Shown piece by piece: positions 1 through 64,000 of a stretch of DNA of 64,000 nucleotides. Within the stretch, counting starts at the first letter, position 1, and each line of letters opens with the position of its first letter. Both the position numbers and the translations under genes were made by a program. The notes under the pieces are model-generated. The model worked only from the letters and a program-made list of their open reading frames with translations, had not been told where the DNA came from and searched no databases. Source of the DNA: Cupriavidus nantongensis (lineage in GTDB: Bacteria; Pseudomonadota; Gammaproteobacteria; Burkholderiales; Burkholderiaceae); contig NZ_CP014844.1 of assembly GCF_001598055.1 (NCBI RefSeq), forward strand, positions 62,001 through 126,000, given 5' to 3'.

Positions 1-564
1 GGCGCCGCATTCGATGAAATGCATGCGCGACACTGCCGGCAGGCGCATCAGGTCGTCCATGGTGTAGACCCGCGGCGTGCGCACCAGGCCGTTGATCATC
101 AGCCGGTGGCGGGCCGGGTCGATATCGTGCCAGCCCTGGTGGTGGCGCTCGAAGTGCAGGCCGTTGGGGGTGATGATGCCGAAGAAGCCCTGCAGCGGCG
201 CGAACGCGACCGAGGCCGCCGACACCCGGGTCAGGCCGGGCGATTCGCGCCGGATCAGGTTCTTCTCATGGACCGAGGGCTGGCCGTAGGGGCGCGCCGC
301 GACCGGCTGTCCCAGCGACGTGGCCCAGGGCTGCGGCTGCAGGATGGCGGGATCGCCATTTGCCCGGTCCGCGCCGTCCGCGGCCAGCGCCTGCCGGCCC
401 GCCGCCGCCGTGGCAATGCCCGCGGCGGCACCCAGGAAGCTCTTGCGCAGGAAGTCGCGCCGCGGCGCGTCCAGGCCGTGCCGGCCGATGTCCTGCTGCA
501 GCGATGCGCTGACGAAGTGCTCGGGCGCGGGCACGATGCGCCCGGGCCGGTTCCGTTGCTGCAA
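1..564 (-). CDS. soxC: SoxC, sulfite dehydrogenase molybdopterin subunit (N-terminal part, cut by window)
   Basis: This is the first 188 codons of a sulfite-oxidase-family molybdoenzyme; the gene runs off the left edge. A TTG start at 564 follows GGAGGAG by 5 bases. Residues 35-43 read RRDFLRKSF, a twin-arginine export signal, and are followed by an Ala-rich stretch ending near residue 62, so the protein is probably exported folded with its cofactor. The stretch NLIRRESPGLTRVSAASVAF and the later PNGLHFERHHQG are typical of SoxC. The final visible residues, FIECGA, place Cys186 where the family's molybdenum-ligating cysteine sits. In the Sox pathway SoxC works with the diheme cytochrome SoxD on the sulfane sulfur carried by SoxYZ. 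SoxD and the rest of the cluster should lie beyond position 1. No ATG alternative is seen upstream, so the TTG start is the best choice. Confidence 0.85.
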   Translation of the reverse strand, partial: MQQRNRPGRIVPAPEHFVSASLQQDIGRHGLDAPRRDFLRKSFLGAAAGIATAAAGRQALAADGADRANGDPAILQPQPWATSLGQPVAARPYGQPSVHEKNLIRRESPGLTRVSAASVAFAPLQGFFGIITPNGLHFERHHQGWHDIDPARHRLMINGLVRTPRVYTMDDLMRLPAVSRMHFIECGA

Positions 565-680
565 TGCGGTCTCCTCCGGCGCGCTCGCCACGGTCGGTCT
601 GACCGGTCGGCGTGCCTGTTGTACCGGGCGCTGCATCGGGTGCGGCGCCGCCGTTTGTTGCCGGAAGAGTGGTGGCGCGG

Positions 681-1064
681 CTAGCCTGCCGTGCGCCGCC
701 GGCGCGCCGGGGTTTCCGGCGCGGGCTGTGCCATAAAGCGGTCGACCACGCCGGAGGGCAAGGCGTTGTCCTCCAGCCGGCTCGCCACCTGCACGCAGAC
801 CGTGCGGCACAGCTCGATCACGCTTTCGTCCGCAATGGCGTAGAACACCAGGTTCGCCTCCTTGCGGCGCGACAGCACGCCCGAGCGGTACATCGCGTTG
901 AGATGCCGCGACACGTTGGTCTGCGACGAACCCACCGTCTCGACCACCGTGCTGACCGGCTTCTCGCCATCGCACAAGGCGTGCAGGATCTTCAGCCGCG
1001 TCGGCTCCGCCAGCAGGCTGAAGTAACCCGATACCTTTTCGAACACGCGATCCAGCTCTTCCAT
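681..1064 (-). CDS. soxR: ArsR-family thiol-type repressor next to sox genes (SoxR/BigR-like)
   Basis: A 127-residue winged-helix regulator. SLLAEPTRLKILHAL and SSQTNVSRHLNAMYRSG are the helix-turn-helix segment of the ArsR family. It lacks the ELCVCDL metal box of ArsR/CadC but has Cys31 in helix 2 and Cys86 and Cys90 near the C-terminal helix. That resembles the two-cysteine design of the persulfide sensors BigR/SqrR, although Cys31 lies three residues later than the equivalent BigR cysteine. I chose the ATG at 1064 because a longer frame starting at 1115 would translate through an 8-bp inverted repeat (1082-1103) that looks like this protein's own operator. It lies between the cysteine exporter gene and soxC, so control of sulfur genes by reactive sulfur is the natural inference. 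The Arg-rich tail (RRRRTAG) is unusual. Confidence 0.75.
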   Translation of the reverse strand: MEELDRVFEKVSGYFSLLAEPTRLKILHALCDGEKPVSTVVETVGSSQTNVSRHLNAMYRSGVLSRRKEANLVFYAIADESVIELCRTVCVQVASRLEDNALPSGVVDRFMAQPAPETPARRRRTAG

Positions 1065-1081
1065 GCCGTCTAATATATTCG

Positions 1082-1103
1082 TATATGCGTGAATGCGCAT
1101 ATA
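1082..1103 (-). promoter_or_regulatory. Inverted-repeat operator for the ArsR-type regulator
   Basis: A perfect 8-bp dyad, TATATGCG-N6-CGCATATA, centred 28 bp upstream of the ATG at 1064. AT-rich dyads of this size just before the regulator gene are the usual ArsR-family operator and imply autorepression. The only coding explanation, an extended regulator frame, would need a start inside or upstream of the dyad. Confidence 0.6.
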
Positions 1104-1170
1104 GTGTTTACCCATTGATGCAGCACAACATGCTGCCTCGCTGCACCCCTTGCACCCCTTGCGCGCCGGC

Positions 1171-2061
1171 TCAGCGGCGCGCCAGCGCCCTGCCCGCCCA
1201 CAGGCGCTGGCCGAACACGTTGAGCAGCAGCCCCGCCATCACCACCGCGGCGCCGATCCACTGCTTGCCGGACAGGTCCTCGCCCAGCAGCACGTGCGCC
1301 GACACCAGCCCCACCACCGGCACCAGCAGCGTCAGCGGCGCCACCTGGCTGGCCGGATAGCGCGTCAGCAGCCGGCCCCACATGGTGTAGCCGAACACCG
1401 TCGCCGCGAACGCCAGGTACGCCACCGCGAACACCGCCATGCCCGACACCTGCGTCACGCTTTGCACGATGCGCGCGGGTCCCTCGAACCACAGCGACAG
1501 CAGCGCGAACGGCACGATCGGCACCAGCGCGCCCCAGATTACCAGCCCGAGCAGGTCCACGGGGCCGATCTTCTTGCTGACGATATTGCCGCTGGCCCAG
1601 CAGAACGCCGCGCACAGCGTCAGCACGAAGCCCGCCGCGCTCATGCCGCCCATGCTGCCCGCACCGGCGCCGATCAGCGCCAGCCCGCCGGCCGCCACCG
1701 CCATGCCGGCGACGTTGTGCCAGCGCACCGGCTCGCTCAGCCACAGCGCGGCGATCGCCAGCGTGAAGAAGGCCTGCGACTGCAGCACCAGCGATGCCAG
1801 GCCGGCCGGCATGCCGACCGCCATGGCATAGAACAGGAAGGCGAACTGGCCCAGGCTGATGGTGGCGCCGTAGGCCAGCAGCAGCCGCCACGGCACGCGC
1901 GGGCGCGGCACGAAGAAGATGGCCGGGAACGCCACCAGCAGGAAGCGCAGCGCCCCCAGCAGCATCGGCGGCACGCCCGCCAGCCCGACCTTGATCACGA
2001 CGAAGTTGACACCCCAGACGCAGACGATGGCGAGGGCGAGGAGACGGTCTCTGGCTTGCAT
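1171..2061 (-). CDS. eamA: EamA-family exporter, probable O-acetylserine/cysteine exporter
   Basis: A 296-residue DMT-superfamily transporter with about ten hydrophobic segments in two EamA repeats. Several stretches closely match what I recall of E. coli EamA (YdeD): VWGVNFVVIKVGL, ALRFLLVAFPAIFFV, QFAFLFYAMAVGMPAGLASL, QSQAFFTLAIA and APLTLLVPVVGL. EamA exports cysteine and O-acetylserine across the inner membrane. The gene lies 126 bases downstream of the sulfide dehydrogenase genes on the same strand and 106 bases before the ArsR-type regulator. This suggests it removes excess cysteine or related thiols when reduced sulfur is abundant. The ATG at 2061 is not preceded by a strong Shine-Dalgarno. 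Substrate is inferred from homology only; other DMT exporters cannot be excluded. Confidence 0.75.
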   Translation of the reverse strand: MQARDRLLALAIVCVWGVNFVVIKVGLAGVPPMLLGALRFLLVAFPAIFFVPRPRVPWRLLLAYGATISLGQFAFLFYAMAVGMPAGLASLVLQSQAFFTLAIAALWLSEPVRWHNVAGMAVAAGGLALIGAGAGSMGGMSAAGFVLTLCAAFCWASGNIVSKKIGPVDLLGLVIWGALVPIVPFALLSLWFEGPARIVQSVTQVSGMAVFAVAYLAFAATVFGYTMWGRLLTRYPASQVAPLTLLVPVVGLVSAHVLLGEDLSGKQWIGAAVVMAGLLLNVFGQRLWAGRALARR

Positions 2062-2187
2062 GGGGGATGCCGGGCGCGGGCGCGCGAGTTCGATCGGGAC
2101 GCCTAGCGTAGCAGCGCCGGCGCGCGCGGCATTGCACGTTCTTGCGGTTTTGTGCGGGCAGCCGTGCCGCCCGCACCGCCGGCAGTG

Positions 2188-3453
2188 TCAGGCGAGCATC
2201 TCCGCCCAGATGCCCCGCGCCCAGGCCAGCGCGTAGTCACCTTCCAGCACCGTCGGCGCCGGTGACAGCCCGCCCGAGCCCGGCACCGTGACCATGGTCT
2301 TCTGCGCCGGGTCGTAGCGATGCACGCTGGACACATGCACCGCCTCGCGGTCGGAAGTGAAGCTGTAGCAGGTGTTGTTGTACAGCGGCTCAGGGTCCGG
2401 GGCGCGGCCCGACAGCAGCGCCACCAGCGCCGCCGCCGCGACCTTGCCGTGCTGGTTGGCCATATGGCCGGACTTGGGCATCAGCGGCGCGATCTGGATG
2501 GCGTCGCCGATCACATGAATATTTGCCGCGGCGCGCGACTCGAAGCTGACGAAGTCCACCTCGCACCACTTGCCATTGGCCGTGGCCAGCCCGGCCGACA
2601 CCGCGATCGCGCCGGCCCGCTGCGGCGGCAGCAGGTTGAGCACGTCGGCGCGCACATCGTCCTGCACCTCGAACTTGAGCGTACGCGTGGCGGGGTCGAC
2701 ATCGGCCACCTCGTGCTGCGGCCGGTATTCCACCATGCCCGGGTATTGCGTGGCCCACACCTGGCGGAACAGCGCGGCCTTGGAGGTGATGTCGGCATTG
2801 GCGTCGAGGATCAGCACCTTGCTGCGCGGCTTGTGCTGCCGGAAATAGTGCGCCACCTGGCAGGCGCGCTCGTACGGGCCCGGCGGGCAGCGGTAAGGCG
2901 CCAGCGGCACGCTGATGGCGTAGGTGCCACCGTCTGGCATCGCCTCCAGCTGGCGGCGCAGCGCGACGGTTTCGGGGCCGGCCTTCCAGGCATGCAGGAT
3001 CTGGTCGCCGCCGGGCCGCTTCAGCCCTGGCAGCGCGTCGCGCATCATCTCGACGCCGGGCGACAGCAGCAGCCGGTCATAGGGCAGCACACTGCCGCCC
3101 GCGAGGCGCACGGTCCGCTTGGCCGGGTCGATGGCAACTGCGGTGTCGCGCGCGAGCCGCACGCCGTGGCGGCGCACCAGCGCGTCGTACGGCAGCGTCA
3201 GGTCGCCGAGCTGGCGGCTGCCGCCCAGCACCAGGTTCGACAGGGGGCATGAGACAAAGGCCGGATTCGGTTCAACCAGCGTCACCTCGATTGCCTGGCC
3301 GCTCCATTCGCGCAGGTAGCGCGCCGCCGTGGCGCCGCCATAGCCGCCGCCGACCACCACCACCCTGGCGCGGGCCGCGGCGCGCGCCGGCCGGATCCCG
3401 GCCGTACCCAGTACTGCGGCGCCCGCGGCGCCGAGGAAGCTTCGTCTTTGCAT
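2188..3453 (-). CDS. fccB: Flavocytochrome c sulfide dehydrogenase, FAD subunit (SoxF/FccB)
   Basis: A 421-residue flavoprotein. Residues 1-27 carry a twin-arginine-like signal (QRRSFLGAAGAAVLGTAG), followed by the dinucleotide-binding motif VVVVGGGYGGATAARYL. The stretch PAFVSCPLSNLVLGG and the later cysteines in YRCPPGPYER and NNTCYSF correspond to cysteines conserved in FccB, two of which form the redox disulfide near the flavin. VIGDAIQIAPLMPKSGHMANQHGK is the family's C-terminal FAD-binding element. The enzyme oxidises sulfide in the periplasm and passes electrons to the cytochrome encoded 12 bases upstream (3466-3843). The start at 3453 has AGGAG six bases before it. Spacing and order (cytochrome first, flavoprotein second) match soxEF of other sox clusters. 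Only the exact name is uncertain. Confidence 0.9.
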   Translation of the reverse strand: MQRRSFLGAAGAAVLGTAGIRPARAAARARVVVVGGGYGGATAARYLREWSGQAIEVTLVEPNPAFVSCPLSNLVLGGSRQLGDLTLPYDALVRRHGVRLARDTAVAIDPAKRTVRLAGGSVLPYDRLLLSPGVEMMRDALPGLKRPGGDQILHAWKAGPETVALRRQLEAMPDGGTYAISVPLAPYRCPPGPYERACQVAHYFRQHKPRSKVLILDANADITSKAALFRQVWATQYPGMVEYRPQHEVADVDPATRTLKFEVQDDVRADVLNLLPPQRAGAIAVSAGLATANGKWCEVDFVSFESRAAANIHVIGDAIQIAPLMPKSGHMANQHGKVAAAALVALLSGRAPDPEPLYNNTCYSFTSDREAVHVSSVHRYDPAQKTMVTVPGSGGLSPAPTVLEGDYALAWARGIWAEMLA

Positions 3454-3465
3454 GGCTGGCTCCTG

Positions 3466-3843
3466 TCAGCGCACCGCGGCAAACCACGCCGCGATCGCGG
3501 CGATCTGGTCGTCGCTGTAACCCTTGGCAATCTGATGCATCACGGTGGCCGGGCGCGTGCCGGCCTTGAAGGCCTGCATCTGCGCGGCCAGCTCCGCCTG
3601 CGGGCGGCCGGCCAGCGGCGGGATCGTGCTGCCCGCCGGGGCGCGGCCGGCCGGGCCGTGGCAGCTGGTGCAGGCGGCGGCGTGGCTGCGCGCGCGCAGC
3701 GCGGCATCGGTGGCCTGGGCCGGGGCAGCGGCCGGCGCGCTGCCGGGTTCGGCCGACAGCGCAGGCTGCGCGCACAGCATCGCTGCCAGCAGCACCCATC
3801 GCGGGGGCATACGCCAGGCAGGCCGGGGGGTCGTTGTTGTCAT
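3466..3843 (-). CDS. fccA: Monoheme cytochrome c subunit of sulfide dehydrogenase (SoxE/FccA)
   Basis: A 125-residue exported c-type cytochrome. After a hydrophobic signal (WVLLAAMLCAQPALSA) it has one heme motif, CTSCH, with the downstream methionine in PATVMHQIAKGYSDDQIAAIAAWFA as the likely sixth ligand. This is the layout of small class I cytochromes such as FccA. It is followed after 12 bases by the FAD subunit, so the two are almost certainly one translation unit and one complex. The ATG at 3843 is preceded by GGAG eight bases away. It would receive electrons from the flavin and hand them to the respiratory chain. A diheme FccA would be longer; this is the monoheme form. Confidence 0.85.
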   Translation of the reverse strand: MTTTTPRPAWRMPPRWVLLAAMLCAQPALSAEPGSAPAAAPAQATDAALRARSHAAACTSCHGPAGRAPAGSTIPPLAGRPQAELAAQMQAFKAGTRPATVMHQIAKGYSDDQIAAIAAWFAAVR

Positions 3844-3942
3844 GGTCTCGCTCCGTCTGGGGCTGGCGCAGCGTTATCACCATCAGCCAGCGTGGCAACC
3901 GTAGCACATCGGCCGGGCCCGTGTGCGTTGCAATCCGCAGAA

Positions 3943-3974
3943 CAAAAAACGGCGCCCGCATATGCGGGCGCCGT
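3943..3974 (-). terminator. Rho-independent terminator after dolP
   Basis: On the minus strand a perfect 13-bp palindrome (3949-3974, arm ACGGCGCCCGCAT) is followed by six Ts, 43 bases past the dolP stop codon. It also insulates the soxEF promoter region (3844-3942), in which I see no other gene. Confidence 0.85.
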
Positions 3975-4016
3975 CGGGCGCCGTCCTGGCCGGCCCAGCC
4001 GGCTGAGCGCTGCGCT

Positions 4017-4910
4017 TCAGGGCAGGTTGCGGCCGGGCGGCAGCGCCACCGGCGAAGTGACCGGGGCCGCGACCGGTGCGGTGGTGGCGCCCGCGCTGCC
4101 GGCGGTACCGGCTGCCGCACCGGCCGGCGCATCGATCGGCCCGCCCACGCCCGGCACCGACTGCACCGGCGCCGGCGTGCCGACGCTGCCGTCGAACGAC
4201 GGGTTCTGCGAGGTCGAGGCCGCATCCAGGCGCGCGCGCTCGGCGTCGTTGACGTAGTCGAAGGCCTTGACCACCTTGGTCACGCCCGAGGCATTGCGCG
4301 CCACGTCGGTGGCGCGGTCGCCCTCGGCGCTGGTGACCACGCCGAGCAGGTAGACCACGCTCTTTTCCGTGGTGACCTTGATCGAGTTGGACGGCACGCC
4401 TTCGGCGGTCATCAGCAGCGTCTTGACCTTGCTGGTCAGGTAGGCGTCCTGGCTCTGCGTCATGAAGCCGGGCGAGTTGACCACCTCCAGCTCGTTGATC
4501 ACCACGCGCGCATTCTGCAGGCCGCGCACGTATTGCTCGATCTGCTGCTTGACGCTGTCGTTCTTCGCTTCGCCGGTCAGCAGCACCTTGCGGTTGAAGA
4601 CGGTCACGTTGACGCGCGCCTGGCCGCTGAAGCGCGAGTTGATGGTGCTCTCGGCCTCGAGCTGCAAGCCGCGGTCGATGGTCTGGGTGGCGGCCGGGCG
4701 GCGGTCGGTGGCCATGGCCACGCCGGTGCCCATGGCGCCGGCGATCACCGGGAAGCAGCCGGCCAGCTGCGTGGCACACACCAGCGCGGCCGCGGCCAGG
4801 CCGGCGCGGCCCAGGCCGGAGCCGGTGAGACCGGAGCCGGCCGCGGGGCGGGAAGGATGGCGCGCGTCCGCGCCGTTGCGGGGGGCTTGCGTAGTGGGCA
4901 GATGGGTCAT
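4017..4910 (-). CDS. dolP: DolP-like outer-membrane lipoprotein with two BON domains
   Basis: A 297-residue protein with a lipoprotein signal (LVCATQLAGC, acylated Cys52), two BON domains at about residues 75-140 and 150-220, and a C-terminal tail rich in Ala, Gly, Pro and Thr. DolP (formerly YraP) binds anionic phospholipid in the inner leaflet of the outer membrane and supports envelope integrity. The order yraN-diaA-dolP on one strand matches the E. coli neighbourhood, which supports the assignment. The start at 4910 has AAGGA four bases before it. The N-terminal extension before the hydrophobic core (about 35 residues) is unusually long for a lipoprotein signal, but I see no later Met that could replace it. 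The tail from about residue 230 is longer than in E. coli DolP and looks disordered. Confidence 0.85.
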   Translation of the reverse strand: MTHLPTTQAPRNGADARHPSRPAAGSGLTGSGLGRAGLAAAALVCATQLAGCFPVIAGAMGTGVAMATDRRPAATQTIDRGLQLEAESTINSRFSGQARVNVTVFNRKVLLTGEAKNDSVKQQIEQYVRGLQNARVVINELEVVNSPGFMTQSQDAYLTSKVKTLLMTAEGVPSNSIKVTTEKSVVYLLGVVTSAEGDRATDVARNASGVTKVVKAFDYVNDAERARLDAASTSQNPSFDGSVGTPAPVQSVPGVGGPIDAPAGAAAGTAGSAGATTAPVAAPVTSPVALPPGRNLP

Positions 4911-4965
4911 GCGGTCCTTGCTGTGTCGGGATGTTGGGAATGAAAGGGTCGGCGCATGCGCGGCA

Positions 4966-5628
<663 letters not shown>

Positions 5629-6054
5629 TTATGACCCAGCCCCGGCGGCATCCAGGTCAAAGGCGTGCTGCAGCCACTCCAGCCGGCCGGGCTCCAGCGC
5701 CACCACGTCGAAGCGGCACGGCGGCACCCGGGCCAGCGTGGCCAGGTAGTGCCCGGCGGCCAGCAGCACGCGCCGCTGCTTGGCCGGCGTGACGCTGGCC
5801 GCGGCGCCCCCGAAGCCGCGCCCGCTGCGCTGGCGCACCTCGACGAACACCAGCGTGCCGTCCGGCGCGCGCATCACCAGGTCGATCTCGCCGCCTTTGC
5901 AGCGATAATTGCGCACCACGGGCTCCAGGCCCTGGCGCCGCAAGTGGGCCAGGGCCCGGTCCTCCGCCTGCGCGCCGCGTGCCTGCCGGCCTGACGCCTG
6001 CCTGAGCTGGGCCTGCCTGAGCGGCACCTGCGTGGTGGATTTGAATGATGGCAT
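5629..6054 (-). CDS. yraN: YraN family protein (UPF0102, endonuclease-like fold)
   Basis: A 141-residue protein of the YraN family, which has a restriction-endonuclease-like fold. The conserved core is visible: [31 protein letters not shown], then [32 protein letters not shown] and EVR supply the acidic and basic residues of the presumed nuclease site. Its cellular role is not established. The ATG at 6054 is preferred to a TTG one codon earlier. Only 18 bases separate it from the divergent rsmI start at 6073, so promoter elements for each gene must lie partly inside the other's coding sequence. Confidence 0.85.
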
Positions 6055-6072
6055 CAACGGAAGTTCTCAAGC

Positions 6073-6978
6073 ATGAGTGACTGGATCTCCCTGGCGGCAA
6101 GCCAGTCGTACCCGGCCGGCACGCTCTATGTCGTGGCCACGCCCATCGGCAATGTCGCCGACCTGTCGCTGCGCGCGCTGCATGTGCTGGGGCTGGCCGA
6201 CGCGGTGGCCTGCGAAGACACCCGCAATACCGGCCAGCTGCTGTCGCGCGTCGGCCTGCAGCGCCCGCTGGTGGCAGTGCACGAGCACAACGAGCGCGAG
6301 GCCGCGGGCCGCATCGCCGAACGCCTGGCGGCGGGCGAGCGCATTGCCTATGTCTCGGACGCCGGCACGCCGGGCATCTCCGACCCCGGCGCGCGCCTCG
6401 TCGAAGCGGTGCGCGCCGCCGGCCATCCGGTGGTGCCGCTGCCCGGCCCCAGTGCGGCGGTGGCGGCGTTGTCGGTAGCGGGCGACCTGCTCGATGCCGG
6501 CGCGGGCCGCTTCACCTTTGCCGGCTTCCTGCCTCCGAAGCCCAAGGCGCGTGCCGAAGCCATCGCCCGGCTGGCGGCGCTGGACCACGCCTGGGTCTGC
6601 TACGAGGCGCCGCACCGCATCGCCGACACCCTCGCGGCGCTGGCCGCGGGCCTGCCGGGCGAGCGCCGGCTGCTGGTCGGGCGCGAACTGACCAAGCTGT
6701 TCGAAGAGATCGCGGTGATGCCGGTGGCGCAGGCGCCGGCCTGGCTCGCGGCCGACCCGAACCGGGCCAAGGGGGAATTCGTGCTCGTGGTGGAAGGTGC
6801 CGGCAGCGCCGCCGCCGACGGCCAGCCGGATGCCGAAGCGCAGCGCGTGCTGGCGCTGCTGCTGGCCGAGCTGCCGGCCAAGCGCGCCGCCAAGCTGGCG
6901 GCCGCGATCACCGGCGCGGACACCGGCGCGCTGTATCAGCTGGCGCTGGCACAGCGTGCCGGCGACGCCGACGATTGA
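6073..6978 (+). CDS. rsmI: RsmI, 16S rRNA (cytidine1402-2'-O)-methyltransferase
   Basis: A 301-residue SAM-dependent methyltransferase of the tetrapyrrole-methylase fold. YVVATPIGNVADLSLRAL and CEDTRNTGQLLSRVG are family signatures at the N-terminus. SDAGTPGISDPGARLV and PLPGPSAAVAALSVAG follow, and FAGFLPPKPKAR marks the middle of the fold. RsmI adds the 2'-O-methyl group at C1402 in the ribosomal P site. The neighbourhood with yraN, diaA and dolP is the usual one, but here rsmI is divergent from them rather than co-directional. The C-terminal part (AQRVLALLLAELPAKRAAKLAAAITG) is the small helical domain found in long RsmI proteins. Start codon ATG at 6073 has GGAAG ten bases upstream. Confidence 0.93.
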   Translation: MSDWISLAASQSYPAGTLYVVATPIGNVADLSLRALHVLGLADAVACEDTRNTGQLLSRVGLQRPLVAVHEHNEREAAGRIAERLAAGERIAYVSDAGTPGISDPGARLVEAVRAAGHPVVPLPGPSAAVAALSVAGDLLDAGAGRFTFAGFLPPKPKARAEAIARLAALDHAWVCYEAPHRIADTLAALAAGLPGERRLLVGRELTKLFEEIAVMPVAQAPAWLAADPNRAKGEFVLVVEGAGSAAADGQPDAEAQRVLALLLAELPAKRAAKLAAAITGADTGALYQLALAQRAGDADD

Positions 6979-7062
6979 TGCCGGTGCCCGCGCGCGGGCC
7001 TGCAGGCCAGAATGTAAGGAGTAGGTGTCAGCGCGCGGCAGCATGCGGCGGCGCTGGCGCGC

Positions 7063-7827
7063 TCAGCGGCGCTTGCGCTTGACGGTCTTGCCGCTGGCCT
7101 TGGCCTTGCCCGCCTTGGCGGGCGCCAGCGAATTGGCCAGTTCCGGCACGGACACGTCGTCATCGCCACTGCCGTCGCCGGCCTCGGTGCCGCCGGCATC
7201 GACCTGCGGGCCCAGCGCGGCAACTTCGGTGCGGGTCAGGCGGCGGATCTCGACGTTGGTGGCACCGCGCTCGACAAAGCCCAGGCGGCGCGCCGCGCCG
7301 TAGGACACATCCAGCACGCGGTTGCCGTGGTACGGGCCGCGGTCATTGATGCGCAGCACCGCGACCTTGTTGTTGCGCAGGTTGCGCACCAGCACCCAGC
7401 TGTCCAGCGGCAGCGACGGATGCGCCGCGGTCATGGCGCGCATGTCGAAGCGCTCGCCGTTGGCGGTCTTGCGGCCGTGGAAGCCCTTGCCGTACCACGA
7501 GGCCTCGCCGCGCTGCTCGAACGTGCCGATGTCGGCGCGCAGCCCTTCGAGCGAGTTGCCGCTGCGGCCTTCGTCGGGGTCATAGCCGAACAGGTTCCAG
7601 CTGCCGGTGTCGGGCGCGCGCGCGGCGGGCTTGGCCTCGGCGCGCTCGGTCCGGGCGGGCTTGCTGTTTTTTGCCGCGCGCGTGGGCACGGCATCGCCGG
7701 CGTCGGTGCCGGCGATATCGCTTTCGGGCGGCGTGGCACAGGCGGCCAGCACCACGGCGCATGCGGTGCAGGCGCCGAGCTTGGCCAGCTGTTGCCAGCG
7801 CTTGGGGAGAGCGGAGATCCGTAACAT
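7063..7827 (-). CDS. rlpA: RlpA septal-ring lytic transglycosylase (lipoprotein)
   Basis: A 254-residue lipoprotein with lipobox LAAC (Cys30). The double-psi beta-barrel domain covers about residues 105-195: GEASWYGKGFHGRKTANGE, MTAAHPSLPLDSWVLVRNL and LRINDRGPYHGNRVLDVSYG, including the Asp in NDRGP that is catalytic in RlpA. RlpA cleaves naked glycan strands at the division septum. No C-terminal SPOR domain is present; instead there is a basic tail (KASGKTVKRKRR), so septal targeting by denuded glycan binding would need another route. It converges with rsmI, with 84 bases between the stops holding a GC palindrome but no T-run. The start at 7827 (ATG) keeps the full signal peptide. Confidence 0.88.
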   Translation of the reverse strand: MLRISALPKRWQQLAKLGACTACAVVLAACATPPESDIAGTDAGDAVPTRAAKNSKPARTERAEAKPAARAPDTGSWNLFGYDPDEGRSGNSLEGLRADIGTFEQRGEASWYGKGFHGRKTANGERFDMRAMTAAHPSLPLDSWVLVRNLRNNKVAVLRINDRGPYHGNRVLDVSYGAARRLGFVERGATNVEIRRLTRTEVAALGPQVDAGGTEAGDGSGDDDVSVPELANSLAPAKAGKAKASGKTVKRKRR

Positions 7828-7877
7828 GGGCGGCAGTCTAACATTGACTGTTTGGGACTATCTCTTTCAATTTGTTA

Positions 7878-7899
7878 CGAAATCTGTGCGATTTCGCAC
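7878..7899. promoter_or_regulatory. Overlapping inverted repeats in the rlpA / metallo-hydrolase intergenic region
   Basis: The 269-base gap between divergent genes (7828-8096) contains CGAAATC-N5-GATTTCG (7878-7896), overlapping GTGCG-ATTT-CGCAC (7886-7899). The site is AT-richer than its surroundings and 51 bases upstream of rlpA. A repressor site or a leader hairpin are both possible; no protein is assigned. Confidence 0.3.
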
Positions 7900-8096
7900 G
7901 ATCGGGGCCTAATTGGCCGGGATCCCGCTTGTGGCAAGGGATTCCGGCCGATGCGGCGCGGCCCGCGAAGCTGCCGCATCGATCACTTCGGAGCTGCCGG
8001 GCGTGCCCGACCTTCGCGGCGCTACAATGCTGAGCACTGCCACGATCGCGCCACCAAAAGGCCGGATCCGATACCCGCCGGCCACATAAGATTTCC

Positions 8097-8747
8097 ATGA
8101 AAGCCCTGCTCATTCCCGTCACGCCCTTCCAGCAGAACTGTTCGCTGCTGATCGATGAAAGCACCGGCGCCGCCGCGGTCTGCGATCCCGGCGGCGATCT
8201 CGACCGCATCCGCGCGGCGGTGTCAGAGCAAGGCGTCACACTGGAAAAGATCTTCCTGACGCACGGCCACGTCGACCATTGCGCCGGCGCCGCGGCGCTG
8301 TCGCGCGAACTCGGCATCCCGATCGAGGGCCCGCACCAGGACGAGCGCTTCTGGATCGAGCAGCTGCCCGAGCAGACGCGCCGCTTCGGCTTCGGCCACG
8401 CCGAGAGCTTCGAGCCCGACCGCTGGCTCGAGAACGGCGACACCGTGCAGTTCGGCAACGAAACCCTGGAGGTCTATCACTGCCCCGGCCATACCCCGGG
8501 CCACGTGGTGTTCTTCTCGCGTCCCAACCGGCTGGCCGTGGTCGGCGACGTGCTGTTCGCCGGCTCGATCGGCCGCACCGACTTCCCGCGCGGCAACCAC
8601 GCCGACCTGATCCGCTCGATCCGCACGCGGCTGTGGCCGCTGGGCGAGGACGTGACCTTTATCCCCGGGCACGGCCCGGTCTCGACCTTCGGCGACGAGC
8701 GCCGCAACAACCCGTTCGTCGCCGATCACGTGGTCGACGCGGCCTGA
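8097..8747 (+). CDS. Metallo-beta-lactamase-fold hydrolase, YcbL-like (glyoxalase II family)
   Basis: A 216-residue MBL-fold enzyme. The metal ligands are visible in order: [10 protein letters not shown] (HxHxDH), [27 protein letters not shown] and IPGHGPVS. This is the short type lacking the C-terminal substrate domain of classical GloB, like YcbL, which has weak S-lactoylglutathione hydrolase activity. The physiological substrate is not known from sequence. It is followed after four bases by an exonuclease-like gene, so the two are probably co-translated. The ATG at 8097 fits the family's N-terminus ([18 protein letters not shown]). Confidence 0.85.
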
Positions 8748-8751
8748 GGCC

Positions 8752-9408
8752 ATGGCCAAGCAACAGGCGCCCGACACCCGTCCCGAGATCTACGTCAGCA
8801 CCGACGTCGAGGCCGACGGCCCGATCCCGGGCCCGCACTCGATGCTGTCCTTTGCCTCGGTGGCGATGCTGGCGGACAAGACCGTGCTCGGCACCTTCTC
8901 GGCCAATCTCGAAACCCTGCCCGGCGCCGCCGGCCACCCGGTGCAGATGCAGTGGTGGCAAACCCAGCCCGAAGCCTGGAGCGCCTGCCGGCGCGACCTG
9001 CAGCGCCCCGAGGACGCCATGGTGCGCTATGTCGAATGGGTCGAGGCGCTGCCCGGCAAGCCGGTCTTCGTCGCCTTTCCGGCGGGTTTCGATTTCACCT
9101 GGATGTTCTGGTACATGATGCGCTTCGCCGGGCGCTCGCCATTCGGCTGGGCCGCGCTCGACGTCAAGACGCTGGGCTTCGCGCTGACCGGGCGGCCCTA
9201 TCGCAAGACCGTCAAGGCGGCCTTCCCGGCCGGATGGATGGATCCGCTGCCGCACACCCATGTGGCGCTCGACGATGCGATGGAACAGGGCGCGCTGTTC
9301 TGCAACATGCTGGCGACGCTGCGCGAGCGCGAAGCGGCGCTGGCAACGCTCACGCCCGACGAAGGAACCAGCGCGAGCGAGCCCTCACCTCCGCCAGCCC
9401 AGCCCTGA
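8752..9408 (+). CDS. DEDD-type 3'-5' exonuclease-like protein
   Basis: A 218-residue RNase H-fold protein. The first exonuclease motif is STDVEADGP (Asp18, Glu20); the later [13 protein letters not shown] and [13 protein letters not shown] carry the remaining acidic and histidine residues of the DEDDh arrangement. Function on RNA or DNA cannot be decided from sequence. The start is four bases after the stop of the metallo-hydrolase gene. The last 18 residues are Ser, Pro and Glu rich and probably disordered. Proteins of this kind are often annotated only as exonuclease or hypothetical. Confidence 0.7.
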
Positions 9409-9614
9409 CCAGCTGTTGCGCCGCGTCAAGCGCGGCGGCATGTCCCTTGCAGGCCGCTGCTCGCATCTGGCGCCAGCCCGGCTATAGTAGAAGCGGATAT
9501 GGCGTTACCGGGCGAAACGAGCCATGACTAACCGGCGCACTTGCGCAGCCACGCCATATGCCGTTTGAGCCATCCTGCCCGGACCGCGCGGCGCCTGCCG
9601 AGGAGGTGTCGAAC

Positions 9615-9842
9615 ATGCGTTTCCCTACCGACCTGCACTTGAGAGACCTGGCCGGCCGGATCCATTGGCCGCATGCCACGCGCGACGCCACGCCCATCAC
9701 CCATCGCCACTCCTCGGATGAGGACGCCGAAGTCGCCAAGGCCACGCTCTACGTCAGCACCGTGACGCTGGTGGTGCTGCTGGTGGTGCTGGCGGCCATC
9801 GCTTTCGGTCAGGAGGCCATGCACTGGCTGGGTGTTCATTAG
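9615..9842 (+). CDS. Small single-pass membrane protein, unknown function
   Basis: A 75-residue protein I do not recognise. A strong ribosome site (AGGAGG at 9601-9606, eight bases before the ATG) fixes the start at 9615; an upstream start at 9558 would add 19 residues that cover this site. The N-terminal half is polar and His-rich (RIHWPHATRDATPITHRHSS). One clear membrane helix follows (LYVSTVTLVVLLVVLAAIAF), with a short tail ending HWLGVH. It stands alone between the exonuclease gene and a strong hairpin terminator. Confidence 0.6.
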   Translation: MRFPTDLHLRDLAGRIHWPHATRDATPITHRHSSDEDAEVAKATLYVSTVTLVVLLVVLAAIAFGQEAMHWLGVH

Positions 9843-9878
9843 ACGACCCAGCCTGAAGCAGACTGCCTCGCAGACCGG

Positions 9879-9911
9879 CCGGCCCCCACCACCGTGGGGG
9901 CCGGTTCTGTT
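9879..9911. terminator. Hairpin terminator between the small membrane protein and arsC-like gene
   Basis: An 11-bp GC stem (CCGGCCCCCAC / GTGGGGGCCGG, loop 9890-9893) is followed on the plus strand by TTCTGTTT. It ends the gene at 9615-9842 and abuts the stop of the convergent gene. Confidence 0.7.
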
Positions 9912-10271
9912 TCAGGCCAGCAGCGGCGCGACGTTCTCGGGCGGGCGGCCGATCGCGGCGCGGCGGTTGCGCACCACCACCGGTCGCTGCAGCAGGATCG
10001 GGTTGTCGGCCACGGCCGCCAGCAGCTCGGCATCGGTCAGGCCGGGGTCGGCCAGGCCCAGTTCGGCGTAGGGGGCTTCGTTGTCGCGCAGCATCTCGCG
10101 CACCGGCACGCCCAGCAGGGTATGCAACTGGCGCAGCGTCGACAGCGACGGCGGGTCCTTCAGGTACTCCACGATCTCCACCGGCTCGCCTAGCCGCTCG
10201 GCGGCAGCCTGGACCAGGGCGAGGGTCTCGCGCGACTTGGAGCAACGGGGATTGTGGTAGATGGTGATCAT
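9912..10271 (-). CDS. ArsC-family reductase (glutaredoxin-dependent arsenate reductase-like)
   Basis: A 119-residue thioredoxin-fold protein. Its N-terminus, ITIYHNPRCSKSRETLAL, holds the single catalytic Cys10 of the ArsC/YfgD family. The later ILLQRPVVVRN contains the Arg conserved in ArsC. No arsenite pump or ArsR gene adjoins it, so this is more like the stand-alone YfgD type, whose natural role is unclear, than part of an ars operon. The ATG at 10271 is preceded by AAAGGACCTGCC. It ends directly against the hairpin at 9879-9911. Confidence 0.8.
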   Translation of the reverse strand: MITIYHNPRCSKSRETLALVQAAAERLGEPVEIVEYLKDPPSLSTLRQLHTLLGVPVREMLRDNEAPYAELGLADPGLTDAELLAAVADNPILLQRPVVVRNRRAAIGRPPENVAPLLA

Positions 10272-10443
10272 GGCAGGTCCTTTCTTGTCATGGCCGCGCC
10301 CCGCGGCGGGGCATCGGCACTAATGCGGTGCAAATCCAACCGCACTATATACAAGACCGCGGCCGGCGCGCAGCATCATGCGGTGCATCGCCACCGGCAC
10401 GCATCCTGCGTTGCACCGGTTCTTGCCCCAGGCGCCAATTCCG

Positions 10444-11025
10444 ATGACCTCCACCAACGCCACCACCGCGCCGCGCGGCCATGGCACGCACCAGCCCTTT
10501 ACGCTGCGTGACGCCACCCGCGCCGACATTACCGCCATCCACGCCATCTACGCCCACCACGTGGAGCACGGCCGCGCCTCGTTCGAGGAAGTGTCGCCGA
10601 GCGTCGACGAGATGCAGCTGCGCCTGGCCGAAGTGCACCGCAAGGGCCTGCCCTACCTGGTCGCCGAGCGCGACGGCGAGGTGCTGGGCTATGCCTATGC
10701 CTCGGCCTACCGCGCGCGCAGCGCCTACCGCTTCGCCATCGAAGACTCGATCTACATCGACCACCGCCGCGTCGGCGAAGGCCTGGGCCAGGCGCTGCTG
10801 GCGGCGCTGATCGCCCGCTGCGAAAACGGTCCGTGGCGCCAGATGGTCGCCGTGATCGCATGCACCGCCGCCGGCGAAGGCGCGGGCTCGCTGGCCGTGC
10901 ACGAACGGCTGGGCTTCCGCACCGTCGGCCGGCTGGAGGCGGTGGGGTTCAAGCACGGCCAGTGGATCGATACGGTGCTGATGCAGCGGGCGCTGGGTGC
11001 GGGGGCGACGACGCTGCCGGCGTAG
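10444..11025 (+). CDS. GNAT acetyltransferase, phosphinothricin/methionine sulfone type
   Basis: A 193-residue N-acetyltransferase. The acetyl-CoA loop is HRRVGEGLGQALLAALI, and flanking stretches (YAHHVEHGRASFEEVSP, YLVAERDGEVLGYAYAS, SLAVHERLGFRTVGRLEAVG) are characteristic of the Pat/YncA subgroup, which acetylates phosphinothricin, methionine sulfone or methionine sulfoximine. I prefer the ATG at 10444 because homology begins just after it; an in-frame ATG at 10378 would add 22 residues without family resemblance. No clear Shine-Dalgarno precedes either. The gene stands alone. Confidence 0.8.
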   Translation: MTSTNATTAPRGHGTHQPFTLRDATRADITAIHAIYAHHVEHGRASFEEVSPSVDEMQLRLAEVHRKGLPYLVAERDGEVLGYAYASAYRARSAYRFAIEDSIYIDHRRVGEGLGQALLAALIARCENGPWRQMVAVIACTAAGEGAGSLAVHERLGFRTVGRLEAVGFKHGQWIDTVLMQRALGAGATTLPA

Positions 11026-11070
11026 GCGGAATCGGCTGCAGCAAGTTCAGACGGGTCTTATCGCCGTGCA

Positions 11071-11118
11071 GGTGTCCTGGTAACGACAATGCCTATACTT
11101 TGTCATTACGAGGACACC
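11071..11118 (+). promoter_or_regulatory. Promoter-operator of the toxin-antitoxin pair
   Basis: A 19-bp inverted repeat (11071-11089 and 11100-11118, 17 of 19 positions pairing, 10-base spacer) encloses a TATACT -10-like element (11094-11099). It ends four bases before the antitoxin ATG. Repressor binding here would cover the promoter, as in autoregulated type II toxin-antitoxin operons. Confidence 0.65.
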
Positions 11119-11122
11119 GGAA

Positions 11123-11407
11123 ATGCTTGTGTCGGAAGAAATCCAGTTCACTGTCACACTGAATCGCCAACTGCGTGACGCCTTCGTCGCCGCGGCTGAG
11201 GCGGAAGGCCATACCATCTCGCAGGTAGCTGAAGGATTGATACGTCAGTACCTCGAGCAATGCCAGAAGTCGCGCGACGACGACGCCCTGTTCCGGCAGA
11301 TGGTCGAGCAGGGCAGGACTTTCATGCGCGCCGGCATCGGCATTCCAAATGAACAAGTGGAAGCCGAATCCGCCGACTGGTGTGCCGCGATGTTACGGCA
11401 GGCTTGA
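11123..11407 (+). CDS. Antitoxin of a type II toxin-antitoxin pair (RHH/ParD-like)
   Basis: A 94-residue protein with a ribbon-helix-helix-like N-terminus: the strand EEIQFTVTLNRQLRDAF, then helices with GHTISQVAEGLIRQYLEQ. The C-terminal half is acidic and probably wraps the toxin. Its stop codon overlaps the toxin's TTG start by four bases, the usual antitoxin-first coupling. The inverted repeat just upstream is its likely operator. Assignment to ParD rather than RelB is by general appearance and by the partner. Confidence 0.7.
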   Translation: MLVSEEIQFTVTLNRQLRDAFVAAAEAEGHTISQVAEGLIRQYLEQCQKSRDDDALFRQMVEQGRTFMRAGIGIPNEQVEAESADWCAAMLRQA

Positions 11408-11676
11408 AGCTGCTATGGACGCCACAGGCATTGAAACAGCGTATAGCGATCCGGAGCTTCATCGCACAGCATGATCCCGTTGCCGCAGTCCGAATGGAAC
11501 GGCGGTTCAATGAGGCGGCTGCGCGGCTGCAGCTTTTTCCTGAACTTGGAACGGCGAGCCGCTGTACCGGAGCTCGTGAGTACGTGGCGCACGAGCACTA
11601 CCGACTGATTTACGAACTCAATGAAGGAGTGATCTGGATCATAGGGATCGCACACACATCGCGGCGTTCTTTATAG
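11404..11676 (+). CDS. RelE/ParE-family toxin
   Basis: A 90-residue protein with the ParE/RelE fold pattern: LKLLWTPQALKQRIAIRSFI at the start, ARMERRFNEAAARLQLFPELG-type middle (here VRMERRFNEAAARLQLFPEL), and VAHEHYRLIYELNEGVIWII near the end. The TTG at 11404 overlaps the antitoxin stop (TTGA) and restores the canonical N-terminus, so I prefer it to an ATG at 11380 inside the antitoxin. ParE toxins poison gyrase and RelE toxins cleave ribosome-bound mRNA; which applies here is not decided by sequence. Confidence 0.72.
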   Translation: MKLLWTPQALKQRIAIRSFIAQHDPVAAVRMERRFNEAAARLQLFPELGTASRCTGAREYVAHEHYRLIYELNEGVIWIIGIAHTSRRSL

Positions 11677-11723
11677 CCAGCCAGAAAAGCCTTACCAATC
11701 CACCCGGTCATAGCCGCAACACA

Positions 11724-11759
11724 ATGCAAAACGCCACGGAAACCCGTGGCGTTTTGCAT
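11724..11759. terminator. Bidirectional terminator between toxin and M20 hydrolase genes
   Basis: A perfect 16-bp stem (ATGCAAAACGCCACGG and complement) with a four-base loop lies between two convergent genes. A-rich and T-rich arms suit termination in both directions. Confidence 0.8.
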
Positions 11760-11799
11760 TAGCCGGGCGCCTGGCGGCGCTCCGGCAAATCGCCTCGTC

Positions 11800-13077
11800 T
11801 TACTGCATCAGGTCCGACAGCGCCAGCGCCACCACCTTGGTGGCACGGTTCAGGTCGTTCAGGCGCAGGTTCTCGTCCGAGTTGTGGCCGCGGGCTTCCA
11901 TCAGCGTGCGCGGGCCCGCGCCGTACAGCACGGTGGGGATGCCGCGCTTGGTGTAGTGGCGGGCGTCGGTGTACAGCGGCACGCCCTGCACCGGGATCTC
12001 GACGCCGAAGACGGACTCGGCACGGCTCTTCAGCGCGCCGATCAGCTTTTCCACGCCCGGCAGTTCCGACAGCGGCTCGGCCAGGATGATGCGCTCGACC
12101 TTCACTTCGATGCCCGGGCGGTCCTTGGCGGCCTTCTCGACCACGGCGCGGATCTCGCCCTCGGCGTCGAAGCCGATTTCCTCGGGGATCATGCGGCGGT
12201 CGACGCGGAAGGTCACCAGGTCCGGCACCACGTTGGTGTTGATGCCGCCCTTGATCAGGCCGACGTTGAGCGTGGCGGTGTCGATGCCCGGCACCTTCGA
12301 CTTGCGCGTGGCCAGCTCGGCGCGCAGGCCGTAGATGGCCTGCAGGATATGGGTGGCGGCCTCGATCGCGTCGACGCCGGTGTGCGGCATGGCGGCGTGG
12401 CCCTGCTTGCCCTTGACCGTCACTTCGACGTGCAGGCAGCCATTGTGCGACGAGGTAATGCCGTACGAGAAGCCCGCCGAGATCGCGTAGTCGGCCTTGC
12501 TCAGGTTGTTGTCGAGCAGGAACTTCGGGCCGATGTCGCCGCCGGTTTCCTCGTCATAGGTGAACTGCAGCTCGACCGCGCCGTTGATCTTCGCGCCCTG
12601 CTTCTCGGCTTCCATCAGCGCCAGCACCGCGTAGGTGTAGGTGGCGAAGTCCGACTTGGACACCGCCACGCCGCGGCCGTACATGACCGGGCCGTGCTCG
12701 CTGTCGGCGCTATCGACAATCTCGCCGCCGTACGGGTCCTTGGTCCAGCCCAGGCCGGGGGGCACCACGTCGCCGTGGGCGTTCATGGCGATGACCGGGC
12801 CGCCCGTGCCGAACTGCTTGCGCACGATCAGATTGGTGGCGCTGATCATGCCGGCGGCCTTGACCTGCTCGTCGGGCACCTTGTGGGCCTCCACCGTGAA
12901 GCCCAGACCCTCCAGCAGTTCCTTGGCGCGTTTGCCGTGCGCATCGCAATCGCCGGCCGGGTTGTCCGACGGCACCTTGACCAGCTCGGCCAGGAAGGCT
13001 TCCTGCTGCGGACGGTGCTGGTCGATGAACTGCGTCAGCGTGGTTTCGATGGGGTTCATATTGTCTCGTGCGGTCAT
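11800..13077 (-). CDS. M20-family metallopeptidase/amidohydrolase (ArgE/DapE-like)
   Basis: A 425-residue M20 enzyme. Zinc ligands appear in NAHGDVVPPG and YDEETGGDIGPKF (catalytic Glu pair), with the lid-domain histidine in KGKQGHAAMPHTGVDA and a C-terminal ARGHNSDENLRL. Substrate is not evident; related enzymes deacylate amino acids or cleave dipeptides. The frame stays open to 13377 but that extension lies over the 3' end of the next gene, so I chose ATG 13077; ATG 13059 is also possible. It is the second gene after an allantoate-amidohydrolase-like gene (56-base gap), and the pair is divergent from dctA. Confidence 0.82.
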   Translation of the reverse strand: MTARDNMNPIETTLTQFIDQHRPQQEAFLAELVKVPSDNPAGDCDAHGKRAKELLEGLGFTVEAHKVPDEQVKAAGMISATNLIVRKQFGTGGPVIAMNAHGDVVPPGLGWTKDPYGGEIVDSADSEHGPVMYGRGVAVSKSDFATYTYAVLALMEAEKQGAKINGAVELQFTYDEETGGDIGPKFLLDNNLSKADYAISAGFSYGITSSHNGCLHVEVTVKGKQGHAAMPHTGVDAIEAATHILQAIYGLRAELATRKSKVPGIDTATLNVGLIKGGINTNVVPDLVTFRVDRRMIPEEIGFDAEGEIRAVVEKAAKDRPGIEVKVERIILAEPLSELPGVEKLIGALKSRAESVFGVEIPVQGVPLYTDARHYTKRGIPTVLYGAGPRTLMEARGHNSDENLRLNDLNRATKVVALALSDLMQ

Positions 13078-13133
13078 GACTTGTTCTCGTAACAACTGAA
13101 GGAGGTTCGGGTGGGGCTTCCGGGCGCGCTGGC

Positions 13134-14390
13134 TTACTGCGGCAGCCGGAAGTGCTCGACGAAATCGCTGAACACGCGCGCGGACAGTGCGGCATCCTCG
13201 GCGGTCATGGTTTCGGTGGGATGGTGGCTGATGCCGCCGTTGCCGCAGCGCACGAACAGCATGGCGACATCGGCGATGGCGGCAATGGCCATGGCGTCGT
13301 GGCCGGCGCCCGACGGCAGGTGGCGCACCGGCACGCCCTGGCGGGCGATGGCGGCGGCCCATTGCTCTTGCAGCCACGGGGCGCAGGGGACGCTCTTCGC
13401 CTCGTGGGTCTTGCGGATCTGTGCGCGCACGTTGCGGCGCGCGCAGACGCGCTCGATCTCGGCCAACACGTCGTTGACGGCGGCCTCGCGCTCGGCGTCC
13501 TCGCCGGCGCGGATGTCGATGGAGAACACGGCGCGGCCCGGCACCACGTTGGTGGCGCCGTTGGGCACGTTGAACTGGCCCACGGTGCCGACCAGGCCCG
13601 GCTTGCCGCCGCAGCGCTTCTCGATATAGAGGCCGATTTCGGCGCCGGCCATGGCGGCGTCGCGGCGCATGTCCATCGGCACGGTGCCGGCATGGCCGGC
13701 CAGGCCTTCGAGCTCGACCAGGAAGCGGGTCGCGCCGGAAATCGCGGTCACCACGCCCACCGGCAGGCCTTCGTTCAGCAGCACCGGGCCTTGTTCGATA
13801 TGCACCTCGACAAAGGCCGCCACCTTGCTGCGGTCATGCCTGGCGGCGGGCAGCGCGGCGGCGTCGAAGCCGGCCTCGCGCATTACCTCGCGCATGGTCT
13901 TGCCGCTGTCGTCGAGGTTGTCCAGCACGTTGTTGTCGAAGGTGCCGGCGATGGCGCGGCTGCCCAGCAGCGTGGCCTTGAAGCGCACCCCCTCTTCCTC
14001 GGCGAAGCCCACCACCTCGAGCGCGAACGGAAAGCGCTTGCCCTGGCGGTTCCATTCCGCCACGCAGGCGATCGGCAGGATCACGCCCAGGTTGCCGTCA
14101 TAGCGGCCGGCGTCGCGCACGGTGTCGAAATGCGAGCCGGTCAGCAGCGCCGGCGCGTCGGGCGTGGTGCCCTCGTAGCGGCCGATCACGTTGCCGGCGG
14201 CATCGCGGCGCACCGTCATGCCGGCCTGCTGCATCCACTCGGTCAGCTGCGCGGCGGCGCCGTGGTGGGCCTCGGTCAGGTAGGTGCGGGTGAGCATGCC
14301 GGGCTGCTCAGTGTGGACGGCCAGGGCGTCGGCCCAGGCCATGATGCGCGTGCCAGTCTCTGCGGCGGACGGCGACGGATTTGCTGCCAT
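13134..14390 (-). CDS. Zn-dependent amidohydrolase, AllC/HyuC family
   Basis: A 418-residue M20-type amidase of the allantoate amidohydrolase / N-carbamoyl-L-amino-acid hydrolase group. Diagnostic motifs are LLTGSHFDTVRDAGRYDGNL, GFAEEEGVRF, FVEVHIEQGPVL and LEGLAGHAGTVPMDMRRDA, plus PSGAGHDAMA near the C-terminus. These enzymes release ammonia from ureido compounds. Purine breakdown would yield ureidoglycolate and then glyoxylate, the substrate of the gcl cluster 8 kb away, but no other purine-degradation gene is adjacent, so the substrate is open. The ATG at 14390 has AGGAG seven bases upstream. Divergent dctA and a GntR regulator suggest that the module imports and degrades a common compound. 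Confidence 0.78.
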   Translation of the reverse strand: MAANPSPSAAETGTRIMAWADALAVHTEQPGMLTRTYLTEAHHGAAAQLTEWMQQAGMTVRRDAAGNVIGRYEGTTPDAPALLTGSHFDTVRDAGRYDGNLGVILPIACVAEWNRQGKRFPFALEVVGFAEEEGVRFKATLLGSRAIAGTFDNNVLDNLDDSGKTMREVMREAGFDAAALPAARHDRSKVAAFVEVHIEQGPVLLNEGLPVGVVTAISGATRFLVELEGLAGHAGTVPMDMRRDAAMAGAEIGLYIEKRCGGKPGLVGTVGQFNVPNGATNVVPGRAVFSIDIRAGEDAEREAAVNDVLAEIERVCARRNVRAQIRKTHEAKSVPCAPWLQEQWAAAIARQGVPVRHLPSGAGHDAMAIAAIADVAMLFVRCGNGGISHHPTETMTAEDAALSARVFSDFVEHFRLPQ

Positions 14391-14780
14391 GCGTGTCTCC
14401 TGCTGGAAGTGCGTGAAAGCCGCGGCGGCGTGGCTGGCGGGGTGCCAGTGCGGGCTGGGACGCCCATGGCCGAAGCTCTATTCTGTGCGATTCATGGTAG
14501 CACAGTGAATTCAAAAATTGCATACAAAAATGATATGCACTATATTCGGTTCCACGTTCAGACAATCCGCCGCGGACAATCCGGTCCGGACAGCGGATGG
14601 CGCGGGATCCGTCCCAACAGGGGGGCTGCCCGCGCGGTGGCGTACTCCCGACCCGGAGTCCCGCCCGGAACGTAAGGCCGGCAGCCCAACCCAGCCGTCA
14701 GAGCAGCACGGGGCCGCCGGTGATTCCTGGATCGAAATGGGCCGGCCGGCGCACAGGACCGGCCCCGCACGGAGACAACC
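14391..14780. promoter_or_regulatory. Divergent control region between amidohydrolase and dctA genes
   Basis: This 390-base gap has no gene. Its AT-rich left part holds two dyads: CTGTGC-N11-GCACAG (14483-14505) and TGCATA-N9-TATGCA (14519-14539). The second has the size and AT centre of sites bound by FCD-type GntR regulators, one of which is encoded at 16226-16918. A GC hairpin (14739-14765) sits just before the dctA ribosome site. Confidence 0.5.
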
Positions 14781-16178
14781 ATGCAGCACGCAGTTCCCTC
14801 GCAGCAGCGCCCGGGCAGCCCCCGCCTGCACACCCGCTTTACCCGCTCGCTGTTCGGCCAGGTGCTGATCGCCCTGGTGATCGGCACCGCGCTCGGCCTC
14901 GCCTTCCCGGAGTTCGCCGCCAAGCTCAAGCCGCTCGGCGATGCCTTTATCAAGCTGATCAAGATGCTGATCGGCCCGATCGTGTTCTGCGTGGTGGTGG
15001 CCGGCATCTGCGGCGCCGGCGAGCTGAAGAAGGTGGGCCGCGTCGGCATCAAGGCGGTGGTGTACTTCGAGGTCGTCACCACCATCGCGCTGGCGCTGGG
15101 CATCCTGCTGGCCTATGTGTTCCAGCCGGGCGTGGGCATGAACGTCGATCCCCGTTCGCTCGACGCCTCGGCCATCGCCGGCTTTATCGACAACGCGACC
15201 AAGGTCAAGGACCAGGGCACGGTCGACTTCCTGCTCAAGCTGATCCCCAATACCGTGTTCGGCGCCTTCGCCAACGGCGACGTGCTGCAGGTGCTGGTGG
15301 TGTCGATCCTGTTTGGCTGCGCGCTGTCGCTGGTGGGCGAGCCGGGCCGGCCGCTGGTCAGCCTGATCGATACCTTCTCGCACACGCTGTTCAAGATGAT
15401 GGGATTCATCATCAAGCTGGCGCCGCTGGGCGTGCTGGGCGCGGTGGCGTTTACGGTCGGCAAGTACGGCATCGGCTCGCTCAAGCAGCTGGGCTTCCTG
15501 GTGCTGCTGTTCTACGGCGCGGTGATCGTGTTCGTGCTGGTGGTGCTGGGCGGCATCATGCGCGCTTGCGGTTTCTCGGTGATCAAGCTGATCCGCTACC
15601 TGCGCGCCGAGTTGCTGGTGGTGCTGGGCACCGCCTCGTCCGACAGCGTGCTGCCGCAGGTGATGAAGAAGCTCGAGTTCATGGGCGTGAAGAAGTCGGT
15701 GGTGGGCCTGGTGATTCCGACCGGCTACTCGTTCAACCTCGACGCGTTCTCGATCTACCTGACGCTGGCCGCGGTCTTTATCGCGCAGGCAACCAACACG
15801 CCGCTGGCGATGGCCGACCTGCTCGGCATCCTGGCGGTGGCGCTGATCACCTCCAAGGGCGCGCACGGCATTCCCGGCTCGGCCATCGTGATCCTGGCCG
15901 CGACGCTGTCGGCACACCCGGCGATCCCGGCGATCGGCCTGGTGCTGGTGCTGTCGGTGGACTGGTTCATCGGCATCGCGCGCGCGCTCGGCAACCTGAT
16001 CGGCAACTGCGTCGCCACGGTGGTGGTGGCCGCATGGGAGAAGGACATCGACCGCGCCCGGGCGCACGGGGTGCTGAACGGCACCATCGAAGCGTCCGAC
16101 CTCGATGCCGGCCTGGCCGCGATGGCGCAGGACGCCGCCGCCCCGGCGATCGTGCCGGGCCCGGTCGCAGGGCGCTAG
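14781..16178 (+). CDS. dctA: DctA-type C4-dicarboxylate/H+ symporter
   Basis: A 465-residue transporter of the DAACS family. Start (RFTRSLFGQVLIALVIGTALG), KMLIGPIVFCVVVAGICG, the serine-rich loop GTASSDSVLPQVMKKLE, the unwound helix stretch GYSFNLDAFSIYLTLAAVFIAQATNT and ITSKGAHGIPGSAIVILAAT are classic DctA signatures. DctA takes up succinate, fumarate and malate; relatives carry orotate or other dicarboxylates. Length (about 430-465) is normal. The ATG at 14781 follows GGAGACAACC. A GntR regulator gene begins 47 bases downstream on the same strand. Confidence 0.9.
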   Translation: MQHAVPSQQRPGSPRLHTRFTRSLFGQVLIALVIGTALGLAFPEFAAKLKPLGDAFIKLIKMLIGPIVFCVVVAGICGAGELKKVGRVGIKAVVYFEVVTTIALALGILLAYVFQPGVGMNVDPRSLDASAIAGFIDNATKVKDQGTVDFLLKLIPNTVFGAFANGDVLQVLVVSILFGCALSLVGEPGRPLVSLIDTFSHTLFKMMGFIIKLAPLGVLGAVAFTVGKYGIGSLKQLGFLVLLFYGAVIVFVLVVLGGIMRACGFSVIKLIRYLRAELLVVLGTASSDSVLPQVMKKLEFMGVKKSVVGLVIPTGYSFNLDAFSIYLTLAAVFIAQATNTPLAMADLLGILAVALITSKGAHGIPGSAIVILAATLSAHPAIPAIGLVLVLSVDWFIGIARALGNLIGNCVATVVVAAWEKDIDRARAHGVLNGTIEASDLDAGLAAMAQDAAAPAIVPGPVAGR

Positions 16179-16225
16179 AATCACGCATCTCCCCAACCGC
16201 GCAGCCTCTGCGCAAGTGCGCTGCC

Positions 16226-16918
16226 ATGCCCGAGCATATCGATCCTGACATGACCGCCGAAGCGATCGCCGACGACATCGTCGCGGCGATCGTTTCGCAC
16301 CGCCTGCCGCCCGGCACCAAGCTGCGCGAGGAGGCGCTGGCCAGCGTCTACCGCGTCAGCCGCACCAAGGTGCGCGCGGCGCTGCTGATGCTGTCCAAGG
16401 ACAAGGTCATCCAGATCGTGCCGGACAAGGGGGCGTTCGTGGCCAAGCCCAGCGCCGAGGAAGCGCGCGAGGTGTTCGCCGTGCGTCGCATCCTCGAAGC
16501 CGCGCTGGCGCGCGAATTCGTCGCCAAGGCCACCGCCGCCGACTACAAGCGCATCGACCGCCACCTGGCGGCCGAACGTAAGTCGCTGGCCGGCAACGAT
16601 GCCCAGGTGCGCACCCGGCTGCTGGGCGACTTCCATATCGTGCTGGCCGAGGTGGTCGGCAACGGCGTGCTGACCGAGATGATGCGCGAGCTGTCGGCGC
16701 GCAGCGCGGTCATCACCATGCTGTACCAGTCGCGCCGCGACGCGGCCTGCTCGTCAGACGAGCATCGCGAGTTCATCGAGGCCGCCCGTGCCGGCGATGT
16801 CGAGCGCGCCGTCACGCTGATGGTGGACCACCTGGGCCACGTCGAGGGCGCGCTGCATTTCGAGGAAACCGCGCCGGTGGCGCGCGGCAAGGACCTCGTC
16901 GCCGCACTGCTGGCGTAG
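16226..16918 (+). CDS. GntR-family regulator (FadR/FCD subfamily)
   Basis: A 230-residue regulator. Residues 10-70 form the winged helix (AIVSHRLPPGTKLREEALAS, VSRTKVRAALLMLSKDKVI). The C-terminal all-helical FCD domain follows, with likely metal-binding residues in GDFHIVLAEVVGN, DEHREFIEAARAGD and DHLGHVEG. Regulators of this group sense organic acids or related metabolites. Being downstream of dctA and opposite two amidohydrolases, it most likely controls the divergent region 14391-14780. The ligand is unknown. Confidence 0.8.
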   Translation: MPEHIDPDMTAEAIADDIVAAIVSHRLPPGTKLREEALASVYRVSRTKVRAALLMLSKDKVIQIVPDKGAFVAKPSAEEAREVFAVRRILEAALAREFVAKATAADYKRIDRHLAAERKSLAGNDAQVRTRLLGDFHIVLAEVVGNGVLTEMMRELSARSAVITMLYQSRRDAACSSDEHREFIEAARAGDVERAVTLMVDHLGHVEGALHFEETAPVARGKDLVAALLA

Positions 16919-16966
16919 GCGCCAGCGCCACCCTTTCCCCCTTCTCTCCGCCCCGGTGCCGGCCGC

Positions 16967-16980
16967 TTGACGTGAGTCAA
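16967..16980 (+). promoter_or_regulatory. FNR/ANR-type dyad
   Basis: TTGAC-GTGA-GTCAA differs from the FNR consensus TTGAT-N4-ATCAA only at the inner position of each half. The identical half-sites occur in front of hemN (42164-42177), a known FNR-regulated gene class. The site lies 49 bases past the GntR stop codon and 48 bases before the candidate small RNA start. Confidence 0.5.
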
Positions 16981-17014
16981 AGCACCCCGCGCCGCCCGCG
17001 CGCAAACTTCATCT

Positions 17015-17118
17015 CGCCATGAAGACGCGGGGGCGCACTTCATGAGCACTTGCCTGCCGGCACCTCATCGTCGGCAGGCTGCCCGCACGCTGCAACGGTG
17101 TGCGGGCTTTCTTTTTTC
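17015..17118 (+). ncRNA. Candidate small RNA with intrinsic terminator
   Basis: Placing the dyad at 16967-16980 at -41.5 predicts a start at 17015, with CAAACT (17003-17008) as a modest -10. The region from there to the T-run can fold as three consecutive stem-loops: ATGAAG/CTTCAT with an inner GCG/CGC (17019-17043), GCCTGCCG/CGGCAGGC (17052-17079) and the terminator stem GCCCGCAC/GTGCGGGC (17081-17107) followed by TTTCTTTTTT. No ribosome site or credible frame is present. An alternative is the trailing end of the GntR transcript, or an attenuated leader for the genes starting at 17506. Confidence 0.4.
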
Positions 17119-17407
17119 TGAGGACGGGGTTCCGCGGCGCCGAATGGCGCGCGCCCCGCGGCCTCTCACCCGTGCCGTCCGGCACCGGTTTTTCCCTTTC
17201 CCGACAGCAGGTTGCGGTGTTTCGGCCAACGTTGCCGCTGCCCTGGCGTAGTCGCGCCAGGCGCGTTTGCGGCGCCCCGTCGCGCCAGCACGCGTGAAAG
17301 CGAATCGCGCCTTCGGGTTAGGATGCCGCAGGCCCCGCCAGAGGCCCGCGCCGTCCCGCCTCGCTGCGGTGGCAGCCGCACACGATAACAACCACAGGGA
17401 GACCGCC
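17119..17407. other. Non-coding stretch before the SDR operon
   Basis: About 290 bases without a supported gene. A hairpin (GTGCCG-TC-CGGCAC) followed by CGGTTTTT lies near 17172-17195 and may be a second terminator. The rest is GC-rich and featureless to me. Confidence 0.4.
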
Positions 17408-17455
17408 ATGCGCCATCGCGCGATACCTGCCGTGCCGCCGCCCCGCCGGCGCTAG
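17408..17455 (+). CDS. Possible 15-codon leader peptide upstream of the SDR operon
   Basis: ATG at 17408 follows AGGGAG by seven bases and opens a 15-codon frame encoding MRHRAIPAVPPPRRR, ending in TAG 50 bases before the SDR gene. The good ribosome site and Pro-Pro-Pro-Arg-Arg-Arg end would suit a regulatory leader in which ribosome stalling matters, but it may equally be chance. No attenuator hairpin is obvious. Confidence 0.25.
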   Translation: MRHRAIPAVPPPRRR

Positions 17456-17505
17456 CGCTCGCCTGCCACCGCCCTGCCCCCGACCGAAATCGAAAAGGAC
17501 TTCCC

Positions 17506-18309
17506 ATGCCCAGCGCCTTCCGCCCCGACGCCTTTGCCGGCAAGACCGTCTTCGTCGCCGGCGCCTCGTCCGGCATCAACCTTGGCATCGCGCACGGCTT
17601 TGCGCGCGCCGGCGCGCGGCTGGCGCTGATCAGCCGCACCGCCGAGCGCATCCAGGCCGCCGCCGACACCATCACCGCGGCCGGCGGCACCGCCATCGGC
17701 ATGGCCGCCGACGTGCGCGACTACGCCGCGGTCGAGGCCGCCTTTGCGCGTGCGCAGGACGAACTGGGCCCCATCGACGTGGTGATCTCCGGCGCCGCCG
17801 GCAATTTCCTCGCGCCCGTGGTCGGCATGTCGGCCAACGCCTTCAAGACCGTGGTCGATATCGACCTGCTTGGCACCTTCAACGTGTTCCGCGCCAGCTT
17901 CGACCACCTCAGCAAGCCGGGCGCGTCGCTGATCGCGATCACCGCGCCGCAGGCGGTCAACGCGATGATGTTCCAGGCCCATGCCTGCGCCGCCAAGGCC
18001 GGCATCAACATGCTGATCAAGTGCCTGGCGATGGAATGGGGCCCGGCCGGCGTGCGGGTGAACGGCATCTCGCCCGGCCCGATCGCCGACACCGAAGGCA
18101 TGGCGCGGCTGGCGCCGACGCCCGAGATCGAGGCCCGCTACAAGGCGCGCCTGGCGCTGCGCGACTACGGCACCAAGGACGACATCGCCGATGCCGCGAT
18201 GTACCTGAGCAGCGACAACGCCAGCTACGTCACCGGCACCATCCTCGACTGCGACGGCGGCAGCAAGCTGGGCGACGCCTCGGCCGACGCGCTGAAGAAG
18301 CCGCAATAG
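17506..18309 (+). CDS. SDR of the 2,4-dienoyl-CoA reductase type
   Basis: A 267-residue short-chain dehydrogenase. The nucleotide-binding motif is VAGASSGINLG and ISGAAGNFLAP replaces NNAG. The usual YxxxK is missing; the region reads QAHACAAKAGINMLIKCLAM, then EWGPAGVRVNGISPGPIADT. Mitochondrial and peroxisomal 2,4-dienoyl-CoA reductases have the same non-canonical pattern (S/G-x-x-K and EWGP-VRVN-PGPI). I infer reduction of unsaturated acyl-CoA in beta-oxidation. Two crotonase genes follow on the same strand at 55 and 33 bases, forming an acyl-CoA processing operon. The ATG at 17506 has AAGGAC seven bases before it. Confidence 0.75.
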   Translation: MPSAFRPDAFAGKTVFVAGASSGINLGIAHGFARAGARLALISRTAERIQAAADTITAAGGTAIGMAADVRDYAAVEAAFARAQDELGPIDVVISGAAGNFLAPVVGMSANAFKTVVDIDLLGTFNVFRASFDHLSKPGASLIAITAPQAVNAMMFQAHACAAKAGINMLIKCLAMEWGPAGVRVNGISPGPIADTEGMARLAPTPEIEARYKARLALRDYGTKDDIADAAMYLSSDNASYVTGTILDCDGGSKLGDASADALKKPQ

Positions 18310-18364
18310 CCTGGCTGCACCGGATATCCGCACCCGCAACGACCCAGAAACCAGGAGAACCACC

Positions 18365-19144
18365 ATGACGGCAACCGTCCTCTACCAGGCCAGCGAAGGC
18401 GTGGCCACGCTGACCCTGAACCGCCCGGAGGTGCTCAATGCACTGAACGCCGACATCCTGCGCGAACTGCGCGAGGCCGTCGATCGCGCCGCGGCCGACG
18501 CCGAGGTGCGCGCCGTGCTGCTGACCGGCGCCGGCCGCGGCTTCTGCGCCGGCGCCGACCTGGCCGCGCGCCAGGGCGGCGGCGTGTCCGATTCCGGCAC
18601 GCTGCTGCGCGAGCGCTACCACCCGATCATCATGGCGCTGCGCGAGATGCCCAAGCCGGTCATCACCGCAGTCAACGGCGTCGCCGCCGGTGCCGGCATG
18701 AGCCTGGCGCTGGCGGGCGACGTGGTGCTGGCGGTGCGTTCGGCCAGCTTCCTGCAGGCGTTCTCGAAGATCGGCCTGATCCCGGATGCCGGCAGCACCT
18801 ACTTCCTGCCGCGCTATGCCGGCGAGATGCGCGCCCGCGCGCTGGCCATCCTGGCCGAGAAGATCGACGCCGAGGAAGCCCACCGCATCGGCCTGGTGTG
18901 GAAGGTGCATGACGACACCGCGCTGCAGGACGAGGCCGGCAAGCTGGCCCGCCACCTGGCGAGCATGCCGACCATGGCCTACGCCATGATCAAGCAGGCG
19001 CTCAACCAGAGCTTCGGCAACGACCTGGCCGCGCAGCTGGAAGTCGAAGCCACGCTGCAGTCGCGCGCCAGCCGCAGCGAAGACTGCCAGGAAGGCGTGG
19101 CCGCCTTCGTCGAGAAGCGCAAGCCACAGTTCAAGGGCCGCTGA
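18365..19144 (+). CDS. Enoyl-CoA hydratase/isomerase, PaaG-like
   Basis: A 259-residue crotonase. The oxyanion-hole segments are AGRGFCAGADLAAR and VNGVAAGAGMSLALAGD. FSKIGLIPDAGSTYFLPR carries an Asp at the position used by PaaG and other enoyl-CoA isomerases instead of the second hydratase Glu. PaaG isomerises epoxidised phenylacetyl-CoA and can shift double bonds in enoyl-CoA. No paa genes surround it, so a role with the dienoyl-CoA reductase in unsaturated fatty acid oxidation fits the context better. AGGAGAAC precedes the ATG. Confidence 0.8.
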   Translation: MTATVLYQASEGVATLTLNRPEVLNALNADILRELREAVDRAAADAEVRAVLLTGAGRGFCAGADLAARQGGGVSDSGTLLRERYHPIIMALREMPKPVITAVNGVAAGAGMSLALAGDVVLAVRSASFLQAFSKIGLIPDAGSTYFLPRYAGEMRARALAILAEKIDAEEAHRIGLVWKVHDDTALQDEAGKLARHLASMPTMAYAMIKQALNQSFGNDLAAQLEVEATLQSRASRSEDCQEGVAAFVEKRKPQFKGR

Positions 19145-19177
19145 GCGCGGCGACTGCCACTACTTCCAGGAGTCCGC

Positions 19178-20008
19178 ATGAGCGTCAGCAATGAACGTAT
19201 CCTCATGACGATCGAAGGCGGCGTCGCCGACGTCCGCCTGAACCGCCCCGACAAGATGAACGCACTCGACCAGGCCATGTTCGATGCGCTGATCGAGACC
19301 GGCGCACAGCTCGCGCGCCTGCCGGACCTGCGCGCGGTGGTGCTGTCCGGCGAAGGCCGCGCCTTCTGCGCGGGACTGGACATGGGCCGCATGGCCGGCA
19401 TGTTGTCCGATGGCGGCGGATCGCACGACGACAGCATCGGCGCCGGCCGCCTCGGCAAGCGCACCAATGGCATCTCCAATCGCCCGCAGTACGCCTGCAT
19501 GGTATGGCGCGAGCTGCCGGTGCCAGTCTTTGCCGCGGTGCATGGCGTGGCCTTCGGCGGCGGTCTGCAGGTGGCGCTGGGCGCCGATGTCCGCTATGTC
19601 GCGCCGGACGCCAGGCTGTCGGTCATGGAAATGAAGTGGGGACTGGTGCCCGACATGGCGGGCATGGTGCTGACGCGCGGGCTGGTGCGGCCCGACGTGC
19701 TGCGCGAGCTGATCTACAGCGCGCGCGTGCTGAACGGCAGCGAGGCGTGCGAGCTGGGGCTGGGCACCTACCTGGCCGACGACCCGCGCGCCGCGGCGCT
19801 GGCCGCCGCGCGCGAAGTCGCGCAGAAGAACCCGGATGCGATCCGCGCCGCCAAGCGCCTGATGGCCGTGGCGGAGCGCGGCGACCACGCCGCCATCCTG
19901 CAGGCCGAATCCGACGAGCAGGACCGGCTGGTGGGCTCGCCCAACCAGCGCGAAGCGGTGCTGGCCAACCTGGAGAAACGCGCGCCGCGCTTCACGCAGG
20001 CAGGCTGA
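19178..20008 (+). CDS. Crotonase/enoyl-CoA hydratase family protein
   Basis: A 276-residue crotonase with GEGRAFCAGLDMGRMAGM and GVAFGGGLQVALGADVRYVA as the two CoA/oxyanion segments, and MEMKWGLVPDMAGMVLTRG in place of the hydratase catalytic Glu pair. The Asp in PDMAG again suggests isomerase-type chemistry. An insert of about 25 residues after the first motif (DGGGSHDDSIGAGRLGKRT) is larger than usual. It ends the operon 17506-20008; the next gene converges from the other strand 9 bases away. Substrate not assigned. Confidence 0.78.
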   Translation: MSVSNERILMTIEGGVADVRLNRPDKMNALDQAMFDALIETGAQLARLPDLRAVVLSGEGRAFCAGLDMGRMAGMLSDGGGSHDDSIGAGRLGKRTNGISNRPQYACMVWRELPVPVFAAVHGVAFGGGLQVALGADVRYVAPDARLSVMEMKWGLVPDMAGMVLTRGLVRPDVLRELIYSARVLNGSEACELGLGTYLADDPRAAALAAAREVAQKNPDAIRAAKRLMAVAERGDHAAILQAESDEQDRLVGSPNQREAVLANLEKRAPRFTQAG

Positions 20009-20017
20009 AAACAGCTC

Positions 20018-20398
20018 TCAGTGGTGGCGCCGCCGGCGCCACCACAGCGCATAGATCGCGACGTTCACCACCAGCACCACCAGCCCCAGCCAGAGCTGCA
20101 CCGCGGGCGTCAGCCCCGCCGGATAGATCAGCGGCAACAGGTAGCGCTCGACAAAGCCGCCGCTGTAGCCGGCCTGCCCGGCAGCCCGGCGCAACGTGTT
20201 TTCCAGCGGCGTCAGCGGGCAGATCCAGCCGGCCCATTCGATCAGCACGCCCCACACCGCCGCGGGCAGGTGCACCCATGCGACGCGCGGCCAGCGCAAT
20301 ACCATCAGGCCGCCCGCCACCACGAATACGATAAACAGCGCGTGCGCGATGACGACGAGGTCGGCCAGCCAGGCGGCGATCGGCATCGGCATCGACAT
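20018..20398 (-). CDS. DUF2784-like membrane protein
   Basis: A 126-residue protein with four hydrophobic segments (WLADLVVIAHALFIVFVVAG, HLPAAVWGVLIEWAGWICPL, RYLLPLIYPAG, WLGLVVLVVNVAIYALWW). HALFI, GWICPLTPLE and ERYLLPL are features of the DUF2784 family, whose function is unknown. The start region consists of imperfect hexamers (ATCGGC type, 20379-20408), encoding the Met-Pro-Met-Pro beginning. It ends in a basic tail (RRRRHH). Confidence 0.7.
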   Translation of the reverse strand: MSMPMPIAAWLADLVVIAHALFIVFVVAGGLMVLRWPRVAWVHLPAAVWGVLIEWAGWICPLTPLENTLRRAAGQAGYSGGFVERYLLPLIYPAGLTPAVQLWLGLVVLVVNVAIYALWWRRRRHH

Positions 20399-20428
20399 CG
20401 GTATCGGTATGCGGCGGCGGCGGCGGCC

Positions 20429-21349
20429 TCAGTTGCCGCCCGCCGTGTCCATCCAGTAGCCCGGGCGCGCGAACTGCGCCTTCAGGTGCTCGATGAAGAA
20501 GCGGATCTTGGCCGGCACCGGACGCTGCTGCGGGTACACGGCGAGGATGTCGTAGGCGGGCAGCGCGTATTCGTCCAGCACCGTGATCAGCTCGCCGCTC
20601 TCCAGCTGCGGCAGGATCTCCCAGGTGGAACGCCAGCCCAGGCCCAGGCCTTCGCCGGTCCAGCGGTGCAGCAGCTCGCCGTCGTTGCAGTCGAGGTTGC
20701 CGTTGACGCGCACGGTCACGGTCTTGCCGTTCTGGCTGAAGTACCAGCCGCGCTGCTGGCCGCCCTGCAGGTTGAACGCCAGGCAGTTGTGCTGGGCCAG
20801 GTCGTCCAGCGTCTGCGGCACGCCGTACTTGGCGAAGTACGCCGGCGTGCCGCACACCACGCGCTTGTTCGACGCCAGCTTGATCGCGACGAAGTTCGGA
20901 TCGATCGCGCCGCCGATGCGGATGCCGACGTCATAGCCCTCGCGCACCAGGTCGACCACGCGGTCGGTCAGGTTGAACGAGATCTGCACCTCGGGGTTGC
21001 TGGCCAGGAACGCCGGCGCGTGCGGCGCCACGTGCTTGCGCCCGAACGCCGCTGGCGCCGACACGATCAGGTGGCCGGTGGCCTTGTGCTTGCCCTCGGC
21101 GATCAGCATCTCGGCGCGGTCGAGGTCGGCCAGCGCCTTCTTGCACTGCTCCATGAACACCGCGCCCTGCTCGGTCACGGCGATTCGGCGCGTCGACCGG
21201 TGCAGCAGCTTGACGCCGATGCGGGCTTCGAGCGCGTTGATGCGGCGGCCGATCATCACCGGCGTGACGTTCTGCGTCAGCGCCGCGGCGGCCATGCTGC
21301 CGTGCTCCACCACGGCGATAAAGGCTTCGATTTGCTTGAGTTTGTCCAT
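20429..21349 (-). CDS. LysR-family transcriptional regulator
   Basis: A 306-residue LysR regulator. The helix-turn-helix is at the N-terminus (IEAFIAVVEHGSMAAAALTQ, TPVMIGRRINALEARIGVKL, LHRSTRRIAVTEQGAVF), followed by a type 2 periplasmic-binding-like effector domain. The internal ATG at 21349 (MDKLKQIEAF) is the family start; the frame is open upstream to 21526 but that part has no homology. It may regulate gcl, which starts 1.1 kb away on the other strand, but the membrane protein gene lies between them. Its effector is unknown. Confidence 0.85.
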   Translation of the reverse strand: MDKLKQIEAFIAVVEHGSMAAAALTQNVTPVMIGRRINALEARIGVKLLHRSTRRIAVTEQGAVFMEQCKKALADLDRAEMLIAEGKHKATGHLIVSAPAAFGRKHVAPHAPAFLASNPEVQISFNLTDRVVDLVREGYDVGIRIGGAIDPNFVAIKLASNKRVVCGTPAYFAKYGVPQTLDDLAQHNCLAFNLQGGQQRGWYFSQNGKTVTVRVNGNLDCNDGELLHRWTGEGLGLGWRSTWEILPQLESGELITVLDEYALPAYDILAVYPQQRPVPAKIRFFIEHLKAQFARPGYWMDTAGGN

Positions 21350-21497
21350 CGGATATTGGTCTCCCGGGCGCCATTGTGCGGCATCGCCGGGGTTGTGGCA
21401 TCCCTGCGCGGCTGATGGACCGGATCGAAGCGGCCGCATAAGGGCTGCTGCCCGGGCCCGCCACGGGCACGCGGCGGCACCCGGTGCGCGGCTAGGT

Positions 21498-22184
21498 TCA
21501 GCCCGCGCCGGCGGTGCGCTTGCCAAGCTGCGCGTTCAGTTCGGCCGCCTCGCCCAGCACATGAGCCAGGCGCCGCAGCGGCCGGCTGCATTGCAGATGC
21601 AGATACAGGTAGCAGGCTGCGCCGGTCACCACCATCACGCCGTAGAGCCACAGCAGCGTGCCGCCCACGGCCTGCTGGCGCGGCAGCGCGGCCAGCACCG
21701 CGGCGGCCGGCGCCAGCGCCAGCAGCACCGCCAGCGTGCGCGCCGCACCCTCCCATAGCCGCAGCTGCAGCGCCACGCGCCGCTGGCGCGCCTGCAGCTG
21801 CTGCGGCGGGATCCGCGCCAGCCGGCGCAGCAGTGCGTCTTCGGCGGCGCTGTCGCGGTCCAGCTCGGCGGCCTGCCAGCGCAGCGGATGGCGCAGCCGC
21901 GCCAGCACCGTGCCGGCGCGGGCCAGCCCGGCGCCGACATAGCACGCGGCCGCCAGCGCCAGCAGGGCCTCGAAGCCGCGCAGCGACCACGGCGGCACGG
22001 CCTGCTTCAGCCCCAGGCGCCATACCGCCAGTCCGGCGCCGCACAGGATCGTCGCGACCAGCGCCGCAATAAAGCCAAGCCACAACGCGCGCCCGAGCCG
22101 GCTGTCTGGCGCGGGCGCAGCCTCGGGCGCGGCGGCGGCAAGCGCTTCCAGCAGTTCATAGGTGGACGGCAGCCTGGAATACAT
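21498..22184 (-). CDS. Membrane protein of unknown function
   Basis: A 228-residue protein I do not recognise. It has a short cytoplasmic start (MYSRLPSTYELLEAL), two membrane helices at about residues 30-90 (LGFIAALVATILCGAGLAVW, GFEALLALAAACYVGAGLA), an Arg/Gln-rich central helix (PPQQLQARQRRVALQLRLWE), two more membrane helices, and a basic C-terminus. The start at 22184 is the first Met that opens on this pattern; the frame continues upstream to 22286. The gene lies between LysR and divergent gcl. Confidence 0.6.
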   Translation of the reverse strand: MYSRLPSTYELLEALAAAAPEAAPAPDSRLGRALWLGFIAALVATILCGAGLAVWRLGLKQAVPPWSLRGFEALLALAAACYVGAGLARAGTVLARLRHPLRWQAAELDRDSAAEDALLRRLARIPPQQLQARQRRVALQLRLWEGAARTLAVLLALAPAAAVLAALPRQQAVGGTLLWLYGVMVVTGAACYLYLHLQCSRPLRRLAHVLGEAAELNAQLGKRTAGAG

Positions 22185-22444
22185 GGTCGGCCCGGATGGC
22201 AGGAAATGCCGCCATTTTGCCGCAGCGCTGGCGTACCCAGTGCTGCGCGGCGTGTCCGTACCGTCACACCGCATATCCAATGGCATGCATCGGCGTACGT
22301 GCGCCGACCGTCCGGCGTGGCTTTCCAGCCCATATTGCGTACTACAGGTATCGAATCAACTGATCGCCCTTCTGTTTATCCCAACCGGCCTGCGGGAATA
22401 GGATCGACTCCAACGAAATTCCCACCATTACCGGAGACAAGATC
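22185..22444. promoter_or_regulatory. Region upstream of gcl
   Basis: 260 bases between divergent genes. The last 100 bases are AT-richer than the surroundings (ATATTGCGTACTACAGGTAT near 22332-22351), where the gcl promoter probably lies. I cannot define boxes with confidence. A GGAGAC ribosome site precedes the gcl ATG. Confidence 0.35.
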
Positions 22445-24229
<1,785 letters not shown>

Positions 24230-24258
24230 GACGCTATCGCGCCCTGCAGTCCTGCACG

Positions 24259-24348
24259 TCATTCCCGCGCATACCCAAAGGGCACGTGGGCGGGAATCCA
24301 GCGTCCTTCAAAAAGTCACTGGGTTCCCGCCCTCGCGGGAACGACAAA
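24259..24348 (+). repeat. Intergenic palindromic repeat, copy A
   Basis: A 90-base element with two hairpins built from TTCCCGC/GCGGGAA arms. A copy in the opposite orientation lies at 27715-27802 (first 47 bases identical). Shorter members are at 26342-26366 and 48072-48097. It resembles REP/BIME-type elements and lies between gcl and hyi. Confidence 0.75.
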
Positions 24349-24375
24349 CAAAAACCAAGTCACAGGAGATGACAA

Positions 24376-25158
24376 ATGACCAAACTTGCGGCCAATCTCA
24401 CGATGCTGTTCAATGAAGCGGGCTTTCTCGACCGCTTCGAAGCCGCCGCGCGCGCGGGCTTCCGCGGCGTGGAGTTCCTCTTCCCGTATGCGTTCCATGC
24501 GGACCAGATCGCTGACCGCCTGAACCGCTTCCAGCTCGACCTGGTGCTGCACAACCTGCCCGCCGGCAAGTGGGATGCGGGCGAGCGCGGCATTGCCTGC
24601 CACCCGGACCGCGTCGGCGAGTTCCAGGACGGCGTCGGCGAGGCCATCAAGTACGCCAAGGTGCTGGGCGTGCGCCAGCTGAACTGCCTGGTCGGCATCC
24701 TGCCGCAGAACGTCAGGCGCGAGCAGGCGCAGGAAACGCTGGTCGAAAACCTGCGCTTCGCCGCCGGCGCGCTGGCCGCCGAGCATATCGACCTGCTGGT
24801 CGAGCCGATCAACACCTTCGACATCCCGGGCTTCTTCCTGTCGCGCACGCAACAGGCGCTGGACCTGATCACCCAGGTCAACGCGCCCAACCTGTACGTG
24901 CAGTACGACATCTATCACATGCAGCGGATGGAAGGCGAGATCGCCAACACCATCAAGGCCAACCTGCCGAAGATCAAGCACATCCAGCTGGCCGACAACC
25001 CGGGCCGCAACGAGCCGGGCACGGGCGAGCTGAACTACCAGTACCTGTTCAAGTTCCTGGACGAGATCGGCTACAGCGGCTGGATCGGCTGCGAGTACAA
25101 GCCGAAGGCCACCACCGAAGCGGGCCTGGGCTGGCGCGCCGCGCACGGCGTGCAGTAA
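24376..25158 (+). CDS. hyi: Hydroxypyruvate isomerase
   Basis: A 260-residue TIM-barrel enzyme of the xylose-isomerase-like family. The Hyi signatures are AANLTMLFNEAGFLDRFEAAA, GVEFLFPY, NLPAGKWDAGERGIACHPDR, VEPINTFDIPGFFL and GCEYKPKATTEAGLGW. It interconverts hydroxypyruvate and tartronate semialdehyde, the Gcl product. AGGAGAT lies nine bases before the ATG. Length (258 in E. coli) is normal. A repeat separates it from gcl, but all genes are co-directional. Confidence 0.95.
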   Translation: MTKLAANLTMLFNEAGFLDRFEAAARAGFRGVEFLFPYAFHADQIADRLNRFQLDLVLHNLPAGKWDAGERGIACHPDRVGEFQDGVGEAIKYAKVLGVRQLNCLVGILPQNVRREQAQETLVENLRFAAGALAAEHIDLLVEPINTFDIPGFFLSRTQQALDLITQVNAPNLYVQYDIYHMQRMEGEIANTIKANLPKIKHIQLADNPGRNEPGTGELNYQYLFKFLDEIGYSGWIGCEYKPKATTEAGLGWRAAHGVQ

Positions 25159-25171
25159 GCGCTTGTTTGCT

Positions 25172-25319
25172 CCCCTCTCCCGCCTGCGGGAGAGGGGCCG
25201 GGGGTGAGGGCAGGAGGTTCAAAGGCTGAGGCCGGTGGGTTGACACCGTTGGCCCCGCTTGATGTGGCACCCAGCTAGCCCACCCCTCACCCCAACCCTC
25301 TCCCCATGAGGGGAGAGGG
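25172..25319. repeat. Nested palindromic intergenic element between hyi and glxR
   Basis: The element has a 12-bp-arm hairpin (25172-25197, CCCCTCTCCCGC arm), GGGGTGAGGG and its complement 80 bases apart (near 25200 and 25283), and a second hairpin (25296-25319, CCCTCTCCCC arm). Together these form one long nested inverted repeat. The sequence is unrelated to copies A and B. It is a dispersed-repeat type, not a gene. Confidence 0.65.
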
Positions 25320-25410
25320 AGAACACCTTGCTTTGGCCAGCTCGGGCGGCTTGGGAGCACCCGACACCGCTGGCTTCGATTTCATTTTTCTTATTCTTAG
25401 GAGACATCAC

Positions 25411-26331
25411 ATGGCAACCACTCGCAACGTCGGCTTCATCGGCCTGGGCATCATGGGCGCACCGATGGCGGGCCACCTGCGCGCCGCCGGCCACACGCTG
25501 TTCGTGCATGACGTCAACCCGGCCCCGCAGGCGCTGGTCGATGCAGGCGTGACCGTCTGCACCAGCGCCGAGGAAGTCGCCAAGCGTGCCGACATCATCA
25601 TCATCATGGTGCCGGACACGCCGCATGTGGAAGCGGTGCTGTTCAGCGAGAAGGGCGTGGCCGCCGCGTTCAAGGCGGCCGGCAAGGAAGCCAGCTACAG
25701 CAAGATCGTGGTCGACATGAGCTCGATCTCGCCGATCGCCACCAAGGACTTCGCCGCGCGCATCAACAAGCTGGGCGCTTCGTACCTGGACGCGCCGGTG
25801 TCGGGCGGTGAAGTGGGCGCCAAGGCCGCGTCGCTGACGATCATGGTTGGCGGCCCGCAGGAGGCCTTCGACCAGGTCAAGCCGCTGTTCGAGCTGATGG
25901 GCAAGAACATCACGCTGGTGGGCGGCAACGGCGACGGCCAGACCACCAAGGTGGCCAACCAGATCATCGTCGCGCTGAACATCCAGGCCGTGTCCGAAGC
26001 GCTGCTGTTCGCCTCCAAGGCCGGCGCCGATCCGGCCAAGGTGCGCGAGGCGCTGATGGGCGGCTTTGCCGCATCGCGCATCCTGGAAGTGCACGGCGAG
26101 CGCATGGTCAAGCGCACCTTCGACCCGGGCTTCCGCATCGAGCTGCACCAGAAGGACCTGAACCTGGCGCTGCAGGGTGCCAAGGCGCTGGGCGTGGCGC
26201 TGCCCAACACCGCCACCGCGCAGGAGCTGTTCAACACCTGCTCGGCCAACGGCCTGGGCAAGCAGGACCACTCGGCCCTGTGCCGCGCGATCGAGATCAT
26301 GTCTAACCACCAGATCGCCAACGCCAAGTAA
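25411..26331 (+). CDS. glxR: Tartronate semialdehyde reductase (2-hydroxy-3-oxopropionate reductase)
   Basis: A 306-residue beta-hydroxyacid dehydrogenase. The NAD(P) motif GFIGLGIMGAPMAGHLRAAGH opens the protein; the substrate loop is DAPVSGGEVGAKAASLTIMVGG, and GGNGDGQTTKVANQIIVALNI contains the catalytic Lys. It reduces tartronate semialdehyde to D-glycerate. The ATG at 25411 follows AGGAGACATCAC; the frame extends upstream into the repeat element but has no homology there. Adjacent hyi and ttuD confirm the pathway role (GlxR/GarR). Confidence 0.93.
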   Translation: MATTRNVGFIGLGIMGAPMAGHLRAAGHTLFVHDVNPAPQALVDAGVTVCTSAEEVAKRADIIIIMVPDTPHVEAVLFSEKGVAAAFKAAGKEASYSKIVVDMSSISPIATKDFAARINKLGASYLDAPVSGGEVGAKAASLTIMVGGPQEAFDQVKPLFELMGKNITLVGGNGDGQTTKVANQIIVALNIQAVSEALLFASKAGADPAKVREALMGGFAASRILEVHGERMVKRTFDPGFRIELHQKDLNLALQGAKALGVALPNTATAQELFNTCSANGLGKQDHSALCRAIEIMSNHQIANAK

Positions 26332-26341
26332 GCAGCAACCT

Positions 26342-26366
26342 GTCGTCCCCGCCTCGCGGGGACGAC
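26342..26366. repeat. Short palindromic repeat between glxR and ttuD
   Basis: An 11-bp-arm hairpin (GTCGTCCCCGC and complement, loop CTC) 10 bases past the glxR stop. It shares the GTC-T-CCCGC core with copies A and B and with 48072-48097. Confidence 0.65.
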
Positions 26367-26397
26367 TCGCTTTCCCCGTCAGCACCCAGGATTCTTC

Positions 26398-27711
26398 ATG
26401 CTCGTCACCGAACCCCAAGCCGCCCTGCTGTCGCCCCAGCGCACCGCAGCCAGCGCTGAACCGCGCGCGCTGCTGCGCGACCTGTTCGATACCGCGGTCG
26501 CCTCCGTCAGCGCCAGCCACTGCCTGCCGCCGCACCTGCCCGCGCCGCCCAAGGGCCGCACCGTGGTGATCGGCGCCGGCAAGGCCGCCGCGGCGATGGC
26601 GCAGGCGGTGGAAGCGAACTGGCCAGGCGAGCTGTCGGGCCTGGTGGTGACGCGCTACGGCCACGGCGCCGACTGCAAGCGCATCGAAGTGGTCGAGGCC
26701 GCCCACCCGGTTCCCGACGAAGCCGGCGCGCGCGCCGCGCAGCGCATGGTGGAACTGGTGCAGGGCCTCACCGCCGACGACCTAGTGCTGTGCCTGATCT
26801 CCGGCGGCGGCTCCGCGCTGCTGGCGGCGCCCGCGCCGGGCCTGACGCTGGCCGACAAGCAAGCCGTGAACAAGGCGCTGCTCAGGAGCGGCGCCAGCAT
26901 CGGCGAGATGAACTGCGTGCGCAAGCACCTGTCGGCGCTCAAGGGCGGCCGCCTGGCGCTGCATTGCGCGCCGGCACGCGTGGAAACGCTGCTGATTTCC
27001 GATATTCCCGGCGATGACCCGACGCTGATCGCCAGCGGCCCGACGCTGCCCGACGCAACCACCTGCGCCGACGCGCTGGCGGTGATCGCCAAGTACGGCA
27101 TCGAGGTGCCGGCCAACGTGCGCGCGCACCTGGAGAGCGGTGCCGGCGAAACCCCCAAGCCCGGCGATGCGCGCTTCCACGGCCACCGCAGCGTGACGCT
27201 GGCCACCGCGCAGCAGGCGCTGGAAGCCGCCGCGGCGCGCGCGCGCGAACTGGGCTTCGAGGCCCATATCCTGTCCGACTGCATCGAGGGCGAAGCGCGC
27301 GAAGTCGCCGAAGTGCATGCCGCGATCGCGCGCCAGGTGGCGCAGCGCGGCCAGCCCTTCGGCAAGCCGTGCGTGATCCTGTCCGGCGGCGAGACCACCG
27401 TGACCGTGCGCGGCAAGGGCCGCGGCGGACGCAATGCCGAGTTCCTGCTGGCGCTGGCGGTGGCGCTCGACGGCCTGCCCGGCGTGCATGCGATCGCCGG
27501 CGACACCGATGGCATCGATGGCTCCGAGGACAACGCCGGCGCGCTGCTGTCGCCCGACACGCTGACCCGCGCCGGCGCGCGCGGGCTGCATGCGCGCGCG
27601 CACCTGGAGAACAACGACGGCTACGGCTTCTTCGCCGGACTGGACGACCTGATCGTCACCGGCCCGACCCGCACCAACGTGAACGATTTCCGCGCGATTT
27701 TGATCACCTGA
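26398..27711 (+). CDS. ttuD: Glycerate 2-kinase / hydroxypyruvate reductase family (MOFRL)
   Basis: A 437-residue protein of the MOFRL glycerate kinase family. VVIGAGKAAAAMAQAVE and LISGGGSALLAAPAPGLTL are the N-terminal domain signatures; DIPGDDPTLIASGPT, CVILSGGETTVTVRGKGRGG and GDTDGIDGSEDNAGA mark the C-terminal MOFRL domain. Such enzymes phosphorylate glycerate at C2, giving 2-phosphoglycerate. Older annotation calls them TtuD hydroxypyruvate reductase. The next gene, pyruvate kinase, supports the kinase reading because enolase and Pyk then complete the route to pyruvate. Confidence 0.88.
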   Translation: MLVTEPQAALLSPQRTAASAEPRALLRDLFDTAVASVSASHCLPPHLPAPPKGRTVVIGAGKAAAAMAQAVEANWPGELSGLVVTRYGHGADCKRIEVVEAAHPVPDEAGARAAQRMVELVQGLTADDLVLCLISGGGSALLAAPAPGLTLADKQAVNKALLRSGASIGEMNCVRKHLSALKGGRLALHCAPARVETLLISDIPGDDPTLIASGPTLPDATTCADALAVIAKYGIEVPANVRAHLESGAGETPKPGDARFHGHRSVTLATAQQALEAAAARARELGFEAHILSDCIEGEAREVAEVHAAIARQVAQRGQPFGKPCVILSGGETTVTVRGKGRGGRNAEFLLALAVALDGLPGVHAIAGDTDGIDGSEDNAGALLSPDTLTRAGARGLHARAHLENNDGYGFFAGLDDLIVTGPTRTNVNDFRAILIT

Positions 27712-27714
27712 TTT

Positions 27715-27802
27715 CTTGTCGTTCCCGCGCAGGAGGGAACCCAGTGACGTTCAAAGACGCTGGATTCCCGCCCACGTGCCCTTTGGGTATGCGCGGGAAT
27801 GA
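27715..27802 (-). repeat. Intergenic palindromic repeat, copy B (inverted)
   Basis: Reverse complement of copy A at 24259-24348, with only a few differences and a two-base length change. It starts four bases after the ttuD stop. The two copies bracket hyi, glxR and ttuD as an inverted pair 3.4 kb apart. Confidence 0.75.
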
Positions 27803-27879
27803 CGGAGTGGCATAGCACAGTAGTACCGACTGACTCGCGGCGCCGACGCGCCGCTACCGAGAATGGAAGAGGAGACATC

Positions 27880-29343
27880 ATGAGACGCCAGCGCAAAGCG
27901 AAGATCGTGGCCACGCTCGGCCCCGCCAGCACCGACATCGCGGTGATCCGCGCGCTGTTCGAGGCCGGCGCCGACGTGTTCCGGCTGAACTTCAGCCACG
28001 GCACGCACGACGACCACCGCGCGCGCTACGACGCGGTGCGCCAGGTCGAGGCCGAGACCGGCCGCCCCATCGCCGTGCTGGCCGACCTGCAGGGCCCCAA
28101 GCTGCGCATCGGCACCTTCGCCGCCGGCAAGGTCGCGGTGCGCACCGGGGATGTGTTCGTGCTCGACAGCGACCCGACCCCGGGCGACGGCACCCGCGTC
28201 TACCTGCCGCACCCCGAGCTGTTCCAGGCCGCACAGCCAGGCCAGTCGCTGCTGATCGACGACGGCAAGGTGCGCCTGGCGATCGAGTCGGTCACCACCG
28301 GCACCATTACCACGCGCGTGGCCAACAACGGCTCGCTGTCCGACCGCAAGGGCGTGAACGTGCCCGACGCGGTGATCCCCATCCCCGCGCTGACCGAGAA
28401 GGACCGCAAGGACCTGGACTTCGCGCTGTCGCTGGGCGCCGACTGGATCGGCCTGTCGTTCGTGCAACGCCCGTCAGACATCGTCGAGGCGCGCGAGATC
28501 GTCGGCACCCGTGCCGGCATCCTGTCCAAGATCGAGAAGCCGGCCGCGCTGCAGCAGCTCGAAGAGATCGTGCGGGTGTCCGATTCGGTGATGGTGGCGC
28601 GCGGCGACCTGGGGGTGGAGCTGCCGCCCGAGCGCGTGCCCGGCGTGCAGAAGCGCATCCTGCGCGTGTGCCGCCAGCTGGGCAAGCCGGTGGTGATCGC
28701 CACGCAGATGCTGGAATCGATGATCGACTCGCCGGTGCCGACCCGCGCCGAAGCGTCGGACGTGGCCAGCGCCATCTATGAAGGCGCCGATGCGGTGATG
28801 CTGTCGGCCGAGTCGGCCAACGGCCGCTACCCGGTGCCGGCGGTGTCGATGATGAACCGCATCGTTACCGAGGTCGAGCGCGACCCGCTGTACCGCAACC
28901 TGCTCGACGCCCAGCACGAGACCCCGCTGAACACGCGCCAGGATGCCATTTGCGCCGCGCTGCGCGAAGTCACGCACATCATCGGCGCGGCCGCGACGGT
29001 GACCTATACCTCGTCGGGCTCGACCGCGCTGCGCGCCGCGCGCGAACGGCCGTGCGCACCGATCGTCAGCATCACGCCGAACCTGGAGATCGCGCGCCGG
29101 CTGGCGATCGCGTGGGGCATCCACTCCACCGTGAGCCCGGACGTGCAGAGCGTGGACGAAATGGTCGAAGCCGCCACGCGCGCCGCCGTTGCCGAAGGCT
29201 ACGCCGCGCCGGGTGACCAGATCACCATCGCCGCCGGCATGCCGTTCGGCCAGGGCGGCACCACCAACCTGCTGCGCGTGGCCGAAGTCAGCGCCAGCGT
29301 GGTGGCCGCCGCGCCTGCTGCACGCGAGGCCGCACTGGCCTGA
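27880..29343 (+). CDS. pyk: Pyruvate kinase
   Basis: A 487-residue pyruvate kinase. KIVATLGPASTD, FRLNFSHGTHDDH, LADLQGPKLRIG, ILSKIEKPAALQ and MVARGDLGVELPPERVP are the active-site and metal-binding signatures; AGMPFGQGGTTNLLRV ends the C-terminal regulatory domain. It converts PEP to pyruvate with ATP formation. ATG 27880 follows GAGGAGACATC; an upstream frame to 27799 overlaps the repeat. Position at the end of the glycerate pathway suggests an isozyme serving glyoxylate growth. Confidence 0.93.
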   Translation: MRRQRKAKIVATLGPASTDIAVIRALFEAGADVFRLNFSHGTHDDHRARYDAVRQVEAETGRPIAVLADLQGPKLRIGTFAAGKVAVRTGDVFVLDSDPTPGDGTRVYLPHPELFQAAQPGQSLLIDDGKVRLAIESVTTGTITTRVANNGSLSDRKGVNVPDAVIPIPALTEKDRKDLDFALSLGADWIGLSFVQRPSDIVEAREIVGTRAGILSKIEKPAALQQLEEIVRVSDSVMVARGDLGVELPPERVPGVQKRILRVCRQLGKPVVIATQMLESMIDSPVPTRAEASDVASAIYEGADAVMLSAESANGRYPVPAVSMMNRIVTEVERDPLYRNLLDAQHETPLNTRQDAICAALREVTHIIGAAATVTYTSSGSTALRAARERPCAPIVSITPNLEIARRLAIAWGIHSTVSPDVQSVDEMVEAATRAAVAEGYAAPGDQITIAAGMPFGQGGTTNLLRVAEVSASVVAAAPAAREAALA

Positions 29344-29424
29344 GCGCGCGCTCGCGCGTTCCCGCTCCGGAACCTCCAGGCCATCACGGAACCGGGTGCA
29401 AACCCGGTTTCTTCGCTTTGCCGC

Positions 29425-29473
29425 ACACCGCCCGCATTGCCCGTCTCCAGGGCGAGTGGGCGGTGTTTTTTTT
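29425..29473 (+). terminator. Terminator after pyk
   Basis: ACACCGCCC / GGGCGGTGT arms with an inner GCCC/GGGC stem are followed by seven or more Ts. A smaller hairpin (ACCGGG/CCCGGT) precedes it near 29391-29408. It marks the end of the gcl-pyk cluster. Confidence 0.85.
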
Positions 29474-29587
29474 GGCGTGCCGCGGCGCGCGTCCGCGGGC
29501 ACGGCGCGCTGCTGCAACGAGCGCCCAGGCGCGGATTGCTATACTGAATTCCACTTCCTCCACCTATTCCCCAAGCCCGGAGCCCCC

Positions 29588-30457
29588 ATGCGCCTCGATG
29601 ACGAAGCCGAAAGCCAGCACGTTGAAGACCGCCGCGGGGGCTTCGGCGGCCTTGGCGGCAAGTCGATCGGCATCGGCACGGTCATCATCGCGCTGGCGGC
29701 GTCGTACTTCTTCGGCATCGACCCGATGCTGATCATGCAGGGCGCGTCGGTGCTGCAGGGCTCCGGCCCGCAGCAGCAACAGCAGCAGGCCGACCGGCCG
29801 CCGGCGACGGACCAGATGACGGTGTTCACGCGCAAGGTGCTGGGCAATACCGAGCGCACCTGGCAACACATCTTCGAAACCCAGCTCAACCGCCGCTATG
29901 CACCGCCGACGCTGGTGCTGTTCTCCGGCGCCACGCCGACGGCATGCGGCACCGGCCAGTCGGCGATGGGCCCGTTCTACTGCCCGGGCGACCAGAAGGT
30001 CTATATCGACCTGGCCTTCTATGACGAACTGCGCCAGCGCTTCGGCGCCGGCGGCGACTTTGCCCAGGCTTATGTGATCGCGCACGAGATCGGCCACCAT
30101 GTGCAGAACCTGCTGGGCGTCTCGGACAAGGTCGACAGCGCGCGCCGCCGCATGGGCGAGGCCCAGGCCAACCAGCTGTCGGTGCGCATGGAGCTGCAGG
30201 CCGACTGCCTGGCCGGGGTCTGGGCCGCCACCGCGCAGCGCGCCAACCAGCAGCTGCTGGAGCCCGGCGATATCGAGGAAGGCCTGAAGGCCGCCGCCGC
30301 CATCGGCGACGACCGGCTGCAGCGCCAGTCGCAGGGCTATGTCGTGCCGGAAGCGTTTACCCACGGCTCCAGCGAGCAGCGCGTGCGCTGGCTGCGCCGC
30401 GGCCTCGAGTCCGGCGACATCCGCAAGTGCGACGCCTTCGCCGCGCGCGACCTGTAG
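29588..30457 (+). CDS. YpfJ-like neutral zinc metallopeptidase family protein
   Basis: A 289-residue membrane-anchored protein. The Gly-rich N-terminus leads to one membrane helix (SIGIGTVIIALAASYFFG), a Gln-rich linker and a catalytic-type domain with HEIGHH (residues 166-171) plus MELQADCLAGVWA, which supplies a third acidic ligand. FSGATPTACGTGQSAMGPFYC carries conserved Cys and Gly residues of the YpfJ family. The peptide substrate is not known. The ATG at 29588 lies in CCCCCATG without a clear ribosome site. Confidence 0.82.
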   Translation: MRLDDEAESQHVEDRRGGFGGLGGKSIGIGTVIIALAASYFFGIDPMLIMQGASVLQGSGPQQQQQQADRPPATDQMTVFTRKVLGNTERTWQHIFETQLNRRYAPPTLVLFSGATPTACGTGQSAMGPFYCPGDQKVYIDLAFYDELRQRFGAGGDFAQAYVIAHEIGHHVQNLLGVSDKVDSARRRMGEAQANQLSVRMELQADCLAGVWAATAQRANQQLLEPGDIEEGLKAAAAIGDDRLQRQSQGYVVPEAFTHGSSEQRVRWLRRGLESGDIRKCDAFAARDL

Positions 30458-30508
30458 TTCCCGGTCCCGCCCCCAACCTCGGTGGGGGCCGACAATGTGA
30501 CGTTTGCG

Positions 30509-30538
30509 TTGTCCGGGCCGCGCTTCCCTGTCTATAAT
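30509..30538 (+). promoter_or_regulatory. Sigma-70-type promoter upstream of the RND pump
   Basis: TTGTCC-N18-TATAAT gives a perfect -10 hexamer. It implies a leader of about 215 bases before the ATG at 30762. The leader contains a 67-codon frame (30557-30760) that I do not consider a gene. Confidence 0.5.
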
Positions 30539-30761
30539 CGCCGGCAAGGCCGCAGTATGACGGCCGGTCGCCGGCGTCGATCCTCACCGGTCTTTCCCGC
30601 CGCAGCGCCGGGTCCTTCCCCGCCGGACCCCCGTACCTCTGGTACGCGCCAACTTGCCGCAATCGTTGCGGCGTCTCCGCACCCAAGCCGTTCCGTTCCA
30701 ACCGCACCGGAGCCACGGCCGATCTTCACTTGCCGTGCGCCCGTGCCAGCCCTGACCTGAC

Positions 30762-33700
30762 ATGGCGTCGTTTTTCCTGAAGCGCCCGGCGTTCGCCTGG
30801 GTGCTGGCCATCCTGACCGTGGTGGCGGGCCTGCTGGCCCTGAACCGCATCCCCATCGCCCAGTATCCGGCGGTGGCGCCGCCGACGGTGATCATCTACG
30901 CCGATTACCCCGGCGCGTCCGCGCGCACGGTGGAGGACCGCGTCACCGCGGTGCTGGAGCAGCAGATGCACGGCATTCCCGGCCTGCTCTACCTCGATTC
31001 CAGCAGCGAGGGCGGCACCGCCACGGTGACGCTCGGCTTCCGCCAAGGCACCGACCCGCAGCTGGCGCAGGTCAACGTGCGCAACCGCGTGGCCCAGGCC
31101 GAGCCGCTGCTGCCCGAGGCGGTGCGGCGCGGCGGGGTCTATGTCGACCAGGCCAGCAGCAGCGCCTTCATGTATGTGTCGCTGGTGTCGGACAGCGGCC
31201 AGCTCGACGAAACCGCGCTGGGCGACTTCGCCGCCGGCTCGGTGCTGCCGCTGCTGCGCCGCCTGCCCGGCATCGGCAAGGCCGAGCCCTACGGCGCCGA
31301 ATACGCGCTGCGGATCTGGTTCGACCCCGACAAGCTGAACGCCTTCAACCTGACCACGGCCGAGGTCGAGGCCGCCATCCGCGCGCGCAACGGCAACGTC
31401 ACGCCGGGCCAGCTGGGCGGCGCGCCGGCCGTGCCGGAGCAGCCGTTCCAGGCGATCGTGCGCCCGCCCGCGCCGATGAGCGACGCGCAGGCGTTCGGAC
31501 GCATCGTGGTGCGCGCCGCCACCGACGGTTCGGCGGTGCTGCTGCGCGACGTGGCGCGGGTGGAACTGGCCGCCAGCGACTACCGCTACGGCTCCACGCT
31601 GAACACGCGCAACGCCGCGTCGATCGGCCTGAAGCTGGCCGACGGCGCCAACGTGCTGCAGACCTCGCGCACCGTGCGCGCCGCGCTCGATGCCGCCAGC
31701 AAGGGCTTCCCGGGCGACGTGCGCTACGAGATCTCGTATGACGGCGCCACCTTCGTGCAGGCGTCGATCTCGCGCGTGGTGCTGACGCTGATCGAGGCCA
31801 CGGTGCTGGTGTTCCTGATCCTGTACCTGTTCCTCGGCAACCTGCGCGCCACGCTGATTCCGTGCATCGTGGTGCCGGTGTCGCTGCTGGGCACGGTCGC
31901 GTGCCTGTACGCGCTGGGCCTGTCGCTGAACGTGATCACGCTGTTCGGCGTGGTGCTGGCGATCGGCATCCTGGTCGACGACGCCATCGTGGTGGTGGAA
32001 AACGTCGAGCGCATCATGCGCAGCGACGGCGTCGGTGCAATGCAGGCTGCGGCGCGCTCGATGCGCGAAGTCTCCGGGGCGCTGATCGCGGTAACGCTGG
32101 TGCTGTGCGCGGTGTTCGTGCCGATGGCGTTCTTCGGCAGCGCGGTGGGCGTGATCTACCGGCATTTTGCCGTGACGCTGGCGGTGTCGATCGCGTTCTC
32201 GCTGTTCTTTGCGCTGACGCTGGCGCCGGCGATGTGCGCCAGCCTGCTGCGCCACAGCGCCGCGCCGGCGCGCGGGCCGCTGGCGTGGTTCGATGCGCGC
32301 TTTGCCGCGTTCACCGCACGCTATGCCGGCTGGGTGCAGGCGCTGCAGCGCCGCCGGCTGCGCTGGCTGGCGGTGTACCTGGCGCTGACGCTGGCGTGCG
32401 GCTATGCGCTGTGGAAGATGCCGAGCGGCTTCCTGCCCGAAGAGGATACCGGCGAGATCGTGGTCGACGTGGAACTGCCCGCCGGCAGCACGCAGGCCGA
32501 CACGCGGCGTTTGGTTGCGAGCCTCGAGCAGTGGATGCGCGACCAGCGCTACCCGGTGCATTCGAGCTTTGCCGTGCTGGGCTGGTCCAGCGGCGGCAGC
32601 GGCGAGCAGCGCGCCAGCCTGTTTATCGGCCTGACCGACTGGAAGGCGCGCGGGCGCGGTCACAGCGCGCAGGCGGTGCTGGAGCGGCTTGCGGCCGGCC
32701 TCGAAAGCTGGTCTGGCCGCGGCGCGGCGCAACTGTTCGCCTACAACAGCTCGGCGCTGCCGGAACTGGGCAGCATCGGCGGCCTGGACATGCGGCTGGT
32801 GGCGCGCCAGCCAGTCGGCCGCGAGGCGCTGTTCGCCGCGCGCGACAAGCTGATCGAACGCGCCAGACAGGACCCGGTGCTGGGCGAGGTGCGCGCAACC
32901 ACCGGCCAGCCCGTGCCGGCGCTGGACCTGAAGATCGACTACCGCAAGGCCGAGGCCTTCGGCGTCGACGCCGAAGCCGTGCACCACACGCTGTCGGCGA
33001 CGCTGGGCTCGCGCTATATCGACGAAGTCGCGCGCGAAGGCCGGGTGCGGCGCGTGATCCTGCAGGCCGATGCCCCGTTCCGCATGCAGCCGGACCAGCT
33101 GGCGCGCGTGCATGTGCGCAACGTCCACGGCGCGATGGTGTCGCTGGCGGCGTTCGCGTCGCTGGAATGGGGGCAAGGCGAGGTCACGCTGGAGCGCTTC
33201 GACGGCTTCAGCTCGGTGCGGATCAATGCCGAAGTGGCGCCGGGATACACCACCGGCGCGGCGATGACGCGGCTGACGGAACTGGTGCGCGGGCTGGGTC
33301 CCGAATTCGACGTGCGCTGGACCGGGCGTGCCTACGAGCAGCAGCAGACCGGCACGCAGGCGCCGTGGCTGTTCGCGCTGTCGCTGCTGTTTATCTTCCT
33401 GTGCCTGGTGGCGTTGTATGAAAGCTGGACCCTGCCGCTGGCGGTGATTGCGATCGTGCCGACCGGCCTGATGGGCGCGGCCGCCGCGATCTGGCTGCGC
33501 GGCATGCCCAACGATGTCTACTTCAAGGTGGGCGTGGTGGTGATCATGGGCCTGGCGGCCAAGAACGCCATCCTGATCGTCGAATATGCCGAGCAGTTGC
33601 GGCGCGGGGCCGCCGGCGCCATGGACGTGGTCGAAGCCGCCACGCGCGCGGCGCGCCAGCGGCTGCGCCCGGTGGTGATGACCTCGCTGGCGTTCGTGCT

Positions 33701-33911
33701 GGGGGTAGTGCCGCTGGCCATCAGCACCGGCCCCGGCGCAGGCGCGCAGCAGGCGGTCGGCACCGGCGTGCTGGGCGGCATGCTGGGCGCGACCGTGCTG
33801 GGCACGCTGGCGGTGCCGCTGCTGTACGCGGCGATCGCGCGCCGCTTGCAGCGCGCGCAGCCAGCGCCGGAACAAGCGCCGGAACAAGCGGCAGCGGCAG
33901 CTACGGAATAG
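30762..33911 (+). CDS. RND efflux pump inner-membrane subunit (HAE1/AcrB-like)
   Basis: A 1049-residue RND transporter of the hydrophobe/amphiphile family. FFLKRPAFAWVLAILTVVAG is the N-terminal helix signature; GILVDDAIVVVENVER holds the Asp pair of the proton relay, and MGLAAKNAILIVEYAE holds the partner Lys. Two large periplasmic loops are present, so it is full length. No membrane-fusion or outer-membrane partner gene lies next to it; it must borrow them or use a distant operon. No ribosome site precedes the ATG. Ends with a Gln/Ala/Pro tail. Confidence 0.9.
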   Translation: MASFFLKRPAFAWVLAILTVVAGLLALNRIPIAQYPAVAPPTVIIYADYPGASARTVEDRVTAVLEQQMHGIPGLLYLDSSSEGGTATVTLGFRQGTDPQLAQVNVRNRVAQAEPLLPEAVRRGGVYVDQASSSAFMYVSLVSDSGQLDETALGDFAAGSVLPLLRRLPGIGKAEPYGAEYALRIWFDPDKLNAFNLTTAEVEAAIRARNGNVTPGQLGGAPAVPEQPFQAIVRPPAPMSDAQAFGRIVVRAATDGSAVLLRDVARVELAASDYRYGSTLNTRNAASIGLKLADGANVLQTSRTVRAALDAASKGFPGDVRYEISYDGATFVQASISRVVLTLIEATVLVFLILYLFLGNLRATLIPCIVVPVSLLGTVACLYALGLSLNVITLFGVVLAIGILVDDAIVVVENVERIMRSDGVGAMQAAARSMREVSGALIAVTLVLCAVFVPMAFFGSAVGVIYRHFAVTLAVSIAFSLFFALTLAPAMCASLLRHSAAPARGPLAWFDARFAAFTARYAGWVQALQRRRLRWLAVYLALTLACGYALWKMPSGFLPEEDTGEIVVDVELPAGSTQADTRRLVASLEQWMRDQRYPVHSSFAVLGWSSGGSGEQRASLFIGLTDWKARGRGHSAQAVLERLAAGLESWSGRGAAQLFAYNSSALPELGSIGGLDMRLVARQPVGREALFAARDKLIERARQDPVLGEVRATTGQPVPALDLKIDYRKAEAFGVDAEAVHHTLSATLGSRYIDEVAREGRVRRVILQADAPFRMQPDQLARVHVRNVHGAMVSLAAFASLEWGQGEVTLERFDGFSSVRINAEVAPGYTTGAAMTRLTELVRGLGPEFDVRWTGRAYEQQQTGTQAPWLFALSLLFIFLCLVALYESWTLPLAVIAIVPTGLMGAAAAIWLRGMPNDVYFKVGVVVIMGLAAKNAILIVEYAEQLRRGAAGAMDVVEAATRAARQRLRPVVMTSLAFVLGVVPLAISTGPGAGAQQAVGTGVLGGMLGATVLGTLAVPLLYAAIARRLQRAQPAPEQAPEQAAAAATE

Positions 33912-34023
33912 AAAAACGCCTGCCAGGCGAAGAGAGAAGGAGGAGGAGGTCGGCCGGGCAGGCGGGAGAGAAAACTTGCGGCCACCGCAGTGGCCGCGTC
34001 GGGTCTTGGGGCAGACCCGGGGA

Positions 34024-34437
34024 TCAGACGCGATAGCCGTACAGCGAACCATCGCCGGAGCGCGAGTTGTCGAGCGCGCGTTCGGCCACGTCACCGGTGA
34101 AGGTGTGCGTGCCTTCGCTGAAGGTATCGAACTTGTCGCGCTTCGAGATCTCGCCGCTGAAGCTGCGCGCCCCTTCGCTGAAGGTGTCGAACTTGCCGTC
34201 GCGGCGCGAGCCTTCCGAGTACGGGTCGAAGCGACCGGTGCGGGCGCCGTCGGTGTAGGTGTCGAACTTGCCTTGCTTGGCGCCGTCCGTGTACACATCG
34301 TACTTGCCGACCCGCAGCGCGTCGGCATACACATCGAACTTGCCAACCTTGCTGGCAGCGGGGGCAGCCATCGCCGTAGCGGACGCGGCCACTGCCGCGA
34401 ACACGAGCGCGCCGCCAAGGATACGTCTGGCGATCAT
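34024..34437 (-). CDS. Exported protein of 12-residue repeats, unknown function
   Basis: A 137-residue protein I do not recognise. Residues 1-24 are a signal peptide (GALVFAAVAASATAMA). The mature part is six copies of a unit of the type G-K-F/Y-D-x-Y/F-x-D/E-G-A-R/K, with Gly starts at 32, 44, 56, 68 and 81 and a sixth unit from Asp101. The first four have a strict 12-residue period; later units are separated by SFSGEISKR and TFTGDVAER inserts. The ATG at 34437 has AAGGAG eight bases upstream; a TTG 15 bases earlier overlaps that site. Acidic and aromatic residues recur at fixed positions, which could bind cations. No cysteine occurs in the mature protein. Confidence 0.7.
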   Translation of the reverse strand: MIARRILGGALVFAAVAASATAMAAPAASKVGKFDVYADALRVGKYDVYTDGAKQGKFDTYTDGARTGRFDPYSEGSRRDGKFDTFSEGARSFSGEISKRDKFDTFSEGTHTFTGDVAERALDNSRSGDGSLYGYRV

Positions 34438-34717
34438 TTGGGACTCCTTCAACTGATTTCGTCGTTCTTTCTTGTCGGTCCGGGATGGGACTCCGGCCGC
34501 TCTGCAATCTATGTTGCGATGCGAGCACGGACTGAAGATTAGTCACGGCCCGCGCGAGCAGAAATACCGCTGCGACGAATGGTGCGTTGCGAGTCGTGAA
34601 ACGACTCGCTTGCCGATGAATGGTGTCCGCGGATCGCCGGCGATACGCCGCCACGGGTGGGTGCGCGTGGCGGCAACCGCACCCGCGAGGGCACGCCCGG
34701 GCGGGCGTGGCGCGGGC

Positions 34718-35146
34718 TCAGAGCGTGTACTGGCCGCTGGCTTCGGGCTGGAACGCGATCTCGGCGACGCTTACCTGCTGCTCGCGGCCATCGGGCAGGC
34801 GGTAGCTGACGGTCTGGCCGGCGCGCGCGCCCAGCAGCGCCTGGCCCACCGGCGACAGCACCGACAGCCGGCCGGCGTCGAAGTCGGCGGCGTCGGGATA
34901 CACCAGGGTCCAGTTGCGCGGCGCCTGCTCGCCCGGCAGCGTGCACACCACGCGCGTGTTCATCGTGACCACGTCGGTCGGGATCTCTTCGGGCGCGACG
35001 ATGGTGGCGCGCGCCAGCAGGCTGTCGAGCATGTCCTCGAGCTGGGCCGAGCCGGCGCGGCTGGCGATGCGCTCCAGGCGGGTGACGTCGAGTTCGGTCA
35101 GGTACAGGGTGGCATTCTGGTGGGTCTTGGTCTTGGTGGCCGTCAT
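34718..35146 (-). CDS. rnk: Rnk-type regulator (GreA/GreB-like)
   Basis: A 142-residue protein of the Rnk family. YLTELDVTRLERIAS is the short N-terminal helix region; the C-terminal FKBP-like domain contains MNTRVVCTLPGE, WTLVYPDAADFDAGRLSVLS and PVGQALLGARAGQTVSYRLPDG, as in GreA/GreB. Rnk binds RNA polymerase in place of GreA but lacks the coiled coil for transcript cleavage, and affects nucleoside diphosphate kinase levels. GGAGG lies seven bases before the ATG. The 280 bases to the repeat-protein gene hold no clear feature. Confidence 0.85.
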   Translation of the reverse strand: MTATKTKTHQNATLYLTELDVTRLERIASRAGSAQLEDMLDSLLARATIVAPEEIPTDVVTMNTRVVCTLPGEQAPRNWTLVYPDAADFDAGRLSVLSPVGQALLGARAGQTVSYRLPDGREQQVSVAEIAFQPEASGQYTL

Positions 35147-35665
35147 GGCGGGTCCTCCGGCAGTCGTGGGTGGGCGCGGCCGGCCTGCGATGGCGGGCGG
35201 CGGCGGTCAGGTCTTGCGGGTTGGCGTGCCGCGCAGCGGCGCGCGCATCAACGGATCGGCAAAAGCGTTGCGGCGATCGCCGGCAACAACGGAAACGCTG
35301 GCTCGGGCCCGGTTCGGCCCGGGCCCCGCTATGGGAGACGAATCAGGCTGGGAACCGGGCGGAATCAGGCGGTGCGCTGATCCGGCGGGGAGACATCGCG
35401 CGCTTGGCGCGCTGGGGCAGACTGGGGGCCAGGGCGAGCGCGGACGCGTGCGCGCGGCCGGTCCGCAGCGGGCGGACAGGCGCATCGGGCATCGGCGTCA
35501 GGCGATCGGTCATGGTCATTGCGGAAAAGGATAAGCGGCAGCCGATGGCTTGCTGCAACGGCGAGCCCGGAAGTGGTGGCTCACCTGCCTTGCTGCCCCG
35601 CTTCGTGCACCGTGCTGGTGCGAAGTCGGAGCAACCATCGTAGCACAGCGCCGCGCTCGGGGTCG
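35147..35665. other. Non-coding 519-base gap
   Basis: No supported gene. There is a GC-rich stem-loop of GGGCCCGG-type repeats near 35304-35326 and a 58-codon minus-strand frame (35343-35519) without ribosome site or recognisable sequence. Nothing else stands out. Confidence 0.4.
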
Positions 35666-36097
35666 TCACCCGTTGGTGGCATGGCACTCACAGCCCGCCC
35701 CCGCCGCCGCCTGCTGCAGGTTCTGCAGGATGCCGCACGCGCTGGCGGGCTGGTGATGGCGGCAGGTTTCGCGCAGCGCGCGCAGCTGTCCTTCGAGCGC
35801 CTCCAGCGCCACGCGCTGGGCGTGGATCTGGGCGATCTGGCGATCCAGCAGCGTGTTGATGTCGTCGCAGTCCTGCGACGGGTTGCGCTCGAACTCGCGC
35901 AGCCGCCTGACGTCGGACAGGCTCATCCCGAGCGAACGGCAATGGCGCACGAAGTTCAGCTGCACCACATGGCCCTCGTCATAGCGGCGGTAGCCGTTGG
36001 CCTCGCGCCGGGGGGCGTCGAGCAGCCCTTCGCGCTCGTAATAACGGATGGTCTCGACATCGCAGCCGCTCGACCGTGACAGTTCGCCGATACGCAT
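35666..36097 (-). CDS. MerR-family Pb/Cd-type sensor (PbrR/CadR-like)
   Basis: A 143-residue MerR regulator. MRIGELSRSSGCDVETIRYYEREGLL is the helix-turn-helix. Cys77, Cys112 and Cys121 have the spacing of the lead-binding cysteines of PbrR691 (78, 113, 122), and CRHHQPASAC is close to the CadR/PbrR metal loop; CECHATNG at the end adds two cysteines. AAGGAG precedes the ATG at 36097; an upstream start at 36115 would cover it. A perfect operator dyad lies 18 bases upstream. No P-type ATPase or lead/cadmium pump adjoins it; the divergent gene encodes a small secreted protein. Confidence 0.85.
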   Translation of the reverse strand: MRIGELSRSSGCDVETIRYYEREGLLDAPRREANGYRRYDEGHVVQLNFVRHCRSLGMSLSDVRRLREFERNPSQDCDDINTLLDRQIAQIHAQRVALEALEGQLRALRETCRHHQPASACGILQNLQQAAAGAGCECHATNG

Positions 36098-36115
36098 ATG
36101 CCTGCTCCTTGCCAT

Positions 36116-36136
36116 ACCCTGTAACGACTACAGGGT
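36116..36136. promoter_or_regulatory. MerR-type operator
   Basis: ACCCTGTA-N5-TACAGGGT, a perfect 8-bp dyad, matches sites of PbrR, CadR and ZntR in length, spacing and the ACCCT...AGGGT ends. TTGCCA (36109-36114) to its left could be the -35 of a stretched-spacer promoter reading rightward to the secreted protein gene. Confidence 0.7.
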
Positions 36137-36312
36137 TGATGATAGTGTAGGCCAGCCGGCCGCATCCTGCAGACGGTGGCGAAGCTGCCGAACCGTCCGT
36201 ATCGTCCGTGTCGTCCGTGTCGTCCGTGTGATAGCGCCGCCACGGCGCCGCCAGCGCCTTGCGGCATCCTGTAGAATTCCTTCCACTTCCACCGATAAGC
36301 CGTCCCCTGTTC

Positions 36313-36687
36313 GTGCGCGCCCTGCGGCTGCTCCTGCTGGTCATGATGCTGGCCTTCCTGCCCCTGCCGGGCTGGGCGGCCGCATTGGCGCACGCGGTGG
36401 TGTCCACCACCGAAGCGACGGCTGTACCTTCTGCTGCGCACAGCGCCGACAATGCCGCCGAAGCGGATCAAGCCGCCGTGACCGGCGACCCGGCCGGCGA
36501 TCCTTTACCGCTTCCCGAAGCTGCCGAGCCGCAATGGCAGCCCGGCGCCGACCTGGCCGAGCAACTGCTGCCCGCCACGCCCTTGCGCCTGGCCCCCTGG
36601 GCCGGCCGTGCCGGGCCGCCGCGCTATGCCGGCGCCCTGCTGCCCGAACCCGACCTGCCGCGGCTACCGCGACCGCCGCGCGCCTGA
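36313..36687 (+). CDS. Small secreted Ala/Pro-rich protein, possibly metal-responsive
   Basis: A 124-residue protein of unknown function. A GTG at 36313 opens directly on a signal peptide ([20 protein letters not shown] to LAHA); the frame also has a TTG at 36259 that would put 18 extra residues before it. The mature part is acidic, Ala- and Pro-rich without cysteine, and ends in a Pro/Arg repeat ([12 protein letters not shown]). It lies downstream of the MerR-type operator and 124 bases before htpX. Induction by metal is inferred from position only. Confidence 0.5.
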
Positions 36688-36811
36688 TCCCCACGGCGCG
36701 GCCCGGCCGCGCCCGCCCGAACCCGCGTGCCGCGCACGAGTGCGGCGCGCGCCTGCGGTCCGACCGCATCCTTGCGCCTCCAGGCGCGACCCACCACTGC
36801 TCCACACACAC

Positions 36812-37690
36812 ATGAAACGCGTACTGCTTTTCCTGGCGACCAACCTCGCCGTCATGCTTGTCCTCAGCATCACCGCCAGCGTGCTCGGGGTGAACCGCTT
36901 CCTGACCGCCAACGGGCTCAACATGGGCATGCTACTGGCGTTTGCCGCGCTGATGGGTTTCGGCGGCGCCTTTATCTCGCTGCTGATGTCCAAGACCATC
37001 GCCAAGTGGTCGACCGGCGCGCAGGTCATCACCCACCCCAGCACCAGCACTGAGCTGTGGCTGGTGCAGACCGTCGAAAAACTGGCGCAGCGCGCCGGCC
37101 TGCCGATGCCGGAAGTGGCCATCTACGAGGGCGAACCCAATGCCTTCGCCACCGGCGCCACCAAAAACAGCTCGCTGGTGGCGGTGTCCACCGGCCTGCT
37201 GCAATCGATGTCGCACGAAGAGGTCGAGGCCGTGCTGGCGCACGAGGTCGCCCACGTCGCCAACGGCGACATGGTCACGCTGACGCTGATCCAGGGCGTG
37301 GTCAACACGTTCGTCATCTTCCTGGCGCGCGTGGTCGGCTACTTCGTCGACTCGATGCTGCGCAAGAACGACGAGGAATCGAGCGGCCCCGGCATCGGCT
37401 ACATGGTCACGGTGATCGTGTGCGAGATCGTGTTCGGCATCCTGGCCAGCATCATCGTGGCCTGGTTCTCGCGCCGGCGCGAGTTCCGCGCCGATGCCGG
37501 CGCCGCCGGCATGATGGGCACCCCCACGCCGATGGTCGCGGCGCTGCGCCGCCTGGGCGGGCTGGATCCGGACGGGCTGCCGCAGAACATGCAGGCCATG
37601 GGCATCGCCGGCGGCAAGTCGTGGATGGCGCTGTTCTCGAGCCACCCGCCGATCGAGCAGCGCATCGCCGCGCTGCAGTCGGCGCGCTGA
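36812..37690 (+). CDS. htpX: HtpX membrane zinc protease
   Basis: A 292-residue M48 protease. Two N-terminal membrane helices are followed by [13 protein letters not shown] (HExxH, His144-Glu145-His148), two more helices and [13 protein letters not shown], which supplies the third zinc ligand Glu. It degrades damaged inner-membrane proteins together with FtsH. The ATG at 36812 is the family start ([16 protein letters not shown]). The end, [14 protein letters not shown], is typical. It converges with arfB, nine bases apart. Confidence 0.93.
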
Positions 37691-37699
37691 AGCCAGCGT

Positions 37700-38104
37700 T
37701 CAGTCGAACACGCGGCCGCGCAGCGCCTTGACCTGGCTGCGCTGGCTCTTGCTCTCGAGCCGGCGCTGGCGCGACGCCAGCGTCGGCCGCGTCGGCCGGC
37801 GCACGCGCGGCGGCGTGGCCACGCTGCGCACCAGCTCGTGCAGGCGCCGCACCGCCTCGTCGCGGTTCTGGTCCAGGCTGCGGAACTGCTGCGCCTTGAT
37901 CACCACCACGCCGTCGCGCGTGATGCGATGGTCATGCAGCGCCAGCAGCCGCTCCTTGTGGTCGGGCGCGAGCGACGACGCGCGCACGTCGTAGCGCAGG
38001 TGCACGGCGTTCGAAACCTTGTTGATATTCTGGCCGCCCGCCCCCTGGGCCCGGATCGCGGTGATCAGGTATTCGTGATGGGGGATGACGAGGTCGTCGG
38101 TCAT
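37700..38104 (-). CDS. arfB: ArfB, alternative ribosome-rescue factor
   Basis: A 134-residue peptidyl-tRNA hydrolase. RAQGAGGQNINKVSNAVHLRYD contains the catalytic GGQ (residues 23-25). The basic C-terminal tail (RRLESKSQRSQVKALRGRVFD) enters the empty mRNA channel of stalled ribosomes. ArfB (YaeJ) releases ribosomes on non-stop mRNA. I chose the ATG at 38104 (MTDDLVIPHHEYLIT); the longer frame to 38164 runs into the neighbouring porin-like gene. Confidence 0.9.
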   Translation of the reverse strand: MTDDLVIPHHEYLITAIRAQGAGGQNINKVSNAVHLRYDVRASSLAPDHKERLLALHDHRITRDGVVVIKAQQFRSLDQNRDEAVRRLHELVRSVATPPRVRRPTRPTLASRQRRLESKSQRSQVKALRGRVFD

Positions 38105-38132
38105 GCCTCGATCATAGCAAGCGCGCTCCGGG

Positions 38133-38948
38133 CTAGCGCCACGCATAGGCGATGCCGACGCCATACGTGATCTGGTTGCGCGTGCCGCGCTGGGTCACGA
38201 TCGGGCTGTCGGCGGCCGCGCCGGCCAGGCGCTGGCCGTACACCATCGCGCCGCCATACCAGTGCTTGTCGAGCTGCCAGATCAGCGCCAGCCAGCCGGT
38301 GAACTGCTCGAGCCCGCCGCCCGGGCTGTAGGCCGGCAGGCCGCTGGCGGCCGCATCGGCCTGCGTCACGCCGAAATAGGTGCGGTTGAAGCTGCCGCTG
38401 ACCCAGGTCGCGCCCAGCCCCGCACCCGCATACAGGCGCGGGTGCAGCGGCACCCATAGCGAGCCGGTCGCGTTGACGCGCGCGCCGCCATAGACGATGC
38501 CGGCATTGGTCATCACATTGACGCCGCCGCGCAGCCGCCACGGGACGGGGCCCGCATTGACGTATTCATAACCGATAAAGCCGCCGGCCTCGACCGTGGT
38601 GTCGATCTCGTGCAGGCGCGCCACCACCGGGTCATCCACGTCGTTGCGGCCCAGCCGCAGGCCCACTGCCGGCCCCCACTGGAACCCGGTCAGCCCGCCG
38701 AAATTGAACTGCGCATAGGGCCCGTACCACTCCAGCAGCCGCCCGCCCGGCGTGACATAGCGCAGGCCGGGGACTACGCCGACCATGCGGTCCTTGCCGC
38801 CGGCGAATTCCGTGGTCGAGCCGATGCCGAGCCCGGCCATGTTGGGCAGGGAGCCAGGCAGGCTCAGCGGCGTGGCAATGGCTGCGGCGCTGGCGCCGGC
38901 CAGCACCAGTGCAGCCAGCCCGCGTGGGAGGTTCGTCGGAATCGCCAT
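38133..38948 (-). CDS. MipA/OmpV-family outer-membrane protein
   Basis: A 271-residue beta-barrel protein. After a signal peptide (ALVLAGASAAAIA) the mature chain shows alternating hydrophobic strands with aromatic ends (LEWYGPYAQFNFGG, GLRLGRNDVDDPVVARL, TTVEAGGFIGYEYVNAG) and ends ITYGVGIAYAWR, with Arg rather than the usual Phe last. MipA/OmpV proteins scaffold murein enzymes or act as adhesins; their roles vary. The gene lies 28 bases upstream of arfB on the same strand. Confidence 0.75.
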   Translation of the reverse strand: MAIPTNLPRGLAALVLAGASAAAIATPLSLPGSLPNMAGLGIGSTTEFAGGKDRMVGVVPGLRYVTPGGRLLEWYGPYAQFNFGGLTGFQWGPAVGLRLGRNDVDDPVVARLHEIDTTVEAGGFIGYEYVNAGPVPWRLRGGVNVMTNAGIVYGGARVNATGSLWVPLHPRLYAGAGLGATWVSGSFNRTYFGVTQADAAASGLPAYSPGGGLEQFTGWLALIWQLDKHWYGGAMVYGQRLAGAAADSPIVTQRGTRNQITYGVGIAYAWR

Positions 38949-39112
38949 GGCGGTCTGCGGCGCGGCACCATCGGCGCGCCCGGTTTGGTGGAATGTGTGA
39001 ATCTATCAGCACCGGGGCGCGCCACCCGCCAAAGGCGTGCTGAAAGTTTTCGTCGGCGAGTTAAAGCGTGCCCGCCGCGACGCGGACACTGCGTGGGACA
39101 TCGGAGGAAAAT

Positions 39113-39188
39113 TGGCGCGCCCGGCTGGGATCGAACCAGCAACCCCTGCCTTCGGAGGGCAGTACTCTATCCATTGAGCTACGGGCGC
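39113..39188 (-). tRNA. tRNA-Arg (anticodon CCG)
   Basis: A complete 76-base cloverleaf with encoded CCA. The acceptor stem GCGCCCG/CGGGCGC, D-arm AGCTCAATGGATAGAGT and T-arm GGTTCGATCC are intact. The anticodon loop CTCCGAA gives CCG, reading CGG arginine codons. No other tRNA is near. Confidence 0.95.
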
Positions 39189-39499
39189 ACAGGACGGTTT
39201 TGCAACCGGTTTTGCGGGTACAGCGGTTGCGGCGGGCGAATGCCGCCGCAGGAAAGTCGCATAGGATACCGCTTTTGCCCGGCGCCGTCCATGTGGGGCC
39301 GAAACGGGCGCCGGGGAACGTCTCGCAACCGCCGCTTTTTGGCACTGGCAGGGGGGCTTTGGCGCTATAATCGCCAGCTATTTGCGTCAAATCGTGCCCG
39401 TCGCGCCGTCGACGCAACGAGTCGACCGGGGTCAAATCCGGGCGGCTGGTTGTCGGCGACAATCGGGCCCCGGTCCGGGAGACAGTCCGAGGTACGCAA
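39189..39499. promoter_or_regulatory. Intergenic region with a TATAAT box before the cytochrome gene
   Basis: 311 bases between tRNA-Arg and the small frame at 39500. A perfect TATAAT lies at 39366-39371; the nearest TTGGCA is 21 bases upstream, so the -35 is poor. A transcript from here would have about 275 bases of leader before the cytochrome c gene. Confidence 0.4.
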
Positions 39500-39643
39500 A
39501 TGGCAACAGACCCAAGTCAGGCAAGGGCCGCAGGGGAGCGCGGGCGGTCCGGATGGGGCCGGATAGTGGTCAGCGAAGGGCCACACCAGGGCCAGAAAAA
39601 GCAAGCCGAGCGTAAGCGGCCAGAAGGTTTCCTGCAAAACTGA
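39500..39643 (+). CDS. Possible 47-residue protein upstream of the cytochrome c gene
   Basis: ATG at 39500 follows GAGG by eight bases and opens a 47-codon frame that is Gly-, Arg- and Gln-rich (ARAAGERGRSGWGRIVVSEG), with no membrane helix. It stops nine bases before the cytochrome start, so it could be translationally coupled. Coding status is uncertain; I do not recognise the sequence. Confidence 0.3.
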   Translation: MATDPSQARAAGERGRSGWGRIVVSEGPHQGQKKQAERKRPEGFLQN

Positions 39644-39652
39644 GAGTTCTGT

Positions 39653-40552
39653 ATGAGCGACGTCCACAACGAACACCCCGAGCACGAGTCTCCCATCAAA
39701 ACCCCGAAGCAGCTGATCGCAGTCGTGATCGCGGCGTTCCTGGTGCCGATCATCGTGATCATCCTGCTGGTCAACTTCGTCGGACACGGCTCGACCGAAA
39801 GCGCCGGCGCGAACACCGCGGCCGAGGCCGTCAACGACCGCATCAAGCCGGTCGCCTCGCTCGAAATCAAGGATCCCAACGCGCCGCGCGTATTCAAGAC
39901 CGGCGAACAGGTCTACAAGGAAATCTGCGCCGCCTGCCACGCCACCGGCGCGGCGGGTGCGCCCAAGCACGGTGCCGCCGCCGACTGGGCCGCGCGTATC
40001 GGCCAGGGCTTCGACGGCCTGATGAAGTCGGTGCTCAACGGCAAGGGCGCGATGCCGCCGCGCGCCGGCAGCACGCCTGACGACTACACCGATTACGAAC
40101 TGGCCCGCGCCGTGGTCTACCTGGCCGACGCCGGCGGCGCCAAGTTCCCCGAGCCGCCCGCCCCGGCCCCCGCCGCTGCCGCGCCGACCACGGCTGCAGC
40201 CCCTGATGCGGCCGCCCCGGCTGCCGCGGCAGCGCCGGCTCCCGCCGCGGCTCCGGCAGCCGCTGCCGCACCGGCTCCGGCCGCTGCTGCTGCCGCTCCC
40301 GCCGCGGCCTCGGCCGAAGTGGGCAAGAAGGTTTATGAGCAGGTCTGCGCCGCCTGCCACGCCGCCGGCGTGGCCGGTGCGCCCAAGTTCGGCGACAAGG
40401 CCGCCTGGGCGCCGCGCCTGAAGGAAGGCATGGACGCGGTCCACAACTTCGCGCTCAAGGGCAAGGGCGTGATGCCGCCCAAGGGCGGCTATGCCGGCCC
40501 GGACGCTGACGTGATCGCGGCGTCGGACTACATGGCCAACGCCGCCAAGTAA
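39653..40552 (+). CDS. Membrane-anchored diheme cytochrome c (c5-type)
   Basis: A 299-residue cytochrome. One N-terminal membrane helix (LIAVVIAAFLVPIIVIILLV) anchors two cytochrome c5-like domains with heme motifs CAACH at 92-96 and CAACH at 232-236; each has a downstream MPP that supplies the Met ligand (GAMPPRAG, GVMPPKGG). The domains are joined by a linker of about 50 Ala and Pro residues. The two domains resemble each other (YKEICAACHATGAAGAPKHG, YEQVCAACHAAGVAGAPKFG), which suggests internal duplication. It probably carries electrons between membrane complexes and soluble acceptors in the periplasm. Confidence 0.9.
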   Translation: MSDVHNEHPEHESPIKTPKQLIAVVIAAFLVPIIVIILLVNFVGHGSTESAGANTAAEAVNDRIKPVASLEIKDPNAPRVFKTGEQVYKEICAACHATGAAGAPKHGAAADWAARIGQGFDGLMKSVLNGKGAMPPRAGSTPDDYTDYELARAVVYLADAGGAKFPEPPAPAPAAAAPTTAAAPDAAAPAAAAAPAPAAAPAAAAAPAPAAAAAAPAAASAEVGKKVYEQVCAACHAAGVAGAPKFGDKAAWAPRLKEGMDAVHNFALKGKGVMPPKGGYAGPDADVIAASDYMANAAK

Positions 40553-40567
40553 GCCGGCTGACCGCAA

Positions 40568-40602
40568 CAAAAAACCCGCGCATCCTGCGCGGGTTTTTTT
40601 TC
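40568..40602. terminator. Bidirectional terminator between cytochrome c and hemN
   Basis: A 7-bp stem CCCGCGC/GCGCGGG with loop ATCCT is flanked by six As and eight Ts, so it can serve both convergent genes. Confidence 0.9.
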
Positions 40603-40630
40603 GCCCTGCTGCCGGGATCGATGTTTCGGC

Positions 40631-42103
40631 TTACACCACGCGCGAGTAGCGCGGCACGATGCGGATCGGCTGGGCGCCGTCGTTGGCGGCGCGCGCGCCG
40701 TTGTCGACTGGCCGGGCGGCGTCGTCGCGCAGGTAGCGGTCGAACACCATCGCCACGCGCCGCACCAGCAGCCGGCCCAGCGGCGTCACGGTGATGCGGC
40801 CGGGCTCGCGGCGTACCAGCCCGTCCGCGGCCAGGCGCTCGAGCTCGGCCAGCTCCGCGGCAAAGGTCCGGTTGAAATCGATGCCATGCCGCGCCTCGAT
40901 CGCCGGCAGTTCGAGCACGCCATTGCACATCAGGTCGCCGATGATTTCGCGCCGCAGGTGGTCGTCGGCCGTCATCGCCACGCCGCGCGCCAGCGGCAGG
41001 CGGCCCTGGTCGAGCGCGCCGTAGTAGTCGTCGAGCGTGCGTGCGTTCTGCACGTAGCGACCCGCGATCGCGCCGATCGCCGAGATGCCGAGGCCGACCT
41101 GGTCATAGCCGGCGTGCGTCGAATAGCCCTGGAAGTTGCGCTGCAGCCGGCCCTCGCGCTGGGCCACGGCAAGGTCGTCGTCGGGCAGCGCGAAGTGGTC
41201 CATGCCGATATAGACATAGCCCTCGGCGGTCAGCCGCTCGATGGTCGAGACCAGGATGTCGAGCTTCTCGCCGGCCGGCGGCAACGCGTTTTCGTCGATG
41301 CGGCGCTGCGGCTTGAATACGTGCGGCAGGTGGGCGTAGCTGTAGACCGAAAGCCGGTCGGGCCGCAGCGCCAGCACCTGGTCGATGGTGCGGCCGAAGC
41401 GCGCCGCGGTCTGGTGCGGCAGCCCGTAGATCAGGTCCAGGCTGACCGAGCGGAAGCCGAGCGCGCGCGCGGCATCGACCACGGCGCGGGTCTCCGCGAA
41501 CGGCTGGATGCGATGGATGGCCTGCTGCACCTCGGGGTCGAAATCCTGCACGCCCAGGCTGACGCGGTTGAAGCCCAGCTCGGCCAGCAGCGCCATGCGG
41601 TGCTGGTCGACGCGGCGCGGATCGATCTCGATCGAGTGCTCGCCGTCGGCCGCCAGCAGGAAGTGCGTGTTCAGCAGCGCCATCACGCGACGCATTTCCT
41701 CCGGGTTCAGGAAGGTCGGCGTGCCGCCGCCCCAGTGCGACTGGATCACCTGCCGGCGCTCGCCGAGCCGCCCCGCCACCAGCGCCATCTCGCGGCCCAG
41801 GTAGCTGACGTAGCGCGCGCTGCGGCCGTGGTCGCGGGTGATGATCTTGTTGCAGCCGCAGTAGTAGCAGATGTTCTCGCAGAACGGGATATGCAGGTAC
41901 AGCGACAGCGGTGCCGGCGCGTTGGCGCGGCAGGCGTCCAGCGCGTCGTGGTACAGCGACGGGTCGGGACGGTTGTGGAAGCGGTCGGCGGTCGGGTACG
42001 AGGTATAGCGCGGGCCGTTGCCGTCGATGCGCCCGGCAAGCGCGCGGAAGTCGGAGAGTGCGCGACGGTCGAGCGCGGGGGAAGTCATGGCAGGCGGGTT
42101 CAT
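40631..42103 (-). CDS. hemN: HemN, oxygen-independent coproporphyrinogen III dehydrogenase
   Basis: A 490-residue radical SAM enzyme. [10 protein letters not shown] (Cys75, 79, 82 plus 84) binds the 4Fe-4S cluster; [24 protein letters not shown] and [20 protein letters not shown] are HemN-specific. [33 protein letters not shown] further separates it from HemW. It performs heme synthesis without oxygen. The FNR-type box at 42164-42177 is centred 41.5 bases upstream of a predicted start at 42129, with TACGAT at the correct -10 position, so anaerobic induction is well supported. The tail after residue 455 is variable. Confidence 0.93.
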
Positions 42104-42163
42104 GGGGGCGCGGGGGAATGGGTATGCGACACGTCATCGTAGGACCGGGCCGCCGCCTGCAGC

Positions 42164-42177
42164 TTGACCGCCGTCAA
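42164..42177 (-). promoter_or_regulatory. FNR/ANR-type box of hemN
   Basis: TTGAC-CGCC-GTCAA, with a TACGAT -10 element at 42136-42141 on the minus strand exactly where a class II FNR promoter needs it. The same box is 124 bases upstream of the divergent binding-protein gene. Confidence 0.65.
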
Positions 42178-42300
42178 GGGCGCGCCTGAGCCGAGCGGCG
42201 CCGCTGCCGCCGGGCTGCGCGCGTACGTCACATTGGCGTCATGGGTGCCGGGTACGCTGCGCGCCACCGCGCCCGCGCGCGATCCGTCACCGTGCCAGCC

Positions 42301-43428
42301 ATGCCCAGTTCCCGCCGCCCCGACCCGCCCACGCCGTACCCACCGCTGCGCTGTCACCCGCCGGCACATTCCGGCCGGCGCCGGCTGCTTGCCGCGACCG
42401 GCCTGGTGCTGGCGCTGCCTGCGTTGGCTCCTCAGGCCCAGGCGCCGCGCACGGTGGTGGTCGGGCATCTGGTCGACCGCAACGGCGCGCAGTCCGACCT
42501 GGCGCGCGACTACCTGGCCGGCGCCAAGGTCCTGTTCGACGCCGTCAACGCCGCCGGCGGACCGGTGCGGATCCAGCATGTGGTGCGCGATGCGGACCCC
42601 GATCCGCGCCGCGCGCTGGCGCAGGCAGTGTCGCTGGCCGATACCGAGCATGCGGGGCTGCTGTTCGGCCCCGGCGACCGGCTGCTGCCCGTGCTGGCGT
42701 CATCGACCGAACTGGCCCGGCGCGGCATGCAGATCGTCGCGCCGCTGTCGGGGCTGGCGCTGGCCGCGGACAATGTCTGGTACACGCGGGCCGACTACCA
42801 GGCCGAACTGGACGCGGCCGCGCAACAGTTGCGCGGCTACGGGCTGACGCAGATCGCGCTGGCGGTGGCGCCGGACTTTGCGGTGTCGTCGCTGGCCCGG
42901 CTGGAAGCGCAGACCGGCACCCGCGCGGTGCTGCTGGAAGGCAATGGCGAAGCTGCGGCGCGGCGCATTGCCGCAACGCGCCCCGGCGCGGTGATCGTCG
43001 CCGGCGACACCCTGGCCTATGCCGAGCTGGGCCGGGCGCTGGCGGCGCAGGGGTGGTACGGCTTCCTGGTCGGACTGTCCGCGGTCAGCGCCAATGCCGC
43101 GCGCGAGATCCTGGGCCGCGGCTACGCCGGCGGCATGGTGCTGACCCAGGTTGCGCCCGGCCCGCAGCAGGCAACATTGCGGGTGGTGAAGGAACACGTG
43201 GCGCGCATGAAGCAGTACCTGGACGAACCGCCATCGCCTGCGACGCTGGCCGGCTATATCGGCGCCGCCTGGCTGGCGCGGGCGTTGCAGGGCGTCCGCA
43301 CCGGCGGCGCGGCGGAACTGCGGCGCGCGCTGCAGAGCCGCGTCGACGTGGGCGACTTCACGCTCGACTTCACGCGCGGACAGCGCGGCTCGCAGTACGT
43401 CACGCTGGCGGTGTCGGGCGCGCGCTAG
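42301..43428 (+). CDS. Periplasmic ligand-binding protein of the Leu/Ile/Val (type 1) family
   Basis: A 375-residue protein. It has an Arg-led signal region (GRRRLLAATGLVLALPALAPQAQA, possibly twin-arginine) and two lobes of the type 1 periplasmic-binding fold: VVGHLVDRNGAQSDLARDYL, LLFGPGDRLLPVLASS, YGLTQIALAVAPDFAVSSL and GWYGFLVGLSAVSANAARE. No permease or ATPase genes adjoin it, so it may act as an orphan receptor or share a transporter. Ligand unknown. ATG 42301 is the last Met before the signal; earlier starts are possible. Confidence 0.75.
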   Translation: MPSSRRPDPPTPYPPLRCHPPAHSGRRRLLAATGLVLALPALAPQAQAPRTVVVGHLVDRNGAQSDLARDYLAGAKVLFDAVNAAGGPVRIQHVVRDADPDPRRALAQAVSLADTEHAGLLFGPGDRLLPVLASSTELARRGMQIVAPLSGLALAADNVWYTRADYQAELDAAAQQLRGYGLTQIALAVAPDFAVSSLARLEAQTGTRAVLLEGNGEAAARRIAATRPGAVIVAGDTLAYAELGRALAAQGWYGFLVGLSAVSANAAREILGRGYAGGMVLTQVAPGPQQATLRVVKEHVARMKQYLDEPPSPATLAGYIGAAWLARALQGVRTGGAAELRRALQSRVDVGDFTLDFTRGQRGSQYVTLAVSGAR

Positions 43429-43449
43429 GGCTTCGATCGAGCGCGCGGC

Positions 43450-45552
43450 TCAGCCGGCGGCCGCCTTGCCGCTGCCTCCGTTCCCGAGCAGCGCCTTGAG
43501 CGCGCCCAGTCGGTCCTTGGGGCTCATCGCCGGAGTCGCGTCGACCGGCGCGGGCGCCTCTTCCAGCTTCATCTCGCCGATAAAGCGCGACGGCTGGCAC
43601 GAGTAGGTCTCTCGCGCGCGCTTGCGCTTCTTGCACCAGCTGACATGCAGGCTGCGCTGCGCGCGCGTGATGCCCACGTACATCAGGCGCCGCTCTTCCT
43701 CGATCTTCTCGTCGCTCATGTCCTCGTCCTCGCGGCAATGGGGCAGGATGCCCTCCTCCACGCCGACCAGGAACACATGCGGATATTCCAGCCCCTTGGA
43801 CGCATGCAGCGTGGACAGCCGCACCGCGTCGGGGTCTTCCTCGCGGCCCTCGAGCATGCTCATCAGCGCCACGGTCTGGGTCAGTTCGAGCAGGTTCTTG
43901 CCATCGCTGCCGAAGCCGTCGGCGGTATCGAAGCCGGTCGCTTCGTCGCCGTCCGCGCCCTCGGGCTTGGTCCCCTTGCGCTTCAGCCAGTCGAGGAATT
44001 CCAGCGTATTGGTCCAGCGCGACTGCGCCTGCCGTTCGTCGAAGCTGTCGTACAGGTAGGCCTCGTAGTGGATGCCTGCCATCAGGTCGTCGAGCACCTC
44101 GGTGGCCGGGTCCTTGGCCGCGCGCTCGGCCAGCCGCACCATCGATTCGCAAAACACGCGCAGCGGCTCCAGCTGGCGCGGCTGCAGCTTGCCCTCGATG
44201 CCGCCCATCATCGCCGCCTCGAACAGCGACACCTTGGCCTGGCCGGCGAAGGTGCCCAGCACTTCGAGCGTGGTGTTGCCAACGCCGCGCCGCGGCGTGG
44301 TGATGGCGCGGATAAAGGCGGGATCGTCGTCAGGGTTGGCGATCAGGCGCAGGTAGGCGCAGATGTCCTTGATCTCGGCCTTGTCGAAGAAGCTCTGGCC
44401 GCCCGACAGCACGTAGGGGATGCGCTCGCGCCGCAGGATCTGCTCGAACAGCCGCGCCTGGTGGTTGCCGCGGTACAGGATGGCATAGTCGCGGAACTGC
44501 GCGCGGCGCTCGAACTTGTGCGCGGACAGGCGGAACACCACCGACTCGGCCTCGTGCTCCTCGTCGTTCATCGGGTGGACGGCGATGGGGTCGCCCATGC
44601 CGTGCTCGCTCCACAGCTTCTTGTCGAACAGCTTGGGGTTGTTGGCGATGACGGCGTTGGCCGCTTCCAGGATGCGCACGGTGGAGCGGTAGTTCTGCTC
44701 CAGCTTGATCACCTTCAGGTCGGGGAAGTCGGTCTGCAGCCCGCGCAGGTTGTCCAGCGTGGCGCCGCGCCAGCCATAGATGGCCTGGTCGTCGTCGCCC
44801 ACCGCGGTGAAGGCCGGCGCGCGCAGGTGCGAGCCGCCCGCCAGCAGCTTGAGCAGCTGGTACTGGCAGGCGTTGGTGTCCTGGTATTCGTCGACCAGGA
44901 AGTAGCGCAGGCGGTTCTGCCACTTCAGCTGCACCGCTTCATTGCGCGCGAACAGTTCCGCCGGCAGTCGGATCAGGTCGTCGAAATCCACCGCCTGGTA
45001 CGCGTTCAGCGTGGCGACGTAGTTGCGGTAGACCAGCGCGGCCTGGTGCTCGTCGGCATTGGCGGCCTGCGCGATCGCGGCCTCGGGGTCGACCATGCCG
45101 TTCTTCCACAGCGAGATCGTGCTCTGCACGCCGCGGATCAGCTTCTTGTCGGTGGTGCCGAGCTGCTCCTGGATCAGGCCGAAGCAGTCGTCCGAATCCA
45201 TGATCGAGAACTGCGGCTTCAGGCCGACGTGCTCGGCTTCCATGCGCAGGATCTGCACGCCCAGCGAGTGGAAGGTACAGACCGTCAGCTGCCTGAGCGG
45301 AATGCGCTTGCCCTCGCGCGTGGTCTTGCCCTCCATCAGCTTGGCGATGCGCTCCTGCATTTCCTTGGCCGCCTTGTTGGTAAACGTTACGGCGGCGATA
45401 TGGCGCGGCTCGAAGCCCTTGTCCTCGATCAGATGCGCGATCTTCTGCGTGATCACCCGGGTCTTGCCGGAGCCCGCGCCGGCCAGCACCAGGCAAGGCC
45501 CGTCCAGGTAGCGGACGGCTTCGGATTGGGCGGGGTTCAGGCCATGGGTCAT
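43450..45552 (-). CDS. rep: ATP-dependent DNA helicase Rep
   Basis: A 700-residue superfamily 1A helicase. Motif I is LAGAGSGKTR, Ia AAVTFTNKAAKEMQERI, II LVDEYQDTN, III DDDQAIYGWRGA, IV LEQNYRS, V TLHASKGLEYPHVFLVG and VI RRLMYVGITRAQRSL. Length is near that of E. coli Rep (673) rather than UvrD (720). Rep helps replication forks pass bound proteins. The C-terminus ends with a Gly/Ala-rich tail. The upstream 270 bases to the lipoprotein gene hold divergent promoters. Confidence 0.9.
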   Translation of the reverse strand: MTHGLNPAQSEAVRYLDGPCLVLAGAGSGKTRVITQKIAHLIEDKGFEPRHIAAVTFTNKAAKEMQERIAKLMEGKTTREGKRIPLRQLTVCTFHSLGVQILRMEAEHVGLKPQFSIMDSDDCFGLIQEQLGTTDKKLIRGVQSTISLWKNGMVDPEAAIAQAANADEHQAALVYRNYVATLNAYQAVDFDDLIRLPAELFARNEAVQLKWQNRLRYFLVDEYQDTNACQYQLLKLLAGGSHLRAPAFTAVGDDDQAIYGWRGATLDNLRGLQTDFPDLKVIKLEQNYRSTVRILEAANAVIANNPKLFDKKLWSEHGMGDPIAVHPMNDEEHEAESVVFRLSAHKFERRAQFRDYAILYRGNHQARLFEQILRRERIPYVLSGGQSFFDKAEIKDICAYLRLIANPDDDPAFIRAITTPRRGVGNTTLEVLGTFAGQAKVSLFEAAMMGGIEGKLQPRQLEPLRVFCESMVRLAERAAKDPATEVLDDLMAGIHYEAYLYDSFDERQAQSRWTNTLEFLDWLKRKGTKPEGADGDEATGFDTADGFGSDGKNLLELTQTVALMSMLEGREEDPDAVRLSTLHASKGLEYPHVFLVGVEEGILPHCREDEDMSDEKIEEERRLMYVGITRAQRSLHVSWCKKRKRARETYSCQPSRFIGEMKLEEAPAPVDATPAMSPKDRLGALKALLGNGGSGKAAAG

Positions 45553-45824
45553 GCGGGGCAGGTGTTCGGGGGCGGCAGCGAATCGACAGAAAAACGGGGA
45601 AATGCCGGCATCCCGTCACCCGGGCGTGCGGCAAAGCTGCCGATGTTAACACGCGCGCCGCGACGGGTCAGTCAGCGCAAGCCGCGCGCGCGGGCCGGGC
45701 TGTGTCACTGGCGTAACACTTCGTAAAGCGCGGAGCCAATGGCATAACGCGACACTCTAAACAGTGTGTCCCCCGGTCCGCCGGATCGCCTGGGCATGCA
45801 TGAATCATCACATCGGAGCCAACA

Positions 45825-46052
45825 ATGAAAACCCTGCAAACTTTGACCAAGGTGACCCTGATCGGCATGACGGTCGCGGCCTTTGCCGGTTGCGCGGACA
45901 TGACCCCGAAACAACGTAACACTGCCATCGGCGCGGGTGCCGGCGCGGTCGGCGGTGCCATCCTGACCGATGGCAGCGCGCTGGGTACGCTGGGCGGCGC
46001 GGCCGTGGGCGGCGTGATCGGCAACGTCGTCACCGACGACAAGAAGAAGTAA
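45825..46052 (+). CDS. Small glycine-zipper lipoprotein (OsmB-like)
   Basis: A 75-residue lipoprotein. The signal ends in AAFAGC (Cys22). The mature part has glycine-zipper repeats (AIGAGAGAVGGAILTDGSAL, LGGAAVGGVIGNVVTDDKKK), as in OsmB and related outer-membrane stress lipoproteins. GGAG lies eight bases before the ATG. It stands 44 bases ahead of the glycine riboswitch promoter but is not expected to be part of that operon. Confidence 0.8.
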   Translation: MKTLQTLTKVTLIGMTVAAFAGCADMTPKQRNTAIGAGAGAVGGAILTDGSALGTLGGAAVGGVIGNVVTDDKKK

Positions 46053-46095
46053 AGCCCGGGCGCGCAGCGGCGGGTACGGGCCCTTTTGCCGTGGT

Positions 46096-46124
46096 TTGAC
46101 AAAGACCGGGCCCTCCCGTACATT
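46096..46124 (+). promoter_or_regulatory. Sigma-70 promoter of the gcv operon
   Basis: TTGACA-N17-TACATT: a perfect -35 and optimal spacing. The predicted start, about 46131, coincides with the first base of the riboswitch P1 stem. Confidence 0.75.
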
Positions 46125-46130
46125 GCGCGC

Positions 46131-46356
46131 ATCCGACCGGGAGAGCGCGCATCGCCTGCGCCGCCGAAGGGGTATCACCCGAAAACTCTCAGGCACCACG
46201 GACCGGTCGGATCGGCATGCAACATGCACACGATGCATGCCGCACTCTGGAGAGCGGCACCCGCCATTCGTGGCGAGCGTGCCCACCGAAGGGGCGCGCG
46301 AGGATGGGATCCACCGGATCCGCCTCGTAATCTCTCAGGTATCGAGGACAGAGGGG
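46131..46356 (+). promoter_or_regulatory. Tandem glycine riboswitch
   Basis: Two glycine aptamers upstream of gcvT. Aptamer I (46131-46212) is closed by a perfect 10-bp P1 (ATCCGACCGG/CCGGTCGGAT) and carries GGGAGAGCG, CCGAAGGGG and CTCTCAGGCA. Aptamer II (about 46243-46356) repeats CTGGAGAGCG, CCGAAGGGGC and CTCTCAGGTA. The linker has a small GCATGC hairpin. Glycine binding should raise gcvTHP expression. Confidence 0.93.
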
Positions 46357-46427
46357 TCATCCGCCGCAGCGGATCGCTTGCCATATTGGCATAGCGATGG
46401 TTGCGGCGGATGGCCCTTTTTTGTTTT
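46355..46427 (+). terminator. Riboswitch-controlled intrinsic terminator
   Basis: GGTCATCCGCCGCA (46355-46368) pairs with TGCGGCGGATGGCC (46402-46415), enclosing a second stem (ATCGCT/AGCGAT with TGCCA/TGGCA), followed by CTTTTTTGTTTT. Its 5' arm begins at the end of aptamer II, as expected of an expression platform in which the ligand-bound aptamer disfavours termination. Confidence 0.8.
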
Positions 46428-46456
46428 CGCCAACCGAGACTGCCCCCGAGGATTCC

Positions 46457-47584
46457 ATGACGCTCCAGGCCACGCCCCTCAACGCTATCCACCGCGCCCT
46501 CGGCGCCCGCATGGTCGACTTCGGCGGCTGGGACATGCCGGTCAACTACGGCTCGCAGATCGAAGAGCACCATGCGGTGCGCAACGATGCCGGCATGTTC
46601 GACGTCTCGCACATGTGTGTGGTCGACCTCGCCGGTGCCAACACCCGCAGCTTCCTGCGCGGCCTGCTGGCCAACAACGTCGACAAGCTGCAGACGCCCG
46701 GCAAGGCGCTCTATTCCTGCATGCTCGACGAGAACGGCGGCGTCATCGACGACCTGATCGTCTATTTCTTTGCCGAGGACCGTTTCCGCCTGGTAGTCAA
46801 CGCCGGCACCGCGGTGGGCGATATCGACTGGATCCGCGCCCGCAACGACGCCACTGGCAGCGGCGTGACCATCACGCCGCGCCGCGAGGACGTTGCGCCC
46901 GCCGGCGTGGAGCCGCTGGCGATCGTCGCGGTGCAGGGGCCCAACGCCCGCGCCAAGGTGTGGAGCACCTTCCCGTCGACCCAGCCTTCCGATGCGCTCA
47001 AGCCGTTCAACGCCGTGGTGGTGCAGGATCCCGCCCTCGGCGAAGTGATGGTGGCGCGCACCGGCTACACCGGCGAAGACGGCTTCGAGCTGGTGGTGCC
47101 GGCCGCCAGCGTCGCCGGCCTGTGGGAAAAACTGAATGCCGCGGGCGTGCGCCCGGCCGGCCTGGGTGCGCGCGACACGCTGCGCCTGGAAGCCGGCATG
47201 AACCTGTACGGCCAGGACATGGATATCAAGGTCTCGCCGCTGGACGCGGGCCTGGCGTGGACGGTCGACCTGCAGAGCGAGCGCGACTTTACCGGCAAGG
47301 CGGCGCTGGCCGCGGCCGGATCGCGCCAGCAGTTCCTCGGCCTGATCCTCCGTGACAAGGGCGGCGTGCTGCGTGCCCACCAGAAAGTCATTACTCCCGC
47401 CGGTGACGGCGAAATCACCAGCGGCACCTTCAGCCCCACGCTGTCGCAATCGATCGCGTTCGCGCGCCTGCCCGTGGGCGTGAACGTGGGCGACACCGTG
47501 CAGGTGGAGATCCGCGACCGCAAACTCAACGCGACTGTGGTTAAACTGCCGTTTGTGCGTCATGGCAAGGCACTCGTGAGCTAA
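46457..47584 (+). CDS. gcvT: Glycine cleavage system T protein (aminomethyltransferase)
   Basis: A 375-residue aminomethyltransferase. [68 protein letters not shown] and [20 protein letters not shown] are GcvT signatures for folate binding and the catalytic domain. It transfers the methylene group from the aminomethyl-lipoyl H protein to tetrahydrofolate. The ATG at 46457 lies 30 bases after the riboswitch terminator; upstream codons of the open frame fall within that hairpin. Confidence 0.95.
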
Positions 47585-47685
47585 GGGAAAGCCCCCGCTC
47601 ACCCAACGGTCGCCCTCGCCTGCCGGCAGCGTTGCCGGGCAGGCATCACCCAAACAAGAAACAGATCTGAATCCGGAGAACCTTC

Positions 47686-48066
47686 ATGAATTTCCCCGCT
47701 GACCTCAAGTACACCGAGTCGCATGAGTGGGTGCGCGTCGAAGCCGACGGCACGCTCACCATCGGCATCACCGACCACGCACAGGATGCGCTCGGCGACA
47801 TCGTCTTCCTGGAACTGCCCGAAGTGGGCAAGTCGGTCGGTGCCGGCGACGCGCTGGCCGTGGTGGAATCGGTGAAGGCCGCTTCCGACATCTACGCACC
47901 CGTGGCCGGCGAAGTGATCGCCGTCAACGAGGCCGCCACCGCGGCGCCGGAAAGCGTCAACGCCAACGCCTTCGACGCGTGGCTGTTCAAGCTCAAGCCG
48001 GCCAATGGCGACGACGTCAACGGCCTGATGTCGGCCGACGCCTACAAGGCCAGCGTCGGCGCCTGA
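47686..48066 (+). CDS. gcvH: Glycine cleavage system H protein
   Basis: A 126-residue lipoyl carrier. [15 protein letters not shown] and [15 protein letters not shown] open the fold; the lipoyl lysine is Lys64 in [22 protein letters not shown]-like endings are represented by [14 protein letters not shown]. It shuttles the aminomethyl group between P, T and L proteins. The L protein (lipoamide dehydrogenase) is not encoded here. It is 101 bases after gcvT; CGGAGAA precedes the ATG. Confidence 0.96.
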
Positions 48067-48071
48067 TTTTC

Positions 48072-48097
48072 GTCATTCCCGCGCAGGCGGGAATGAC
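48072..48097. repeat. Palindromic repeat between gcvH and gcvP
   Basis: GTCATTCCCGC / GCGGGAATGAC with a GCAG loop, five bases past the gcvH stop. Same family as the repeats at 24259, 26342 and 27715. Confidence 0.7.
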
Positions 48098-48164
48098 AAG
48101 CGAAATTGCAGCGCCGCGGCACGGCTGACCACCTGCCGCAGCGCTTCCCACGAGGTTCTTGCCC

Positions 48165-51095
<2,931 letters not shown>

Positions 51096-51187
51096 GCCGG
51101 CACCCCGGCCACAAGCTAAGCTGTACTCAGGGCGCCGCGCAACGCGGCGCCCGCCGGCCTGGTCCGGCGTCAAACTGGAGGCCGTCC

Positions 51188-52564
<1,377 letters not shown>

Positions 52565-52630
52565 CGGCGGCGCGTCCGCCGGTGCGGAGTATCATGGCGG
52601 CGTTCCCCGGCCAACAACAAGAGGACGGCC

Positions 52631-53368
52631 ATGCAGACCTTCCACCAGCTGTTCGACGAGACCTCGTCCACCTTCACCTACCTGCTGATCGACGCTGCCA
52701 CCGGGGACGCGCTGCTGATCGATCCGGTCGACCACCAGCTCGAGCGCGACCTGCAACTGCTGCAAGCGACCGGCGCCCGCCTGGCGTGGGTGATCGAGAC
52801 CCATGCCCACGCCGACCACATCACCTCGGCCGGCCACCTGGCGCTGCAGACCGGCGCGCATACCGCGGCACCGTCCGGCTGCGACATCAAGCCGGCACAG
52901 AAACAACTGATTGATGGCGATACCGTCGCCTTCGGCAAGCAGGTGCTGCGTGCCATCCATACGCCCGGGCACACCGCCGGCAGCATGAGCTACCTGTGGG
53001 AAGAAGCCACCGCCGACGGCATAGTGCGTCGCGTCTTCACCGGCGATGCGCTGCTGATCGACGGCTGCGGCCGCACCGATTTCCAGTCCGGCGATGCCGG
53101 CACGCTGTACGACAGCGTGACGCGCAAGCTGTTCGCGCTGCCCGACGACACGCTGGTCTATCCGGCCCATGACTACAAGGGCCGCACCGTGTCCACCATC
53201 GGCCATGAGCGCGCGCATAACAGCCGCGTCGCCGGCCGCACGCGCGAGCAGTTCATCGAGATGATGCGCAACCTGAACCTGCCGCGCCCCAGGCTGATCG
53301 ATGTCGCCGTGCCGGCCAACCAGCGCCTGGGCCTGCGCGACGGCGAAAGCGTGCCGCACGGCGCCTGA
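52631..53368 (+). CDS. Persulfide dioxygenase (ETHE1-like MBL-fold)
   Basis: A 245-residue enzyme of the ETHE1/persulfide dioxygenase group. [14 protein letters not shown] and [15 protein letters not shown] (His58, His60, Asp62, His63) open the MBL fold, followed by [30 protein letters not shown] and [17 protein letters not shown]. The iron ligands and CGRTDFQ loop distinguish it from glyoxalase II. It oxidises glutathione persulfide to sulfite. The nearest sulfur genes are at the left end of the window. The ATG follows GAGGACGGCC, 66 bases after sdaA. Confidence 0.88.
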
Positions 53369-53396
53369 AACCCTACCCAACCCCAGGAGTCCCCGC

Positions 53397-53870
53397 ATGT
53401 CGACCTACACCGCTGAAGTCCTGTGGCAACGCGACGGACAGGATTTCGCCGGCAACCGCTACAGCCGCCGGCATCTGCTGCGCTTCGACGGCGGCGCCGA
53501 AGTGTCGGGCTCGTCTTCGCCCCATGTAGTGCCGCTGCCGATGTCCGATGCCAGCGCGGTCGACCCGGAAGAGATGTTTATCGCGTCGCTGTCGAGCTGC
53601 CACATGCTGTGGTTCCTGTCGCTGGCGGCCAAGCAGCGTTTTGTCGTCGACCGCTATCTCGACGCGGCCACCGGTGTGATGGAAAAGAACGCCGACGGGC
53701 GCATGGCGATGACGGTGGTGACGCTGCGCCCGCAGGTCACGTTCGGCGGCGGGCAAGAACCGACGCGCGAACAGCTCGACGCCCTGCACCACGCCGCACA
53801 CGAGGCCTGCTTTATCGCCAACTCGGTCAGGACCGAGGTGCGCTGCGAGCCGGTGTACGAAGGCGCCTGA
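53397..53870 (+). CDS. OsmC-family protein (peroxiredoxin-like)
   Basis: A 157-residue OsmC-fold protein. The two conserved cysteines are Cys68 in ASLSSCHMLWFL and Cys138 in HHAAHEACFIANSV. In OsmC and Ohr these reduce organic hydroperoxides. This one belongs to the larger OsmC-like group with RYSRRHLLRFDGG and no certain substrate. It starts 28 bases after the persulfide dioxygenase gene, with AGGAG eight bases before the ATG, so co-transcription is likely and a role in persulfide or peroxide handling is a reasonable inference. Confidence 0.83.
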   Translation: MSTYTAEVLWQRDGQDFAGNRYSRRHLLRFDGGAEVSGSSSPHVVPLPMSDASAVDPEEMFIASLSSCHMLWFLSLAAKQRFVVDRYLDAATGVMEKNADGRMAMTVVTLRPQVTFGGGQEPTREQLDALHHAAHEACFIANSVRTEVRCEPVYEGA

Positions 53871-53889
53871 CCGCCGCGGACCCAAGGCC

Positions 53890-54738
53890 ATGCCTACCGG
53901 CGTGCTGCCCGTTGCCCCGACACAGGCGGCGCCGCGACGAAGCGCGCGGGCATACGTATCGGGCTGGCTGGCCGCGGCCCTGCTGGGGATTGCCATGATC
54001 GCCATGCTGCAGGACCACTTCCTTTATTTCCCCGAACGCGCTGCGGTCGACGACATGGTCTCGCCCGGGCTGCGCGCGTGGCCGGGCCCGGACGACTTCC
54101 GCGGACTGGTGGCCGAGCCGCGCGGGCCGGTGCGCGCCACCGTCATGGTGTTCCACGGCAACGCCGGACATGCCGGGCATCGCGACTACTACGCCAGTGC
54201 GCTGGCGCCGCTGGGCGTGCGCGTGATCCTGGCCGAGTACCCGGGCTACGGGCCGCGCCCGGGCACGCTGGGCGAGCGCAGCTTCGTCGCCGACGCGGAA
54301 CAGTCGATCGTGCTGGCGCGGCGCCAGTTCGACGGCCCGCTGCTGCTGATCGGTGAATCGCTGGGGGCGGGGGTGGCGGCGGCCGCGGCGGCACGCCAGC
54401 GCGACAGCGTTGCCGGCGTGCTGCTGATCACGCCGTGGGACAAGCTGGCGCACCTGGCCTCGCACCACTATCCCTGGCTGCCGGCCGGCTGGGTGCTGCG
54501 CGACCGCTACGACAGCGCGGCCAACCTCGCGGGCTTCGGCCGCCCGGTGATGGTGGCGGTGGCCGAACGCGACACCATCGTGCCGGCACGCTTCGGCGAG
54601 GCGCTGCATGCGTCGCTGGGCGAACCGCGCCGGCTGGCGGTGATCGACGGCGCCGGCCACAACGACTGGACCGCGCATGTCGACGCGCGCTGGTGGCGCG
54701 ACGCGCTGGACTTCCTGCTGCCGCGCCAGCAGCGCTGA
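53890..54738 (+). CDS. Alpha/beta hydrolase, membrane-anchored
   Basis: A 282-residue serine hydrolase. One N-terminal membrane helix (YVSGWLAAALLGIAMIAML) is followed by VMVFHGNAGHAGHRDYYA (oxyanion loop), the nucleophile elbow IGESLGAG, ERDTIVPARFGEAL (Asp) and DGAGHNDWTAHV (His). This is the BEM46/YfhR-like arrangement. The substrate is unknown. It starts 19 bases after the OsmC gene and probably shares its transcript. Confidence 0.8.
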   Translation: MPTGVLPVAPTQAAPRRSARAYVSGWLAAALLGIAMIAMLQDHFLYFPERAAVDDMVSPGLRAWPGPDDFRGLVAEPRGPVRATVMVFHGNAGHAGHRDYYASALAPLGVRVILAEYPGYGPRPGTLGERSFVADAEQSIVLARRQFDGPLLLIGESLGAGVAAAAAARQRDSVAGVLLITPWDKLAHLASHHYPWLPAGWVLRDRYDSAANLAGFGRPVMVAVAERDTIVPARFGEALHASLGEPRRLAVIDGAGHNDWTAHVDARWWRDALDFLLPRQQR

Positions 54739-54796
54739 CGGCGAGGCGAAGCGGCTTTATGCGGCCTTACGTGGCCCTAAGTGGCTTTAAGTGGCT

Positions 54797-55912
54797 TTAC
54801 GTGGCCCAGCGCTCGCAGGCCTTGCGCACGGTTTCGCGCTGGCTGCGCGCGTCCGCATCGACCTGGCGCAGCCAGTGCGCGTCGCCGTCGCGGCGCGCGG
54901 CCAGCGCGCGGATATTGGCCAGCGCCTCGAGCGAGCCGAGCGCCTCGGCATGCGGCACCAGCGCGTCGCAGATCGACAGGATATGGTCCGCGATCGGCAT
55001 GCGGGTCAGTTCGTTGGGGTGCACGTACTCGCCCTCCAGCCCGAAGCGGCAGGCCTGGAAGCGGTTGAAGGTGTACACCAGGTAGTCGTCTTCCTGCGGC
55101 ATGAACGGGCGCGACAGCAGCAGGTAGCGCGCCAGCATCTGGATATACGCGGCGATATCGCAAGCGCGCTGCACCGTCAGCGGCGTGTCCATCACGCGGA
55201 CCTCGATCGTGCCGAACTCCGGCTTGGGACGGATATCCCAGTAGAAGTCCTTCATGCTTTCGATCACGCCGGTGTTGCGCATCTTCTCGAAGTACGCGGT
55301 GAAGGCGTCCCAGGTCAGCAGGAACGGCGCGCGCCCGCTCATCGGAAACGCCGCGACCGAATTCAGCCGCGCCGAGGCAAAGCCGGTATCGACGCCCTGC
55401 ACATAGGGCGACGACGCCGCCAGCGCGACGAAGTGCGGCACATAGCGGCCGATGGCGTGCAGCAGGAACAGCGATTCGTCGGCACTCGGGCAGCCGATAT
55501 GCACATGCTGGCCGAACACCGTGAACTGCTTGGCCAGGTAGCCGTACAGCTCGGAGATGTACTGGTAGCGCGGCGAATCGGAGATGGTGCGGTCCGACCA
55601 TTGCTGGAACGGGTGCGTGCCGCCGCCGGCAATGCCCAGGTTCAGCGAGTGCGACGCCGCCACCATCAGGTCGCGCATCACGGTCAGCTCCTGCAGCGCC
55701 TGCTGGTAGCTGTGGCAGATGCCGGTGCTGATCTCGATCATCGACGGGCTGATTTCGGGCTTGATGTCGCCGGCATGCTCGGCGCCCTTGAGCGCGCGCA
55801 GCAGGTCGGGCGCGAACGGCGCCAGGTCATAGTCATGCCGGTTGACCAGCTGCAGCTCCAGCTCGACGCCGAAGGTCAGCGCCTCGGATTGCTTGAACGG
55901 TTCGAGCGACAT
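54797..55912 (-). CDS. ybdK: YbdK-type carboxylate-amine ligase
   Basis: A 371-residue ligase of the glutamate-cysteine ligase 2 family. [71 protein letters not shown] and [18 protein letters not shown] are the ATP- and metal-binding signatures. E. coli YbdK has only weak gamma-glutamylcysteine ligase activity; the true product is unknown. The start codon overlaps the stop of the Kef-type antiporter (TGATG at 55910-55914), so its translation is coupled to that gene. A previous frame extension to 56020 is within the antiporter gene. Confidence 0.88.
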
Positions 55913-57138
55913 CAGCGCCCTCCTCCATTGGCCCGGATATCGACGCGGACTTCGCCTGCGTAGCGCAGCGCCCAGGCCGCGATCACCGGACCGAAAAGTT
56001 GTTCGATGGCCAGCGCGCACAGGATGATGGCTGCCAGCGGCTGCCCGGTGCCCGGATACAGGCGCGCGACGTCATGCATCAGCAGGTAGGCCAGGCCCGA
56101 CATCGGCGCCAGCGCCAGCCCCAGCGCCATGCACTGGCGCAGGCTCAGGCCCGAGAACGACCCCAGCGAGACCACCCCGGCCAGCTTGGCCACGTGGCGC
56201 AGCACCACCAGCGCGATGGCGTAGACGCCGCCCACGGCCCAGTCCTGCGCTGTCAGCGGCAGGCCCAGCGACACCACCATGACGATGATCAGCAGGCTGC
56301 CGGCGCTGCCGAAATGCGGCGGCCATACGTGCGGCTGGTCGTCCTGGTGCTTGAACACCACGCCGGCCAGCATCAGCGTCAGCGGCATCGACAATTTTAG
56401 TACCCGGGTCAGCGCCAGCGTGAACAGCACCAGGCCCACCAGCACCAGGAAGCTGTAGTGGTCGTCGGCCGACATGCGGCCGTAGATGGCATGGCCCAGC
56501 TTGCCCACCATCCACGCCAGCAGGCACGAGCCCACCAGCAGGTACAGCGGATGCAGCAGCGCGGCGCCGAGGTTGCCGTATTCCGAATGCAGCCAGCCGG
56601 TGGCGACCTGCACGATGGCGGCGGCATAGATGCTGTTGAGCGCGGCCATGGCGAGCAGCCGCTCGGTGACCTGCCCGTCGGCGCGCAGCTCGTTCTTGAG
56701 CTGCAGCACGATGGTGGGCGAGGTGCTGACCGCGATGCCCCCGGCCAGGATGGCCACGCCGGGCGAGGCGCCGATCCACTGCAGCACCGCCGCCACCAGC
56801 CCCCAGGTCAGCAGGCTCTCGAAGGCGCTGGTCAGCAGCAGCCAGCGGTTGGCGCGCAGCCAGGTCAGCGAGAGTCGATGCCCGAGCTCGAACAGGGCCA
56901 GCGCCAGCGCCATATCGATCAGGATACGGGTCTGGTTGATCATGTTCTCGTCGACGATGCCGCGGCCCAGCATGCCGGCGCACAGCCCCGCCGCGGCGTA
57001 GCCGACGATACGCGGGCAGCGCAGCCAGCGCCGGCTCAGCTCGCCCGCGAGGCCGGCGCCGACCAGGGCCAGGCCGACCCAAAAGAGGCCGCCGGGCGCG
57101 AGCGGGAGGCTAGGAAAAAGTTGGCTCAGTCCATTCAT
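55912..57138 (-). CDS. Kef-type monovalent cation:proton antiporter (no RCK domain)
   Basis: A 408-residue CPA2-family transporter with about 12 hydrophobic segments. [56 protein letters not shown] and [14 protein letters not shown] correspond to the NhaA/KefC core; the two-residue motif TSPT and the downstream Asn replace the usual Asp-Asp. No C-terminal nucleotide-binding RCK (TrkA-N) domain is present. ATG 57138 is chosen; a GTG at 57165 would add nine residues. Ion specificity (K+ or Na+) cannot be decided. Confidence 0.8.
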
Positions 57139-57227
57139 GGCGACATGGTAATGTAAGCACTTCACAATCCATGTCAGTGATTGTCCGACACCGCACCAAA
57201 CGCGCGCCTTATTTCGGTCATCTTCAC

Positions 57228-57261
57228 GTAAAAAACGCCATCTGCGGATGGCGTTTTTTAC
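57228..57261. terminator. Terminator after the TPR gene
   Basis: A perfect 15-bp stem (GTAAAAAACGCCATC and complement, loop TGCG) 44 bases past the stop of the minus-strand TPR gene. Terminal A and T tracts would permit termination in either direction. The antiporter promoter must lie between it and 57138. Confidence 0.88.
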
Positions 57262-57304
57262 ATACCTTACATCTTCAGCCGATTCGCAGGCTGCGAGAGA
57301 CGTT

Positions 57305-59278
57305 TCAGACGCCCCACACCTTCCATACCGGGCGGGTGGCCTTCAATGCCGTCTCGACCTGCCCATACAGCGTGCGTGTGGCGCCCTGCGCGGCCCCGCG
57401 GGCGCGCGCCTGGTCGAAATAGCCCAGCGCGGCTTCGCGCTGGCCCTGGCCAATCGCGGACTGGACCGCGCGCAGGTACACCTCGGCGTCCCAGTCGTCA
57501 CGCACGGCGAAGGCCGCGACCAGGTCCGCCAGCGCGGCATCGTGGCGGCCCATGGCGTTGTGCACCAGGCCGCGCTGCACGCGCGGGCCGGCCTGGTCCT
57601 GCGGATCGCCCTCGGTCAGCGCCACCGCCTGCTCGAACAGCGGCAGCGCGCGCTCGGGTTCGCCCAGCTCGCGCCAGACCTGCCCGAAACGGTTGTATAG
57701 CCACGCATCCTCGACCAGCAGCGCGCGGCGCTGCTGCGCTTCGATCTCGGCCAGCGCATCGGTGCGGTCGTGCTCATCCATGCTGGCCATCCGGCTCTGC
57801 AGCAGCGCGGCATAGTAGGCGCGCGCATGCGCCATCGGGTGCGCGGCCTCGCTGCGGGCTTCCACCGGCAGCGCGTCCAGGCGCGCATCCATGTGCGCCA
57901 TCGCGGCACGCGCGGCCTCGGTCGGCTCGGCGCCGCCGAGCGCCTTCCAGGCGGCGATCATGCGGCTGAAGGCCCAGGTCACGTCGGCCGGGTTGCGCTC
58001 GAGCGGGTAGCGGTTGAGCACCTCGCCGGCGAGTTCCGCTACCTTCTGGTGCCGGCCCGCGTCGGCGTGGCAGTCGAGCAGGTCGATCCAGTGCTCGATG
58101 AACTCGCTCGCGGCCATGCCCTGGCGGTGCAGCGCGATGCGCTCGTCGGCATGCGCGGCGTCGGCCGGCAGGCTGCGCGCCAGCAGCCGGCACAGCAGCG
58201 AATAGACATGGGGATCGGCATTGCCGCCATGGCCGGCGGCATCGCCCTGGCCGGTGGCGAAATACTGGTCGAAGCGCGCCACGCCCGCGCGCCCGGCCTG
58301 CACCAGTTGCGGACGCAGCACGGCTTCGGCGGCGGGCACGTCGTCGATGAATTCGCCCAGCGCCATCGCGGCGCGGTAGTAGCCGGCGCCGTCGTCGCAC
58401 TGGTCGGTCAGCGTGAAGCGCAGCCACGGCTCGCGCTCGGCCGGCGCGGTGCCGACATTGCCGTCCCCGCGCTGCGCCAGCTGGTAGCGCCAGGCCAGCT
58501 CGCGCACCTGGCTCTGCGGGTCGGGCACCTGGCGCAGGTAGACGCCGAGGTCGTCGAGCGCGCCTTGCAGGTCGCCGGCGCCATGGCGCAGCGGCGCGCG
58601 CAGTCGGCGCGCCTCGGGGTGGTCGGGGTGCTCGGCCAGCACGCGCGCGGCCTGGTCGGCGGCGACGGCATCGCCGGCGGCGGCATCGAGCTCCAGCAGA
58701 TGCGGGTTGTCCAGCGCGACCCGGCCCAGGCAGACCCGCATCAGCGGCTCCGCCGGCGCGCCGGCGGCGTCGGTGCGGGCGATGTAGTCCGACACCAGCG
58801 GCGCGATATCGTCGGCGCCCAGGTCGGGGTTGCGCACCATCAGGTCGTACCAGTAGCGCGCCGCGCCGGCGATGTCGCCCAGACGCAGCGCCGCCAGGCC
58901 GGCGTGGAAATGCGCGGCCCATTCGCCCGTCAGCAGGCCGCTGCGCTGCGCCGCCTCGTGCAGCCACGGGCGGGCCTCGGCATCGCGGCCCAGGCTCATC
59001 AGCATGGCGCCGTAGCGGTGCGCGATCACGCCGCGCGAGACCCAGCGGTGCGGCGGCTGCAGCGGCAGCGTGTCGAGCCGCGCCAGCGCCTCGTCCAGCA
59101 CCGCCAGCGCGGCACCGGCGTCGCCGTTGTCAAAGTGCAGCCGCGCCCGCAGCGTGACGAAATCCACCACCTCGGGGCGCGCCAGCGACAGCTGGTCGGC
59201 AATCTGCAGCGCTTCGGCGAAGCGCCCCTGGTTGGCAAGCCCGATGGCGTGGTCGTAGCTGGCTTCCTGCTCGGACAC
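57305..59278 (-). CDS. Large TPR-repeat protein, unknown function
   Basis: A 657-residue soluble protein without signal peptide. It consists of helical pairs typical of tetratricopeptide repeats, clearest at YDHAIGLANQGRFAEALQIADQLSLARP, NRFGQVWRELGEPERALPLFEQAVAL and RGLVHNAMGRHDAALADLVAAFA. The middle part (residues about 290-500) is less regular. A GTG start at 59278 follows AGGAG by six bases. The protein is acidic and Trp/Arg-containing. No partner is suggested by its neighbours; a scaffold role is only a guess. Confidence 0.75.
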   Translation of the reverse strand: MSEQEASYDHAIGLANQGRFAEALQIADQLSLARPEVVDFVTLRARLHFDNGDAGAALAVLDEALARLDTLPLQPPHRWVSRGVIAHRYGAMLMSLGRDAEARPWLHEAAQRSGLLTGEWAAHFHAGLAALRLGDIAGAARYWYDLMVRNPDLGADDIAPLVSDYIARTDAAGAPAEPLMRVCLGRVALDNPHLLELDAAAGDAVAADQAARVLAEHPDHPEARRLRAPLRHGAGDLQGALDDLGVYLRQVPDPQSQVRELAWRYQLAQRGDGNVGTAPAEREPWLRFTLTDQCDDGAGYYRAAMALGEFIDDVPAAEAVLRPQLVQAGRAGVARFDQYFATGQGDAAGHGGNADPHVYSLLCRLLARSLPADAAHADERIALHRQGMAASEFIEHWIDLLDCHADAGRHQKVAELAGEVLNRYPLERNPADVTWAFSRMIAAWKALGGAEPTEAARAAMAHMDARLDALPVEARSEAAHPMAHARAYYAALLQSRMASMDEHDRTDALAEIEAQQRRALLVEDAWLYNRFGQVWRELGEPERALPLFEQAVALTEGDPQDQAGPRVQRGLVHNAMGRHDAALADLVAAFAVRDDWDAEVYLRAVQSAIGQGQREAALGYFDQARARGAAQGATRTLYGQVETALKATRPVWKVWGV

Positions 59279-59378
59279 GTACTGCTCCTATGGATTGAAA
59301 AAGTGCGAGTGCGGGATTATGCGCCAATGGCGGGGATCGGTTATCTGGTCAGGCCCGGCGCCGGCGCCCGCAAAGAAA

Positions 59379-59402
59379 AAACGCCGCCCGCAGGCAGCGT
59401 TC
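59379..59402 (-). terminator. Terminator after the branched-chain amino acid binding protein gene
   Basis: On the minus strand AACGCTGCC/GGCGGCGTT (one G-U pair) is followed by Ts (TTTTTC), 28 bases past the stop codon. Confidence 0.75.
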
Positions 59403-59430
59403 TTCCCATGCGCCAGGCGCGGCCGGCGGC

Positions 59431-60582
59431 TTACTTGCCGCCCACCGTCTCCAGCACCGTCCACTTGCCGCCCACGACCTTGTAGACCGTGATGCCGCCG
59501 TCCTTCAGGTCGCCGCGCGCGTCGTACGCCAGCGTCTTGGTGGTCACGCCCTGCATGTTGGTCGCGGCCAGCACCGGCAGGTAGCGTGCCGGGTCGGTCG
59601 AGCCGGCCTTGACCATCGCCGTCATCATCGCGGTGGCGCCGTCATAGGCGTACGGCGAATAGGTCTGGACCTTCGAGCCGAAGCGCTTCTCGTACTTTTT
59701 CTCGTACGCGGCGCCGCCGGGCATCTGGTCCAGCGGCAGGCCGGCCAGCGACACCACGGTGCCCTCGGCGGCCGGGCCGGCGAGCTTCAGGAAGTTGTCG
59801 GTCTTGGACATTTCGCCCGACACCAGCGGGGCCTTGATGCCCAGTTCCTTGACCTGCTTGGCCATCGGCGCGGACTGGGTCTCGGCGCCGCCGTAGAAGA
59901 TGATGTCCGGGTTGCTACGCTTGATGTTGGTCAGCACGGCCTTGAAGTCCACCGCCTTGTCGTTGGTGAACTCGCGGCGCACGATCTTGCCGCCGGCGGC
60001 CTTGGCGGCCTTTTCGAACTCGTCGGCCAGGCCCTGGCCGTAGGCGGTGCGGTCATCGACGATGGCGATGTTCTTCGCGCCCAGCTTCTTCACCACGAAG
60101 GCACCGATCACCGAACCCTGCTGGGTGTCGGAGGTCATCATGCGAAAGGTGGTCTTGAACCCTTGCCTGGTGTATTCCGGCGCGGTCGCCATGGCGATCT
60201 GCGGAATGCCGGCGCGGTTGTAGACCATCGACGCCGGGATGGTGGTGCCCGAGTTGAAGTGGCCCAGCATGCCCTGGATGCCGTTATCGACCAGCTTCTG
60301 CGCGACCACCGAGCCGGTCTTGGGATCGGCCTGGTCGTCTTCGGAAACCAGCACGAACTTGACTTCCTTGCCGCCGATCTTGGGCTTGGTGGCGTTCATG
60401 TCCTCGATCGCGAGGACGATGCCGTTCTGCATGTCCTTGCCGTACTGGGCCTGGCCGCCGGTCATCGGGCCGGCATAGCCCAGCTTGATTTCCTGCGCCT
60501 GCGCGAACGCGGCGGAGGCGGCGGTCAGGCCGGCCAGGGTCAGGGCAACGGTCATTGCCGTCTTGTGGAAGGTCGAGCTCAT
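59431..60582 (-). CDS. Branched-chain amino acid ABC transporter binding protein (LivJ/K-like)
   Basis: A 383-residue periplasmic protein. A signal peptide (AMTVALTLAGLTAASAAFA) precedes the type 1 binding fold: IKLGYAGPMTGGQAQYGKDMQNG, GMLGHFNSGTTIPAS, IAIVDDRTAYGQGLADEFEKAAKAAGG, PDIIFYGGAETQSAP and YSPYAYDGATAMMTAM. These match LivJ/LivK. No permease or ATPase genes follow in this window, so it serves a transporter encoded elsewhere. AAGGAG lies seven bases before the ATG. Confidence 0.9.
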   Translation of the reverse strand: MSSTFHKTAMTVALTLAGLTAASAAFAQAQEIKLGYAGPMTGGQAQYGKDMQNGIVLAIEDMNATKPKIGGKEVKFVLVSEDDQADPKTGSVVAQKLVDNGIQGMLGHFNSGTTIPASMVYNRAGIPQIAMATAPEYTRQGFKTTFRMMTSDTQQGSVIGAFVVKKLGAKNIAIVDDRTAYGQGLADEFEKAAKAAGGKIVRREFTNDKAVDFKAVLTNIKRSNPDIIFYGGAETQSAPMAKQVKELGIKAPLVSGEMSKTDNFLKLAGPAAEGTVVSLAGLPLDQMPGGAAYEKKYEKRFGSKVQTYSPYAYDGATAMMTAMVKAGSTDPARYLPVLAATNMQGVTTKTLAYDARGDLKDGGITVYKVVGGKWTVLETVGGK

Positions 60583-60603
60583 CAGATCTCCTTGGGTCCC
60601 AAA

Positions 60604-60644
60604 TGGTGCCGATGTGGTGCCGATGCGGTATCCATGTGGTGCCG
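60604..60644 (-). repeat. Short direct repeats upstream of the binding-protein gene
   Basis: Three copies of TGGTGCCG start at 60604, 60615 and 60637, with spacings of 11 and 22 bases. In the minus direction they lie 22-62 bases before the ATG at 60582, in the leader or promoter. Spacing in multiples of 11 places them on one face of the helix. Confidence 0.45.
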
Positions 60645-60762
60645 CTATCGGCAGTTGTATTGCGGCGCGGCCTGGCAGTGCCGCGCCGTGCTTTCCCTGC
60701 GCAGCTGGGCGGGATCGCCACCCTCGCCGCGCGCTTCGACATGACGCCGTCCGAGGATTGCC

Positions 60763-63700
60763 TCAGCCGATCGTCATCAAACTGGCATTGCCGCCCGCGG
60801 CCGCGGTGTTGACCGAGAGCGAGCGCTCGATCAGCAGGCGGTCGAGCGCAATGTTCCGTTCACCCTGCGCCAGGCCCTGCACGCCGATGATCGGGCCGGG
60901 ACGCGCCGCGATCTGCTCGCACACCGTGCGCAGCTGGTCCGAATCGCCGTGGTGCAGCACCGCATCAATTGCCGTGTCCGCCGCGGTCCAGTCGGCCACC
61001 ATGCGGACGCGCGATTGTACGCCCTTAGGCAGGCGCGCAAACAGCCCCCGGCCGACAGGGTTTTCCAGCCATACCGCCTCGGCGCCGACGGTCAGCACGG
61101 CACCCAGCTGCAGCGCCAGGTCGGCCTCCTGCGCGGCCAGGCACAGCACCCGCTCGCGCGCCAGCAGGGTGTAGGTGTTGCGCTCGCCGGTGGGCCCGGC
61201 CAGCGTCACCGCCAGGCCCGCGGCCGAGGCCTCGGCGAAGCGCTCGCACGCGGCCGCGACCTCGGGCAGCTCGCGGCGCGCCCACTCGCGGAAGGCCTCG
61301 GTGGCGCGCACGGCTTCGTCGTCCGGTCCCACGGTCTGGGCGCCGCCGGCTGCGGCATTGACGTCGGCCGCGCGCACGCTGCGCGCCACCGCGTCCTGCG
61401 GGCAGACCGACAGCAGCCGGTGCAGGTAGAGCGGGCCGCCCGCCTTGGGGCCGGTGCCCGACAGCGCCTCGCCGCCGAACGGCTGCACCCCCACCACCGC
61501 GCCGACGATATTGCGGTTCACATACAGGTTGCCCACCCGGGCCCTGCTGACGATAAACGAGATGGTCTCGTCGATGCGGGTATGGATGCCCAGCGTCAGG
61601 CCATAGTTGGTGCCGTTGATCTGGCTGACCATGGTATCCAGCCCCGCGCGCGGGAAGCGCACCACGTGCAGCACCGGGCCGAAGACCTCGCGCTTGAGTT
61701 CCTCGATGCTGTCCAGCTCGATCAGCGTCGGCGGCACGAAGGTGCCATGGCGGCAGCTGGCGCCCTGCGCCGCATTGGGGTCGGCCTGGTGGACGCGGCG
61801 GCCCTTGGCGCGCATCGCATCGATATGGCGCACGATGCCGGCGCGCGCCTCTTCGTCGATCACCGGGCCGACGTCGGTCGACAGGCGGTCCGGGTTGCCC
61901 ATGTTCAGTTCCTGCATCGCGCCCTTGAGCATTTCCAGCACGCGCTCGGCCACGTCCTCCTGCAGGCACAGCACGCGCAGCGCCGAGCAGCGCTGGCCGG
62001 CCGAGTCGAAGGCGGAGTTGAGCACGTCGCCGACCACCTGCTCGGCCAGCGCCGACGAGTCGACGATCATCGCGTTCTGGCCGCCGGTTTCGGCGATCAG
62101 CGGAATCGGGCGGCCGGCGGCGTCGAGGCGCCCGGCGACATTGCGCTGCAGGATGCGCGCGACCTCGGTCGAGCCGGTGAACATCACGCCCTTGACGCGG
62201 GCGTCGCCCACCAGCGCGGCGCCGACGGTCTCGCCGCGGCCCGGCAGCAGCTGCACCGCGCCGGCCGGCACGCCGGCCTCGCGCAGCAGCTTGACCGCGG
62301 CGGCAGCAATCAGCGGGGTCTGCTCGGCGGGCTTGGCCAGCACGGGGTTGCCCGCCGCCAGCGCGGCGGCGACCTGGCCGGTAAAGATCGCCAGCGGGAA
62401 ATTCCACGGGCTGATGCAGACCACCGGGCCCAGCGGGCGATGGGTCTCGTTGTCGAAGCCGCGGCGCACCTCGGCGGCGTAGTAGCGCAGGAAGTCCACC
62501 GCCTCGCGCACTTCGGCGATGGCATTGGAGAAGGTCTTGCCGGCCTCGCGCATGATGATGCCCATCAGCGACTGCATCTGGGCTTCCATCAGGTCGGCGG
62601 CGCGTTCCAGCGCGGCGGCGCGCACGTCCGGCGGTGTCGCCTGCCAGATCGGCGCGGCATTGACCGCGGCCTGCAGCGCGACGTCGACCTCGGCCTTGCC
62701 GGCTTCGGTGACATGGCCGACCACGTCGCGGTGATCGGCCGGATTCAGTACCGGCGTGGTGATGGCATCGGCGGCGCGCGCCACCTCGGCGCCCAGCATC
62801 GGCTCGGCGATCAGGCGCTCGCCGGTGCCGGCCAGCAGCGCCGACGACAGCGACGCCAGCCGATGCTCGTTGGCCAGGTCGATGCCGGCCGAGTTGGGCC
62901 GGCTCTTGCCATACAGCGTGCGCGGCGACGGGATGCGCGGGTGCGGCAGGCCGAGCACGCCTTCGTCGCGGTGCATGGCCTCGACCACGGCCACCGGATC
63001 GGCGACCAGTTCATCCAGCGAGATGGTGTCGTCGGCAATGCGGTTGACGAACGAGGTGTTGGCGCCGTTCTCCAGCAGCCGGCGCACCAGGTAGGCCAGC
63101 AGCGTTTCATGCGTGCCGACCGGCGCGTAGATGCGGCACGGCCGGTTGTACTTGCCGTCGGCGGTGGGGCCCACCACCTGGTCGTAGAGCGGCTCGCCCA
63201 TGCCGTGCAGGCACTGGAATTCATACTGGCCCGGGTAGTAGCTGTGCCCGGCGATCTGGTAGATGGCCGACAGCGTGTGCGCGTTGTGCGTGGCGAACTG
63301 CGGGTAGATCGCGTCCGGCACCGACAGCAGCTTGCGCGCGCAGGCGATGTAAGACACATCGGTGTAGACCTTGCGCGTATAAACCGGATAACCTTCCAGC
63401 CCTTCCACCTGGGCGCGCTTGATCTCGCTGTCCCAGTAGGCGCCCTTGACCAGGCGGATCATCAGGCGGTGGCGGCTGCGGCGGGCCAGGTCGATCAGGT
63501 AGTCGATCACGAACGGGCAGCGCTTCTGGTAACCCTGCACCACGAAGCCGATGCCGTTCCAGCCGGCCAGCTCGGGCTCGAAGCACAGGCGCTCGAGCAG
63601 GTCCAGCGAGATCTCGAGGCGGTCGGCTTCTTCGGCGTCGATATTGATGCCGATGTCGTACTGGCGCGCCAGCAGCGTCAGCGACTTCAGGCGCTCGTAC

Positions 63701-64000
63701 AGTTCGCCCACCACGCGCTCGTGCTGCGCGCGGCTGTAGCGCGGGTGCAGCGCCGACAGCTTGATCGAGATGCCCGGGCCTTCATAGATGCCGCGGCCGC
63801 GCGAGGCCTGGCCGATGGCGTGGATGGCCTGCTCGTACGAGGCCAGGTAGCGTGCCGCATCGGCCTCGGTCATGGCCGCCTCGCCCAGCATGTCGTAGGA
63901 GTAGCGGAAGCCCTCGGCCTCGTAGCGGCGCGCGTTGGCCAGCGCCTCGGAAATGGTCTCGCCGGTGACGAACTGCTCGCCCATCAGCCGCATCGCCATG
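60763..64000 (-). CDS. putA: PutA, proline dehydrogenase / P5C dehydrogenase (N-terminus cut by window)
   Basis: The visible 1078 or so residues hold most of a bifunctional PutA. The proline dehydrogenase part shows MGEQFVTGETISEALANARR, GPGISIKLSALHPRYSRAQ, GINIDAEEADRLEISLDLLE, MIRLVKGAYWDSEIKRAQ and ATHNAHT. The aldehyde dehydrogenase part has FTGSTEVARIL, LIAETGGQNAMIVDSSALAEQ and DSAGQRCSALRVLCLQ with the catalytic Cys. The C-terminal stretch (PAAGGNASLMTIG type) is the conserved lid of long PutAs. Full PutA is about 1300 residues; the missing part at the right would contain the start and, if present, the ribbon-helix-helix repressor domain. It oxidises proline to glutamate at the membrane. 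Confidence 0.93.
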   Translation of the reverse strand, partial: MAMRLMGEQFVTGETISEALANARRYEAEGFRYSYDMLGEAAMTEADAARYLASYEQAIHAIGQASRGRGIYEGPGISIKLSALHPRYSRAQHERVVGELYERLKSLTLLARQYDIGINIDAEEADRLEISLDLLERLCFEPELAGWNGIGFVVQGYQKRCPFVIDYLIDLARRSRHRLMIRLVKGAYWDSEIKRAQVEGLEGYPVYTRKVYTDVSYIACARKLLSVPDAIYPQFATHNAHTLSAIYQIAGHSYYPGQYEFQCLHGMGEPLYDQVVGPTADGKYNRPCRIYAPVGTHETLLAYLVRRLLENGANTSFVNRIADDTISLDELVADPVAVVEAMHRDEGVLGLPHPRIPSPRTLYGKSRPNSAGIDLANEHRLASLSSALLAGTGERLIAEPMLGAEVARAADAITTPVLNPADHRDVVGHVTEAGKAEVDVALQAAVNAAPIWQATPPDVRAAALERAADLMEAQMQSLMGIIMREAGKTFSNAIAEVREAVDFLRYYAAEVRRGFDNETHRPLGPVVCISPWNFPLAIFTGQVAAALAAGNPVLAKPAEQTPLIAAAAVKLLREAGVPAGAVQLLPGRGETVGAALVGDARVKGVMFTGSTEVARILQRNVAGRLDAAGRPIPLIAETGGQNAMIVDSSALAEQVVGDVLNSAFDSAGQRCSALRVLCLQEDVAERVLEMLKGAMQELNMGNPDRLSTDVGPVIDEEARAGIVRHIDAMRAKGRRVHQADPNAAQGASCRHGTFVPPTLIELDSIEELKREVFGPVLHVVRFPRAGLDTMVSQINGTNYGLTLGIHTRIDETISFIVSRARVGNLYVNRNIVGAVVGVQPFGGEALSGTGPKAGGPLYLHRLLSVCPQDAVARSVRAADVNAAAGGAQTVGPDDEAVRATEAFREWARRELPEVAAACERFAEASAAGLAVTLAGPTGERNTYTLLARERVLCLAAQEADLALQLGAVLTVGAEAVWLENPVGRGLFARLPKGVQSRVRMVADWTAADTAIDAVLHHGDSDQLRTVCEQIAARPGPIIGVQGLAQGERNIALDRLLIERSLSVNTAAAGGNASLMTIG

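Follow-up and report, generated by a model that had tools for sequence, protein, structure and literature searches.

Introduction

In E. coli and its relatives, the small RNA FnrS is a short free-standing transcript driven by an FNR-type site, and it likely serves adaptation to low oxygen by repressing functions that are dispensable without oxygen (excerpts of PMC8139620). Among beta-proteobacteria, AniS of the meningococcus and FnrS of the gonococcus are small RNAs of oxygen limitation whose targets have been elusive, and the NmsRA and NmsRB RNAs of Neisseria, which lie in tandem and belong to the stringent response, have similar structures and more than one copy per genome (excerpts of PMC5362039). 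PaiI of Pseudomonas and PcrZ of Rhodobacter are low-oxygen-induced small RNAs linked to ANR and FnrL, their control by the FNR-type regulator being thought to be indirect (excerpts of PMC8139620). In the Burkholderiales, RF02278, S17 and bdhR1 are conserved small RNAs made of stem-loops and a terminator; S17 adjoins coq7, and its short form arises through RNase E processing (excerpts of PMC11722255). For Cupriavidus itself, a study of C. metallidurans lists 35 probable non-coding (orphan) transcripts (excerpts of PMC7563307).

Here we describe a locus of Cupriavidus, located in a window of 64 kb (the whole stretch of DNA that was analysed), which very probably is a genuine gene for a small regulatory RNA under a low-oxygen (FNR-type) switch. 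Like E. coli FnrS, it has an FNR-type site ahead of a free-standing short RNA, and a role of the same repressing kind is likely. Unlike FnrS, it has three sibling copies in this genome, appears to be confined to Cupriavidus and has no FnrS match in Rfam. It shares its elusive targets with AniS and gonococcal FnrS, a likeness of description and not of aligned sequences. Similar structures in more than one copy recall the NmsRs, but the Cupriavidus copies are dispersed, each with an FNR-type promoter of its own. Conservation, stem-loops and a terminator are common to this RNA and the RF02278/S17/bdhR1 group, whereas the coq7 neighbourhood and RNase E processing are particular to S17. PaiI and PcrZ were compared by their descriptions and by the Rfam scan. 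We found no description of the RNA in the accessible parts of the literature on small RNAs of the group and on FNR-linked small RNAs (including PMC5688073 and PMC4035088); among the papers listed there was also no oxygen-linked small RNA for Cupriavidus and, in the parts accessible, no set of sibling small RNAs each with an FNR-type promoter. The RNA may be among the unnamed transcripts of the C. metallidurans study (PMC7563307).

Results

Architecture of the locus

Copy 1 of the RNA gene occupies 17015-17117 on the plus strand, with a predicted 5' end and a 3' end inside the T run. It lies downstream of gntR, which encodes a GntR/FCD-family regulator (16226-16918, plus strand; PF00392, PF07729), and upstream of an SDR oxidoreductase gene (17506-18309, plus strand; PF13561), both outside the RNA gene. 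The predicted fold of 17015-17117 consists of three hairpins (17016-17047, 17052-17079 and 17081-17107) with an energy of -59.9 kcal/mol and a z score of -6.40, and none of 200 shuffled sequences folded equally well. Hairpin 3 and the T tail form an intrinsic terminator (17081-17117, plus strand), which the terminator scan reports as 17081-17107 plus TTTCTTTTTT. Fold and scan thus agree on the three stem-loops and terminator that a preliminary description of this DNA had read here, and ATGAAG (17019-17024) and CTTCAT (17038-17043), which it had paired with each other, stand where it had placed them.

Conservation in the RNA centres on the top of hairpin 1 and not on the middle hairpin, a point that goes beyond the preliminary description. 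This top, GCGGGGGCGC (17027-17036, plus strand), is a GGGG loop closed by three base pairs. Its columns are invariant or nearly so in alignment A1 (see below), in which locus L016 is one G short, and the triplets CGG, GGG and CGC are identical in 96, 95 and 94 of 96 homologous sequences, respectively. We propose that it is the contact site for RNA partners. Runs of G are depleted in the window, about five-fold for GGGG (338 versus 1829 by base composition) and about ten-fold for GGGGG (65 versus 632), and the G5 loop of the Cupriavidus RNA is therefore unusual for its genome.

Rfam 15 was searched with the whole window at the gathering score and with 16930-17150 at E values up to 10. For the RNA, nothing reached the gathering score and 12 lines appeared at E <= 10, all far under their gathering scores. 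No line in either scan was FnrS, in keeping with the earlier remark that the sequence itself is not FnrS, and RF02278, a Betaproteobacteria toxic small RNA, reached 15.9 bits where its gathering score is 50, which places the RNA outside that family. Elsewhere in the window lie two tandem glycine riboswitch aptamers (46128-46361, plus strand; RF00504, 59.7 and 43.9 bits).

Promoter geometry and candidate regulators

Activator sites of class II promoters are centred at -41.5. The FNR-type dyad TTGACGTGAGTCAA (16967-16980, plus strand) is centred at 16973.5, exactly 41.5 nt before 17015, and the class II distance claimed in the preliminary description is thereby borne out. A weak -10 hexamer, CAAACT, can be read at 17003-17008 (plus strand), 22 nt 3' of the dyad; the promoter scan returned no sigma-70 promoter at copy 1, and the weak hexamer would be in line with a promoter that depends on an activator. 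The 64-kb window holds two copies of the strict pattern TTGAC-N4-GTCAA, where shuffles predict 0.01, and five of the looser TTGAY-N4-RTCAA with one mismatch allowed, where 1.6 are expected. The second strict dyad (42164-42177) lies about 60 bp ahead of the start of hemN (40631-42103, minus strand; 567.7 bits with TIGR00538, whose cut-off is 325), so that hemN is, as had been noticed before, the only other place in the window with the same dyad. hemN is a classical FNR target.

The same arrangement was found in relatives. TTGA-N6-TCAA stands upstream in all 50 loci of the set L001-L050, and its centre is 41 nt from the RNA start in 35 of them and 42 nt in 15, the DNA between dyad and RNA start being variable. 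In 27 matches within the genus (26 among these 50 loci, and L178) the BLAST alignment stopped short of the dyad, and all 27 have it; since the dyad is kept where the match began after it, the search was not selecting for the dyad. For a wider tally, 101 distinct sequences were collected by a script, which missed at least L179, L186 and L189, all with inexact dyads, and were sorted into copy types by short motifs. The exact dyad is present in 51 of 51 copy-1, 37 of 38 copy-2 and 3 of 3 plasmid-type sequences. Copy 3 has TTAA-N6-TCAA in 9 of 9, one base off and with a weaker half-site.

The -10 hexamers of the three copies in this genome (CAAACT, TAAGAT and TAGAAT for copies 1, 2 and 3) all lie 22 nt from the dyad. 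At this distance the copy-2 hexamer keeps T1, A2 and T6 in 38 of 38 sequences and A5 in 37 of 38, and copy 3 reads TAGAAT in 9 of 9. Among copy-1 relatives the gap from dyad to loop is 46 nt in 34, 47 nt in 15 and 45 nt in 2 sequences, from which it follows that the -10 place slips by one base in part of them. The geometry, with a dyad near -41.5 and a -10 element at the matching distance, is that of a class II FNR-type promoter.

The genome contains nine HTH_Crp_2 domains above the cut-off, and at least two of the proteins combine the ETVSR helix with N-terminal cysteines. One of them (L284) has the motif CSTCAMGQLC and another Cys after it, besides the ETVSR helix, and we take it from these motifs to be the canonical oxygen-sensing FeS FNR of this genome; L283 is a similar paralogue that also carries an ETVSR helix and N-terminal cysteines. 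Judged from the promoter geometry and the presence of a canonical FNR, it is highly likely that the RNA is under the control of a regulator of the Crp/FNR class.

Conserved fold and covariation

A covariation set was built from 50 chosen sequences of all copies, in an alignment fitted to the covariance model, and for this reason its pair counts lean towards the model. Overall, 97.0% of cells pair in this set, falling to 32-51% when the partner strand is slid by 1-3 columns. Both sides have changed in 105 cells, where shuffles give 33.6, and the covariation score of 0.302 compares with 0.130 for shuffles; none of 500 shuffles came as high in either case. Two other measures were weaker: 9 pairs have changes on both sides against 7.0 in shuffles (8 of 500 as high), and the number of further pair types, 24 against 23.0, is barely above shuffles (199 of 500 as high). 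Hairpin 1 (99.2% of cells paired) has three pairs with changes on both sides. Its changes are compensatory, from A-U to G-C at two pairs and between A-U, G-U and G-C at a third. Hairpin 3 (95.0% of cells paired) has such changes in 6 of its 11 pairs.

Alignment A1, a MAFFT alignment of 41 distinct sequences of L001-L050 that includes two sequences from the copy-2 locus (L044 and L050), had its structure predicted from itself. It gave 27 cells with changes on both sides against 6.6 and 5 such pairs against 1.9 (0 of 500 shuffles for both), while its further pair types were matched or beaten by 259 of 500 shuffles. The preliminary description had suggested looking for covariation of the stems in relatives, and the stems do covary.

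Eight diverged relatives were picked from the 41 sequences of A1, seven of the copy-1 type and L044 from the copy-2 locus; all eight fold as three hairpins (z from -3.5 to -7.4), with hairpin 2 (17052-17079, plus strand) kept as a hairpin of divergent sequence. Hairpins 2 and 3 vary in length and sequence among relatives, and hairpin 2 differs between clades past reliable alignment. In this genome, copy 3 forms all three hairpins (z -5.58). Copy 2, in its best fold (z -7.07), keeps hairpin 1 and pairs the tail with the hairpin-2 region, so that hairpin 2 is not separate. Free-standing, with a conserved structure and a terminator with a U tail, the RNA has the make-up of a trans-encoded small RNA.

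Sibling copies and conservation in Cupriavidus

In a BLAST-type search, 16960-17120 had matches in 51 of 60 Cupriavidus genomes, and G055 gave an additional second match of 34 nt. The covariance model, which matches copy 1 itself at 17015-17119 with 103 bits (copy 1 being part of the model), found the family in 59 genomes of the genus, the lowest of their best scores being 62.2 bits. It recovered eight of the nine genomes missed by BLAST; the ninth, G047 (54% complete), is not among the matches listed. Dyad and hairpins are thus retained in close relatives, the Cupriavidus genomes, which the preliminary description had named as a check.

At E 0.001 the model finds three sibling copies at three separate loci of this genome. 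That the RNA gene is one of three siblings was not part of the preliminary description. Copy 2 (C1:3186271-3186370, minus strand) is followed by a gene for a solute-binding protein and has one for a Clp-type ATPase on its opposite flank, and copy 3 (C2:1186130-1186225, minus strand) has an upstream reading frame with an HU-like DNA-binding domain. Hairpin 1, with its nearly fixed top on a covarying stem, is common to all three. Copies hold their loci across clades: copy 1 follows dctA and gntR in 47 of 50 loci (gntR identity 87-100%), and within the flanking DNA covered the SDR gene lies beyond it in 32 of 50. The three exceptions are L044 and L050, which belong to the copy-2 locus (90% identity in the solute-binding protein gene), and L045, which has a different context. 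Since the sister copies have the same promoter layout and other neighbours, the unit is not just the 3' end of the gntR mRNA, an outcome that the preliminary description had considered damaging to its reading.

The number of copies varies. Three genomes of the gilardii/cauae clade (G009, G011 and G012) have one strong model match each; the C. gilardii/cauae loci L044, L050 and L178 are at the copy-2 locus, and copies 1 and 3 are apparently absent there. G056 has five matches, two of them (L091 and L092, with exact dyads) on an additional replicon, G056:C3, and L188 (G037:C3), also with an exact dyad, lies on pSym, a plasmid of C. necator UYPR2.512. In copy 2 (L081:3272-3371, minus strand), hairpin 1 and also the linker and 5' arm CTTGTCTACCCGTTTCC are nearly unchanged in most loci seen; the latter segment is a second candidate pairing site, present in copy 2 and not in copies 1 and 3.

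Range outside Cupriavidus

The preliminary description had proposed a comparison across genera. Its expectation held within Cupriavidus and failed beyond it, since the genomes sampled from the family and from the order yielded no relative outside this genus. When 399 genomes of the order were searched with a model built on all three copies, 3 matched at E 1e-6, each of them a Cupriavidus (1 of 158 genera). The hairpin pattern, run against 84,980 species genomes, hit 71 stretches, 66 of them labelled Cupriavidus; the remaining labels are 'Ralstonia sp. 25mfcol4.1' (2), 'Burkholderiaceae bacterium 16' (2) and one MAG stretch. One contig each of the first two labels probably corresponds to the same-genus genomes G053 and G040, and the MAG stretch (L125) was rejected as a relative, being chance-like and without a dyad.

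Among 398 genomes of the family, the dyad-plus-loop pattern matched 58 of the same genus and 7 others, which differ in spacing; the reversed pattern matches 3 genomes. One of these seven that was examined (L172, G103:C21:294967-295028) lacks a hairpin 1 of the Cupriavidus type and was set aside. This locus, in another genus of the family, has a dyad TTGATCTACATCAA ahead of TAGACT and a GCGCGGGGGCGC segment, and is either a chance site or an independent analogue. At E 0.001 the model matched 134 genomes of the family, 75 of them outside the genus with a best score of 37.8 bits, well under the 62.2 bits that mark the lower end inside the genus. Eight of these 75 (L083-L090) were rejected, having neither a dyad in the 80 nt upstream nor GCGGGGGCGC; three of the eight resemble tRNA ends by eye. 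Because the searches of order, family and species genomes gave only Cupriavidus convincingly, the RNA family looks genus-specific within the sensitivity of the filters used.

Target searches

Targets were searched as exact complements of two segments, the loop and the copy-2 linker. The perfect loop complement GCGCCCCCGC has 79 matches in its own genome against 82 for the reversed control and is not enriched; three of the 79 are the antisense strands of the siblings themselves. In a crude scripted sort of 77 sites (L194-L268), 27 fell in coding frames, 19 antisense, 24 where no frame was called, 6 close to a possible start codon, and one opposite a copy of the small RNA, on its antisense strand. 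The best-looking case at a start site is L223, by eye a solute-binding protein gene. The 12-mer AGCGCCCCCGCA occurs three times, twice inside sibling genes. The complement of the copy-2 linker, GTAGACAAG, matches 14 times, copy 2 itself included, which is fewer than the 42 of the reversed control. Two of them lie just upstream of start codons, at L277 (SDR-like by eye) and L282 (85 aa); among the matches listed in a search of the genus, the L282 site was seen again in G022, and neither site turned up widely.

Discussion

The conservation, the covarying fold and the siblings together make it almost certain that this is a real conserved RNA gene. That it is an independent small RNA gene of about 103 nt, with a Hfq-dependent look and a class II promoter of the FNR kind, as one of three siblings, we hold to be quite probable, and the earlier reading of copy 1 as an FNR-controlled small RNA is supported. 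We infer transcription and, from the promoter geometry and the canonical FNR of the genome, FNR dependence; dependence on Hfq would be suggested by the U-rich tail, the one Hfq-related feature visible in the sequence. By analogy with known small RNAs, action by pairing in trans appears likely, with the RNA, as we infer, produced under oxygen shortage.

According to the mechanism that we propose, when oxygen falls, a protein of the Crp/FNR family (most likely the canonical FeS FNR of the genome) would bind the dyad and recruit RNA polymerase at the weak -10 element, and the transcript would end at hairpin 3 with its U-rich tail. The siblings would present the same hairpin 1, whose top would open and base-pair with RNA partners, and this pairing would adjust metabolism to low oxygen in the way that E. 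coli FnrS does.

The same RNAs could be switched by another Crp/FNR-family regulator that reads TTGAY-N4-RTCAA, such as a Dnr/NnrR-type NO sensor or a second FeS-type FNR paralogue, the signal then being nitrogen oxides or redox. The dyads of Dnr/NnrR-type and FNR-type regulators overlap, nine HTH_Crp_2 domains are available in the genome, L283 shares the ETVSR helix and N-terminal cysteines of L284, and copy 3 has a different half-site throughout; however, the same dyad precedes hemN and the class II spacing suits FNR equally well, and we regard a different regulator as unlikely. By sequence alone, more than one Crp/FNR protein would suit this role. The partner may also differ from the one we propose: the RNAs could be an oxygen-controlled sponge or protein decoy, in which the constant G-rich loop would capture a single shared partner, either a C/U-rich small RNA or a protein that binds RNA, and would not pair with many mRNAs. 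A loop that hardly changes from copy to copy although the remainder diverges, a loop complement that is not enriched in the genome, and several copies per genome, with extra ones in some giving a higher dosage, all speak for this possibility. A decoy of the CsrA type was set aside, as the CsrA binding motif contains GGA and the loop has none, which counts against the decoy form; on the whole we consider a sponge or decoy rather improbable. In its most specific form, which we offer as a speculation with a small chance of being right, the FNR-class-controlled siblings (three here, five in one genome) would carry one constant GCG-GGGG-CGC kissing loop for a single common partner and would be an oxygen-gated sponge, not ordinary multi-target antisense small RNAs. 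Their promoters would be graded from copy 1, strongly activator-dependent with a weak -10 and a full dyad, to copy 3, weakly dependent with a near-consensus -10 and a degenerate dyad, and the RNA dose would rise stepwise as oxygen falls.

Two further explanations were weighed. A functionless end or terminator of the gntR mRNA, or a repeated extragenic palindrome, would account for a position directly 3' of gntR on the same strand and for the several copies, yet copies 2 and 3 repeat the promoter layout next to different genes, the copies stay at constant loci across clades, and the genome has only three model matches at E 0.001; we give this explanation hardly any credence. The other is a leaderless micro-ORF of 8 codons from the ATG at 17019 (MKTRGRTS in copy 1, MEMRGRSS in copy 2), which would make the RNA a messenger for a peptide or a dual-function RNA. 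It was weighed in 96 homologous sequences selected by the exact dyad, a set without copy 3. Eight codons and a stop are retained in 80 of the 96 but lost in 16, and an SD-like 4-mer 4-16 nt upstream occurs in none, so for this frame the earlier statement that no protein frame with a ribosome site is present stands. Codons 4-6 show almost no variation, silent positions included (identical in 96, 95 and 94 of 96), while the amino acid of codon 3 varies (ATG, ACG, TTG, CTG, GTG); a one-base deletion in L016 shifts the frame, copy 3 reads another frame, and the start codon is buried in a stable stem. Longer frames, for example 17042-17251 (69 aa), overlap the region mechanically. On this evidence a coding role of the 8-codon frame appears unlikely, and we consider a micro-ORF as the function of the locus very improbable.

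Our preferred reading is a small regulatory RNA with an FNR-type switch. Hydrogen-based growth, bioplastic production, metal resistance and denitrification, for which Cupriavidus serves as a model, are all linked to oxygen supply. If our reading is true, these RNAs would add a post-transcriptional layer to oxygen control in Cupriavidus, and their importance would follow from a nearly fixed loop that is kept in the genus with an FNR-type switch at each locus.
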